Shown: positions 1 through 44,761 of the stretch, piece after piece
How positions within the stretch are numbered: position 1 is the stretch's first letter
Layout: each line of letters starts with the position of its first letter
NCBI GenBank assembly: GCA_944389515.1
Contig: CALXMQ010000003.1
Coordinates: 1-44,761, forward strand
From: an uncultured Alphaproteobacteria bacterium
GTDB taxonomy: Bacteria; Pseudomonadota; Alphaproteobacteria; Rs-D84
Length of the DNA stretch: 44,761 bases
Direction of reading: 5' to 3'
The notes under the pieces: generated by a model
The model's database searches: none
Told to the model about the DNA's origin: nothing
Seen by the model: the letters and a program-made list of their open reading frames with translations, nothing else
Translations under genes and position numbers: made by a program

Positions 1-2
1 TT

Positions 3-272
3 AACAAAGGCAATGATACGATTTTAACTGTATCAGAAAACAACAACCTTATTGTCAAGGCGTTTGCAACTGCGTGGAGATATCGTGAAATGTACGAAGA
101 ATGTGGCGATTCCGATAAAATCATTGCTACAGAACACACATCACCGCGCCAGTTTTACAGATACATTGACCTGGCATATATGAACCCAGAAACCGTCAAC
201 CGCATCTTATCTGGTCAGCAAAAAGTCAACGTGAATGAGTTATTTCAGATTGCAAAATATAATCATGTATAA
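3..272 (+). CDS. C-terminal fragment of a serine site-specific recombinase (cut by window edge)
   Basis: The frame is open from the left edge to TAA at 270-272, so only the last 89 residues are visible. The pattern (NLIVKAFATAWRYREMYE, a helical stretch ending SPRQFYRYIDLAYMNPE, then VNRILSGQQ) resembles the tail of alphaproteobacterial large serine recombinases, which carry a 'LxKALARAxxWxxML' helix followed by a helix-turn-helix whose recognition helix leads into 'LAxLAPxIxxxIL'. The catalytic resolvase domain would lie upstream and is not seen. By family such proteins excise or integrate mobile DNA. An internal ATG at 90 is not the start. The identification rests on pattern similarity of a short tail and is moderate. 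Confidence 0.5.
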   Translation, partial: NKGNDTILTVSENNNLIVKAFATAWRYREMYEECGDSDKIIATEHTSPRQFYRYIDLAYMNPETVNRILSGQQKVNVNELFQIAKYNHV

Positions 273-1337
273 TTATTTTATGTTATTTTCCTGTTCTATT
301 CTAGCTCCACCCACAGGAGTACTAACTCCATATGCTTTACGTTTATTTAAGAAAACCTCTCTTAACACCTGATTTTCGCGTTTTATTGCATTATCTGAAT
401 CAACAGAATCTTCTGGAACTTTAGAAAAATATTCTGACAATATTTGCCATTTCAAATCGGCTTTAGCATTTTCTATATCTTCTTTATTTTTGAAATCAAT
501 TTCACGCCCCAGAATAATAGCAACACTTTGTTCGTTCATATGTGTGATTAAGGCCTCTATCGCTGATATTTTTCGTTTGTCCATATTAATTTTTTCATAT
601 ACATTGAAAAGTGCGTTAAATATTTTATACAAAACAAACAATATTCCTACAAAAAGCAACGCATTTGGAATTTTTACAACAACAATCGAAAGTGCTGCAT
701 ACAACCAATTCCAACCATTTTGCATGAGACTTGCATTGATAAGATTCAACTGCTCTGAAAAAAGACCTAAAGCTTCAGAGATGTTGCAAAGAGAAAAAAT
801 ACCGAGAATTAATGCCAAAAGACTCGCAAAAAGCATACTCCATCCATAGAACCTCATATTCTTAACGGACTCTTCTTTAAAATCTTTAACACTATTTATA
901 ATTTTTATATTTTTCTCTATTTTTGCTTTGTGCTTTTGATATTCTTCATCCAATTGCTGTGTTTTTTGGGCTATTTCTTCTTCTCGCTTTTGTCCAGTTT
1001 CTTCCAATTTAGCAATACTATTTTCTAATTCTATCTTCTTATAAGATAGCGAACCAACTGGATAGTTTCCCGTATCGTCTTGGAGTCCAATGTTTGTTTT
1101 CAACTGTTCCTGCACGCCTTTCAATTGATTAATGTCATTACTTATCGCGTTCTCTTCCGATTTATACCTGGTCAAATTCTGTGTGGTTACAGAAATATCT
1201 GACTGTAAGGAAGCTAATGTGTCTTGCGCTTGCGATATTTCATTTTGCAACGTCTGTTTTTCTGTCATCAATTGTTGATTTTCATCAATAAGTTGTTGCC
1301 GATTTAATGCCAATACAGAATTTGGAACGGGGGCCAT
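273..1337 (-). CDS. coiled-coil protein with two membrane helices, unknown function
   Basis: 354 aa; start supported by AAGGA seven bases before ATG. Residues about 10-150 are a long heptad-like Gln/Glu/Lys-rich coiled coil. Two hydrophobic segments follow at about 163-184 and 210-240, then a charged C-terminal region of about 110 residues. The stop codon touches the end of the convergent recombinase fragment, so the two genes abut tail to tail. I recognise no family. By composition it could be a membrane-anchored scaffold or part of an accessory element that includes the recombinase. No promoter was identified with confidence. Confidence 0.7.
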   Translation of the reverse strand: MAPVPNSVLALNRQQLIDENQQLMTEKQTLQNEISQAQDTLASLQSDISVTTQNLTRYKSEENAISNDINQLKGVQEQLKTNIGLQDDTGNYPVGSLSYKKIELENSIAKLEETGQKREEEIAQKTQQLDEEYQKHKAKIEKNIKIINSVKDFKEESVKNMRFYGWSMLFASLLALILGIFSLCNISEALGLFSEQLNLINASLMQNGWNWLYAALSIVVVKIPNALLFVGILFVLYKIFNALFNVYEKINMDKRKISAIEALITHMNEQSVAIILGREIDFKNKEDIENAKADLKWQILSEYFSKVPEDSVDSDNAIKRENQVLREVFLNKRKAYGVSTPVGGARIEQENNIK

Positions 1338-1499
1338 TATTAATCCTTTTTTTTCATCTCATCCTATATAGGATTTTTTTGCCGTTTTTCAAGGAGTAAC
1401 GCTCCAAAACTGGCATCTGGAATTTGGGCAAGGTATGTTCAGACGTGATTTTTGGCGTGATTGGTACAATGGTGAGTATACACTGGTACCGTTGTGCAT

Positions 1500-1552
1500 A
1501 AAAAAATCCCAGTTTCTGGGGCAAAAATAAACCCCACAAAGATTTTGTGGGG
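1500..1552 (-). terminator. tandem intrinsic terminators downstream of tRNA-Ser
   Basis: Read on the minus strand, a CCCCACAAA/TTTGTGGGG hairpin is followed by a T-rich tract, and about 10 bases on a CCCAG/CTGGG hairpin is followed by seven T. Both lie downstream of the minus-strand tRNA-Ser. Confidence 0.7.
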
Positions 1553-1565
1553 ATTTATTTATTCC

Positions 1566-1656
1566 TGGCGGAGACGAAGGGATTCGAACCCTTGATACCC
1601 TTGCGAGTATACTACATTTCCAATGTAGCGCACTAGACCAACTATGCGACGTCTCC
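1566..1656 (-). tRNA. tRNA-Ser (anticodon GGA)
   Basis: Read on the minus strand: seven-base acceptor stem GGAGACG/CGTCTCC, discriminator G and an encoded CCA (1566-1568). The anticodon stem CTACA/TGTAG encloses loop TTGGAAA with anticodon GGA (1619-1621 complement). A long variable arm with its own stem (TATAC..GTAT) marks a class II tRNA, as expected for serine. The T loop is TTCGAAT. It reads UCC and UCU codons. Confidence 0.95.
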
Positions 1657-1675
1657 GGATACTGATATAAATATA

Positions 1676-2050
1676 TTATTCTGCTGATAAGTCCGCTGTT
1701 TCTTCGATTTCAGATGGATCAACAGGTTCTGAAACCAGTGTATTTTCCAATTCTGCATCAATTTCACGTAATTGCGGATCTTCGGTCGCAGCAATTTCCA
1801 ATGATTCTTCGCTGTCTGCGACAACCGGGGTTTCTTTGTACGATTGGACAAATTCATGACGCAGATTTTCTATATCCAGTTTGCCTGTTGCAATTTCACG
1901 CAATGCGACAACCGTGGGTTTATCGTCATCTTTGTCAACGACTGGTTCTGCACCACCGTTCAAATCGCGAACACGTTGTGATGCCAGCATCCCCAGCTCA
2001 TAACGGCTTTCCACAAATGGTAAAGTATCTGAATTTGTTATACGGGCCAT
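1676..2050 (-). CDS. rpoZ: DNA-directed RNA polymerase omega subunit
   Basis: 124 aa from the ATG at 2050 (AAAGGA 8 bases upstream). The frame runs further upstream, but the added residues are unlike the family. The N-terminal half, MARITNSDTLPF..RYELGMLASQRVRDL with a later VALREIATGKL, is the classic omega fold (helix with RxELxxLAxxRxRxL, then the ExxxGK segment). Omega assists assembly of beta-prime into RNA polymerase. The last ~50 residues are an acidic tail (Glu/Asp/Ser-rich), a common alphaproteobacterial extension. It is divergent from mtaB with a 60 bp gap. Confidence 0.93.
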   Translation of the reverse strand: MARITNSDTLPFVESRYELGMLASQRVRDLNGGAEPVVDKDDDKPTVVALREIATGKLDIENLRHEFVQSYKETPVVADSEESLEIAATEDPQLREIDAELENTLVSEPVDPSEIEETADLSAE

Positions 2051-2064
2051 TATAAAATCCTTTG

Positions 2065-2092
2065 TTGAAAACGTTTCTAACCACGTTATAAT
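2065..2092 (+). promoter_or_regulatory. sigma70-type promoter for mtaB
   Basis: TTGAAA (2065-2070), 16 bp spacer, perfect TATAAT (2087-2092). Transcription would start near 2099, about 12 bases before the mtaB ATG. Confidence 0.6.
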
Positions 2093-2110
2093 GCCCCAAG
2101 GGTGGTAAAA

Positions 2111-3346
2111 ATGCAAGCAGAAAATAAAAAAAATAATATAAAAACACTATCTTTGGGCTGTCGATTAAATGCATTAGAGGCAGAAAAGATTCAAAATATG
2201 TTGGCTGGCGTCATTGATACGGCAATCGTAGTAAATACATGTGCCGTAACCGGCGAGGCCGAAAGACAATCAGGTCAGACCGTACGCAAATTGGCACGCG
2301 AAAACCCAAGTGCCCCTGTTTTTGTTACAGGATGTGCCGCAACGCGTAATCCAGAACTGTTTTATCAAATTCCAAACGCAATCGTTATAAAAAACGCTGA
2401 TAAAATGAATATTGGTGCGTATGCTGATGGATTGGCATCGGCGCCATGTGATTTTGGAACATCCAAAGATATAAAATTTAACCACCCTGCCCCACGATTA
2501 TCAAAACAATATATCCAGGTTCAAAATGGATGTAACCACAAATGTGCATATTGTGTAACACGACTGTTGCGTGGGCCGGCGATATCTTTTGCATATAACG
2601 ATATATTGACTGATGCGCGAAATGCAGTAAAAAATGGATTTTATGAAATTGTACTGACGGGTGTCGATACCGCCAGTTATGCACGCGATGGCATGTTGAT
2701 ATCAGATATATGCGCCAGATTGTTACATGATGTACCAGAAATTCAACGGCTGCGCATATCATCTTTTGATCCTGCATCCCCAGAAATATTCAAAATTATT
2801 GATTTAATGCATAGCGATAAACGCATGATGCCGCATATGCATCTGTCGATGCAATCAGGTTCTGATACTGTGTTACGTTCAATGGGGCGTCGGCATAATT
2901 CAGATACTGTTCGCCGCATTGTCAATCATGCTGGTTCTGATATAACGTTCAGTTGGGATATCATTTGTGGTTTTCCTGGCGAAACAGAAGAATTGTTCCA
3001 AGAAACAACTGATTTAATACGTGAAACACGTCCGATAAAAATTCACGCATTTCCTTTTTCTGCGCGTCCAGGAACAGTGGCATATGATATGCCCAATCAA
3101 ATCAATCGCGCCATTGCGCGGACACGCGTGCATATAATTACGGGGATGGCCGACGAAATTCGTGCTGAATTTATGTCACGACAAGTGGGGCAATATGTTC
3201 CTGTATTGGTGGAAGAAAACAATATCGCGCGCACCCCACACGATATAGATGTAAAAATTGTCGGAAAAAGCATTACGGCACGCACAATATGCAATGTTAA
3301 ATTAGTTGATATATCAGATGATAAATATATTGGTGAATTAGCATAA
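2111..3346 (+). CDS. mtaB: tRNA t6A37 methylthiotransferase MtaB
   Basis: 411 aa. Radical-SAM methylthiotransferase that converts t6A37 to ms2t6A37 in tRNAs reading ANN codons. The N-terminal UPF0004 domain has its three cluster-binding cysteines at about 17 (SLGCRLN), 44 (NTCAVT) and 75 (TGCAAT). The radical SAM motif CNHKCAYC is at 141-148, and GFPGET follows in the barrel. The GCRLN and NTCAVT signatures favour MtaB over MiaB or RimO. The last ~60 residues are a short TRAM-like tail. I chose ATG 2111, with AAGGG upstream, over the in-frame GTG 2102, which lies inside that ribosome-binding region. Confidence 0.93.
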   Translation: MQAENKKNNIKTLSLGCRLNALEAEKIQNMLAGVIDTAIVVNTCAVTGEAERQSGQTVRKLARENPSAPVFVTGCAATRNPELFYQIPNAIVIKNADKMNIGAYADGLASAPCDFGTSKDIKFNHPAPRLSKQYIQVQNGCNHKCAYCVTRLLRGPAISFAYNDILTDARNAVKNGFYEIVLTGVDTASYARDGMLISDICARLLHDVPEIQRLRISSFDPASPEIFKIIDLMHSDKRMMPHMHLSMQSGSDTVLRSMGRRHNSDTVRRIVNHAGSDITFSWDIICGFPGETEELFQETTDLIRETRPIKIHAFPFSARPGTVAYDMPNQINRAIARTRVHIITGMADEIRAEFMSRQVGQYVPVLVEENNIARTPHDIDVKIVGKSITARTICNVKLVDISDDKYIGELA

Positions 3347-3355
3347 AAAAATCTG

Positions 3356-3384
3356 TTGGCAATGTAATTTATAGTTGCTATTAT
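3356..3384 (+). promoter_or_regulatory. promoter giving a leaderless carboxypeptidase mRNA
   Basis: TTGGCA (3356-3361), 17 bp, TATTAT (3379-3384), then seven bases to ATG 3392. Transcription should begin at or next to the start codon, and no Shine-Dalgarno is present. Confidence 0.6.
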
Positions 3385-3391
3385 CACAAGC

Positions 3392-4567
3392 ATGAAAAAG
3401 AAAATATTTATCCTGTTGTTGGCATTGGTAACAACATCTGCGCACGCGGATTTTTCTACGCGCGCAAAATCAGCATTTTTAATTGATTATGATTCTGGTA
3501 CAGAAATTGTGGCGAAAAACGCAGATACTTTGATGCCACCATCATCAATGATAAAATTGATGACATTGGCGGTGTTGTTTGATGAACTGCGCGCTGGGAA
3601 TCTGACCATGGATGACCGATTGACCGTCAGTGAAAACGCAGATTATGAAAACCCATTATGGTATCCAGCCAGCAAAATTTGTCTGGTGGCAGGTCAAACA
3701 ATCAGTGTACGCGATGCAATATTGGGATTGATTGTATTATCTGGGGGTGATGCATCTGTTGTTGTGGCAGAAAAGTTAGCAGGGTCAGAATCTGCATTTA
3801 CTGAAAAAATGCAAGAAAAAGCCCGTTCTATTGGCATGACACAATCAACATTTGGCAATGCCAGTGGTTTGCCCAACCCCAACAATTTGATGACCAGTCG
3901 TGAATTGGCAATTCTGGCAAATCATATCATTTCTGATTATCCAGACTTATATCCATTATTCGCAACCAAACGGTTTCAGTTTGGTGAATACCAAAGTGAT
4001 TGGTGTCGTGACTGGGGGCGCACCCATACAATGAATTATAATAAATTATTATTTATTATGCCTGGGGCAGACGGATTAAAAACAGGACACACAGACGATG
4101 GTGGATACGGCATGGTGGCCAGTGCCAAAATCGGTGGTCGTCGTTTGATTGGGGTTATAAATGGATATAACGCTAAAAACCATGATGCGTTGGCCGCAGA
4201 AATGAAAAAATTACTGGAATACGGATATTCCACCACAATGAATCATACCTTTTATGAACCGGGCGATAAAATTGCCGCCATACCAGTATGGTATGGTCGC
4301 CAAGACAATGTTGTTGCCACAGTGGAAAAACCATTTGTAATAACAATACCAAAATCTGATGGATTAAATGGCGTACGTGTATTGGCCAGATATAATGAAC
4401 CTGTGTCTGCGCCCGTTAAACAAGGTGATAAAATTGGTGAAATCATCGCACAGCGTAATGGGCAAGAAATCGCACGTGCACCACTGGTTGCAACACAAAC
4501 CGTCAAAAAGACTCAATTCTTTGGTCGTGTGATAAAAAATATACGTGTAATATTGGGCATTGATTAA
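3392..4567 (+). CDS. serine-type D-alanyl-D-alanine carboxypeptidase (S11 family, DacA/PBP5-like)
   Basis: 391 aa. Trims the terminal D-Ala from peptidoglycan stem pentapeptides in the periplasm. Signal peptide MKKKIFILLLALVTTSAHA, then the S11 catalytic domain: SxxK as SSMIK in 'LMPPSSMIKLMT', KTG in 'GADGLKTGHT', and a C-terminal beta-rich PBP5 domain from about residue 285. The middle SxN motif reads SGG ('VLSGGDAS') where the family normally has SGN, so the conserved Asn is replaced by Gly. The end 'FFGRVIKNIRVILGID' resembles the amphipathic membrane anchor of PBP5. It is followed one base later by holB. Confidence 0.88.
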   Translation: MKKKIFILLLALVTTSAHADFSTRAKSAFLIDYDSGTEIVAKNADTLMPPSSMIKLMTLAVLFDELRAGNLTMDDRLTVSENADYENPLWYPASKICLVAGQTISVRDAILGLIVLSGGDASVVVAEKLAGSESAFTEKMQEKARSIGMTQSTFGNASGLPNPNNLMTSRELAILANHIISDYPDLYPLFATKRFQFGEYQSDWCRDWGRTHTMNYNKLLFIMPGADGLKTGHTDDGGYGMVASAKIGGRRLIGVINGYNAKNHDALAAEMKKLLEYGYSTTMNHTFYEPGDKIAAIPVWYGRQDNVVATVEKPFVITIPKSDGLNGVRVLARYNEPVSAPVKQGDKIGEIIAQRNGQEIARAPLVATQTVKKTQFFGRVIKNIRVILGID

Positions 4568-4568
4568 A

Positions 4569-5471
4569 ATGGCACCACGAAAAACGCCTGGTTCTTTTAA
4601 GTTTCCTGCGCCGATGGATAACGATGTTTTAATCGGTCACGATGATGTTATGGCTGATTTTACATCTGCATGGATGGGACGCGACGAACATCCGATACAC
4701 CCTGTTTGGATGTTGGCTGGCCCACGTGGAATTGGCAAAGCCACAATGGCGTATAAAATTGCTAAAATGGTATATGGCAATATCGGCGATTTCTTTATAA
4801 TTGATATATCACGCAATATTGATAAAGATGGCAATCCCAAACCCAAAGGTAAAAGTATTTCTGTGTACACGGTGCGTGCAATGATTGACCGCATGCAAAT
4901 GTCATCTATGTCAGGACAATGGCGCGTTATATTGATTGATTCTGTGGATGAATTAAGTACATCTGCGGCGAACGCGATGTTAAAGTTATTAGAAGAACCA
5001 CCTGCAAAAACATTGTTCTTGTTGGTGGTGCACCAATTATCAAACGTAATACCAACAATTCGATCACGTGCCAGGGTTGAAAAAATGCGGCCACTGACAA
5101 TAACACAACTGCGCACACTGTGCGAACACTTTTTACCGGACGCAAATGTCAGTGATGAAACATTACGATTGGCCAATGGCAGTTTTGGCCGTATCGCGAA
5201 TCTGAAAAAATCTGGGGGGGATGCAATATACGATGATTTGATTGATGTATTACAAAATCCCCACAGCAACAGTGTGGACATGTTGACAATCGCAAAAAAA
5301 ATCGCGGCTGATACGGCACTGTATGGTATTTTATTGGATGCGATTGCGGCATTTAAGTTGGCAGATTTATACCCATCTGCGACGCATGCCATCGCGGATA
5401 TAACGCGCGTGAATTTGGAACCTGAAACTGCAATATTCAAAATAATAACACAGATAAAACAATGTTTATAG
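4569..5471 (+). CDS. holB: DNA polymerase III delta-prime subunit
   Basis: 300 aa. Clamp-loader AAA+ subunit. N-terminal 'DVLIGHDDV..F..AW' start, Walker A GPRGIGKAT, 'WRVILIDSVDELSTSAANAMLKLLEEPP' (sensor and Walker-B region typical of delta-prime/gamma), then 'TIRSRA' with the SRC-like element. The zinc-binding cysteines of gamma subunits are absent, which is usual for alphaproteobacterial delta-prime. The start ATG is one base after the carboxypeptidase stop. The 3' end overlaps tatD by 10 bp, so the two are translationally coupled. It ends in TAG. Confidence 0.88.
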   Translation: MAPRKTPGSFKFPAPMDNDVLIGHDDVMADFTSAWMGRDEHPIHPVWMLAGPRGIGKATMAYKIAKMVYGNIGDFFIIDISRNIDKDGNPKPKGKSISVYTVRAMIDRMQMSSMSGQWRVILIDSVDELSTSAANAMLKLLEEPPAKTLFLLVVHQLSNVIPTIRSRARVEKMRPLTITQLRTLCEHFLPDANVSDETLRLANGSFGRIANLKKSGGDAIYDDLIDVLQNPHSNSVDMLTIAKKIAADTALYGILLDAIAAFKLADLYPSATHAIADITRVNLEPETAIFKIITQIKQCL

Positions 5472-6223
5472 ATACCCATTGCCATTTAACTGATAATTAT
5501 GTATCGGGCGATTTAACCGATGTTATTTCGCGCGCGACGGCGGCTGGGGTTGGTATGATGATTTGTCCAACCGCCGACCCAAATGATATCCCAGGCGCAA
5601 TCCATATTGCGGAAACACATCAAAATATTTTTGCGACAATCGGAATTCATCCAGAATATGCCGGTATTGACGCAACACAATTTTTAACTGACGACGTTTT
5701 AACCAACCCACGCGTCATAGGCATTGGTGAAATTGGTTTGGATTATCACGAACGTGACGACAATCGCCCAGATCAAATAAAACTGTTTGAACAACAGTTG
5801 ATGTTGGCAAAAAAATATAATTTGCCCGTGGCAATTCATACACGTGATGCAGAATCTGATACGGCCGCTATTTTAACGGGTGATGTGTGTGGGGTTATGC
5901 ATTGTTTTACCAGTTCATGGGATTTGGCAAAATTGATGTTAGATCGCGGATTTTATTTTTCTGCCAGTGGTATTTTAACCTTCAAAAACGCAGGTGAAAT
6001 ACGCGAAACATTTGCCAAGATTCCAATCGACCGTATTGTAATTGAAACAGACAGTCCATATTGCGCGCCTGTGCCATATCGTGGAAAAACATGTGAACCT
6101 GCGTACGTTGTTGAAACGGCACGTGTATTGGCGGATGTGAAGGGCTTGCAATTACAAGATTTAGAAACTATACTGTGTGAAAATACAATAAAGTTATATC
6201 CAAAATGCCACGCAGTATTATAA
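5462..6223 (+). CDS. tatD: TatD-family metal-dependent hydrolase / DNase
   Basis: 253 aa, the usual length. Amidohydrolase-fold TIM barrel with metal ligands in the expected order: DTHCHL at the N terminus, GEIGLDY in the middle, IHTRDA, MHCFTSS and ETDSPYCAP towards the C terminus. The family has 3'-5' exonuclease activity on DNA and RNA and is implicated in repair and quality control. It overlaps holB upstream (10 bp) and smpB downstream (19 bp), as in many alphaproteobacterial holB-tatD pairs. Confidence 0.93.
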   Translation: MFIDTHCHLTDNYVSGDLTDVISRATAAGVGMMICPTADPNDIPGAIHIAETHQNIFATIGIHPEYAGIDATQFLTDDVLTNPRVIGIGEIGLDYHERDDNRPDQIKLFEQQLMLAKKYNLPVAIHTRDAESDTAAILTGDVCGVMHCFTSSWDLAKLMLDRGFYFSASGILTFKNAGEIRETFAKIPIDRIVIETDSPYCAPVPYRGKTCEPAYVVETARVLADVKGLQLQDLETILCENTIKLYPKCHAVL

Positions 6224-6672
6224 AATTTGGCCAAGTTTCTGAAAACCGCAAAGCGCGGTATAATTACTCTATTGAAGATACAATAGAGGCCGGAATTTCA
6301 TTGACTGGGGCAGAAATAAAATCTGTTCGATATGGACTGGTAACGATTGTTGATGGATTTGTACAACGTCGCGGACGTGATTTATATTTGGCTGGGGTTG
6401 AAATTCAAAAATTACCAACGGCGGCACGTATTGTGAATTTTGACGAACGTCGTCCACGGCAATTATTATTACATCGTGCGCAAATAAATCGGCTGATTGG
6501 TAAATTGCAAGAACGCGGCGCAACAATCGTACCATTAAAGTTGTACTTTAATAACCGCGGAAAATTAAAGGTTTTATTGGGCATCGGTTATGGTAAAAAT
6601 CGTGCTGACAAACGCGAAACGATAAAACGTCGCGAATGGGAAAAAAGCAAATCCCGAATATTAAAAGGTTAA
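6205..6672 (+). CDS. smpB: SsrA-binding protein SmpB
   Basis: 155 aa. Binds tmRNA and carries it to stalled ribosomes for trans-translation. Family landmarks are visible: 'NRKARYNYSIEDTIEAGISLTGAEIKSVR' near the N terminus, 'RQLLLHRAQINRL' in the middle, 'VPLKLYFNNRGKLKVLLGIGYGK', and the basic tail 'KRETIKRREWEK' that folds on the ribosome. The start lies inside tatD. No tmRNA gene was found in this window. Confidence 0.95.
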   Translation: MPRSIIKFGQVSENRKARYNYSIEDTIEAGISLTGAEIKSVRYGLVTIVDGFVQRRGRDLYLAGVEIQKLPTAARIVNFDERRPRQLLLHRAQINRLIGKLQERGATIVPLKLYFNNRGKLKVLLGIGYGKNRADKRETIKRREWEKSKSRILKG

Positions 6673-6676
6673 ACAG

Positions 6677-7009
6677 ATGGATAACATGAATTATTCACAA
6701 AGATATGAATTGATAAAAAATATAATTTCAGCCGATGACTATAACCGGGCTAAATTTGTATTGTACTGTGGGGATACAAAATTTCGGGTACGTAAAAACC
6801 TGTTTCGTTTTTATGACCATGCAGAAATCAAACAATGCGCACTGTATATATTAAATAATTATGATAATTGCGAATATACATTTAATACAATGTCGCATGT
6901 TGCAGATGATAAATTTACCGCACGCATGTTACGCGCATCAGTGCCCCATTGGAAACGCGCAATAAATGCATATATACGCGAATATAACAAACATATATTA
7001 CAACGATAA
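6677..7009 (+). CDS. small hypothetical protein, last gene of the holB-tatD-smpB cluster
   Basis: 110 aa, starting four bases after smpB; Met1 or Met4 (6686) could be the start, and AAAGG precedes Met1. The protein is rich in Tyr, Asn and Arg (YSQRYELIKNII, FRVRKNLFRFYDHAEIKQCALYILNNYDNCEYTF), with no signal peptide or membrane helix and no motif I recognise. It ends at a strong bidirectional terminator. Codon use matches its neighbours, so it is probably real. Confidence 0.6.
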   Translation: MDNMNYSQRYELIKNIISADDYNRAKFVLYCGDTKFRVRKNLFRFYDHAEIKQCALYILNNYDNCEYTFNTMSHVADDKFTARMLRASVPHWKRAINAYIREYNKHILQR

Positions 7010-7012
7010 ATA

Positions 7013-7041
7013 AAAAATCCGCAAAACGCGGATTTTTTATT
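7013..7041. terminator. bidirectional intrinsic terminator
   Basis: AATCCGC/GCGGATT hairpin with a T-rich tract on both strands, between convergent genes ending at 7009 and 7041. Confidence 0.85.
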
Positions 7042-7553
7042 TATTTGCGCATTTCTGCACGCATTTGACGATGTAATTCTGTTTTTACCGCACGGTATTC
7101 TTCGCGTGTTATGCATCCGTCATGGTCAATATCCATCATCGGCAAAGCACGCTGTAATTCTGGACATTTAACAGATGATACATCCAAACACCCATCATCA
7201 AAATCCACACGTGGACCACGAAATTCGTTGCAATCCAGCAATTTTGCCGCGCCAAATCCCAATGCAAATATAATTAAAACCATAATCAGTTTAATCATAA
7301 AACGACCAAAACGTGACCCACCACGATTACATTTGCAATCTGAACCACATGCGCAATTTTCACCGCATTTGCAACCAGCCCCACATTTGCATGCCGCCAT
7401 TTCAGGTGCAACAACTGGTTCCTGTAATTCAGGTGCAGTTTTTTTAACCGTCTTTTTTACAGTTGGCTTTTTCGCAGCAACAGTTTTTTTAGTTACTGTT
7501 TTTTTTGCGGTGGTTGTTTTTGCAGTTGTTTTTTTAACTGGCTTAGTTGGCAT
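7041..7553 (-). CDS. chimeric membrane protein: H1-like basic tail, CxC metal-site repeat, one TM helix, EF-hand
   Basis: 170 aa from ATG 7553, preceded by AGGAAGGA. Residues 1-40 are Lys/Thr/Ala-rich (KKTTAKTTTAKKTV style), like histone H1 tails and AlgP. Residues 55-75 hold eight cysteines as four CxC pairs in a C-x-C-G-x-x repeat, resembling a metallothionein-type cluster. A membrane helix follows at about 85-106 after RFGRF. The C-terminal part contains a canonical 12-residue EF-hand calcium loop at 141-152 (D141, D143, D145, G146, I148, E152) and four more cysteines. The charge pattern predicts N-in, C-out topology, with the EF-hand in the periplasm. I know no family with this architecture and the function is unknown. 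Confidence 0.82.
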   Translation of the reverse strand: MPTKPVKKTTAKTTTAKKTVTKKTVAAKKPTVKKTVKKTAPELQEPVVAPEMAACKCGAGCKCGENCACGSDCKCNRGGSRFGRFMIKLIMVLIIFALGFGAAKLLDCNEFRGPRVDFDDGCLDVSSVKCPELQRALPMMDIDHDGCITREEYRAVKTELHRQMRAEMRK

Positions 7554-7628
7554 TTTATTCCTTCCTTTTTTTATTTTGTTTAACGTATTGATTGTATTCA
7601 ATCCAGGAATATATGTAAAGAATAAAAT

Positions 7629-7667
7629 TATTCAAAATAATAAGAACGCCCATATATGGGCGTTCTT
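7629..7667 (-). terminator. terminator of the first secreted Cys-rich locus
   Basis: AAGAACGCCCAT/ATGGGCGTTCTT palindrome at 7642-7667 overlapping the stop codon of the gene above it, followed on the minus strand by a T/A-rich tract. Confidence 0.6.
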
Positions 7668-7942
7668 TATCCCATTGGACACGATGACGTAAATTCATAT
7701 GTACCGGTACTGTCGCTGTATGACGTGTTGGCCGGTGCATACATTATACAGTTGCCTTGGGGGCTGCTTAAACAACTGGTGGCAGTGCCAGCAGACGTAT
7801 ATCCCGACGGGCACGAACCATCAGATATTATCATATATGATTCTGTTATCGCAACATACCCAGATGGGCACGATGTTGATGGTGCCGCTGCAAAAATTAC
7901 ACCAGGCACCAATACAAAATATAAAACAACTAACTTTTGCAT
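7667..7942 (-). CDS. small secreted CPSGY-repeat Cys-rich protein (locus 1)
   Basis: 91 aa; AAGGGA upstream of the ATG. A signal peptide (MQKLVVLYFVLVPGVIFAA) is followed by two SCPSGY units (about residues 25 and 44) and then CIMYAPANTSYSDSTGTYEFTSSC. Five cysteines remain in the mature chain. Similar in length and motifs to the 105-aa protein ending at 13010 and to the N-terminal half of the protein at 20949-21653. It lies 21 bp downstream of a WCxM-domain gene, in the same order as locus 2. Exported and probably disulfide-bonded; function unknown. Confidence 0.75.
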   Translation of the reverse strand: MQKLVVLYFVLVPGVIFAAAPSTSCPSGYVAITESYMIISDGSCPSGYTSAGTATSCLSSPQGNCIMYAPANTSYSDSTGTYEFTSSCPMG

Positions 7943-7963
7943 GATTATTTTCCCTTGTATTTT

Positions 7964-8392
7964 TTAATCAGATAAATTTCTGAATAATGCAGAACGCATA
8001 GATGCATTGTTATAAGTCATATATGCACAATCAGATGCGCAGTTATACATACACGCGTCAACATTTGAATATCCGGAAAAATACACCCATTGTGATACAG
8101 CCGGCGATATCATCCTGCAATAACAATTCACATTTCCGCTGGAATAAGATACTGTTGGAATATCTGATGATGTGGTACCCATTGATGTGCCACTGCGGCT
8201 GCTGCATGCGCTGATTCCTTGGACAGAAACAGTTCCGTCACATAATAACCCTCACTCTATTTTACCGCTTTGCGCTTTTTGTATAGTGCAACTGGACGAC
8301 GAATTCAAATCGACGCATTTTGTTACCGCCGCACATACCGGCGACACCACCAAGGCACCAGATAATCCCAGGATTAGTAAATGTTTTTTCAT
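7964..8392 (-). pseudogene. secreted WCxM-domain protein with in-frame TGA at a conserved Trp (locus 1)
   Basis: Starts at ATG 8392 after a strong AGGAGG. Codons 1-22 give signal peptide MKKHLLILGLSGALVVSPVCA, then 'AVTKCVDLNSSSSC', matching 'AVTKCVALNSSSTTC' of the 13337-13783 protein. Codon 47 is TGA (8252-8254 complement). Beyond it the same frame stays open to TAA and keeps the family features: GISACSS, CYCRMISPAVS, RSALFRNLSD. The paralogues have Trp (PEWDATC, VDWSVTC) where this gene has TGA (IE*GLLC), so one TGG-to-TGA change explains it. Could be a fresh nonsense mutation, a sequencing error or a readthrough site. TGA is used as a stop elsewhere here. Confidence 0.75.
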
Positions 8393-8430
8393 TTTGAAAC
8401 CTCCTTGTATTTTTCATTTGTTTTTCAATG

Positions 8431-8513
8431 AAAAAACCACCGAATTTTCAGGTGGTTGGAGATTTTTTCCCTTTAAGAGGTTTCGACACCCCATCAACGG
8501 AATGCCCGTTGAC
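8431..8513 (-). ncRNA. Cys-rich-locus leader RNA, short copy D
   Basis: 5' leader of the locus 1 operon. Reading 5'-3': stem GUCAACGG with CCGUUGAU around loop GCAUU, then GGGG/CCUC around UGUCGAAA, then a short linker and the terminator ACCACC/GGUGGU with a T tract. It lacks the ~120-nt middle domain of the other three copies, so these three elements form the minimal shared core. The AGGAGG of the gene could pair with the CCUC segment. Not a class I recognise. Confidence 0.72.
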
Positions 8514-8520
8514 AATAAAT

Positions 8521-8549
8521 ATATTATATTCTATCGCAATATAATGCAA
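8521..8549 (-). promoter_or_regulatory. promoter of leader RNA D
   Basis: TTGCAT (8544-8549), 17 bp, TAATAT (8521-8526); the first hairpin begins 8 bases downstream. Same boxes and spacing as the promoters of the other three leaders. Confidence 0.72.
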
Positions 8550-8579
8550 GGGATAAAAAAGAACGTGTCAGTAACAAAA

Positions 8580-9494
8580 TTATTCTTTATCTGCCAATGG
8601 ATGGGCATGTTCGTAAATATTTATTATTTCTGCCATATTTACTTTGGTATACAGTTGGGTCGTTGATAACGATGAATGCCCCAATAATTCTTGCAGACTG
8701 CGTAAATCCGCGCCACCAGCCAATAACGCGGTTGCAAATGTATGACGCAATGCGTGTGGCGTTACATAATCAGGTAACTGTAAATAATGGCGTAACTTTT
8801 CAATAACTTTTTCCGCCATGCGTGATGACATAGGCAAACCACGAATACTGCGAAATAATTCATCATCTGGGGCGTTACCAAATGGCCGCAATTTGATATA
8901 TTTTTCAATCGCATCCAGTACCGCTGGTAATGTTGGGACAATGCGTTCTTTTGACCCTTTGCCCAAGATACGCAAAGAATTTGGCCGACCACGAACGTCA
9001 ATGTTTTTTAACGATAACGCTTCGGATATACGCAGGCCGCAACCAAAAATCAACACCACCAATGCCCAATCACGTGCGGCAATCCATGGTTCAGATTTAT
9101 CAATTTCACGAATTGCATCATGCATGTGTTCAACATCAGATACATCGATTGCCTTGGATAATTTTCGTGGAACCTTGGGCGAAGATATCAATCCAATCGC
9201 ATCATTTTTAATATTATGATATCGCGCCAGATATTTATAAAATCCGCGCAAAGACGATAATGCGCGTGCGGTCGATTTATGCGCCAAATTACGACGCGCC
9301 CGATCCGCCAACCATGCACGAAAGCAAATCGTATCCGCACGCGCAATATCAGATAACGAAACATCCGCGCCAATATAATTAGTATAAAAAGCTATAAAAT
9401 CACGGATGTCTGTTTCATACGCAGTCGCCGTATGCACAGAATAATTCTTGGTCTGTGTTAAATATTCTATGAAATCGGCGACATATTCGTTCAT
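8580..9494 (-). CDS. xerC: tyrosine recombinase XerC
   Basis: 304 aa. Resolves chromosome dimers at dif with XerD at the septum. N-terminal SAM-like core-binding domain (YVADFIEYLTQTKNYSVHTATAYETDI). Catalytic residues in order: Arg in CGLRISEALSL, Lys in ILGKGSKERIVP, HALRH with the second Arg, LLGHSSLSTTQLYTKV with the final His and nucleophilic Tyr. 'SLQELLGH' and the ending 'INIYEHAHP' resemble XerC more than XerD. It follows the SIMPL gene by 3 bp, so they are probably cotranscribed. Confidence 0.85.
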   Translation of the reverse strand: MNEYVADFIEYLTQTKNYSVHTATAYETDIRDFIAFYTNYIGADVSLSDIARADTICFRAWLADRARRNLAHKSTARALSSLRGFYKYLARYHNIKNDAIGLISSPKVPRKLSKAIDVSDVEHMHDAIREIDKSEPWIAARDWALVVLIFGCGLRISEALSLKNIDVRGRPNSLRILGKGSKERIVPTLPAVLDAIEKYIKLRPFGNAPDDELFRSIRGLPMSSRMAEKVIEKLRHYLQLPDYVTPHALRHTFATALLAGGADLRSLQELLGHSSLSTTQLYTKVNMAEIINIYEHAHPLADKE

Positions 9495-9497
9495 TGG

Positions 9498-10241
9498 TTA
9501 TTTTATTTCAAATGTTGCAGATACACTGACAGAAACTTCGGTATCTTTGGCAACAATACTGCCAGCGGCAGAAAATGCCTCGGCATCAGCAACAGCCATT
9601 TTTGCAGACGCAGTCAAGAAATTAGACGAACGGGGCTGAACAGATGCAGAACCGCCAACATCGTATGATACGCGCAACAATTTTCCGGCACTGCGACCAT
9701 CGCCTGCGGCCAATGCATTCGCGCGTTCACGGGCGTTTTCAACCGCCGCCGACAGACAGCCTTCTAATATTGGTTTCATGGCTTCGGCACTGGTATACAT
9801 ACGCAAATTTTCAGAATAAACATCTTCTTGACCTGCAAACTGGGTCAGAATTTTTTCAATCGTTTCAATATTATCCGCAGAAACTTCGACTGCAATGGTT
9901 GTTTCAGTACCCAATACAACAGATTTTTCCAGTTCACGATTCCATTCTGACCGTTCATATGAATTAAATTCAGTTGTTTGCATCTGGACATCTTGGGTTT
10001 TCAAGAAATTTGTAATTTCATTGATTTTCGCAGTTGCCATTTTCATTGACGCCGCAGCAGATTTATCCAACGTTGTTACACGTAATGTGATTGCAGTTCT
10101 GTCCTTGGGCGCAGATGTTAAACATTGGCCATTTACCACAATTTCACGCGGCATATCTGGTTTGTCCAACCATCCAAATAACAACGCCAATACGGCACCA
10201 ACACCAATTACACTGCCCGTCCAAATCAAAGCATTTTTCAT
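9498..10241 (-). CDS. SIMPL-domain (DUF541) periplasmic protein
   Basis: 247 aa with AAGGAG eight bases upstream. A single N-terminal membrane anchor or uncleaved signal (ALIWTGSVIGVGAVLALLFGW) leads into a SIMPL domain: early beta strand 'REIVVNGQCLTSAPKDRTAITLRVTT', conserved 'ENARERANALAAGDGRSAGKLLRVSY' and terminal 'VSVSVSATFEI'. These proteins form ring-like assemblies in the bacterial envelope and their role is poorly defined. It lies between trpS (30 bp gap) and xerC (3 bp gap) on the same strand. Confidence 0.82.
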   Translation of the reverse strand: MKNALIWTGSVIGVGAVLALLFGWLDKPDMPREIVVNGQCLTSAPKDRTAITLRVTTLDKSAAASMKMATAKINEITNFLKTQDVQMQTTEFNSYERSEWNRELEKSVVLGTETTIAVEVSADNIETIEKILTQFAGQEDVYSENLRMYTSAEAMKPILEGCLSAAVENARERANALAAGDGRSAGKLLRVSYDVGGSASVQPRSSNFLTASAKMAVADAEAFSAAGSIVAKDTEVSVSVSATFEIK

Positions 10242-10271
10242 TTTTTCGTCTCCTTTCCCTTGGTAATAAAA

Positions 10272-11264
10272 TTATCCCAGCATGGCGCGATGAACGCGTT
10301 CATATGTTTTTTCTGCAACGACACGTGCACGCGTGGCACCATCTGACAAAACAGAATCCAATTCAGACGTGTTTGCCATTAAACGTTCGTATTCTGCACG
10401 TGGGGCGGATAATACAGAATTTATTTTTTCAAATAATATCTTTTTGGCATCACCATATCCCATACCACCACGTTCAAATTGTGCCCGTAAATCTGCAATT
10501 TCATTTGCGTTGGCAAAATGTTTATATAATTGGAATATTGTGGATTCGTCTGGATTTTTAGGTTCTTGCGGTAATTTGCTGTCTGTGATAATACGCATAA
10601 TTTTCTTTTTTAATTCTGATTCAGGCGCAAACAACGGAATTACATTATCATACGATTTACTCATTTTCCGGCCATCCAGTCCTGGGATAATACCAGTATC
10701 TGCACCAATTATTGGTTCTGGCAGTTTGAACGTTTCACCATATGTATGATTAAAATATCCGGCAATATCACGCGCAAATTCAACATGCTGTTTCTGGTCG
10801 GCACCCACTGGAACAACATCTGTATCATACAGCAGTATATCCGCCGCCATCAATATCGGATATGTGTACAACCCCATATTTACCCCAGCATCAGGGTCAG
10901 CCCCAGCAGCATCATTTTTTTCAACGGCGGCCTTGTACGAATGGGCACGATTCATTAAACCTTTTGGGGTGACGTTCATCAACATCGTAGATAATTGTGA
11001 AACCTGGACAATATCGGATTGGCGGAACAATACCGCATTATTCAAATCCAGCCCCAATGCCAATAATATCGCCGCAATTTCGTAAGTATGCTGTTTAATC
11101 AATTTTGGGTCATGTATAATATTTAACGCATGCAAATCAGCAATAAAAACAAATGTTTTATTCGTTTTTGCCATTTCAACCAATGGTTTTAATGCCCCAA
11201 CATAATTTCCCATGTGTGGGGTACCAGTGGGCTTGATTCCAGTCAATACAATTTGCTGTGTCAT
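10272..11264 (-). CDS. trpS: tryptophanyl-tRNA synthetase
   Basis: 330 aa from ATG 11264 with AAGGA upstream; the longer open frame runs back into the rpsD region and is not coding there. Class I synthetase: 'GIKPTGTPHMGNYVGAL' carries the HIGH-type signature and 'DGRKMSKSYDN' the KMSKS loop. 'GADQKQHVEFARDIA' is typical of TrpRS. Length matches the bacterial family. Charges tRNA-Trp in the cytoplasm. An intrinsic terminator separates it from rpsD. Confidence 0.95.
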   Translation of the reverse strand: MTQQIVLTGIKPTGTPHMGNYVGALKPLVEMAKTNKTFVFIADLHALNIIHDPKLIKQHTYEIAAILLALGLDLNNAVLFRQSDIVQVSQLSTMLMNVTPKGLMNRAHSYKAAVEKNDAAGADPDAGVNMGLYTYPILMAADILLYDTDVVPVGADQKQHVEFARDIAGYFNHTYGETFKLPEPIIGADTGIIPGLDGRKMSKSYDNVIPLFAPESELKKKIMRIITDSKLPQEPKNPDESTIFQLYKHFANANEIADLRAQFERGGMGYGDAKKILFEKINSVLSAPRAEYERLMANTSELDSVLSDGATRARVVAEKTYERVHRAMLG

Positions 11265-11316
11265 GTTAAAAATCCTTTTGATTGTAATGATATATTCTTT
11301 GTGTTTGTTTTGCCAG

Positions 11317-11347
11317 TAAAAAGAAATCCCACCGGAATCGGTGGGAT
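11317..11347 (-). terminator. intrinsic terminator of rpsD
   Basis: On the minus strand ATCCCACCG/CGGTGGGAT hairpin followed by TTCTTTTT, 20 bp after the rpsD stop. Confidence 0.85.
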
Positions 11348-11367
11348 TAAATTTATTCGCATTATGT

Positions 11368-12000
11368 TTAACGAGAATAAAATTCGACGACCAGTTCCGG
11401 GAACATCTGGACAGGATATGGAACGTCTGCAAACATTGGTACGCGTGTAAATGTTGCGGTAAAGTTCGCACTGTCCACATTGATATAATCCGGCCATTGA
11501 CGTTCAGCAGATTCCAACGCCAATACAACCAACGGCATTTGTTTTGCTTTTTCACTGACGGTGATAACGTCACCTGGTTTTACCTGGTAAGAAGCGATTT
11601 TTACGCGTTTACCATTGACATAGATGTGACCGTGACTGACCAACTGGCGCGCAGAAAAGACGGTTGGCGCCAATTTTGAACGATACACAACCGCATCCAA
11701 ACGACGTTCCAGCAATCCAATCAAATTATCTGGGGTATCACCACGCATATTGTTTGCTTCTAAATAATATGCACGGAATTTCTTTTCGCCAATGTTGCCA
11801 TAATAACCCTTTAATGTCTGTTTTGCGCGCATCTGTTTTGCGTAATCAGACGAATTACCACCACGGGATGTTGGCCCATGCTGACCAGGTTTATATTTAC
11901 GTTTGTTAAATGGCGATTTCGCCTGGCCCCACAGATTGACACCCAAACTGCGGCCGATTTTTAATTTACGTGTGCTGCGCTTTGCGCCTGCTCTTGCCAT
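11368..12000 (-). CDS. rpsD: 30S ribosomal protein S4
   Basis: 210 aa with AAAAGGA upstream. N-terminal domain without the zinc-knuckle cysteines, '[16 protein letters not shown]', then the S4 RNA-binding domain '[37 protein letters not shown]', ending '[10 protein letters not shown]'. Primary 16S rRNA binder and assembly nucleator. Length and layout match alphaproteobacterial S4. Monocistronic here, with its own promoter and terminator. Confidence 0.97.
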
Positions 12001-12115
12001 AATATTATCCTTTTATTTTTTGGTTTTTTTGGTGCCAGACACTTCACAGAATCCTTATCGTCAATATGACCAAAATCCATATTGCTTATTCAGTTCTGGT
12101 TATCCAGCGGCGTTC

Positions 12116-12144
12116 AGTTTATCTTGTTTTTTGCGAAAAATCAA
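12116..12144 (-). promoter_or_regulatory. promoter of rpsD
   Basis: TTGATT (12139-12144), 17 bp, TAAACT (12116-12121), predicting a leader of about 108 nt before the rpsD ATG, long enough for S4-type feedback structure, although no such structure was resolved by eye. Confidence 0.5.
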
Positions 12145-12235
12145 GCAAATTCTGTAACTTTATAAAATTACAAATTCCAAATATATTTTTCGTAATCAAA
12201 ATAAAACATTTATGTATACCAAGTAAAATTTTACA

Positions 12236-12775
12236 TTAAAATTTAACCTTTGGTGTCTTTTTTTCTGTTTCATCCATTTCAAACATTTTTTCAGGCGTAA
12301 TATTAAACATACGCGCGACAATATTTGATGGAAATTGGTCTATTTGCGTATTCAGCCCCATTACAACATTGTTATAAAATTGGCGCGCCGCCTGAATTTT
12401 AGTTTCTGTATCTGTCAATTCACGTTGTAATTCTAAAAAGTTTTCATTTGCACGTAATGTTGGATAGTTTTCTGAAATCGCAAACAAGTTCTTTAATGTT
12501 TCTGTCAATTTATTTTCAGCATCAGCACGATTTGCACCCCCAGCCGCCATTGCCGCATCACGCGCACGCGTAACAGATTCCAAAGTTTCGCGTTCGTGTT
12601 TGGCCGCGCCACGCACAGTTTCAATCAAATTAGGTATTAAATCATAACGACGCTTTAATTGTGTATCGATTGTTGACCATGCTTCGCGTACCTGGTTCTG
12701 GCGCGCAACCAGTCCATTGTACACCATAATAAAATATAACAAAACAACCGCAATAACGGCAATCGTAATCCACAT
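12236..12775 (-). CDS. lemA: LemA family protein
   Basis: 179 aa, AAAGGAG upstream. One N-terminal membrane helix (IAVIAVVLLYFIMVYNGLV), then the LemA four-helix domain with signature 'RQNQVREAWSTIDTQLKRRYDLIPNLIETVRGAAKHERETLESVTRAR' and 'LKNLFAISENYPTLRANENFLELQRELTDTETKI'. The C terminus contains 'FPSNIVARMFNITPEKMFEM', normal for the family. Envelope-located; molecular role unclear. No TPM or htpX partner gene lies next to it. Confidence 0.92.
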   Translation of the reverse strand: MWITIAVIAVVLLYFIMVYNGLVARQNQVREAWSTIDTQLKRRYDLIPNLIETVRGAAKHERETLESVTRARDAAMAAGGANRADAENKLTETLKNLFAISENYPTLRANENFLELQRELTDTETKIQAARQFYNNVVMGLNTQIDQFPSNIVARMFNITPEKMFEMDETEKKTPKVKF

Positions 12776-12900
12776 ATAAAACTCCTTTGATTATTATATG
12801 TGTATTGTATACGCATGATTTAATAAAATCAAATCGATATTCAACAAATAAAGCGTCGCGCATGACAGGAAAGAGAGTAAGTGAATTTCTTGAACTCTCT

Positions 12901-13006
12901 AACCACCCCGGGCTTCGCCCACCCCTCCGCAGAGGGGAACTTGGTCTTCGTCCCGTTGCAGAATAAGTTCCCCTCTATTGGAGGGGTGTCCGCAGGACGG
13001 GGTGGT
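12901..13006. repeat. long palindromic intergenic repeat (REP/MITE-like)
   Basis: Nested inverted repeats: ACCACCCCG with CGGGGTGGT, CACCCCTCC with GGAGGGGTG, AGAGGGGAACTT with AAGTTCCCCTCT, arms about 42 bp around a loop of about 20 bp. It ends four bases before the stop codon of the CPSGY gene. A degenerate partial copy with the same left flank (TTGAA-TCT-TAACCACCCCG) sits near 14118. It is non-coding. Confidence 0.75.
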
Positions 13007-13009
13007 CTT

Positions 13010-13327
13010 CTAGTCCATTGCGCAGGCAGATGTGTATTCATATGTGCCAGTGGCGTCTGTATAGGACACACCCACCGGCGCGTACATTATGCACGATCCT
13101 TCTGGGCTGGCCACAAGGCAACTGGTGGCTGTGCCAGCGGACGTATAGCCCGATGGGCATGAACTGTTCGCAATATCCATATATTCTTCGACAACCGCGA
13201 CATAGCCCGACGGGCATGATGTTGATGGGGGATTTATTACCTGCACAGGCGGACGAATTTCAATGCCCAAAGCCATTGCAGACACTGGGCAACATAATAC
13301 AAATAAAATCAGCATTCGTTTCATCAT
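13010..13327 (-). CDS. small secreted CPSGY-repeat Cys-rich protein (locus 2)
   Basis: 105 aa; Met1 or Met2, with GGGGGTG upstream. Signal peptide MMKRMLILFVLCCPVSAMA, then two SCPSGY units (about residues 37 and 57) and CIMYAPVGVSYTDATGTYEYTSAC. Close homologue of the 7667-7942 protein. It lies 9 bp downstream of the WCxM gene in the same operon order as locus 1. It ends in TAG beside the palindromic repeat. Function unknown; five mature cysteines suggest oxidative folding outside the cytoplasm. Confidence 0.78.
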   Translation of the reverse strand: MMKRMLILFVLCCPVSAMALGIEIRPPVQVINPPSTSCPSGYVAVVEEYMDIANSSCPSGYTSAGTATSCLVASPEGSCIMYAPVGVSYTDATGTYEYTSACAMD

Positions 13328-13336
13328 GCACCCCCA

Positions 13337-13783
13337 TTAGTCGGAAAGAGAACCAAACATCCCACTCCGAAAGGACGCATATTCTTTAAGATAATCCGCA
13401 CAACCCTGCGCACAACCCCAGACGCAAGAATCAACCGAGCTGAACCTGGCGTAGAATACCCAGCGTGCCGACACGGCAGGACTTATCATTTTACACCAAC
13501 AGTATTTGTTAGCGCCACTTGTTGACGATGTGGCTAATTCCGTTGCTGTTTGTCCTATTGAACTGCCACTTTTACTGCTGCATACGCCTATGCCACTTAT
13601 CGGTGTGCTTACCCCATTTGTGGTGCACGTCGCATCCCATTCGGGGTGCCCTGTGTTTTGTGAAGCATCTGATGTACATGTCGTACTGCTGCTGTTCAAT
13701 GCGACGCATTTTGTTACAGCGTGGACGCTGGTGGTGGTTACAACGCAGAATATTGCGCCAGTAATGATGATTTTTAATTTCAT
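13337..13783 (-). CDS. secreted WCxM-domain Cys-rich protein (locus 2)
   Basis: 148 aa, AGGAG before ATG 13783. Signal peptide (MKLKIIITGAIFCVVTTTSVHA), then TKCVALNSSSTTC, PEWDATC (Trp49), GIGVCSS, the hallmark CWCKMISPAVS at 95-105 followed by WVFYARF, and a Cys cluster CVWGCAQGC. It ends SGMFGSLSD. It is the intact reference for a four-member family in this window (7964-8392, 20403-20930, and the C-terminal half of 20949-21653). The hydroxyl-rich middle (STSG) may be a linker. I recognise no named domain. Confidence 0.78.
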   Translation of the reverse strand: MKLKIIITGAIFCVVTTTSVHAVTKCVALNSSSTTCTSDASQNTGHPEWDATCTTNGVSTPISGIGVCSSKSGSSIGQTATELATSSTSGANKYCWCKMISPAVSARWVFYARFSSVDSCVWGCAQGCADYLKEYASFRSGMFGSLSD

Positions 13784-13811
13784 TTTCTAACTCCTGTTTT
13801 TTCTGAATAAG

Positions 13812-14013
13812 AAAACCACCAAAAAACTTGGTGGTCAGGAGGTTAGCAACAATCCTTAGAATTGTGTCGTGTATTGGATATTCCACGAACCCTCCTGACC
13901 CATGGTCAGGAGTTTTTATTTTACGTCGCATAAAAACAGCGCATACGCGCCAGTTTCTCCGTCCGACGCTAAGGCAGAGGTTGCTACACCCCATCGGTGG
14001 AACACCCACCGAC
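13812..14013 (-). ncRNA. Cys-rich-locus leader RNA, copy C
   Basis: About 200 nt. Hairpin 1: GUCGGUGG with CCACCGAU around GUGUU. Hairpin 2: GGGG/CCUC around UGUAGCAA. A CGUCG/CGACG stem encloses a GCGC/GCGC hairpin. Then ACUCCUG, GGUCAGGAGG, a UCGUG/CACGA hairpin, an ACAAUUC/GAUUGU hairpin, and CCUCCUGACC joined to the terminator CCACCAA/TTGGTGG. The gene's SD context is CAGGAG. Stems covary with the other copies. Confidence 0.8.
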
Positions 14014-14019
14014 ATTTTT

Positions 14020-14048
14020 ATAATACCGCGTTGACATGAATAATGCAA
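14020..14048 (-). promoter_or_regulatory. promoter of leader RNA C
   Basis: TTGCAT (14043-14048), 17 bp, TATTAT (14020-14025); hairpin 1 starts 7 bases downstream. Confidence 0.75.
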
Positions 14049-14117
14049 GGGGCATTTGTTGTGCACAGCGTATACATTATTCCAACGCCACAGCATGGAA
14101 ATAAGTGTACTTTTTTT

Positions 14118-14180
14118 CGAATTCTTTAACCACCCCGTCCTGGGGGCAGTCATCTAATAAAGGGGGTCAAGTGGTCGGGG
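14118..14180. repeat. degenerate partial copy of the palindromic repeat
   Basis: Shares TAACCACCCCG and its left flank with the element at 12901, then diverges (GTCCTGGGGG..GTGGTCGGGG). Together with leader C, its promoter and the HU terminator this accounts for the 454 bp without a gene between 13783 and 14238. Confidence 0.45.
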
Positions 14181-14186
14181 ACAGGC

Positions 14187-14219
14187 AATAAAAACCCCAC
14201 CAATCGGTGGGATTTTTAT
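14187..14219 (-). terminator. intrinsic terminator of HU
   Basis: On the minus strand CCCACC/GGTGGG hairpin followed by GTTTTTATT, 18 bp beyond the HU stop. Confidence 0.8.
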
Positions 14220-14237
14220 TAAACAAAATCAAACGAT

Positions 14238-14510
14238 TTAGTTCAAAGCATCTTTCAAAGCTTTGCCTGGTTTGAATTTCGGCTGAGTAGAAGCCGGAAT
14301 CTTAATCGCGGCACCAGTCTGAGGATTACGGCCTGTGGTCGCTTTGCGTTTTGCGGTTGTAAATGTACCGAAACCAACCAAGCGAACTTCGCCTTTCTTT
14401 TTCAGAACTTTTGTAACTGTGTTGATAAATGCATCCAAGCATGCCGCAGCGGTTGCCTTGGTTACTTCGACTTCGTTTGCGATTGCTTCAATCAGTTGCT
14501 GTTTGTTCAT
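14238..14510 (-). CDS. hup: HU family DNA-binding protein
   Basis: 90 aa from ATG 14510 (AAAGGAG upstream). The full HU/IHF fold is visible: 'MNKQQLIEAIANEVEVTKATAAACLDAFINTVTKVLKKKGEVRLVGFGTF' and the DNA-binding arm 'RNPQTGAAIKIPAS' ending 'FKPGKALKDALN'. Histone-like nucleoid protein that bends DNA. HU is favoured over IHF by the single-copy context and KxxGRNPQTG arm. It has its own promoter, a long structured leader and a terminator. Confidence 0.95.
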   Translation of the reverse strand: MNKQQLIEAIANEVEVTKATAAACLDAFINTVTKVLKKKGEVRLVGFGTFTTAKRKATTGRNPQTGAAIKIPASTQPKFKPGKALKDALN

Positions 14511-14561
14511 TGTGTTTTCTCCTTTCATATAAATTTATATAAGGTGTCCGGCAGTCCCCAA

Positions 14562-14647
14562 GCAATGCCAATGGAATCAAACGTCCCAGTTATACGCACA
14601 TTTTAACACATCGTATAACGCAATCCATTGTATTCCATGGACATTGC
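14562..14647 (-). ncRNA. structured 5' leader of HU mRNA
   Basis: Between the HU promoter and gene, two 16-base arms (14632-14647 and 14562-14577) pair with one mismatch: GCAAUGUCCAUGGAAU with AUUCCAUUGGCAUUGC. Inside, GUUAUACG (complement of 14612-14619) pairs perfectly with CGUAUAAC (complement of 14589-14596). The stem ends about 50 nt before the AUG. Possibly a stability or autoregulatory element. Confidence 0.55.
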
Positions 14648-14664
14648 CTGTGCTGCTTATCCGA

Positions 14665-14693
14665 ATCGTAGAGAATTCGGGCGTTCAAGTCAA
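14665..14693 (-). promoter_or_regulatory. promoter of HU
   Basis: TTGACT (14688-14693), 17 bp, TACGAT (14665-14670), predicting a leader of nearly 150 nt. Confidence 0.7.
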
Positions 14694-14741
14694 GAGTATA
14701 TTTAATTTTTGATAATTTTTATAAATGTTGACAAAATCAAT

Positions 14742-15218
14742 TTAATTATGCACCGCATCCGCATGTACCGCACGCGCACCCGGTGTATCGGATTCGCACA
14801 GAACATATTGGCCATCTAAACCATCAACGGTTACACTGCGGAAATAATTGGGCGTCATCACAAACAACAGCACAATCACAGATACCCAAAATATAAACTT
14901 GGTCATTTGCCATGGTTTTGCAAAACTGTCGCGCTTGAAAGAATCACTTAATAAATTCTGGTATAACGCCCATCCCCAACTGAACGCCAATAACATTACC
15001 GCTGCAAATAATGCAATTATCATATATTTGTGAAATGGTATCAATGCAGATGAAAAGCCGTCCCAAAACGTACTGGTCGTTGGGCATATATATAATGCGT
15101 TCGCCGCAACATCTGGGGCCAACTGGATTGCCGGATTTGGCGCCAACTGTAACCCAAAAGACACCACAACAACAATGGCGACCAATGCAACGATTGAAAA
15201 CAGCATTACAGGTTTCAT
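14742..15218 (-). CDS. three-helix membrane protein, unknown function
   Basis: 158 aa, AAGGA upstream. Hydrophobic segments at about 4-24, 64-87 and 109-126 (MKPVMLFSIVALVAIVVVVSF, MIIALFAAVMLLAFSWGWAL, FIFWVSVIVLLFVM). The 'ICPTTSTFWDGF' stretch lies between helices 1 and 2, and a Cys near the C terminus (YVLCESDT) would also be outside if the N terminus is inside. No family recognised. It has an intact promoter and is divergent from the glycosyltransferase-like gene. Confidence 0.65.
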   Translation of the reverse strand: MKPVMLFSIVALVAIVVVVSFGLQLAPNPAIQLAPDVAANALYICPTTSTFWDGFSSALIPFHKYMIIALFAAVMLLAFSWGWALYQNLLSDSFKRDSFAKPWQMTKFIFWVSVIVLLFVMTPNYFRSVTVDGLDGQYVLCESDTPGARAVHADAVHN

Positions 15219-15246
15219 ATTTGATTCCTTGAAATCTTTGTTTTAT

Positions 15247-15299
15247 ATTATATCACAAACAAGTAATACATTGCAATTTGATAAACTTTTATTTAGAAT
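15247..15299. promoter_or_regulatory. divergent promoters sharing a palindromic -35 box
   Basis: TTGCAA at 15271-15276 reads the same on both strands. Rightward: 17 bp then TAGAAT (15294-15299), seven bases before ATG 15307, so leaderless. Leftward: 18 bp then TATAAT (15247-15252 complement), serving the gene starting at 15218. Confidence 0.6.
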
Positions 15300-15306
15300 T
15301 ATCACC

Positions 15307-16116
15307 ATGATGCGCAAAAAAAATAATATTGTCGTTGGATTGACAACTTTTAATACCGAAATGCTGGGGATTTCTGTGCCGGCACTGGGGAAATTGCGCC
15401 AAAAATTTATGTTGATAATTTATAATGATAATCCAATGACAAATATCACACGCAGACAAATCAGAAAACTGGGGTATTGTGGTGATTTAACAGTTATCAA
15501 TTCAGATGAAAATATCGGTGAATTTCGCGCACGCATGGCAATCGTTGATGCGGCACGTGAAATGCGGCCTGATTGGATTGTTTTTTGTGATGATGACGAT
15601 ATTTTATCAGATATTGATATTCCGAACGTATCAGACGATAATTTTGCAGTAATTCAAAATGCGATTATATTACGCCATCGCGTGGGGGATTTGTTGCGCG
15701 CGATGGAAAATCCAAACGATATTGAACCAGATGGTGAAAATACTGAATTGGTACGTCCACATGTTGGATTAGCTGGTACACCGGTACGCGCAAATATATT
15801 ATTTGGATTGGCGCGCACATTGCCAGATTTGTATGATATGATTCACAAAATTGATGAAAAGTTAGATTTTTATCCACCGGTTGATGCAATGATGTGGAAT
15901 TTTGTAAACATATATGCACGCCACCAGAATCACAACGCAGTACCAATTTATATGGACAAAATAAACTATATAAAAAACGAACTGGATACAGTTCGCATAA
16001 AATATAATTTATTGGCAAAGCCTGCACGCAATATACGCGAACATTATCATCGCGCGTTGGATAAATATAATACTGCGTTACATGCTGTGCTGGATGCGGC
16101 CGCCCTGCGGGGCTGA
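15307..16116 (+). CDS. glycosyltransferase-like protein (GT-A fold, family 2 type)
   Basis: 269 aa from ATG 15307; the frame runs further upstream, but that part overlaps the divergent gene and promoter. 'NIVVGLTTFNTEML..VPALGKLRQKFMLIIYNDNP' and 'NSDENIGEFRARMAIVDAA..RPDWIVFCDDDDIL' are the nucleotide-sugar-binding strand pattern and acidic DxD-like cluster of GT-A enzymes. The later 'VDAMMWNFVNIYARHQNHNAVPIYM' is less typical. Sugar and acceptor cannot be inferred. No Shine-Dalgarno; predicted leaderless. It ends in TGA, one of few here, after 'AAALRG'. Confidence 0.6.
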   Translation: MMRKKNNIVVGLTTFNTEMLGISVPALGKLRQKFMLIIYNDNPMTNITRRQIRKLGYCGDLTVINSDENIGEFRARMAIVDAAREMRPDWIVFCDDDDILSDIDIPNVSDDNFAVIQNAIILRHRVGDLLRAMENPNDIEPDGENTELVRPHVGLAGTPVRANILFGLARTLPDLYDMIHKIDEKLDFYPPVDAMMWNFVNIYARHQNHNAVPIYMDKINYIKNELDTVRIKYNLLAKPARNIREHYHRALDKYNTALHAVLDAAALRG

Positions 16117-16158
16117 TACAATAATTTACATTTAATTTATAAAAAACAAAATATCTGA

Positions 16159-16187
16159 TTGAAACAACGGTGTAATGCGTATAAAAT
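16159..16187 (+). promoter_or_regulatory. promoter of alaS
   Basis: TTGAAA (16159-16164), 17 bp, TAAAAT (16182-16187), with a ~23 nt leader and CAGGGA ribosome-binding site before ATG 16217. Confidence 0.6.
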
Positions 16188-16216
16188 TGCACCGATAAAA
16201 CCCAGGGATTTACAAA

Positions 16217-18274
16217 ATGAAATATAATGATATTCGTAAAACATTTCTTGATTTCTTTGAATCACACGGACACAAAATTGTTCCATCTGCATCGTTGATT
16301 CCAAATGATCCAACATTGTTATTTACGGTTGCAGGCATGGTTCCATGGAAAGGTATTTTACAAGGTACCGAACCAGCATTTGCGCCACGTGTTGCCGATG
16401 TTCAAAAATGTATACGTGCTGGCGGTAAACATAATGATTTAGACGAAGTTGGCTTTGACGGTCGCCATCACACATTTTTTGAAATGTTGGGAAATTGGTC
16501 TTTTGGTGATTATTTCAAGGCCGGCGCCATTGAAATGTCGTGGGAATTATTGACCCAGGTTTTACACCTGGATCCAGAACGTTTGCGCGTTACAACACAT
16601 GAAAGCGACGACGAATCCACAGAAATTTGGCGCAAGGTTGCCGGCAAAGAAGCAATCAGACTGGGCGATAAAGACAACTGGTGGTCGGCTGGTGATACCG
16701 GACCATGTGGGCCATGCACAGAAATATTTTATGATTTTGGCGACCAATTTGATAACGAAGACGACCGATGGGTTGAAATCTGGAACGATGTATTTATGCA
16801 ATACGACCGTGACGCCAATGGCAATTTAACACCATTACCCAAACAAAACGTTGATACTGGTGCTGGATTAGAACGTTGGGCCGCATTGTTGCAAGACAAG
16901 ATTGATAATTATGATACTGACTTGTTTACAAATCTGATTCATGCAACCGAAGATATCGTTGGTGTAAAGAAAACAGATGAAAATACATCTTCGTTCAAAG
17001 TTATTGCAGACCATCTGCGCGCGGTGGGATTTGCCATTGCAGATGGTGTAATCCCCAGCAATACAGATCGCGGATATGTAATTCGTCGTATATTACGTCG
17101 CGCAATGCGCCATGGACAAATACTGGGGCATCGTGGCGCATTATTATCAAAACTGTATCCAGCATTGATTACTGAAATGGGTGACGCATACCCAGAATTG
17201 GCACGTGAAGAAAAACGCGTTGTTGAAATTATTCAAAATGAAGAAAACGCGTTTGCTGATATGCTGCAAAACGGTATGAAGTTATTGGATATTGAAATTC
17301 CTAAGGTTCAAAATGGTATATTGCCGGGTGATGTTGCGTTCAAACTATTTGATACATATGGTTTCCCATTGGATTTGACACAAATGATTCTGCGCGACAA
17401 AAATATTGATGTTGACGTTGCTGGATTTGAACGTGCAATGGCCGAACAAAAAGAACGCAGTCGCGCCAACACCAAAGGTACCCGGACATTATGGGAATCA
17501 CAAACCAATTTGACCGCAACAGATGATTCATATAAATATTCACCAGATGAAAACCTGGAATCAAAGGTATTGGCAATATTGCGAAATGGTGAATTTGTAT
17601 CCAGCGCGCAATCTGGCGATGAAATCGAAGTTGCATTGGATAAAACAAACTTTTATGGCACCCAGGGTGGCCAGGTTGGTGACGCAGGTGAAATAACACG
17701 TGACGACACACCAATTATGACCGTAACCGAAGCAGCACGTGTTGATAATGTCGTAATTCACAAGGGTGTTTTATCCGCAGATTTGTCTGTCGGTGATACA
17801 GTAAAAACAAAAATCAATACCGCAACGCGTCAACAAACTGCACGTGCACATACGGCAACCCATTTGTTACAGGCGGCACTGCGTCACGTATTAAACGAAG
17901 ACGTTGAACAACGCGGTTCCAAAGTTTCACCAGATTCTGTGCGTTTTGATTTCTCGTTTGGTCGCGCAATGACACCAGAAGAAAAGCAAGCTGTGGAAGA
18001 TTTAGTAAACAAATGGATTGACGCGGACATGCCTGTGTTACACGAAGAAATGTCCATTGATGATGCAAAGAAACGCGGCGCAATGGCATTATTCGGTGAA
18101 AAATATGGCGATGTAGTCAAGGTTATTACCGCTGGGGATATTTCGTGTGAATTATGTGGTGGCACACACGTTTATCACACTGGTGAAATATTACACGCCC
18201 GTGTAAACAAAGAAAAATCTATCAGCAGTGGTATCCGTCGCATAACGATGTCTGTTGGAACAATGGCAGAATAA
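16217..18274 (+). CDS. alaS: alanyl-tRNA synthetase lacking the C-terminal C-Ala domain
   Basis: 685 aa, against about 870 for most bacterial AlaRS. Class II catalytic core (RKTFLDFFESHGHKIVPSASLIPNDPTLLFTVAGMVPWK.., 'HTFFEMLGNWSFGDYFK'), tRNA-recognition helices, and an intact editing domain with zinc/active-site motifs HTATH (about residue 545) and CELCGGTH (about 650). It stops right after 'SGIRRITMSVG', where the linker to C-Ala normally begins, and an intrinsic terminator follows, so this is not a frameshift. The dimerisation / tRNA-elbow-binding C-Ala domain is absent. Charges tRNA-Ala and hydrolyses mischarged Ser/Gly. Confidence 0.93.
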   Translation: MKYNDIRKTFLDFFESHGHKIVPSASLIPNDPTLLFTVAGMVPWKGILQGTEPAFAPRVADVQKCIRAGGKHNDLDEVGFDGRHHTFFEMLGNWSFGDYFKAGAIEMSWELLTQVLHLDPERLRVTTHESDDESTEIWRKVAGKEAIRLGDKDNWWSAGDTGPCGPCTEIFYDFGDQFDNEDDRWVEIWNDVFMQYDRDANGNLTPLPKQNVDTGAGLERWAALLQDKIDNYDTDLFTNLIHATEDIVGVKKTDENTSSFKVIADHLRAVGFAIADGVIPSNTDRGYVIRRILRRAMRHGQILGHRGALLSKLYPALITEMGDAYPELAREEKRVVEIIQNEENAFADMLQNGMKLLDIEIPKVQNGILPGDVAFKLFDTYGFPLDLTQMILRDKNIDVDVAGFERAMAEQKERSRANTKGTRTLWESQTNLTATDDSYKYSPDENLESKVLAILRNGEFVSSAQSGDEIEVALDKTNFYGTQGGQVGDAGEITRDDTPIMTVTEAARVDNVVIHKGVLSADLSVGDTVKTKINTATRQQTARAHTATHLLQAALRHVLNEDVEQRGSKVSPDSVRFDFSFGRAMTPEEKQAVEDLVNKWIDADMPVLHEEMSIDDAKKRGAMALFGEKYGDVVKVITAGDISCELCGGTHVYHTGEILHARVNKEKSISSGIRRITMSVGTMAE

Positions 18275-18276
18275 AA

Positions 18277-18300
18277 AACGGGGCAACGCCCCGTTTTTTT
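18277..18300. terminator. bidirectional terminator between alaS and RNase J
   Basis: ACGGGGC/GCCCCGT hairpin with T tracts on both strands, between convergent genes. Confidence 0.88.
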
Positions 18301-18307
18301 ATGCACT

Positions 18308-20119
18308 TTATTTTTGAACAAAATGCACACTGTATTGCGGTTTTTTATCCGCACCCAATGAAGCGCGCACAACTTTGTTTGCGGCAATCTGAACCGCGCG
18401 AACCAGATTTCCCCTGTCCTTGCGTTCTGATTTGGTCAATCCGTCTATGGACTTGGTAATTTCAATCTGGATTTGGCGTTTCATAAACCCAGTATCGTCT
18501 GTTTCGAAAATACCAACACTGGAAACTTCGGGTGTGCCCTTCAAAAATCCGCGCTTATCAACAGGCAATGTTACAAATATCGCACCGTTCGCAGCAATTT
18601 TTTTACGTGTTTTATATACTGGGTCATCTGTGCTGCGTTCGGTTTCACCTTCCATAACGACAAAGCCCGTTTCAATGGTGTCAGATATATATGGCGCTTC
18701 GCCATCAGACAAAGCAATCATTTCACCATTATGAACAACCATCATATACTTTGCGCCACCACGTTCCATTGCCATTTTTCCGTTCAACATTTCATTGATG
18801 TAATCACCATGCATTGGCACAGAAACCTGGGGGTGAACCATATCATAAAAGCGTTCAAATTCTGGACGACCGGCGTGTCCACTGGCATGCAGATGGTCGG
18901 TGTCATAAATCGTATGCGTTTTAATACCCATGCGCGCCAATTTATTGTACAGATACGATACATCTTGTTCGCGCCCCGGGATAATAATAGAACTGAATAA
19001 CACGGTATCTGTGGGTTGCAATTTCATTTCTTTTACATGCCCACGGCACAGACGTGTCAACATGGCGAATTGTTCGCCCTGGGATCCGGTCAAAAATATC
19101 GCCTGTTTTTCAGCCGGCAAATCTTTGATATCACTGTGCAGATACACATCATCTTTGTTCAGATAACCAAATTCAATGCCCATTTCACGAAATTCTGGCA
19201 ACCCAACAAATGGCACAGGGTTCGGATTGCTGCGTTCTTTTATCGCGGCGACACGACCAGCGGCACGGGCCGCCATGGCAAACATTTTCATACGCGCGAT
19301 TGAACGTGAATACCCGGTCACCAATACACGGCCTGGGGCATTTTTCATAATTTCTGTCAAAGTATCACGAACCTGAACTTCGGTAGTTTGCGGTTCTTGA
19401 CGCGATGCAGATGTTGAATCACACATACATGCCAATAATTTTGGATCAGAACCAATTTCACGCAAACGCGCATAATCTGTTGGATCTTCGATTGGATTAT
19501 CATCGTTAAATGTCCAGTCACCTGTATGTAAAACCTTGCCTGCTGGGGTTTTTATTATAATCATCTGGGCTTCTGGTACAGAGTGTGAAACATGAAATGT
19601 TTCAACCGTAAATGGCGACAAATCCAATGTTGCACCATGATAATCAAATTCAACAATATCTTTGTCCGGATTAAAATCTATTTCAACACCACGAAACGTC
19701 TGGCGCAGAATTTCTGCTGGGAAACGCGTACAATATATTGGCTTTCTGAACTTCGGCCACACAAATTTTAATGCGCCGATATGATCTTCGTGACCATGGG
19801 TAATAACGAATCCAACAACATCTTTCTTGCGTTTTTCCAACCATGTTGTATCACAATATTGTACATCACCAGCACCGATTTCTTCTTCTAAGAAACCCAT
19901 ACCGCAATCAACAACCAAATATTTGCCCTTGTATTTATAAACGTACATATTCTGGCCGACGTGTTCCAAACCACCCAATGCCATAAAGTACAATTTTTCA
20001 TCGTTTTTATCGTTTTTATCGTTTTCAAATTTATTCATACCGGTAATTTTTTCCGGTTTTTGCGGCACCGAACTGGCGACAGTTTCTGGTGCGCTTTGTT
20101 TTTCACGAACTTTTACCAT
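18308..20119 (-). CDS. rnj: ribonuclease J
   Basis: 603 aa from ATG 20119 (AAAAAGGA upstream). Metallo-beta-lactamase/beta-CASP nuclease: 'VVDCGMGF', the zinc motif HGHEDH, 'HTGDW', beta-CASP elements (TGSQGEQFAML, SSIIIPGRE) and 'HASGHA' at motif C, followed by the RNase J C-terminal domain. 5'-3' exo/endoribonuclease in mRNA decay and rRNA maturation, usual in Alphaproteobacteria. The first ~45 residues form a low-complexity extension with an NDKNDKND repeat. Confidence 0.93.
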   Translation of the reverse strand: MVKVREKQSAPETVASSVPQKPEKITGMNKFENDKNDKNDEKLYFMALGGLEHVGQNMYVYKYKGKYLVVDCGMGFLEEEIGAGDVQYCDTTWLEKRKKDVVGFVITHGHEDHIGALKFVWPKFRKPIYCTRFPAEILRQTFRGVEIDFNPDKDIVEFDYHGATLDLSPFTVETFHVSHSVPEAQMIIIKTPAGKVLHTGDWTFNDDNPIEDPTDYARLREIGSDPKLLACMCDSTSASRQEPQTTEVQVRDTLTEIMKNAPGRVLVTGYSRSIARMKMFAMAARAAGRVAAIKERSNPNPVPFVGLPEFREMGIEFGYLNKDDVYLHSDIKDLPAEKQAIFLTGSQGEQFAMLTRLCRGHVKEMKLQPTDTVLFSSIIIPGREQDVSYLYNKLARMGIKTHTIYDTDHLHASGHAGRPEFERFYDMVHPQVSVPMHGDYINEMLNGKMAMERGGAKYMMVVHNGEMIALSDGEAPYISDTIETGFVVMEGETERSTDDPVYKTRKKIAANGAIFVTLPVDKRGFLKGTPEVSSVGIFETDDTGFMKRQIQIEITKSIDGLTKSERKDRGNLVRAVQIAANKVVRASLGADKKPQYSVHFVQK

Positions 20120-20361
20120 CAATTAAATCCTTTTTGTTTTGTTATACATTTGCGCCACCACAAAATCCATTGCCAATAAAGAATCATCTTTATTTGTAGT
20201 GAATCTGGGGCGGCGCGGTTTATTTACCCCGCGATAATCAAAAAAATAATTAAAACAACGGGGATTTTGTTGGGGGAAAACCCCAAATCTCTCTTACCCC
20301 AATAATATTAGTATATTTTCAAATAATTGCAAGGAGAAATAAAAACACCGCCAAAAATGAT
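20120..20361. other. intergenic stretch between RNase J and the third secreted locus
   Basis: AT-rich with G- and C-runs (GGGGATTTTGTTGGGGGAAAACCCC, broken into short arms). It should hold the RNase J promoter on the minus strand, but I could not place one with confidence. No coding signal. The shared leader RNA of the other secreted loci is not present. Confidence 0.4.
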
Positions 20362-20390
20362 TTGACTGTGGGCGGATTTTGGGATAAAAT
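20362..20390 (+). promoter_or_regulatory. promoter of the third secreted Cys-rich locus
   Basis: TTGACT (20362-20367), 17 bp, TAAAAT (20385-20390), 12 bases before ATG 20403. It differs from the TTG[CT]AT type of the four leader-RNA loci. Confidence 0.5.
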
Positions 20391-20402
20391 AAATATAAAT
20401 AA

Positions 20403-20930
20403 ATGCCGAAAATAAACCACCGATTAGTATCGGTGTTTTTATTTTTGAAAAAAGCCCAGATTTCTGCATATTTTTGTTCCCTATATTTTGCCGAAAACAA
20501 ACGGTCGAATTATTTCTTGTTTGGCGTTATATTATTTATCGGTGCTGGCTTTGCAGCACTCGGTGATGGGCCAACGGTAGACTTTGCACCGTATTTACCT
20601 TTTGATGCGGAAACGCTCTGTACGGGTGGCGGCAGAACAGCATATATAGACTGGTATCCGACGGTATCTTGTGGTGGATATGCGGTCAAGGGAATCGGTG
20701 TTATAGCCGCAGTCACTGGTACTTTCGGTTCGGTTGCAGATAAAATAGAATATAACTCTGCTGGTACCGGGATGTGTTGGTGCAAAATGTTATCACCGGC
20801 GGTATCAAAATGGGTTTCTATTGCTGCCCAAGGTACGCTGACAACTTGCGCGGGATTTTGTTCAAATTACTTTGTAAATAACACAAATGATTTCCGTCAA
20901 ATTATATTGTCAAATCTTGTTGATTACTGA
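20403..20930 (+). CDS. divergent WCxM-domain secreted protein (locus 3), start uncertain
   Basis: 175 aa from ATG 20403. Homology to the other WCxM proteins starts only near 'IDWYPTVSC..VKGIGV' and includes CWCKMLSPAVSKWV and an ending SNLVDY. The true signal peptide is probably KRSNYFLFGVILFIGAGFAA (from about residue 33), preceded by ~32 residues with a second hydrophobic stretch. No Shine-Dalgarno is visible at any start. A terminator-like CACCGAT/ATCGGTG hairpin with T tract lies in the first 40 bases of this frame. The conserved Cys of GIGVC is Ile here. Stops at TGA in the same frame as the next gene. Real but perhaps decaying. Confidence 0.55.
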   Translation: MPKINHRLVSVFLFLKKAQISAYFCSLYFAENKRSNYFLFGVILFIGAGFAALGDGPTVDFAPYLPFDAETLCTGGGRTAYIDWYPTVSCGGYAVKGIGVIAAVTGTFGSVADKIEYNSAGTGMCWCKMLSPAVSKWVSIAAQGTLTTCAGFCSNYFVNNTNDFRQIILSNLVDY

Positions 20931-20948
20931 TTTGTGTTGGGGGGAAAT

Positions 20949-21653
20949 ATGAAAATAATTTATTCTTGCTTAGGACTAATGTTTATAGGCACCGTGTATG
21001 CCGCCGGGCCAACGACATCATGCCCGTCCGGATATATAGAAGTTATAGAAAAAGGTCTGTTTTTTTCGAACGGCCTGTCCAATTTTGGGACATGGCCCGC
21101 CGGGTATGGTAAACCACCATTATGTTACAGAAGTGACATCGCTTCTGTAAGCCCAACATGTTTTGTTACCACTATGACAAACACAACATATACGGAAAGC
21201 AATGGTTCATATCAATATACATCAGCTTGCCCGTATACATCAGGTATTTCACCCATAGGTGTTGCCGGCACTGAAACTGGAATAAAAAAATGCGTAAGAT
21301 TGTCAACAACATCAGCGTGTAGCAATCCAGATTTTGACACACTGGGGGTTGACTGGTCTGTGACGTGCAACGGTTTAACCAAGGTAAATGGGATTGGTGT
21401 ATGTGCGTCAACATCTGGAACATCGGTCGGCACAACAGCCACAGCATTGCAGGTCAGCGCAAATGCAAACGATAATTTTTACTGTTGGTGCCGTATGATT
21501 ACGCCAGCTGTATCAAGATGGATTTTTATAAATGCATTTTCAAATGATGGGCAGTGGTGCCGTGGTTCTTGCTCTGATTATTGCGCAAACTTTTTAAGCA
21601 ATTCTGATTGGACCGATCGGTTTAATGCGCCGATGTTTTCAAATCTGGAATAA
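20949..21653 (+). CDS. fused secreted protein: CPSGY domain plus WCxM domain (locus 3)
   Basis: 234 aa; GGGGGGAA precedes ATG 20949. Signal peptide MKIIYSCLGLMFIGTVYAA. Residues about 20-95 match the stand-alone CPSGY proteins (SCPSGY at 24-29; the second unit reads WPAGY, Cys to Trp; then CFVTTMTNTTYTESNGSYQYTSAC). Residues about 112-234 match the stand-alone WCxM proteins (KKCVRLSTTSAC, VDWSVTC, GIGVCAS, CWCRMITPAVSRW, CRGSCSDYC, ending APMFSNLE). At the two other loci these are separate adjacent genes, so this is a natural fusion and points to a shared function or complex. Confidence 0.8.
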   Translation: MKIIYSCLGLMFIGTVYAAGPTTSCPSGYIEVIEKGLFFSNGLSNFGTWPAGYGKPPLCYRSDIASVSPTCFVTTMTNTTYTESNGSYQYTSACPYTSGISPIGVAGTETGIKKCVRLSTTSACSNPDFDTLGVDWSVTCNGLTKVNGIGVCASTSGTSVGTTATALQVSANANDNFYCWCRMITPAVSRWIFINAFSNDGQWCRGSCSDYCANFLSNSDWTDRFNAPMFSNLE

Positions 21654-21709
21654 AAAAACAGTTTATTTTTTGATTTTTTATCAGCACTTTATTTTTAACA
21701 AATAAAATC

Positions 21710-21736
21710 AAATAAAAAACCGCCCATATGGGCGGT
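21710..21736 (-). terminator. intrinsic terminator of the cold-shock gene
   Basis: On the minus strand AACCGCCCAT/ATGGGCGGTT followed by TTTTATTTG, 20 bp beyond the stop at 21758. Confidence 0.8.
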
Positions 21737-21757
21737 TGATGTATATATCTGTAAAAA

Positions 21758-22102
21758 TTATTTTTTCCAGAACGCAAATCCACTGCGACGTTCGGATTTT
21801 TCTTCGCGTTGTTTGCGGTCTTCGATTGCGCGACGACGTTCCGCGCGACGTTCTTGGAAACGACGGGCAGATTCTTCGTCACGATGAATCAATTTCAATG
21901 TCGTCACAGACAATTTATCATTGCGAACTTCTTCTTCAAATTCGACAATGTCGTTTTCGTTCAAAAATCTGATACCGGCGGCCTTTAATGCACTGGAATG
22001 AACAAATACATCATCCGTATTGCCGTTTTCGTTCGGTGTGTCTGGCGTAATAAAGCCAAAGCACTTTTTACCATTATACCATTTTACTTTACCCTGACGC
22101 AT
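21758..22102 (-). CDS. cold-shock-domain protein with basic C-terminal extension
   Basis: 114 aa from ATG 22102 (AAAGGAAGG upstream). A cold-shock domain occupies about residues 1-70: 'GKVKWYNGKKCFGFITPD' with RNP1 reading K-C-F-G-F-I instead of the usual K-G-F-G-F-I, and RNP2 'DVFVHSSALKAAG'. Residues 75-114 are an Arg/Glu-rich helical tail (RRFQERRAERRRAIEDRKQREEK in part) ending SGFAFWKK, likely RNA-binding. Single-stranded nucleic-acid chaperone by family; the tail is unusual for short CspA proteins. Confidence 0.87.
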   Translation of the reverse strand: MRQGKVKWYNGKKCFGFITPDTPNENGNTDDVFVHSSALKAAGIRFLNENDIVEFEEEVRNDKLSVTTLKLIHRDEESARRFQERRAERRRAIEDRKQREEKSERRSGFAFWKK

Positions 22103-22188
22103 AATGTGCCTTCCTTTCTTATGCTTGTTATGGTTCCCAAAATACTGTGAACCTGTAATAATTGTTACCGATAAAGTATATGAAAGCA

Positions 22189-22232
22189 AGAAAAAACACC
22201 CCATGAAATCCGTGTTTTATTTCCTGGGGTGT
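22189..22232 (-). terminator. terminator of the lysS-22241 operon
   Basis: On the minus strand ACACCCCAGG pairs with CATGGGGTGT across a 17-base loop, followed by TTTTTTCTT. Confidence 0.65.
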
Positions 22233-22240
22233 AATGTGTT

Positions 22241-23668
22241 TTATTTACTGGATTTTTTATAATATCGCTGGACTTCGTTCATAACAAAATTGAACAATTT
22301 TCCTGCCATTGTATCAGCCGGAACCGTCCAATCATTTCCAAAGTAAGGCATCGCAGACACCAATATGAATCGTGCCATAAAATGGAATATTTCGCTTTCT
22401 TGGGCCTGGGTCAATTTAGCCGGGGCATTTTGTATGTGAAATACTTCATTTTCAATGGCGTTATCCAATTTATCAACGATTATATCCAAAATTTTTGGTG
22501 GATAATACAGTTTGCATGTTTTTGGAAATCCATCAAACATGGATACATCAGTACCTTGGCTGTACAAGATATTCCATCCAACGCGATCAAACAAATCTTC
22601 TAAACACTGGCAAATCATTAAATTATATTCTTTGACCCCACATTCCATAAAGTCCGCCAACTGGCGTTCAATATTCGCACTGGTTGTCGCAGTTTTCTGT
22701 GTTTTTTTAGTTTCTATTTTACGCGAAATTTCATAATGCCCATGTGTTTTGCGTTCAAATTCAAAGAAAGTGCGAACTTGACATATAATTTCCATTGGGA
22801 CAACGCGACCATCTTTGCCAATATCGATGACCAGTTTTGCATCGCGGTAATTACGCGGATTTTTCATATCATAGAAATTGTCACGTACGGATAAAATCCG
22901 GTCTGGCATCATGTCACAAACACGTTCAATAAATGTTCGTGCCTGGGGGATTAAATCAAACAAGCATTTCACACGCCACACATCTTGTAATCGCATACGC
23001 GGACGCGGCACTTTATCTAGTTCACGCACCAATTCAACAGCGATATTTTCATGTCCAGAACCAATAATGGATAAAACTGTTTCGGCCGGTGTTGAAATAT
23101 ATTTTTCGTTCAGCTTTGCACGTATTTTATCTGCGATGGCGCGCGCGGACGCTTCGCGGTCATGCGATGCAATAACACGATAAACAGTTGACGCAACTTC
23201 ATCAACATACGCAGCGTAATATTTCCCGGTCACTTTATCCAGCGCACGTTCAACACTTTTTTGTGCACCAACAATAACAGTTACGATGGATGACACCGCC
23301 AAATCAATTTTGTGACCAGCACCACTGGTAAAAAACTGGTTACGCATTGGGTCTGCGTCCAAACGGTGATGCACAATATACGGCGACAATGGATTTATGT
23401 CTGCAACACGAATTGGTTCGTCAATCGCACTGTCTGTGGCATAATCATATCGCATAACAGGCGCCTTGGGCGCACCAAAACATTTGCCTAAGAAATAAAA
23501 GACTTCGCGGAACCATGTCAATCCATCTGAATACAATTCAGACAAATATGCGGCGGCTTCATCATTTATACGACCGTTTTGCCGTGCGTTTTCAATTATT
23601 TCTTGGTTTTTCCGGTCGTGTTCTGCCGTTAAATCTGCGGCATAACCTTCGGAATACGGTGTAGACAT
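22241..23668 (-). CDS. 475-aa protein of unknown function with a possible RelA/SpoT-like nucleotidyltransferase core
   Basis: ATG 23668 with GGGGG seven bases upstream; starts 13 bp after the lysS stop, so probably one operon. No signal peptide or membrane helix. Residues about 225-320 read 'RLQDVWRVKCLFDL', 'MPDRILSVRDNFYD', 'NYRDAKLVIDI', 'VPMEIICQVRTFFEFERKTHGHYEIS'. This order (RxxDxxRxRxLF, D-x-Y/F, YRxxKLVI, xPxEIxxQVRT, H..YE) resembles the synthetase fold of RelA/SpoT proteins. The N- and C-terminal parts are helical and unrecognised. The fold suggestion is an inference from pattern only. Confidence 0.65.
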   Translation of the reverse strand: MSTPYSEGYAADLTAEHDRKNQEIIENARQNGRINDEAAAYLSELYSDGLTWFREVFYFLGKCFGAPKAPVMRYDYATDSAIDEPIRVADINPLSPYIVHHRLDADPMRNQFFTSGAGHKIDLAVSSIVTVIVGAQKSVERALDKVTGKYYAAYVDEVASTVYRVIASHDREASARAIADKIRAKLNEKYISTPAETVLSIIGSGHENIAVELVRELDKVPRPRMRLQDVWRVKCLFDLIPQARTFIERVCDMMPDRILSVRDNFYDMKNPRNYRDAKLVIDIGKDGRVVPMEIICQVRTFFEFERKTHGHYEISRKIETKKTQKTATTSANIERQLADFMECGVKEYNLMICQCLEDLFDRVGWNILYSQGTDVSMFDGFPKTCKLYYPPKILDIIVDKLDNAIENEVFHIQNAPAKLTQAQESEIFHFMARFILVSAMPYFGNDWTVPADTMAGKLFNFVMNEVQRYYKKSSK

Positions 23669-23681
23669 CACATTGCCCCCA

Positions 23682-25160
23682 TTATTTCATTATTGGAAAT
23701 AATACAACGTCGCGTAATGTCGGTTGGTCAAATATAATACTGGCCAATCTGTCGACCCCCATGCCAACGCCCGAGATTGGTGGAAAACCGTGTTCCATTG
23801 CGCGCACAAAGTCATTATCAGGATTAAACGCTTCTTCATCACCATCGGCGATATTTTTAGCCTGTTCTTCGAACGCTGCCAACTGTTGAATCGGGTTTAC
23901 TAATTCAGAATACCCCTTGCATAATTCGGCGCCGCATACCAACAACTGGTACATATCAATACGACGAACATCTGCATCATTGCGACGCGCCAACGGCACC
24001 ATATACGCAGGATAATTGTACAAGAACGTTGGATTTACGATTTTATCACGGATTTTACGTTTATAAACATAATCCACCAGCGCCGGTAACGACTTTAAGT
24101 CTTCCAATTCATCCGCAGGGAACATACCAGCCGACACTAATTTATCGCGCAATTCATCAACGTTTTCAAAATCCAAAATGTTACATCCAAAAAATTCGTT
24201 CATTTTGGCGGTGTAATCAATCATTTCATATTTTGAAAAGTCCAGTTTTGTCCCTTGGTATTCAATCTGTAATGTGCCACGGCATTTTTGCAGCAAATAT
24301 TGAATCAAATCCCATGTAAATTGAATATTTTTGTTAAAATCCCAATATGCGGCATACCATTCAACCATGGTAAATTCTTGCAGATGCATTGCATCCATGC
24401 CTTCGTTACGGAAATCTTTGGCAACTTCGTACACACGATCAAAACCAGCACCGATGGCCTCTTTCAAGAATAATTCTGGCGATATACGTAACTGGAAATC
24501 AGCATTTAACGCATTATGATGTGTTGTGAACGGACGTGCAGCCGCGCCACTGGCGATATTCTGCATGATTGGTGTTTCTATTTCTAAAAAGCCGTGTTCG
24601 TTCATAAAATCACGCCAATATTGCGTCATTTTGAAACGCCCCAGCAATGCATTACGTGATTCAGGATTAGAAATAATATCCAAATAACGTTGACGATAAC
24701 GCGTTTCCATATCTGTCAAACCATGGAACTTTTCCGGCAAAGGCCGTAATGCCTTGGCCAATATATCATATTTTGCAACACGAACCGTCAATTCGCCAGC
24801 CGTTGTATGATACAATTCACCATCAATACCAATAAAATCACCCAAATCAACATTGGCCTTCATAAACTTATATTGTTCTTCGCCCAATTCTTCGCGCGAC
24901 ATAGAAAATTGGATTTCACCTTCGATATCATAAATGCGGCCAAACATCAATTTACCCAGCCAACGCAACGCCGTTACACGACCAGCCAAACGTACATGTG
25001 TTCCGTCCGCCAATTCACGGGCATCACAAATTTTATGTGTGCGTTCATATTTATCTTTCCAAACAACACCGTCGCGTGCACGAATATTTTCAGCCTTTTG
25101 CAGACGCGCCTGTAATTCATTTGTAGAGATTTGTGTTGTGTTGTTTGCGTTTTCTGACAT
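23682..25160 (-). CDS. lysS: lysyl-tRNA synthetase (class II)
   Basis: 492 aa, AAAAGGAAA upstream. N-terminal OB-fold anticodon-binding domain ('VRLAGRVTALRWLGKLMFGRIYDIEGEIQF'), then the class II core: motif 1 around 'FMNEHGFLEIETPIM', motif 2 'FRNEGMDAMHLQEFTMVEWYAAY', motif 3 'GVGMGVDRLASIIFD'. Length matches LysS. An intrinsic terminator lies only about 27 bp upstream of the start codon. Confidence 0.96.
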   Translation of the reverse strand: MSENANNTTQISTNELQARLQKAENIRARDGVVWKDKYERTHKICDARELADGTHVRLAGRVTALRWLGKLMFGRIYDIEGEIQFSMSREELGEEQYKFMKANVDLGDFIGIDGELYHTTAGELTVRVAKYDILAKALRPLPEKFHGLTDMETRYRQRYLDIISNPESRNALLGRFKMTQYWRDFMNEHGFLEIETPIMQNIASGAAARPFTTHHNALNADFQLRISPELFLKEAIGAGFDRVYEVAKDFRNEGMDAMHLQEFTMVEWYAAYWDFNKNIQFTWDLIQYLLQKCRGTLQIEYQGTKLDFSKYEMIDYTAKMNEFFGCNILDFENVDELRDKLVSAGMFPADELEDLKSLPALVDYVYKRKIRDKIVNPTFLYNYPAYMVPLARRNDADVRRIDMYQLLVCGAELCKGYSELVNPIQQLAAFEEQAKNIADGDEEAFNPDNDFVRAMEHGFPPISGVGMGVDRLASIIFDQPTLRDVVLFPIMK

Positions 25161-25186
25161 TGTTTTTCCTTTTCTGGGTGTTAAAA

Positions 25187-25218
25187 ATAAAAAACGGACG
25201 CATGAAAAGTGCGTCCGT
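25187..25218 (-). terminator. intrinsic terminator just upstream of lysS
   Basis: On the minus strand ACGGACGCA/TGCGTCCGT hairpin followed by TTTTTATTTTT, located between tRNA-Gly and lysS. It may end the tRNA transcript or act as an attenuator for lysS. Confidence 0.8.
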
Positions 25219-25289
25219 CAATTTTTGATGGTCGCACCGTATCAATAAAAGAATTTCAAAACAAATTTCATTGCTAATGTGACCTTTAT

Positions 25290-25310
25290 AAAACTTTGGT
25301 GCGAGCAAAG
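25290..25310. repeat. 21-bp direct repeat of the tRNA-Gly 3' end (att-like)
   Basis: AAAACTTTGGTGCGAGCAAAG occurs here and again at 25385-25405, where it covers the CCA and 3' acceptor strand of tRNA-Gly. The 74 bp between them is GC-richer than its surroundings and has no credible gene. Confidence 0.6.
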
Positions 25311-25391
25311 TACTTCGCCTGCGGCTCGCCTCGCAACCCTTCGGGTTCTCGCCCCTTTGCGTTACGGACTGTACTTCACCACACAAAACTT

Positions 25392-25468
25392 TGGTGCGAG
25401 CAAAGGGGCTCGAACCCTCGACCTCAACCTTGGCAAGGTTGCGCTCTAGCCAACTGAGCTACGCTCGC
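25392..25468 (-). tRNA. tRNA-Gly (anticodon GCC)
   Basis: 77 nt on the minus strand including encoded CCA (25392-25394). Acceptor GCGAGCG/TGCTCGC with discriminator A, D arm GCTC..GAGC, anticodon stem CAACC/GGTTG with loop TTGCCAA (GCC at 25432-25434 complement), T arm GAGGG TTCGAGC CCCTT. Confidence 0.94.
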
Positions 25469-25518
25469 ACTGTGTGGGGTATTTTGACATATCTTTTTTT
25501 ATATTGCAAGTAAATTTT

Positions 25519-25776
25519 TTATCGTAATTTTTGTGGCGCAAAATACCGTAACGAATCCAATGTATATTGGCGTTTGGCTAAATCTAAACGTTGTTTTTGT
25601 ATTTCCAGTTCTGAACGCTTTAATTCATTTGCATCATTTAATGCACCGGCAATTTCCCATGCCGCCCACGATAACGTTATTGTTCCCAATGCAACAAGAA
25701 AATATCGCAATCCGGTCAATTTAACTTTGACCGGATCGCTGATAAAATCGCCAGAAATCACACGTTTTTCAGACAT
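25519..25776 (-). CDS. small single-helix membrane protein
   Basis: 85 aa from ATG 25776, four bases after the stop of the upstream gene, so coupled to it. One hydrophobic segment at about 22-44 (LRYFLVALGTITLSWAAWEIAGAL) is followed by a charged helix (ELKRSELEIQKQRLDLAKRQYTLDSLRYF) of coiled-coil character. The longer upstream frame runs into the neighbouring gene and is not used. Function unknown, probably works with the 343-aa membrane protein. Confidence 0.6.
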   Translation of the reverse strand: MSEKRVISGDFISDPVKVKLTGLRYFLVALGTITLSWAAWEIAGALNDANELKRSELEIQKQRLDLAKRQYTLDSLRYFAPQKLR

Positions 25777-25780
25777 GTAT

Positions 25781-26812
25781 TTACAGCCATTTCCATGGTT
25801 GCAATATTTGCAAAAATCCGTATGCAGTGCGTTTATCTGCAAATGTATGCCCACATCGCGGACAAACGATAAACGGTGCAATTACAGCCTTGGTTTTCTT
25901 GAACATGGCATGCCATATCCACAATCCCAATACCCATACTGCGATTACTAATCCCCATGCGACATAATTGAAATAATCATCAACTGTATCTGTGATTACG
26001 GTTATAACCTGAACATCTGATTCCGCCAAATCATCATATATCTGGGTTGCGACCGGCCAAGACGATGGACGCCATGGATACACATGTTCAATGCCATAAT
26101 TGGTCAACAACGTTGTCCCCAGTCCGCCAGTATTTTTATCTAGCTGGGATTTAATCACACCGTCAATCATGTCATCAATTTGAACCTGTAATACACTGGT
26201 CAGTTGTGTTTCTATTTCATCTAATTTTTCATTTACCATCGCAGCAGTATTATCAACCTTGGCAATGGTTTCATTTGCTTTATCAATTCCTTGATTTACT
26301 TGGTCAACACCTTTATCTACTTCGTTCAACGCCTTATCAATGCCACTGGTATCAATACCGAACATGTTGGCCAACCCGGTCAGTTTACCAACCTTGTCCG
26401 TGGTTTCAGATACTTTGTCTGTTGCCGCACTGGCATCAGCAGTAACATCTTTGGCCTTGTCTGTGGTATCTGTTACGACATCAACCGCATCGCCAACCAT
26501 GCGAACCTTGTCCACAGCAAATGCAACCGGTTCTTCTAAATTGATTGCGTCTTTGATGCCGTCCAGTAATTTTTCATACTGTTCAACAATATTTCGTTGC
26601 AGGTCAAAGAACATCGACACAACAATAGATTTCTTGATTGGTTGGGAATATGTATTTTTCACCCATAATGGCACAGATATAACCAGCGCAACCCATATTA
26701 TGGATATAATCATAAATATGACTTTGACACGTGTTATAAACGATTTTTTCTTTTTAACGGTTTTTGCACCGCCCATATCGATTACTTCGACTTCTTTTTT
26801 CTTTTTTGGCAT
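25781..26812 (-). CDS. membrane protein with long helical periplasmic region and C-terminal CxxC knuckle
   Basis: 343 aa, AAAGGAG upstream. Lys-rich N terminus, membrane helix about 31-51, then a long region (about 95-210) rich in TD-K, VD-K and ID-K heptad-like repeats, predicted as elongated coiled coil. A second helix lies at about 283-303, then a short C-terminal tail with CPRCGHTF (317-320), half of a zinc ribbon. Topology would put the coiled coil in the periplasm and CPRC in the cytoplasm. No family recognised; apolipophorin-like or phasin-like composition may mislead searches. Operon with the 85-aa protein. Confidence 0.7.
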   Translation of the reverse strand: MPKKKKEVEVIDMGGAKTVKKKKSFITRVKVIFMIISIIWVALVISVPLWVKNTYSQPIKKSIVVSMFFDLQRNIVEQYEKLLDGIKDAINLEEPVAFAVDKVRMVGDAVDVVTDTTDKAKDVTADASAATDKVSETTDKVGKLTGLANMFGIDTSGIDKALNEVDKGVDQVNQGIDKANETIAKVDNTAAMVNEKLDEIETQLTSVLQVQIDDMIDGVIKSQLDKNTGGLGTTLLTNYGIEHVYPWRPSSWPVATQIYDDLAESDVQVITVITDTVDDYFNYVAWGLVIAVWVLGLWIWHAMFKKTKAVIAPFIVCPRCGHTFADKRTAYGFLQILQPWKWL

Positions 26813-26875
26813 GATACTTCTCCTTTCCTGATATGTAACAGTGTAATAAAGTTCCAGATTTTATTTCAACTGTTT

Positions 26876-27225
26876 TTATCGCAAGTTTTCAGTAAATTGC
26901 GCGATTTCTGCGGATAATAATTCTTTTATTTTCTGGGGACCAACCATTTTTTGTTGATACGCCATAATTTCATTGATGGTTTTATGATACACAGCAGCAT
27001 CACGCACATTGTCAAAGGCCGCCAATTCCGTTGTTGGATTTATTTCATATCGGTTTCCATCGCAACGCATGCATGCCAATGTATAAATAAACGTCAATTT
27101 ATCCACAGACTTGACCGCCGTGGCCAAATATATTTTGTCGTTTGCATTTAATATCAATCGGGGCGCGCCCGGTTTGACAGATGTATTTGCATTGATAGTA
27201 ATATTTTTGTTCTGATTTTTTTGCA

Positions 27226-27226
<1 letters not shown>
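26876..27226 (-). CDS. hypothetical protein downstream of tgt
   Basis: 116 aa; its ATG overlaps the tgt stop (TAATG), so it is translationally coupled. N-terminal Asn/Lys-rich stretch (QKNQNKNITINANTS), then 'DKIYLATAVKSVDKLTFIYTLACMRCDGNRYEINPTTELAAF' and a helical C terminus. One CxxC (CMRC). No signal peptide or helix for membrane insertion. I recognise no family; position suggests it is the last gene of the era-queA-tgt operon. Confidence 0.6.
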
Positions 27227-28353
<1,127 letters not shown>

Positions 28354-29628
28354 TTATTTGAAATTTTCGCGCCAAACCGCCCCCAAATCGGCGTTAAAAT
28401 CTGCCCCTTGGGTTATAATAGATATTGGACCATCAAAATATCCACGTGAATATTTAATCACATCATCCACCGTCGCAGAATCATATAATTTATTTATGCC
28501 ATAAAAATCGTACAGGCGATTATATTGTCTGTAAAACGAAATCAATTTATCGCAACGCGCGCCGGCGGATTCCAGAAAATTCGCACGTGATAATTTACTG
28601 CGCCGGCACATGCGATCCAAATCGTCCGCGTTGATTTTGTTTTCTGTATATACCCGATAGGCATTTTGTGCAATCAATGCAACACATTTTTCCACGTTTG
28701 TGGCCGATGTTTCTGTGCCAAATCCATTGACCATAAACTTTTCGTTACCAAACCCAACACATTCAAATCCATACACCAATCCATTTTCATAGCGAATTAT
28801 TCGGTTTAATTCACGTGTGATATATCGTTCAAAAATGCCCACACAATGGTTCTGATATAAATCGCTGAAATCATTACCACATTTATCTGTAAATAATATA
28901 CGAATTTTTACATTTGTATTATCAGGCTTTGAATTATGCGCAATAGCCGGCGTATATTTAATTGATTCATTTTCAGACACATCAATCGACAGCAAAAATG
29001 AAAAAGTTTTTTCAATATATTTTAATAATTTATCTGTGTCGTCTATTTTCCCAGATGCACAAATTATGCAATTTTTTGCAGACAAACGACGGGACAAAAA
29101 TTCTATTATTTGATTGCGATTAAATGAATTTATCAATTCAACTGTCCCCAAGCTGCGCACCGAAAAAATCGCGTAATTAAACAAAGTTTTTGATAAAAAA
29201 TCATCATATTGCCGAAAAGGATTATCCAATGCACGACGTAACTCGTCACAAACAACGCCATGTTCGATATCTATCTTTTTCGGGTCAAACAATGAATTTT
29301 GTAATTGATCGCCAATAAAATCCACCAATTTTTCAGTGTATTCCGCAATAATACGACCATAAAAACATAATTGCGCATTACCTGTGCTGGCATTACGGGT
29401 GCCACTGTAATAATCCAGATAATCTTCCGCTGATTTTTTATCTGGGAAACGTGGTGTGCCCTTGCACAGCATATGTTCACAAAAGTGTGTCAGACCATAT
29501 TCATTTGGTTTTTCATCACGGGAACCAGTGCGAAACAATACTTTGAAATTTATCGTTTCCAAATCCATTGGATCCAGAATTACCGTCAAACCATTTGGCA
29601 ATTTGTGTAATTGCGGTTCAAATTTCAT
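28354..29628 (-). CDS. M16-family zinc metallopeptidase
   Basis: 424 aa from ATG 29628, which overlaps the queA stop as ATGA. The inverted zinc motif HxxEH is present (HFCEH, residues 48-52), with the third ligand Glu near 129 in 'IEHGVVCDELRRALDNP', so the protease looks active. The C-terminal half is the second M16 domain with 'FGTETSATNVEKCVALI'. Family members act as processing peptidases or insulinase-type proteases. No inactive partner gene lies beside it. 'CKGTP' follows the motif in place of the usual 'FKGT'. Confidence 0.82.
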   Translation of the reverse strand: MKFEPQLHKLPNGLTVILDPMDLETINFKVLFRTGSRDEKPNEYGLTHFCEHMLCKGTPRFPDKKSAEDYLDYYSGTRNASTGNAQLCFYGRIIAEYTEKLVDFIGDQLQNSLFDPKKIDIEHGVVCDELRRALDNPFRQYDDFLSKTLFNYAIFSVRSLGTVELINSFNRNQIIEFLSRRLSAKNCIICASGKIDDTDKLLKYIEKTFSFLLSIDVSENESIKYTPAIAHNSKPDNTNVKIRILFTDKCGNDFSDLYQNHCVGIFERYITRELNRIIRYENGLVYGFECVGFGNEKFMVNGFGTETSATNVEKCVALIAQNAYRVYTENKINADDLDRMCRRSKLSRANFLESAGARCDKLISFYRQYNRLYDFYGINKLYDSATVDDVIKYSRGYFDGPISIITQGADFNADLGAVWRENFK

Positions 29629-30677
29629 TGTATGTCCTTTTTTTGAAACAACAAACAACAATCCCCATACGAGAAAAACCTGTATTTTTCCGCCACCGCA
29701 TGCGCGTACGCATATTTCATTTCATCCAACCCAGCGAACGCAGAAACCAACATAAACAACGTCGATTTTGGCAAATGAAAGTTTGTCAGCAACACATCAA
29801 CTGCACGAAATTTATATCCAGGTGTGATAAAAATATCAGTACTGCGACAAATTGGTGCAACACGTTTATAACGCGCGGATTCTGGCAAATTACTGTTGTC
29901 CATTGCCGCACTTTCCAGTGTACGCATAGACGTTGTTCCAACCGCAATTACGCGTTTTGCATTGTTGATTATATCGGCCTGAGTCGTGGTGATACAACAC
30001 CATTCGCTGTGCATTTTATGTTCGTTCAGATTTTCTGTCTTTACCGGCATCCAGGTACCTGCCCCAACATGCAAAGTTATTTTTACTATTGTTGCGCCAC
30101 GACGTTCAATTTCATCCATCAATTCGGGGGTAAAGTGTAATCCAGCCGTTGGCGCGGCCATTGACCCCAATGGTTCGGCATATACAGTTTGATAACGTTC
30201 GCGGTCGGCGGTTTCTGCATCACGCTTCATATATGGTGGCAATGGCATTTTACCCACCACGTCCAGTACCGCAAAAATATTATCGCACATAAATTCCAGT
30301 TTTAATCCGCTGTCGTCGTTTTTATCCAATACGCGCGCGGTTGTGCCATCCGCCAAAGTCAATGTTTCACCGATTGGAATTTTATTAAACTTTTTACACA
30401 ATCCCCACCAAACTTTGTCATTTTCCGCCGTGTGCAATGTAATTTCGTGCAATGCACCACGTGAATCAGTTGCATCAAAACGCGCCGGTATTACACGCGA
30501 ATTATTAAACACAACAACATCACCAGGCTGTAAATAATCCACAAAATCACGAATATGTTTATCGGCCAAATCACGGCCATTTACCACCAACATACGGGAT
30601 GCGTCGCGTTGTTGCAATGGGTGCGACGCAATCAATTCGTTTGGTAATTCAAAATCAAAATCAGATGTATGCAACAT
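29625..30677 (-). CDS. queA: S-adenosylmethionine:tRNA ribosyltransferase-isomerase
   Basis: 350 aa. Builds epoxyqueuosine from preQ1-tRNA and SAM. Family sequence from the start: 'DFDFELPNELIASHPLQQRDASRMLVV', 'GDVVVFNNSRVIPARF', 'LGSMAAPTAGLHFTPELMDEIERRGATIVKITLHVGAGTW', 'TNFHLPKSTLFMLVSAFAG'. Its ATG overlaps the era stop (TAATG), and its own stop is TGA inside ATGA shared with the M16 gene. This is strong evidence that TGA is a stop codon in this organism. Confidence 0.96.
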   Translation of the reverse strand: MLHTSDFDFELPNELIASHPLQQRDASRMLVVNGRDLADKHIRDFVDYLQPGDVVVFNNSRVIPARFDATDSRGALHEITLHTAENDKVWWGLCKKFNKIPIGETLTLADGTTARVLDKNDDSGLKLEFMCDNIFAVLDVVGKMPLPPYMKRDAETADRERYQTVYAEPLGSMAAPTAGLHFTPELMDEIERRGATIVKITLHVGAGTWMPVKTENLNEHKMHSEWCCITTTQADIINNAKRVIAVGTTSMRTLESAAMDNSNLPESARYKRVAPICRSTDIFITPGYKFRAVDVLLTNFHLPKSTLFMLVSAFAGLDEMKYAYAHAVAEKYRFFSYGDCCLLFQKKDIQ

Positions 30678-31570
30678 TATTTCTTAAATTCCAGACCTTG
30701 ATCTTCGTAATTTTCAGCGATATTTTCCCAGTTTGGTTCAACGCGCACAAATAAATGCAAACGCGCATTTACACCCCACTGATTTTGAATATCGTGACGC
30801 GCCGCAGTACCAATTTGCTTTAACTGTGCACCACCGCGGCCAATTACTATTTTTTTATGCGCATCATTTTGAACAGCGATTTTTTGGTATATATCCAGCA
30901 CGCCATCATCCGCCACATCAACGCGTTCAGTCACCACATTGATATGATACGGTAATTCTTGGTGAATATATTTATAAATCTTTTCCCGGGTCAATTCTGA
31001 CAAATACAATTTATCTGGCACATCAGTCGCATCATGTGGTTCAAATAAATACGGCCCGGCCGGCATAACGTCCGCCAATGCATGTAACATTTCATCCACA
31101 CCATCGTTTTTCAGCGCAGAAATCATAAATATATCATGCGGATGCACTAATTCATTTATTTCCGCGGTCAATGGTAATAAATCCGGTTTAGATACAGCAT
31201 CAACCTTGTTCAATGCGACAAACAGATTTTTATGGTCACGTATTTTTTCAACCAAACTGCGTACAGTGTTGGTTATGCCCTTTTGTGCATCGATTACCAA
31301 TAATATCGCATCTGCATCAGACGTCGCGTCCATGGCGGCACCAACCATCGCCCTGTCCAAACGGCGCGACGGGCGAAAAATTCCAGGCGTATCAACAAAT
31401 ATCAACTGACGCGCGCCAATCATTTTTACTGCACGTAAATTAGTACGTGTCGTTTGCACCTTGTGCGAAACGATTGATACTTTGCGCCCCATTATTTGGT
31501 TTATCAGGGTACTTTTACCCGCGTTCGTTGGCCCCACAATGGCCACAAATCCAGAATATGTATTTTCCAT
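30677..31570 (-). CDS. era: GTPase Era
   Basis: 297 aa from ATG 31570. Binds the 16S rRNA 3' end in 30S maturation. G domain: G1 'GPTNAGKST', switch 'KVQTTRTN', G3 'DTPGI', G4 'NKVD'. The C-terminal KH domain shows 'VIGRGGAQLKQIGTAARHDIQ'. The longer upstream frame is rejected because a TATTGT -10 box lies seven bases before this ATG, predicting a leaderless mRNA (only GGGGT could act as a weak SD). First gene of the era-queA-M16-tgt operon. Confidence 0.95.
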   Translation of the reverse strand: MENTYSGFVAIVGPTNAGKSTLINQIMGRKVSIVSHKVQTTRTNLRAVKMIGARQLIFVDTPGIFRPSRRLDRAMVGAAMDATSDADAILLVIDAQKGITNTVRSLVEKIRDHKNLFVALNKVDAVSKPDLLPLTAEINELVHPHDIFMISALKNDGVDEMLHALADVMPAGPYLFEPHDATDVPDKLYLSELTREKIYKYIHQELPYHINVVTERVDVADDGVLDIYQKIAVQNDAHKKIVIGRGGAQLKQIGTAARHDIQNQWGVNARLHLFVRVEPNWENIAENYEDQGLEFKK

Positions 31571-31577
31571 ACCCCGT

Positions 31578-31605
31578 ACAATAGCACACCAAAAGCAAAA
31601 GTGAA
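31578..31605 (-). promoter_or_regulatory. promoter of the era operon (leaderless)
   Basis: TTCACT (31600-31605), 16 bp, TATTGT (31578-31583), seven bases to the era ATG. Confidence 0.45.
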
Positions 31606-31613
31606 TAAAAATC

Positions 31614-31641
31614 TTGCAAACACATACATGTATTGTAGAAT
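31614..31641 (+). promoter_or_regulatory. promoter of dcd
   Basis: TTGCAA (31614-31619), 16 bp, TAGAAT (31636-31641); a ~33 nt leader with AAAGGA before ATG 31681. Confidence 0.55.
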
Positions 31642-31680
31642 CTGACATCGAGAGAGGCATCAGTACAAAGGATTTATATT

Positions 31681-32400
31681 ATGCAACTGACCGGGCCTGA
31701 AATTATGCGACGCATGCAAATGCCGAACCCTGACAATCCGCAAAGCAAGCCAGATATTGTAATTACACCATTTGATGAAAAATGTCTGGGCAGTAACAGT
31801 TATGATTTGCATCTGGGAAATCAATTAAAGATTTACAAGCATACTTTGCCATATGGCATGTTGCCAGCGATTGAATATAAGCGTGGCCGGGTTTATTCTA
31901 TGCGTGATTGGTTTTGGGATTACAGCGCATATTTAGAATACCGTAAATATCCAGAAAAATATGACCCACGCAATCCACGATTTTTATTAGATCCATGTGA
32001 CGCAGACCAACATAAAACAACAGACATCGAAATACCTGATGGTGGGTTGATTTTATCGCCAGACGTTGGATATTTGGGACATACTGTTGAATATACTGAA
32101 ACATATAACTTGTTTCCATACATAGATGGGAAATCATCAGTTGGACGAAACTTTATATTAAATCACCATACGGCTGGGCGTGGCGACGATGGATTTTGTG
32201 GTCAATGGACATTAGAAATTAAAACAATGTACCCAACAGTCGTATATCCAAATATGCGCATAGGTCAAATTTATTACGAAGAATTTACCGGTGCACGCAA
32301 ACCATATAACGAAAACCATGCCAGTCATTATAATGGTCAAACAGGTCCAACCCCAGCCGCGGTAATCCCGATTGAAAAAATAAGTCAAATACAACGATAA
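31681..32400 (+). CDS. dcd: dCTP deaminase family protein
   Basis: 239 aa, longer than the ~190 aa of typical Dcd. Trimeric dUTPase-fold signature 'IDGKSSVGRNFILNHHTAGRGDDGFCGQWTLEI' contains the SSxGR phosphate-binding motif and the catalytic Glu in TLEI. The N terminus 'LTGPEIMRRM..VITPFDEKCLGSNSYDLHLGNQLKIY' matches Dcd. An insert of ~40 residues (about 60-105) separates the halves. It deaminates dCTP to dUTP for dTTP synthesis. AAAGGA ribosome-binding site. Monocistronic, with a terminator. Confidence 0.88.
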   Translation: MQLTGPEIMRRMQMPNPDNPQSKPDIVITPFDEKCLGSNSYDLHLGNQLKIYKHTLPYGMLPAIEYKRGRVYSMRDWFWDYSAYLEYRKYPEKYDPRNPRFLLDPCDADQHKTTDIEIPDGGLILSPDVGYLGHTVEYTETYNLFPYIDGKSSVGRNFILNHHTAGRGDDGFCGQWTLEIKTMYPTVVYPNMRIGQIYYEEFTGARKPYNENHASHYNGQTGPTPAAVIPIEKISQIQR

Positions 32401-32434
32401 AAAAACACCGCCAAGTTCAGGCGGTGTTTCTTTA
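32401..32434. terminator. bidirectional terminator between dcd and the M23 peptidase
   Basis: AACACCGCC/GGCGGTGTT hairpin with T-rich tracts on both strands, between convergent genes. Confidence 0.85.
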
Positions 32435-33703
32435 TAACTGAATAAACCAATTTGGATGTTCAGATAAATGTTCTATGCTGGCATCTAATGTTTTACGATA
32501 TTCCAAGAAACGTTCTTTATCTTTCTTGCCTAAATTACTGATTGCAGGTAATTTAACCGTCATTGGATTTACATGCTTGCCATCCTTGATAATTTCATAA
32601 TGCAAATGTGGACCGGTGGACAAACCTGTTGACCCAACGTATCCGATTGTTTGTCCTTGCTTTACAGTGGTGCCAACAACAACCCCCTTGGCAAAGCGCG
32701 ACATGTGCGCATACAACGTTTCAAATGACGAATTATGGCGCAATTTTATATAATTACCATGTCCATTGTTGTATCCACGTGCAACAACACGTCCAGCACC
32801 AGCAGCAGGAATTGGTGTACCAGTTGACGCACGGAAATCAACCCCTTTGTGGGCACGTGTATACCCCAACACAGGGTGTTTACGACTGTTTGAAAAACTG
32901 CTGGTTACTTTGGCATTATTGATTGGGGTACGTTTTAATGATTTTATTGCGCCATTGCCATTTTCGTCATAATATCCTGTTTTGCCATCATCTGTGCGGA
33001 ATCGATACATTTTAACATTTCCACGCAATGCTTCGAATTGAACGGCCAAAACACGGCCATTTTCAACCTTTTTCCCATTAGAATAATTTTCTTCGTATAA
33101 TACAGAAAATGTTTGACCGGCACGCACATCACGTTCAAAGTCCATTTCGAACGCCAACAAATCATACACTTCGGCCAAAATGCCGTCTGGTATTCCGGCG
33201 CGTGCGCCAGCTAAATAAAAACTGTCCCCGTCCATGATTTCCCCAGCGCGATATACAACACGGGTATCAGGTTTTATATCAATCGTTTGGCATTGCCATT
33301 TGCCGTCTGGCGCACATGTTATTTCAACCTGGCGCCATGGCGACGGAATTATTACAATCTTTGATACTGGCGAATCCGCATTTTCACGAACAAATTCGAT
33401 TTTATCACTGTCGGCACGCAAACTGGTTATATCTGCATCAGATTTCAATACTTTGGCAATTTCTAAAACCTGGGCATTAGAAAAGCCTTGGTCTGTCAAC
33501 AGTTTTGACAATGTATCGCCAGCCGCCACAACAACAATCGAACGATGTTCATCATCAGATGATAATATACCAACGCCATCACCAGACGTACCAAAATGTC
33601 GGGCAAAAACCAATACGACCGCCACAATAACCAATATTATCGCCAATGCAATAACACCGCGTGCAATATTAGTCGGATTCAGAATATTTTTTGCTTTTTT
33701 CAT
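32432..33703 (-). CDS. M23-family murein endopeptidase with membrane anchor
   Basis: 423 aa from ATG 33703. N-terminal anchor helix (IARGVIALAIILVIVAVVLVF), a LysM/opacity-like segment (VAAGDTLSKLLTDQGFSNAQVLEIAKVL, then 'AGEIMDGDSFYLAGARAGIPDGILAEVYDLL'), and the C-terminal LytM domain with zinc ligands in 'YTRAHKGVDFRASTGTPI' (HxxxD) and 'TGPHLHYEI' (HxH). Cleaves peptidoglycan cross-bridges in the periplasm; resembles MepM/NlpD-type proteins. The mRNA is predicted leaderless. Confidence 0.9.
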   Translation of the reverse strand: MKKAKNILNPTNIARGVIALAIILVIVAVVLVFARHFGTSGDGVGILSSDDEHRSIVVVAAGDTLSKLLTDQGFSNAQVLEIAKVLKSDADITSLRADSDKIEFVRENADSPVSKIVIIPSPWRQVEITCAPDGKWQCQTIDIKPDTRVVYRAGEIMDGDSFYLAGARAGIPDGILAEVYDLLAFEMDFERDVRAGQTFSVLYEENYSNGKKVENGRVLAVQFEALRGNVKMYRFRTDDGKTGYYDENGNGAIKSLKRTPINNAKVTSSFSNSRKHPVLGYTRAHKGVDFRASTGTPIPAAGAGRVVARGYNNGHGNYIKLRHNSSFETLYAHMSRFAKGVVVGTTVKQGQTIGYVGSTGLSTGPHLHYEIIKDGKHVNPMTVKLPAISNLGKKDKERFLEYRKTLDASIEHLSEHPNWFIQL

Positions 33704-33739
33704 ATCGGCGATTATAATTGCCTTATGACAAAAAATCAA
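33691..33739. promoter_or_regulatory. overlapping divergent promoters sharing one palindromic -10 box
   Basis: ATTATAAT (33711-33718) contains TATAAT on both strands. Rightward: TTGCTT (33691-33696), 16 bp, TATAAT, then 6 bases to the prmC ATG. Leftward: TTGATT (33734-33739 complement), 17 bp, TATAAT, then 7 bases to the M23 ATG. The leftward -35 lies inside prmC and the rightward -35 inside the M23 gene. Confidence 0.65.
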
Positions 33740-34495
33740 GCGTTTGAAATTCTTAAATCCGCCGGCGATATACGTGCCGCACGGATAATTACTGAAAACA
33801 CTGATAATTTTTCAAAAATAAAAGTTTGGCGTATGGCACGTGCCCTGCGGCGTGGGGTGCCTGTGGCAAAAATAATTCACCAAAAATGGTTTTATGGATT
33901 AAAATTTTATACCAACCAATACACATTAGATCCGCGTCCAGATACGGAAACATTGGTATCTGCGGTGATTGCAGATTGTGGAAAAAACGTACGTCCACAT
34001 ATATTGGATTTAGGCACAGGAACAGGATGCATAATTTCTGCATTGGTGAAAAATATTTATGGCGCAACTGGCATCGCAGTTGACACATCGCGTGGCGCAT
34101 TGCGCGTGGCACGACGTAATATAAAAAATTTAGGATTGGGAAAATCTGTACATATTGCATATGGAAATTTTAATAATGCCAAAATGACAAATGATAAATT
34201 TGATATCATCGTTTCTAATCCGCCATACATTGCCATGGGTGACACACGCGTAAACATTGGTGCAAAACATGATCCAATGCGTGCATTATATGCAAAAAAC
34301 AATGGATTGGCGGCATATGAAAATATTGCACGTAACGCCAGACATTGGATTCGTGATGGTGGTAAAATTTATCTGGAAATTGGTGACGGTATGGGCACAG
34401 ATGTTCGTAAAATATTTTCTGATTCTGGTTGGATTTTTAATCGCGCAGAATATGATTTGGCCGGCATTGAACGCGTGTTGATTTTTTCGATATAA
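33725..34495 (+). CDS. prmC: release factor glutamine methyltransferase PrmC
   Basis: 256 aa from ATG 33725. SAM-dependent methylation of the GGQ glutamine in RF1 and RF2. N-terminal helical domain, then motif I 'ILDLGTGTGCIISALV', and the substrate-binding/catalytic 'VSNPPYI' characteristic of HemK/PrmC. The C-terminal end 'GGKIYLEIGDGMGTDVRKIFSDSGW' is standard. Leaderless start with no Shine-Dalgarno. prfA is not next to it. Confidence 0.93.
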   Translation: MTKNQAFEILKSAGDIRAARIITENTDNFSKIKVWRMARALRRGVPVAKIIHQKWFYGLKFYTNQYTLDPRPDTETLVSAVIADCGKNVRPHILDLGTGTGCIISALVKNIYGATGIAVDTSRGALRVARRNIKNLGLGKSVHIAYGNFNNAKMTNDKFDIIVSNPPYIAMGDTRVNIGAKHDPMRALYAKNNGLAAYENIARNARHWIRDGGKIYLEIGDGMGTDVRKIFSDSGWIFNRAEYDLAGIERVLIFSI

Positions 34496-34503
34496 GTTTC
34501 AAC

Positions 34504-34532
34504 TTGTATTTATCTTTTTTCAAATATATAAT
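34504..34532 (+). promoter_or_regulatory. promoter of leader RNA A
   Basis: TTGTAT (34504-34509), 17 bp, TATAAT (34527-34532); hairpin 1 starts 7 bases on. Confidence 0.75.
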
Positions 34533-34538
34533 GAATTC

Positions 34539-34747
34539 GTTGATGGGTGTTCCATCAATGAGGCGTGGAAACCTCTGCATGTGCGTCGGAATATAAACCT
34601 GTGGCGCGCTGAAATGCGCCAATTTTAATATGACGGCGAAAAAAACTCCTGGCTTTTGGTCAGGAGGGTCGCGAAATATCAAATACGCGGCGCAATTCAC
34701 ATGATTGTTTCCAACCTCCTGACCACCTGAACTTTCTGGTGGTTTTT
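34539..34747 (+). ncRNA. Cys-rich-locus leader RNA, copy A
   Basis: About 209 nt. Hairpin 1: GUUGAUGG with CCAUCAAU around GUGUU. Hairpin 2: GAGG/CCUC around CGUGGAAA. Middle domain: CGUC..GACG enclosing a GGCGC/GCGCC hairpin. Then CUCCUG (34646-34651), GGUCAGGAGG (34658-34667), a UCGCG/CGCGG hairpin, a CAAU/AUUG hairpin, CCUCCUGACC (34715-34724), and the terminator CCACC/GGTGG plus five T. The SD of the gene reads TCAGGAG (34759-34765), also complementary to CUCCUGA. Confidence 0.82.
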
Positions 34748-34773
34748 AATTACAAAAATCAGGAGATGGAATT

Positions 34774-35646
34774 ATGAAACTTTTTTTACTTTTAGTTGTT
34801 TTACTGGTTACCCCCCAGATGTCATTTGCGGCAAGTGGCGAAGATGGCTCAGAAGATATTAACTGGGGTGAAATATCAAACTGTATTAGTGGATGTGTAC
34901 AATGTTTGGAATACAGAACGGCCGAATGTTGTGTCCGCTGTGGCGACAGTACGGGTGGTGGTGGGGGACATGGATACGCATGTACATCGTATAGCCAATG
35001 CCCCGATATATCTGGTCGCACGGAATATCAAGATACCGGCAGCGCCGCCACCGTCAGCGATATAGGTATCGCCAGTTCAACAAACGTTTGTTTTGATATA
35101 AATGGCGTACAATATTACAAAAAATCTGCAACATCATGCAGAACAAACTATTCCCGTGTAAAATTTGTAATCCATGGTTGCAGTGACATTGTATATTATC
35201 AATGCGTGTATAATTATACAGCACCCAACGAAGACGATGAATGCGATGAATCAACATGTATCCCAGACGCATGGTCATGGGTAACCAGTGGCAATAATGC
35301 TGTTCAGCGCCGCACAAGTCGTGGTTGTGGGGCAACTGGTAAATGTACCACAGTCATACCAGACCAAGTGCGTTGTCCAACAGGATATTACGGCACCCCA
35401 AATATAAATTTTCAAAACAACATCACTGCATATTGTACACCATGTCCATCGGATCCATCAGGCGCCCAAACAACGGCTGGCCCCGGCGATGTGGCAGACA
35501 ATGGTATCGGCATTGGTGGTGGAACAACAGGCAGAGTCAGCGTTACCGAATGTTATGTTCCGGCCGGCGTTGGCGGCAGCGACGAAACTGGCACATGGGT
35601 ATATGACAGGAATTGTCATTACAGTCAACAAGCAACGCAACTGTAA
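34774..35646 (+). CDS. large secreted Cys-rich protein (locus A)
   Basis: 290 aa. Signal peptide MKLFLLLVVLLVTPQMSFAA, then a Cys-rich chain with CVQCLEYRTAECCVRC near the N terminus, a Gly-rich linker, and a C-terminal domain 'RCPTGYYGTPN..YCTPCPS..ECYVPAGVGGSDETGTWVYDRNCHYSQQ'. The same C-terminal pattern (YYGxP, TxCP, CYxxxG, DxxGT[FW]V[YF]D, CxYS) ends the 42514-43365 protein, and a shorter version ends the CPSGY proteins. More than 20 cysteines suggest extensive disulfides. Expression is expected to pass through leader RNA A. Function unknown; adhesin- or surface-like by composition only. Confidence 0.78.
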   Translation: MKLFLLLVVLLVTPQMSFAASGEDGSEDINWGEISNCISGCVQCLEYRTAECCVRCGDSTGGGGGHGYACTSYSQCPDISGRTEYQDTGSAATVSDIGIASSTNVCFDINGVQYYKKSATSCRTNYSRVKFVIHGCSDIVYYQCVYNYTAPNEDDECDESTCIPDAWSWVTSGNNAVQRRTSRGCGATGKCTTVIPDQVRCPTGYYGTPNINFQNNITAYCTPCPSDPSGAQTTAGPGDVADNGIGIGGGTTGRVSVTECYVPAGVGGSDETGTWVYDRNCHYSQQATQL

Positions 35647-35730
35647 ATTACAGTAATTCTTCATAATGGGTGGGTGCCTGCTGTCAGTTCAATCCAAACC
35701 CACCCACCAAGTTTAATATTGGTGTCCCCC

Positions 35731-35763
35731 AAAAAATCCGCCAAACGGCGGATTTTTTTATTT
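35731..35763. terminator. bidirectional terminator
   Basis: AATCCGCC/GGCGGATT hairpin with T tracts on both strands, between convergent genes. Just before it (35668-35710) a GGGTGGGT/ACCCACCC inverted repeat is present. Confidence 0.85.
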
Positions 35764-36405
35764 GAAATATGGGTTTTCGCGCTTTAATATCCCGATTGTT
35801 GAATCAACACCATGACCGTGCACAACATATGTTTCATCCGGCAAATTCATTTCATATAACTTGGAAACAGATTGCATCAACGCATTTGCGTCGCCACCCG
35901 GCAAATCATATCGACCGCAACTGTCGCGGAATAAAGTATCACCAGTTATTAAAATACCAAATTCTGGGAAAAAATACATTACACCGCCCGGGGTATGTCC
36001 TGGTGATTCAATCACATCCATGTAAATGCCAGGAAATATTTCCAATGTCCCAGATTCAATATCTGTGGGACGCCGGTAATTATTTTCAATTTCTGGTAAT
36101 CCAAAATATTTCAATAAATTATTAGACCAGGAAATCAAATCGTTATCTTCGCTGTTCAAAAACCATGGGGCGTCATATTTTTCTGCCAACATTGGCGCCG
36201 CAGAAATATGGTCGCCATGACCATGTGTGGAATATATCGCACGTAAACGCAATCCACGCGATTCCAATAATTTTTCCCAATCGTGCGCCATACCCCACGC
36301 ATCAAAAATCACTGCATCGTTACCATATGTCACCAACACAGAATTCGTATTTTCTGGTGGCATATGTAAAACTTCGAAATTTGGTGCGGTATTATTTTGT
36401 GGCAT
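35758..36405 (-). CDS. metallo-beta-lactamase-fold hydrolase (glyoxalase II-like)
   Basis: 215 aa from ATG 36405, overlapping the ftsH stop by 14 bp. Zinc motif HGHGDH (THxHxDH type), Asp/His ligands in 'ESPGHTPGGVMY' and 'ILITGDTLFRDSCGRYDLPGG', final His in 'YVVHGHG'. The RDSCGRxDLPGG stretch is typical of the YcbL/glyoxalase II-like subgroup. Probable thioester hydrolase; substrate not determinable. Cotranscribed with tilS and ftsH. Confidence 0.85.
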   Translation of the reverse strand: MPQNNTAPNFEVLHMPPENTNSVLVTYGNDAVIFDAWGMAHDWEKLLESRGLRLRAIYSTHGHGDHISAAPMLAEKYDAPWFLNSEDNDLISWSNNLLKYFGLPEIENNYRRPTDIESGTLEIFPGIYMDVIESPGHTPGGVMYFFPEFGILITGDTLFRDSCGRYDLPGGDANALMQSVSKLYEMNLPDETYVVHGHGVDSTIGILKRENPYFK

Positions 36406-38311
36406 TTTGTTTAACCTTTTTCGTGGTTGCTTTTTTGCCAGATTTCTTTGCAGTACCAGAACCAGTAACAATGGCCTTGATTTCATCACCGGTCAATGTT
36501 TCGCGCGCCAATAATTCTTCGGCCAATTTACGAACAGTATCTTTATTCTTGGCTAACAATTTGGTCGCATCTGCATGGGCAGAATCCAACCACGCGCGCA
36601 CTTCGGCATCAACCATTTCAGCCGTCTTTTCAGATGCATTTTCCAATGCACTGCGCGTACCAAATGTGTTTACCTGGTTTATCGCAGCCAACCCGATTTT
36701 AGACGACAAACCGGCCGTGGTAATCGAATAACGCGCCAAACGTGTTGCCATGGCAATATCACTTTCTGCGCCAGTGGTGATTTTATCAGTGCCAAAGAAA
36801 ACCTCTTCGGCGGCACGTCCAGCCAGCGCAATGGCCAAATTCGCGCGCACTTCGGCAATAGTCATTGATACTTTGTCATCAATCGGCAAATGTTGAACCA
36901 TACCCAATGCGCGACCACGTGGGATAATTGTCGCCTTGTGTATCGGGTCGGTAATATCAGCATACATAATGCTGACAAATGCATGGCCGGCTTCGTGATA
37001 TGCGGTCAATTTGATATCTTCGGGACGCATTTTGCGAACCTTGCGCGGACCCATCAGGATTTTATCACGCGCTTCTTCGACATCAATCGATGTTATTTCT
37101 TGACGATTATTGCGAACGGCATGTAATGCGGCCTCGTTCAACAGGTTTTCCAAATCGGCACCAGAAAATCCAGTTGTACCGCGCGCCAAATCTTGTAAAT
37201 TGACGTCATCTGCAACCTTTACCTTTTTGGCATATAAATCCAGAATTTCCCGGCGTCCGGCCAAATCTGGTAATTCAATATATACCTGGCGGTCAAAGCG
37301 CCCTGGGCGCAACAATGCAGGATCCAGCATATCTACGCGATTTGTTGCACCAATAACAATAATACCTGTATCATTGGCAAAACCGTCCATTTCAATCAGT
37401 AACTGATTCAATGTTTGTTCACGGTCTTGGTCGTTATATGAACTGGTACTGCGCCGTTGACCGATTGCATCGATTTCATCAATAAACAATATACACGGCG
37501 CATTACGTTTGGCCATATCAAATATTTCTTTTATCTTGGCCACCCCCAGACCAACGATGATACCAGAAAAATCACTGCCTGATGCGGCAAAAAATGGAAC
37601 ATTTGCTTCGCCGGCAATGGCACGCGCCAATAATGTTTTACCAGTACCAGGTTCACCAGATAATAATATTCCACGTGGTATACGCGCACCAACATCACGG
37701 AACTTTTTACCATCGCGTAAGAAATCCACAATTTCCATCAATTCTTGTTTTTCAGAATCAATGCCGGCAACATCTTTGAATGTCGTTTTGGGTTTGCCGG
37801 TTGTAATCTTGGTTGGATTTTGTTGCGCCAAACTGCGACTGATACCGCCGGCGCCGCCACGAAAGCCACGGAATATCCACCATATAAAGAATAATCCCAT
37901 TAAAATCGGTACCCATGTCCCCAGGTAATCCACCCATGTTTTAGATGTATCAATCGAAATTGTCGCGCCATTTTCTGCAATTTGAGTCAATAATTCCGGG
38001 TCGTATGTGATTGTCGCAGTATATGGCGTGCCATCTGTCAATGTACCAGATGCATCATTACCGCGAATATCCATTGTTTTAATTTCTGGTGCACGACGTA
38101 AAACATCAGAAAACGTCAATTCAACCGGCTGGGGCACAGGTGCGCCACCTGGTAAAAATTGATTTGTAACGCCCCCCCCAATAAATGACCGCGCAATCAT
38201 TGCAACAAATAATGCAACAAACACAATCAAAAAGATATTGCCGCCATCACCACGTTTGAATATTTTATTTTTTTTGTTTTGATTTTTCAGATTCTGATTT
38301 TGATTTTCCAT
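36392..38311 (-). CDS. ftsH: ATP-dependent zinc metalloprotease FtsH
   Basis: 639 aa from ATG 38311 (AGGACAAG upstream). Membrane-bound AAA+ protease. Two helices (about 23-45 and 133-155) flank the periplasmic domain. Walker A GEPGTGKT, Walker B 'CILFIDEIDAIG', SRH 'ATNRVDMLDPALLRPGRFDR', protease zinc motif HEAGH and 'TGAESDIAMATRLAR' with the third ligand region. The Lys-rich C-terminal tail (KKSGKKATTKKVKQN) is unusual but plausible. Its first 47 bp overlap the end of tilS. Confidence 0.97.
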   Translation of the reverse strand: MENQNQNLKNQNKKNKIFKRGDGGNIFLIVFVALFVAMIARSFIGGGVTNQFLPGGAPVPQPVELTFSDVLRRAPEIKTMDIRGNDASGTLTDGTPYTATITYDPELLTQIAENGATISIDTSKTWVDYLGTWVPILMGLFFIWWIFRGFRGGAGGISRSLAQQNPTKITTGKPKTTFKDVAGIDSEKQELMEIVDFLRDGKKFRDVGARIPRGILLSGEPGTGKTLLARAIAGEANVPFFAASGSDFSGIIVGLGVAKIKEIFDMAKRNAPCILFIDEIDAIGQRRSTSSYNDQDREQTLNQLLIEMDGFANDTGIIVIGATNRVDMLDPALLRPGRFDRQVYIELPDLAGRREILDLYAKKVKVADDVNLQDLARGTTGFSGADLENLLNEAALHAVRNNRQEITSIDVEEARDKILMGPRKVRKMRPEDIKLTAYHEAGHAFVSIMYADITDPIHKATIIPRGRALGMVQHLPIDDKVSMTIAEVRANLAIALAGRAAEEVFFGTDKITTGAESDIAMATRLARYSITTAGLSSKIGLAAINQVNTFGTRSALENASEKTAEMVDAEVRAWLDSAHADATKLLAKNKDTVRKLAEELLARETLTGDEIKAIVTGSGTAKKSGKKATTKKVKQNATK

Positions 38312-39263
38312 GTCTTGTCCTAAAACTTGTTTTTGCACCTTCGGGAACGATTAAAATCCTGTTACCTAGTCGCCGAATTGTACAATGCCCCAATGTAAAT
38401 TTGCAATCGTGTTGCAATTTATCTAGTGCATTTGATAATGAATTCAAGCGTGGCTGATATTCATCCCCCCCAATTTTTTGAATCAATGTTCCCAACAACT
38501 TTAATCTAATATCTGGGGCTGGGTCAAACAGAAAAGAATCAATAAATACAGCACGCTGATTATTTGTAACCGACGCAACCATTTCTGATATTTCATCGTC
38601 CAGCGCATCACGCACACGCCCCAGGTTTTGAACAGCCAATAAAATACGCGCATCACTGATGCCCAGTTTTTCTGACAACAAGTGACGATTTTGGCGAATT
38701 CGCACACGGGTATAGTGTGGGTCACTGTTCATTTCATCCATAAAATATTTTATGCCATTGTCGTCGCAATATTTTTTTAATTCTGCACGCGGTACATACA
38801 ACAGCGGTCGAACAATTTTAATTCCATCACGCCATGTTACACGGCGCATTGCCGCCAATCCGTACAGTCCACTGCCCCGCCCCAAATTCATTAAAAATGT
38901 TTCAATTTGGTCATCAGCCTGGTGCGCGGTCAACAATATACTGATATTATTATTATGGCAAAAATCTGTCATAAATTTATATCGCGCGTTACGGGCGGCC
39001 GCTTCGATACCAGTGGTGGGTTTGTCATCTGTCCAATAAAAAATTTCACATGGAACATTTAACTGATTACATAAATCGCGAACGTATTCTGTTTCCACCG
39101 CCGCATTTTTACGCAATCCGTGGTTTACATGCAAACATACAATGTCCGCCCCACATGCCGCCAACCAACACAACAGGCATACAGAATCCACACCGCCACT
39201 GACCGCGACAGCCATACGGACACCTGAAAAATCGCGAATAAAATCTAAAAAGTTTTGATTCAT
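38265..39263 (-). CDS. tilS: tRNA(Ile)-lysidine synthetase
   Basis: 332 aa. Modifies C34 of tRNA-Ile(CAU) to lysidine. PP-loop 'VAVSGGVDSVCLL' at the N terminus, 'LTAHQADDQIETFLMNLGRGSGLYGLAAM', 'RPLLYVPRAELKKYC', and 'SDPHYTRVRIR' all match TilS. Short C-terminal region relative to E. coli (432 aa), usual for alphaproteobacterial forms. The last 47 bp encode a Lys/Ser/Glu tail that overlaps the start of ftsH in another frame. Confidence 0.93.
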   Translation of the reverse strand: MNQNFLDFIRDFSGVRMAVAVSGGVDSVCLLCWLAACGADIVCLHVNHGLRKNAAVETEYVRDLCNQLNVPCEIFYWTDDKPTTGIEAAARNARYKFMTDFCHNNNISILLTAHQADDQIETFLMNLGRGSGLYGLAAMRRVTWRDGIKIVRPLLYVPRAELKKYCDDNGIKYFMDEMNSDPHYTRVRIRQNRHLLSEKLGISDARILLAVQNLGRVRDALDDEISEMVASVTNNQRAVFIDSFLFDPAPDIRLKLLGTLIQKIGGDEYQPRLNSLSNALDKLQHDCKFTLGHCTIRRLGNRILIVPEGAKTSFRTRHGKSKSESEKSKQKK

Positions 39264-39313
39264 AACAACGTTATTTTATGATATAATTTGCAAAAATAAA
39301 GGAAAATCGGAAT

Positions 39314-39865
39314 ATGTCAGGTAAATTGAAATCTATTGCAGTATATTGTGGACACCAGTTTGGCACAAATCCACAATTTGCACAAGACGCTGCAAAAATC
39401 GGTGAATTTTTGGGAAAAAATAAAATACAAATGGTATTTGGTGGCGGAAATGTCGGACTGATGGGTACGGTTGCCACGGCGGCATTGAATGCTGGCGGTC
39501 ATGTTATCGGTGTTTCAACAAATAATGTTATTGAACGCCAAGAACCTGTGCACAATGGGGTTGATGTTGAAATTGTTGACGGGGTAAATGAAAGAAAACA
39601 AAAAATGATAGAATTATCTGATGCGTTCATAATTTTGCCGGGCGGAATTGGCACATTGAACGAATTGACAGATATTATGACAATGCAGCAAATTGGTGAA
39701 TCAAAAAAACCATTGTTCTTTTTGAATACCGCCGGTTTTTGGATTCCTTTTGTTCGTCTGTTTATCCATATGCAAAAGTCTGGATTTATCGAAACAATCC
39801 ATGATTATAATATTCATGGCGCAAATTCAGTTGACGATTTAATTGGTCGTATTTTAAGATATTAA
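39314..39865 (+). CDS. LOG-family nucleotide 5'-monophosphate phosphoribohydrolase (TIGR00730)
   Basis: 183 aa with AAAGGAAA upstream. Rossmann-like: 'SIAVYCGHQFG', 'VFGGGNVGLMG', and the catalytic PGGxGTxxE motif as 'ILPGGIGTLNELTDIMTMQQIG'. The family cleaves the N-glycosidic bond of cytokinin or purine 5'-monophosphates; in bacteria it is often a PpnN-like housekeeping nucleotidase. Divergent from tilS. Confidence 0.88.
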   Translation: MSGKLKSIAVYCGHQFGTNPQFAQDAAKIGEFLGKNKIQMVFGGGNVGLMGTVATAALNAGGHVIGVSTNNVIERQEPVHNGVDVEIVDGVNERKQKMIELSDAFIILPGGIGTLNELTDIMTMQQIGESKKPLFFLNTAGFWIPFVRLFIHMQKSGFIETIHDYNIHGANSVDDLIGRILRY

Positions 39866-40092
39866 AACTGAATCACTTTATTACGTGATGTTATACCGCG
39901 TATGATTTTAATGCTGGATTTTGGAACATTAAAATGTTCCGCCAGCATTTTTATTACCGCAACGTTTGCGTCGCCATCTGATGGGGCGGCGGTTGTATGC
40001 ACGCGCAATACACCGTTTTCATCCAATGATACTTCATTTTTTCGCGCACGCGGTATAACACGAATATTAAAAGTCTGTTTTGAATCGTTCAT
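39862..40092 (-). CDS. DUF167 (YggU family) protein
   Basis: 76 aa from ATG 40092 (a GTG just upstream is in frame). 'FNIRVIPRARKNEV', 'RVHTTAAPSDGDANVAVIKMLAEHFNVPKSSIKIIRGITSRNKVI' is the complete DUF167 fold with its AxPxDGxAN motif. Function undetermined. It overlaps the HIT gene by 26 bp upstream and the LOG gene end by 4 bp. Confidence 0.88.
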   Translation of the reverse strand: MNDSKQTFNIRVIPRARKNEVSLDENGVLRVHTTAAPSDGDANVAVIKMLAEHFNVPKSSIKIIRGITSRNKVIQF

Positions 40093-40414
40093 CACTCATA
40101 ATATGCACATGAAAATGGAATACACTTTGTCCTGCGCCGGGGCCGGTATTTGCAACAATGCGAAAGTTATTATTTAACCCCAACGTATCAACAGTTTTTC
40201 GCACCGCCGCCCAAAATCCAGCCTGTAATTCTGTGGGGGCATTGGCAGTAAAATCGTAAACATCTGTGAATTCGCCCTTTGGCACAACCAAAACATGTGT
40301 TTTGGCACGTGGCGAAATATTTTGAAATGCCAACGCATAATCATCTTCATAAATCTTGGTTGATGGTAATTCGCCACGCAAGATTTTTGCAAAAACATTA
40401 TTGTTATCGTACAT
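40067..40414 (-). CDS. HIT-family nucleotide-binding hydrolase
   Basis: 115 aa from ATG 40414 (GGGGGAAT upstream). 'NVFAKILRGELPSTKIYEDDYALAFQNISPRAKTHVLVVPKGEF' and the histidine triad HFHVHI near the C terminus identify an HinT-like adenosine phosphoramidase. Length is standard. Followed by DUF167 in the same operon. Confidence 0.93.
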   Translation of the reverse strand: MYDNNNVFAKILRGELPSTKIYEDDYALAFQNISPRAKTHVLVVPKGEFTDVYDFTANAPTELQAGFWAAVRKTVDTLGLNNNFRIVANTGPGAGQSVFHFHVHIMSDERFKTDF

Positions 40415-40472
40415 AAATTCCCCCTGGGTTGTTATATCCAGAATATTATATACCCAGAATAAAATCAAGGGG

Positions 40473-40500
40473 CTTGAAATCAAATATCAATGCACTATAT
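40473..40500 (+). promoter_or_regulatory. groESL promoter, RpoH-like overlapping sigma70-like
   Basis: CTTGAAA (40473-40479), 13 bp, CACTATAT (40493-40500), close to the heat-shock sigma32 consensus. The same bases give TTGAAA, 16 bp, TATATC. No CIRCE inverted repeat is seen. Confidence 0.5.
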
Positions 40501-40540
40501 CTATGCCCAGAAGCAATTAGAATACCAAGGAGAAATAAAT

Positions 40541-40828
40541 ATGTTTAAGCCTTTGCATAATTATGTTCTGTTGGAACGTATCGAAGAAGAAAATAAAACA
40601 GCCGGCGGAATTATTATTCCTGATAATGCAAAAGAAAAACCATCGCATGGTCGTGTAATCGCGGTGGGTGATGGCGCATTTGATGGCGATGACAAAATTC
40701 CTATGACAGTCAAAGTGGGTGATGTTGTTTTATTCGCAAAATGGGCGGCATCTGCAAATGAAGTAAAAATTGACGGCAAAGATTATGTGCTGGTCAAAGA
40801 AACTGATATTTTGGGAATTTTAGAATAA
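40541..40828 (+). CDS. groES: co-chaperonin GroES
   Basis: 95 aa from ATG 40541 with AAGGAGA upstream. '[44 protein letters not shown]' includes the mobile loop, and '[36 protein letters not shown]' is standard. Caps the GroEL folding chamber. 13 bp upstream of groEL. Confidence 0.98.
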
Positions 40829-40841
40829 AAAGGATTTAATC

Positions 40842-42458
40842 ATGGCAAAAGAAATCGTATTTGATACAGATAAATTGGCGGCTGGGGTTGATAAATTAGC
40901 CAACGCCGTCAAGATTACTATGGGGCCCAAAGGACGCACGGTCGTAATTGATAAATCATATGGTGCGCCCGTCGCAACCAAAGACGGTGTTACTGTGGCC
41001 AAAGCAGTATCGTTAAAAGATCCGCAAGAAAATATCGGTGCCCGTATGGTTCAAGAAGTTGCAAAAAAAGCCGGCGATGATGCTGGTGACGGAACAACAA
41101 CCGCAACCGTGTTGGCACAAAAAATTATCCGCGAAGGGCGTCGCGTTATCGCGGCTGGGATGAATCCAATGGATGTAAAACGCGGTATTGATATGGCAAC
41201 AGCGGCAGTGGTGGCAGATATTGAAAAGCATGCACGCCCAGTCAAAGACAGTTCTGAAATCGCCCAGGTGGCAACTATTTCCGCAAATTCAGATTCTGAA
41301 ATTGGTGAAAAAATCGCCAGCGCAATGGAAAAAGTTGGCAAAGAAGGCGTTATAACCGTCGAAGAAGCCAAAGGGTTGGATACTGAAATCGACGTTGTCG
41401 AAGGTATGCAATTTGACCAAGGATTTATGTCGCCATATTTTGTAACCAACACTGAAAAAATGCTGGCGGAATTAGATGGCGCACAAATATTGGTTTCTGA
41501 AAAGAAAATCACGGGGCTGCAAGCATTATTGCCTATATTGGAACCGGTTGCACAATCAGGTCGCCCATTATTGATTATTGCCGAAGATGTTGAATCTGAA
41601 GCGTTGGCAACATTGGTTCTGAATAAATTACGTGGCGGATTAAAGGTTTGTGCCGTCAAAGCCCCAGGATTCGGCGATCGCCGCAAAGAAATGTTGAAAG
41701 ATATCGCCGCAGTTACGGGTGCAACTGTTGTATCCGACGACATGGGTATGACATTTGAAAATATAACCCCAGACGTATTGGGTACGGCGAAAAAAATTGT
41801 TGTCACCAAAGATTCTACTTTGTTGGCCCAAGGTGGCGGAGACAAACATGCGATTGACGCACGTGCCGATGAAATACGTAAACTGATGTCTGTATCAACC
41901 AGTGATTATGACCGCGAAAAATTGGCTGAACGTTTGGCCAAATTGGTTGGTGGTGTCGCAGTTATCAAGGTTGGCGGCATGACCGAAGTTGAAGTTAAAG
42001 AAAAGAAAGACCGCGTTGATGATGCTTTGGCAGCGACACGCGCCGCCGTGGCCGAAGGCATTGTCGCAGGTGGTGGTATCGCACTGGTACGTGCAACGGC
42101 CGCACTGGAAAAATTGCATGGAACAAATGCAGACCAAGATGTCGGTATCGACATTGTTCGTCGCGCATTGGTTGCCCCATGTGCCCAGATTGCAGAAAAC
42201 GCCGGTGTATCTGGTGAAATCGTTGTTGGCAAGGTTATGGAAGCCAAAGATTACAACACTGGATATAACGCACAAACAGGCGAATATGTTGATATGATGA
42301 AATCTGGGATTATTGATCCAGCCAAGGTTGTAAAAACAGCCATCCAGGCGGCATCCAGTACCGCAGGCGTTCTGTTGACAACAGGTGCAGTAATGTCAGA
42401 AATACCAGAAGAAAAACCAGCCCAACCAATGGGGGGCGGTATGCCAGGCATGATGTAA
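40842..42458 (+). CDS. groEL: chaperonin GroEL
   Basis: 538 aa. Full-length 60-kDa chaperonin: '[32 protein letters not shown]', '[14 protein letters not shown]', '[14 protein letters not shown]', '[14 protein letters not shown]', ending with a GGM-type tail (GGGMPGMM). ATP-dependent folding of cytosolic proteins. AAAAGGA upstream; operon with groES; terminator follows. Confidence 0.99.
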
Positions 42459-42460
42459 AA

Positions 42461-42487
42461 AAACGGGGCAAACGCTCCGTTTTTTTA
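42461..42487. terminator. intrinsic terminator of groEL
   Basis: ACGGGGC/GCTCCGT hairpin (one G-T pair) with seven T; also T-rich on the minus strand for the convergent secreted protein gene. Confidence 0.85.
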
Positions 42488-42513
42488 TTAAAGCGCAGAT
42501 GTGGGGCTTGTCA

Positions 42514-43365
42514 CTAGTTACTGTAATAACATCTGTTATTGTCTATATACGATGAACCTTGGCCATGGTCAAATACAAATGTGCCACTGGCGTCACTGCC
42601 GCCGGTTATGTAGCATCTGGTAATATCGGCATTCATACCGGCAACGGAATAACCACTGTCGGGGCATTTGGTGCATCCAGTGATGTTATTGCTGGGGCTG
42701 CCATAATAATTATTGGCACATCTGTATTGTGTTTTTTTAGTGCATATACATGTCAATGTATTGCACGTTGCTTCTATACGGCTTTCATATCCTGTTCCAG
42801 CCGCCGTCCAATCTGTATCAGAACAATTTGTGCATGTGCCGTTACATGTTTTTACACATGTTGTAAAAGTTAGTGTGTTTGTACACCCTGTAATACTGAC
42901 CGTTGATGTTTGTGTTTCATATCCACTTTGGCACGTGGCACAACTTTGCACCCCTTGGTCGCCTGATGGCGAATCCAAACAAGTTTCAGACGCATATGAT
43001 AAACAATTTAATCCCCGTCTAACAATATTTGCGCCAACACCACATGATTTTCTGCCACACGCTTGGCCAATATTGCCACCGCTGGTACATGTATAATATG
43101 TTACTGGGTCGTCGCACATATCAACTGTGACCGTTTTTGCAGTGCGCGTATAGCCCGAATTGCATGCCGAACATGAAATGACAGCCTGGTCATCATAACA
43201 CGTACGCGAACTGGACGAGCAATTAGTACCCTGGGCCACAACAGTGCCACCACTTTCACACACCCGGCCAAGACAACCCCCAATAGATAACGCAAATGAT
43301 TGTGTAATCGACGTTATTAAATAGGCCACAGATACAGCAGCCATAAAAAATATTTTTTGTTTCAT
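42514..43365 (-). CDS. large secreted Cys-rich protein (locus B)
   Basis: 283 aa; GGGGAT upstream of ATG 43365. A signal peptide (KIFFMAAVSVAYLITSITQSFA) precedes a chain with two related ~65-residue repeats: 'CSACNSGYTRTAKTVTVDMCDDPVTYYTC' and 'CATCQSGYETQTSTVSITGCTNTLTFTTC', each preceded by a GxxCGRxxC / RVCESGG segment. The C-terminal domain 'RCANNYYGSP..GCTKCPDSGY..RCYITGGSDASGTFVFDHG..RCYYSN' matches the locus A protein. Over 30 cysteines. Secreted, disulfide-rich; function unknown. It ends in TAG. Confidence 0.78.
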   Translation of the reverse strand: MKQKIFFMAAVSVAYLITSITQSFALSIGGCLGRVCESGGTVVAQGTNCSSSSRTCYDDQAVISCSACNSGYTRTAKTVTVDMCDDPVTYYTCTSGGNIGQACGRKSCGVGANIVRRGLNCLSYASETCLDSPSGDQGVQSCATCQSGYETQTSTVSITGCTNTLTFTTCVKTCNGTCTNCSDTDWTAAGTGYESRIEATCNTLTCICTKKTQYRCANNYYGSPSNNITGCTKCPDSGYSVAGMNADITRCYITGGSDASGTFVFDHGQGSSYIDNNRCYYSN

Positions 43366-43394
43366 TGTTCAATCCCCTGACTTTTGTGTTAAAC

Positions 43395-43602
43395 AAAAAC
43401 CACCAAAATTTTGGTGGTCAGGAGGTTGAGAACAATCCAATGAATTGTGTCGTTTATTTTATATTCACGACCCTCCTGACCAAATGCCAGGAGTTTTTAT
43501 TTTTCGTCGTAATATTAAAACCGGCGCATATGTGCGCCACAGGTTTGTTTCCCGACGCATTGGAACGGGTTCTCACACCCCATCAGCAGAACACCTGCTG
43601 AC
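43395..43602 (-). ncRNA. Cys-rich-locus leader RNA, copy B
   Basis: About 208 nt. Hairpin 1: GUCAGCAG with CUGCUGAU around GUGUU. Hairpin 2: GGG/CCC around UGUGAGAA. Middle: CGUCG/CGACG enclosing AACC..GGUU and GGCGCA/UGCGCC. Then ACUCCUGGC, GGUCAGGAGG, GUCGU/ACGAC hairpin, ACAAU/AUUGU hairpin, CCUCCUGACC fused to terminator CCACCAAAA/TTTTGGTGG plus five T. Gene SD context is TCAGGGG. With its promoter this fills the 310 bp between the two flanking genes. Confidence 0.82.
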
Positions 43603-43609
43603 GATTATT

Positions 43610-43638
43610 ATATTATCGTGTTAGTTATATAAATGCAA
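43610..43638 (-). promoter_or_regulatory. promoter of leader RNA B
   Basis: TTGCAT (43633-43638), 17 bp, TAATAT (43610-43615); hairpin 1 starts 8 bases downstream. Confidence 0.75.
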
Positions 43639-43675
43639 GGAATAATAAGTAGTTATATTTGATTTTCGTGTGCCA

Positions 43676-44554
43676 TTATCTGCTTAAAAACAGACTGCGG
43701 TCATTTTCCAAGAAATATCGTTTGTCTGGCATGGCGCACATAAATTTATGCAAATATCGCAATGAATTTTGAATCATTGTTGTTTCTAATGTTTGGGTAT
43801 TTTCAACAGACAATCGCAATTTTTGTAAACGCGTCAAATTAAACACATTTTCACCAGCGGTATCAGAATTATTATTATATTTTATTTCCACCAAAAAGTT
43901 TGGAAAATGCGCATTTATAAATTTCAAGTCGGAAACCTGTTCATCTAAGGCAATATATGGCAATACCCCCATTGCAACAATAGTATTCAAATTGCCAGAT
44001 GTTGCCATTGATTTTGCATCTGCCCAAGAAATACTGTGTGGTGCACGTCCTGACAATTTTTCAGACACACGCGAATATACATCTATGATTTCGGGTTTAT
44101 TGTCTATGCAATAAACGTTGTCGGTGTTCAAGTTATATTCCGCCATCATAACTGGCGCCAATGGTGAAAATCCACATCCAAAATCAACAAATTTTATATC
44201 TGGATTAGATTTTAATTTGTTGACCAAAAAATTCATACTTTCTGAAAAACGAATACAATAATGTAACGAGTGTAATGGAACACTGCGCGCGGATTCAACA
44301 CATCTGGTTGGAAATTCGTCTGAATTTAATGTTCTGGATATTATTTTATGTCCAACGGCACCCAAATGTGCACTGTACAAAGATGTTTTTAATATATCAA
44401 TCAGCGCGCGATTCCATTCATGGATAAATTTTTTCGTATCGCGTGACAATGGTGCGATTGTGCGAACATATTTATTCAGTGCAGGTTCTAAAAACACACT
44501 GCATGACAAAGGAATATCCATTAAACCGTATTCTGTTTTCTTTATTTTTACCAT
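43676..44554 (-). CDS. SAM-dependent methyltransferase-like protein
   Basis: 292 aa; start at ATG 44554 with GGAATA upstream. N-terminal ~110 residues helical. A Rossmann methyltransferase core follows: motif I 'IKFVDFGCGFSPLAPVMMAEY', motif II acidic 'NVYCIDNKPEIIDVY', and 'NTIVAMGVLPYI' at motif IV. The substrate cannot be inferred; the family fold is clear but the subfamily is not one I recognise. It begins 14 bp after the end of the upstream partial gene. Confidence 0.65.
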   Translation of the reverse strand: MVKIKKTEYGLMDIPLSCSVFLEPALNKYVRTIAPLSRDTKKFIHEWNRALIDILKTSLYSAHLGAVGHKIISRTLNSDEFPTRCVESARSVPLHSLHYCIRFSESMNFLVNKLKSNPDIKFVDFGCGFSPLAPVMMAEYNLNTDNVYCIDNKPEIIDVYSRVSEKLSGRAPHSISWADAKSMATSGNLNTIVAMGVLPYIALDEQVSDLKFINAHFPNFLVEIKYNNNSDTAGENVFNLTRLQKLRLSVENTQTLETTMIQNSLRYLHKFMCAMPDKRYFLENDRSLFLSR

Positions 44555-44568
44555 GGTTTATTATTCCA

Positions 44569-44761
44569 TTATTTCCTTTTTTCGCCGCGATTGCGCCCCA
44601 TACTTTTTATACGCAGATTTTTTAATTCGTTAAATTTATTATTCAACTTTCTGGTCATATATGTTTGTGGCTGATTTGGTGCAATGTGTATTTGCACAGA
44701 ATCTGTGTCTGTTGGGGTTGATATAGCAAATCCCTGGATTGTAAAATCAGAATCTAGGTAC
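44569..44761 (-). CDS. C-terminal fragment of an unknown protein (cut by window edge)
   Basis: The minus-strand frame is open from the right edge to TAA at 44569-44571, giving 63 residues: 'DFTIQGFAISTPTDTDSVQIHIAPNQPQTY', then a basic tail 'KLNNKFNELKNLRIKSMGRNRGEKRK'. Not recognised. It sits 14 bp upstream of the methyltransferase-like gene and is likely cotranscribed. Confidence 0.5.
   Translation of the reverse strand, partial: YLDSDFTIQGFAISTPTDTDSVQIHIAPNQPQTYMTRKLNNKFNELKNLRIKSMGRNRGEKRK

Follow-up and report, generated by a model that had tools for sequence, protein, structure and literature searches.

The closest described systems to the leaders reported here include two RNAs that the papers searched treat separately. 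One, the antisense RNA C4, serves phage P1 in immunity. It is cut by RNase P and binds near a ribosome-binding site (PMC5320573), and the parts of its locus follow one another as a hairpin, a second hairpin with target element a1 in its loop, target element b1, a terminator-like hairpin, C4 itself and then a2 and b2, of which b2 lies at the Shine-Dalgarno sequence. The other, sRNA-Xcc1, is a real RNA of 88 nt in Xanthomonas (PMC2996969). No paper in the open-licence literature searched links sRNA-Xcc1 with C4 or describes leaders of the present kind in Candidatus Enterousia, the genus in which they were found; its members live in the gut and have some 820-1200 genes in genomes of about 0.75-1.0 Mb (PMC12306168).

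The window, by which we mean the whole analysed stretch of 44,761 nucleotides, had been described in a first-pass annotation as holding four structured leader RNAs, and all four were found where they had been placed, at 8431-8513 (-), 13812-14013 (-), 34539-34747 (+) and 43395-43602 (-); the observation of four structured leaders is confirmed. The three long copies (A, B and C) have the architecture that had been claimed for them: each opens about 7 nt past a TATAAT-like box with an 8-bp hairpin (P1), continues with a hairpin of 4 bp and an 8-nt loop, GGGG-UGUNNNAA-CCUC (P2), and ends in a terminator 10-30 nt 5' of a Shine-Dalgarno sequence and ATG. The promoter scan did not score the boxes; the transcription start was instead assigned on the sequence itself and on how constant it is between copies. 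Compared with dinucleotide shuffles, the long copies fold 6.4-7.4 standard deviations better and the short copy D at 8431 folds 3.7 standard deviations better, and the motif pattern, expected 0.02 times in the window by chance, occurs three times. The features, derived like all results here from sequence, are as follows, scores to R1 referring to a covariance model built from 58 leader copies of the genus only, whose E-values are rough.

34539-34747 (+): leader copy A, whole, from the predicted transcription start to the end of terminator T2; 218.2 bits to R1
34539-34559 (+): hairpin P1 of copy A, loop GUGUU; covariation
34560-34575 (+): hairpin P2 of copy A, target element a1 in the loop (paired bases 34567-34570); covariation, layout as in Rfam c4-a1b1
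34578-34583 (+): target element b1 of copy A, partner of the P7 loop; covariation
34602-34629 (+): internal terminator-like hairpin T1 of copy A (P4a and a U-rich tail); scan
34646-34653 (+): strand A of copy A, which pairs with B and so competes with C; alignment covariation
34658-34732 (+): C4-like domain of copy A; sRNA-Xcc1 match of 30.9 bits, below the gathering score
34658-34667 (+): strand B of copy A, GGUCAGGAGG; opens with GGU, a mark also of RNase P sites in C4 precursors (PMC5320573)
34668-34691 (+): hairpin P6 of copy A; covariation
34692-34708 (+): hairpin P7 of copy A, b' in the loop (34697-34703); covariation
34709-34724 (+): a' (34709-34712) and strand C (34715-34724, CCUCCUGACC) of copy A; covariation and own-versus-other test
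34722-34747 (+): terminator T2 of copy A, ACC common to T2 and strand C; sequence; the scan picked out this element in copies B and C as well
34760-34771 (+): Shine-Dalgarno region of copy A, CAGGAGAUGGAA, a2-like and complementary to a'-C; own-versus-other test
34774-35646 (+): gene under copy A, a 290-aa secreted Cys-rich protein of no Pfam family
13812-14013 (-): leader copy B; fold, R1 and terminator scan
13337-13783 (-): gene under copy B, a 148-aa secreted VTKC-type protein
43395-43602 (-): leader copy C; fold, R1 and terminator scan
42514-43365 (-): gene under copy C, a 283-aa secreted Cys-rich protein
8431-8513 (-): short copy D, consisting of P1, P2 and terminator only, with A and C fused and B, P6 and P7 lost
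8251-8391 (-): start of the gene under copy D, a VTKC-type frame with a stop after 46 codons and the remainder intact

Copy D lacks the A-C spacing, B, P6 and P7 when compared with L038:6739, and it looks like the product of a deletion between the CTCCAACCAC direct repeats of A and C in a copy of that type rather than a variant leader. Its gene carries a TGA stop where the paralogues have tryptophan, the frame being intact on to its normal end, and copy D with its interrupted gene looks like a decayed locus.

The claim that compensatory changes in the stems reflect an RNA structure was borne out on a much larger sample. Over 58 copies the proposed pairs were paired in 94.4% of cases, and the signal was also strong against a tree-based null on 136 copies. 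In a sequence-based alignment of the 58 copies, 43 of the 56 pairs had changes on both sides, and the proposed structure held 443 double-change cells, as against 123 after shuffling and 29-75 when it was slid by 1-3 columns. Our own script, written in the manner of R-scape and used with the tree-based null on the 136 copies, returned 17 significant pairs out of 19,701, of which 16 belong to the proposed structure (six in P1, four in a1-a', five in b1-b' and one in P6). The remaining pair (26-154, E 0.05) may reflect a tertiary contact. UGU or CGU in the P2 loop covaries with ACA or ACG before P7 (bases 26-28 and 152-154 of copy A; 34564-34566 and 34690-34692), a possible third tertiary contact. 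On the alignment, the RNA structure of the leaders is beyond doubt. Compensatory examples in P2 are GAGA/UCUC in L003 and GGGC/GCCC in L039:505-738; a long-range GGGG/CCUC pairing given by minimum free energy for copies A-C was set aside, since the local P2 hairpin covaries.

Two of the pairings reach across the leader. Element a1 in the P2 loop pairs with a', the strand between P7 and C (98.7% paired over the 58 copies), and b1, the strand after P2, pairs with b' in the P7 loop (98.9%). Strand B has two partners, either A just upstream or C just before the terminator, and the two pairings are mutually exclusive. The three strands vary jointly over some eight sequence types, for example CUCCUGA/UCAGGAGG/CCUCCUGA in one and CUCCAAC/GUUGGAGG/CCUCCAAC in another, and over these types 6.9 of the 7 A-B pairs and 9.4 of the 10 B-C pairs are kept; strand C, in turn, overlaps T2 by three bases. 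Such exclusive pairing, as predicted here, is the mark of a switch. Separately, an A-rich conserved run precedes strand A (34639-34667, at the same place in other copies), and there the A-B hairpin is terminator-like on the opposite strand.

The family to which these leaders belong was sought with Rfam. At the gathering score the window yielded two tRNAs and no match to a leader. The first-pass annotation had held that the leaders are not a known riboswitch class, and no riboswitch family of Rfam 15 matched copy A at E up to 10; they are not, however, an orphan class without relatives, and a strong match to an existing family was obtained for the 3' half only and in distant members only. In a permissive scan the 3' half of copy A (34658-34732) matched sRNA-Xcc1 with 30.9 bits and E 0.00096, the gathering score being 53. 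Scores to sRNA-Xcc1 within the genus run from 30.9 to 37.4 bits (the latter in L014), and three distant members reach 56.2 (L115, above gathering), 51.7 and 49.8 bits. For the 5' half, L106, also one of these three, matches c4-a1b1 exactly at P1 and P2, with 30.2 bits and E 5.7e-6, short of the gathering score of 46.7. In the reverse direction R1, although made from genus leaders only, picks up loci of sRNA-Xcc1 at 29.6 bits (E 3e-7) and, at E of about 1e-3, the a1/b1 leaders that lie upstream in C4 loci; phage P1 immI scores weakly with it (8.9 bits, E 0.44). The genome that holds the window has an additional sRNA-Xcc1-like match (G000:C4:35379-35469 (-), 38.2 bits) that is absent from the R1 list.

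The sRNA-Xcc1 family is in no Rfam clan, yet its loci from the phylum (L131-L160) are preceded by a1/b1 elements of the C4 type and, at the ribosome-binding site of the gene that follows, carry elements like a2/b2. In one of them (L146), CCGAAA and CAAACAG of the upstream part return as CCGAAAaggagCAAACAGccATG around the ribosome-binding site downstream. As positive controls, the Xcc1 and C4 loci gave own-specific complementarity both upstream and downstream (z -2.4 to -9.3). Among the marks of a C4 locus, the domain itself is present in our leaders, with B-C, P6, P7, a1-a' and b1-b' all covarying, as are the upstream a1/b1 leader with its two hairpins, sequence marks like those of RNase P sites (GG opens strand B, and GACCA follows strand C) and a counterpart of a2 at the ribosome-binding site, namely the match of a'-C to its own Shine-Dalgarno region. 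A C4-type b2 was present in the C4 and sRNA-Xcc1 control loci and was not detectable at the ribosome-binding sites of Enterousia (z -1.8 over all copies, -2.1 with one per family and -0.7 within families), and the leaders stand before chromosomal genes of other kinds, not before a phage antirepressor gene. The Rfam C4 model RF01695 matches 41 of 299 genomes in the phylum and 0 of 41 genomes of the order. From this pattern of matches and shared parts we conclude that the leaders, sRNA-Xcc1 and C4 probably form one superfamily; because RF01695 has no match in the order and b2 was not detectable, we have not filed the leaders under Rfam C4.

These relationships bear on the possibility that the leader is a metabolite or ion riboswitch, in which P1, P2, P6, P7 and the two pseudoknots would form the aptamer and A, B and C the expression platform. 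The position of the leader, its terminator and the mutually exclusive A-B and B-C pairing would suit such a device, as would the conservation of unpaired bases in the GUGUU loop of P1, the AAUA motifs of P6 and the AAUUC before b'. The supposed core elements a1, a', b1 and b' differ freely between copies, however, 20-60 copies stand before unrelated genes in about 1 Mb, tandem copies have their antisense codes in common and not the remainder, and the leaders are homologous to c4-a1b1 and sRNA-Xcc1. We consider a riboswitch improbable.

The four copies of the window are part of a much larger set: about 23 copies were found with R1 (E below 1e-4) in the genome to which it belongs, so that the original count holds for the window and not for the genome. 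Three close relatives of about 1 Mb have 35, 60 and 61 copies (E up to 1e-5). Searched as DNA, the leader turned up in 44 of 59 genomes belonging to the genus, and R1 has matches throughout most of the order (104 of 114 genomes, 15 of 18 genera), the compared genomes being mostly metagenome-assembled. Across the class 29 of 385 genomes matched at E up to 0.001, a number in which the weakest matches are partly not leaders (L125 lies on a tRNA-like stretch and L129 is a 45-nt match); outside the order, where the likeness is weaker, about 19 genomes, from some 15 alphaproteobacterial families, match at about E 1e-6 or better. An exact-pattern search of the window's own genome with three mismatches gave no match, the pattern being too strict. 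Two pattern matches in the genome collection from outside Alphaproteobacteria (L197 and L252) were ruled out as leaders by R1. Of two pattern matches in putatively viral contigs, only L299 is a leader by R1, and at this stringency there is no sign of wide phage carriage. That IMG/VR contig has a full leader (10374-10591 (-)) before a gene for a Cys-rich secreted protein.

Numerous dispersed and tandem copies could also be produced by a mobile repeat, MITE-like or attC-like, whose hairpins would serve mobility at the DNA level and whose position before genes would be incidental, and the association of sRNA-Xcc1 with integrons in Xanthomonas (PMC12444791) fits that picture. We regard it as very improbable, in that 135 of the 148 copies are oriented alike, behind a promoter-like box and with a start codon following at a short, fixed spacing (median 32 nt after T2), and that the copies, far from being near identical, are separated by compensatory changes. 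Flanking duplications were not noticed, although no systematic search was made.

The target genes code mostly for surface proteins. The downstream proteins have a secreted-like start in 120 of 135 cases by a crude pattern, and the two largest target groups are the Cys-rich and the VTKC-type proteins seen in the window, three of which gave no family in a Pfam search. The description of the leaders as standing before secreted Cys-rich protein genes thus applies to the genes of the window; the full range is wider and takes in an outer-membrane beta-barrel, Cro/C1-type regulators, sugar-transferase-like proteins and a hexapeptide transferase; beyond the order it includes a protein whose Mrr_cat match barely reaches the cut-off. 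An attenuator that uses cysteine codons in a leader peptide to regulate Cys-rich proteins finds some encouragement in an in-frame AUG with Cys codons in copy A, but on inspection the frame is not conserved in copies B, C or D, and the family also precedes genes without cysteine; the chance that the leaders work in this way seems to us close to negligible.

An indication of function comes from the complementarity between a'-C and the Shine-Dalgarno region. Over 135 copies with a start codon the predicted duplex energy, on which these own-versus-other tests rest, was -10.68 kcal/mol for a'-C with its own Shine-Dalgarno region and -9.58 kcal/mol with those of other copies (z -7.9). Taking a single copy from each gene family left a preference of z -3.6 (p 0.0002), and inside families it was z -4.9. 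Folding predictions for the readthrough mRNAs give the Shine-Dalgarno bases a pairing probability of 0.94-1.0 in copies A and B; for copy C the figure is only 0.3-0.8 and coverage is not predicted. The own-versus-other test and the predicted pairing in the readthrough mRNAs of A and B thus indicate that a'-C is able to mask the ribosome-binding site; on the same model, transcripts that terminate at T2 would not reach the gene.

Whether the pairing of a1 and b1 takes place within one molecule or between two is a question on which the tandem copies are informative. Tandem copies on the same strand each have a promoter-like box of their own and no ORF between them, and in about half of 17 pairs the a/b codes are common to both. 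Examples are given below.

L363 101-923: tandem leaders with their own TATAAT-like boxes, often the same a/b codes though the rest differs
L328 850-1291: the same
L332 835-1280: the same
L365 888-1293 (-): the same
L366 962-1358 (-): the same
L381 690-1126 and 5246-5693: the same

Cross-pairing between tandem copies averaged -5.57 kcal/mol for b, against a background of -3.12 (p 0.00005), and -4.14 kcal/mol for a, against -2.68 (p 0.00015), p-values that are somewhat too small because the set includes two orthologous pairs (L363 and L383) and one recent duplicate (L381). P1 identity, at 0.55, was the same in tandem as in random pairs. Codes shared by copies whose remainder has diverged favour trans action of the leader RNA, at least within arrays, as is known for P1 c4 RNA. 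Between non-adjacent loci code matches were not above chance (12 of 5110 within a genome and 26 of 7974 between genomes), and each locus has a private a/b code, common only to its tandem neighbour. Copies of one genome cross-paired no less strongly than copies of different genomes (p 0.94); selection for orthogonal codes is not indicated, nor is active avoidance. Divergent leader pairs about 60-120 nt apart were also seen (L232 1298-1860, L333 847-1362, L386 880-1294 and L068 1163-1660); their codes are not shared.

The same results have to be weighed against an attenuator acting in cis alone, with a protein or the ribosome as its sensor, in which the likeness to C4 would be inherited and no RNA would act in trans. 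Codes that are private to each locus outside tandem arrays, the ability of a'-C to cover the Shine-Dalgarno region in cis and the missing b2 all agree with this explanation. It accounts poorly for tandem copies that have common codes with a diverged P1, for gene-less copies that own a promoter-like box and a terminator, and for the precedents, P1 c4 RNA acting in trans and sRNA-Xcc1 being an RNA of 88 nt (PMC5320573, PMC2996969). We think it doubtful, though it deserves to be taken seriously.

The explanation that we prefer, and believe to be fairly likely, is that the leader is a self-targeting C4-like antisense module with a terminator that keeps its own gene low, so that each gene's own leader RNA probably switches that gene off. 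This preserves part of the first-pass interpretation, that of a structured, covarying leader with a terminator, and departs from it in giving the leader relatives (sRNA-Xcc1 and c4-a1b1) and a wider range of targets. Transcription would begin at P1. The 5' part would supply two target elements, a1 in the P2 loop and b1 directly after P2, and the 3' part would be a C4-like domain consisting of the closing stem B-C, P6 and P7, with b' in the P7 loop and a' beside strand C. Most transcripts, we infer, either end at T2 or undergo RNase P cleavage at strand B's GG, and the cleavage would free a C4-like RNA. The freed RNA, or the same strand in cis, may then pair with a1 and b1 of nascent leaders and with the ribosome-binding site and hold the gene low. 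With B-C formed, as in the C4 fold, strand C would be withheld from the Shine-Dalgarno region and T2 partly disrupted, and the gene would be read; with A-B formed, C would be free, T2 would form and the Shine-Dalgarno site would be covered. A private a/b code at each locus would make each control mainly itself; where gene-less copies stand in tandem and carry the neighbour's code, they probably act on that neighbour in trans.

A bolder version can be offered only tentatively, and we would sooner expect parts of it to fail than the whole to hold: that Candidatus Enterousia and its relatives have a genome-wide set of self-targeting antisense leaders at 20-60 loci, covering several per cent of genes, in which each gene is silenced by its own privately coded C4-like RNA, gene-less tandem copies serve as extra trans repressors and surface-protein genes are switched singly. 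If the present interpretation is right, then among the smallest gut genomes there are some whose most frequent leader has come to be an antisense RNA of the phage-immunity type, standing before several per cent of their genes. It would also mean that sRNA-Xcc1, an orphan Rfam family with proposed roles in virulence, joins the C4 superfamily and gains a direct target in the gene just downstream. The tandem copies with common codes are natural pairs for demonstrating trans action.

Among known systems, the C4 loci of phages P1 and P7 (RF01695; c4-2, RF02944), together with c4-a1b1 (RF03163), have their parts in the same order as the leaders. The parts in common are the first hairpin, the hairpin with a1 in its loop, the second target element, the terminator-like hairpin, the C4 domain and a target at the ribosome-binding site of the next gene. 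The domain in both has a closing stem and two hairpins; one antisense element occupies the last loop and another flanks the closing stem. That stem begins with GG on its 5' side in both, and the 3' end is ACCA-like, as at an RNase P site. Unlike C4, the leaders have a strong T2 after the domain, and they precede chromosomal genes for secreted and other proteins instead of phage antirepressor genes, in 20-60 copies per 1 Mb. With sRNA-Xcc1 (RF02221) the leaders share the closing stem, P6 with its AAUA...AAUA internal loop, P7, the a' strand and the preceding A strand, as well as a1/b1-like elements upstream and downstream target elements around the ribosome-binding site, whereas the sRNA-Xcc1 loci are without a clear T2; in the papers searched that RNA is described as an integron-encoded trans-acting sRNA upstream of symE (PMC12444791) and not as a relative of C4. 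The group 1 sRNAs of Acinetobacter baumannii, 21 C4-like RNAs in one genome (PMC5320573), are likewise multi-copy and chromosomal, have variable pairing elements and are apparently cut from longer transcripts at GGW (PMC5320573). Unlike the leaders, they match the Rfam C4 motif and have been called sRNAs, not leaders of identified genes, and they are present in fewer copies, in a genome several times larger, than the leaders of Enterousia.
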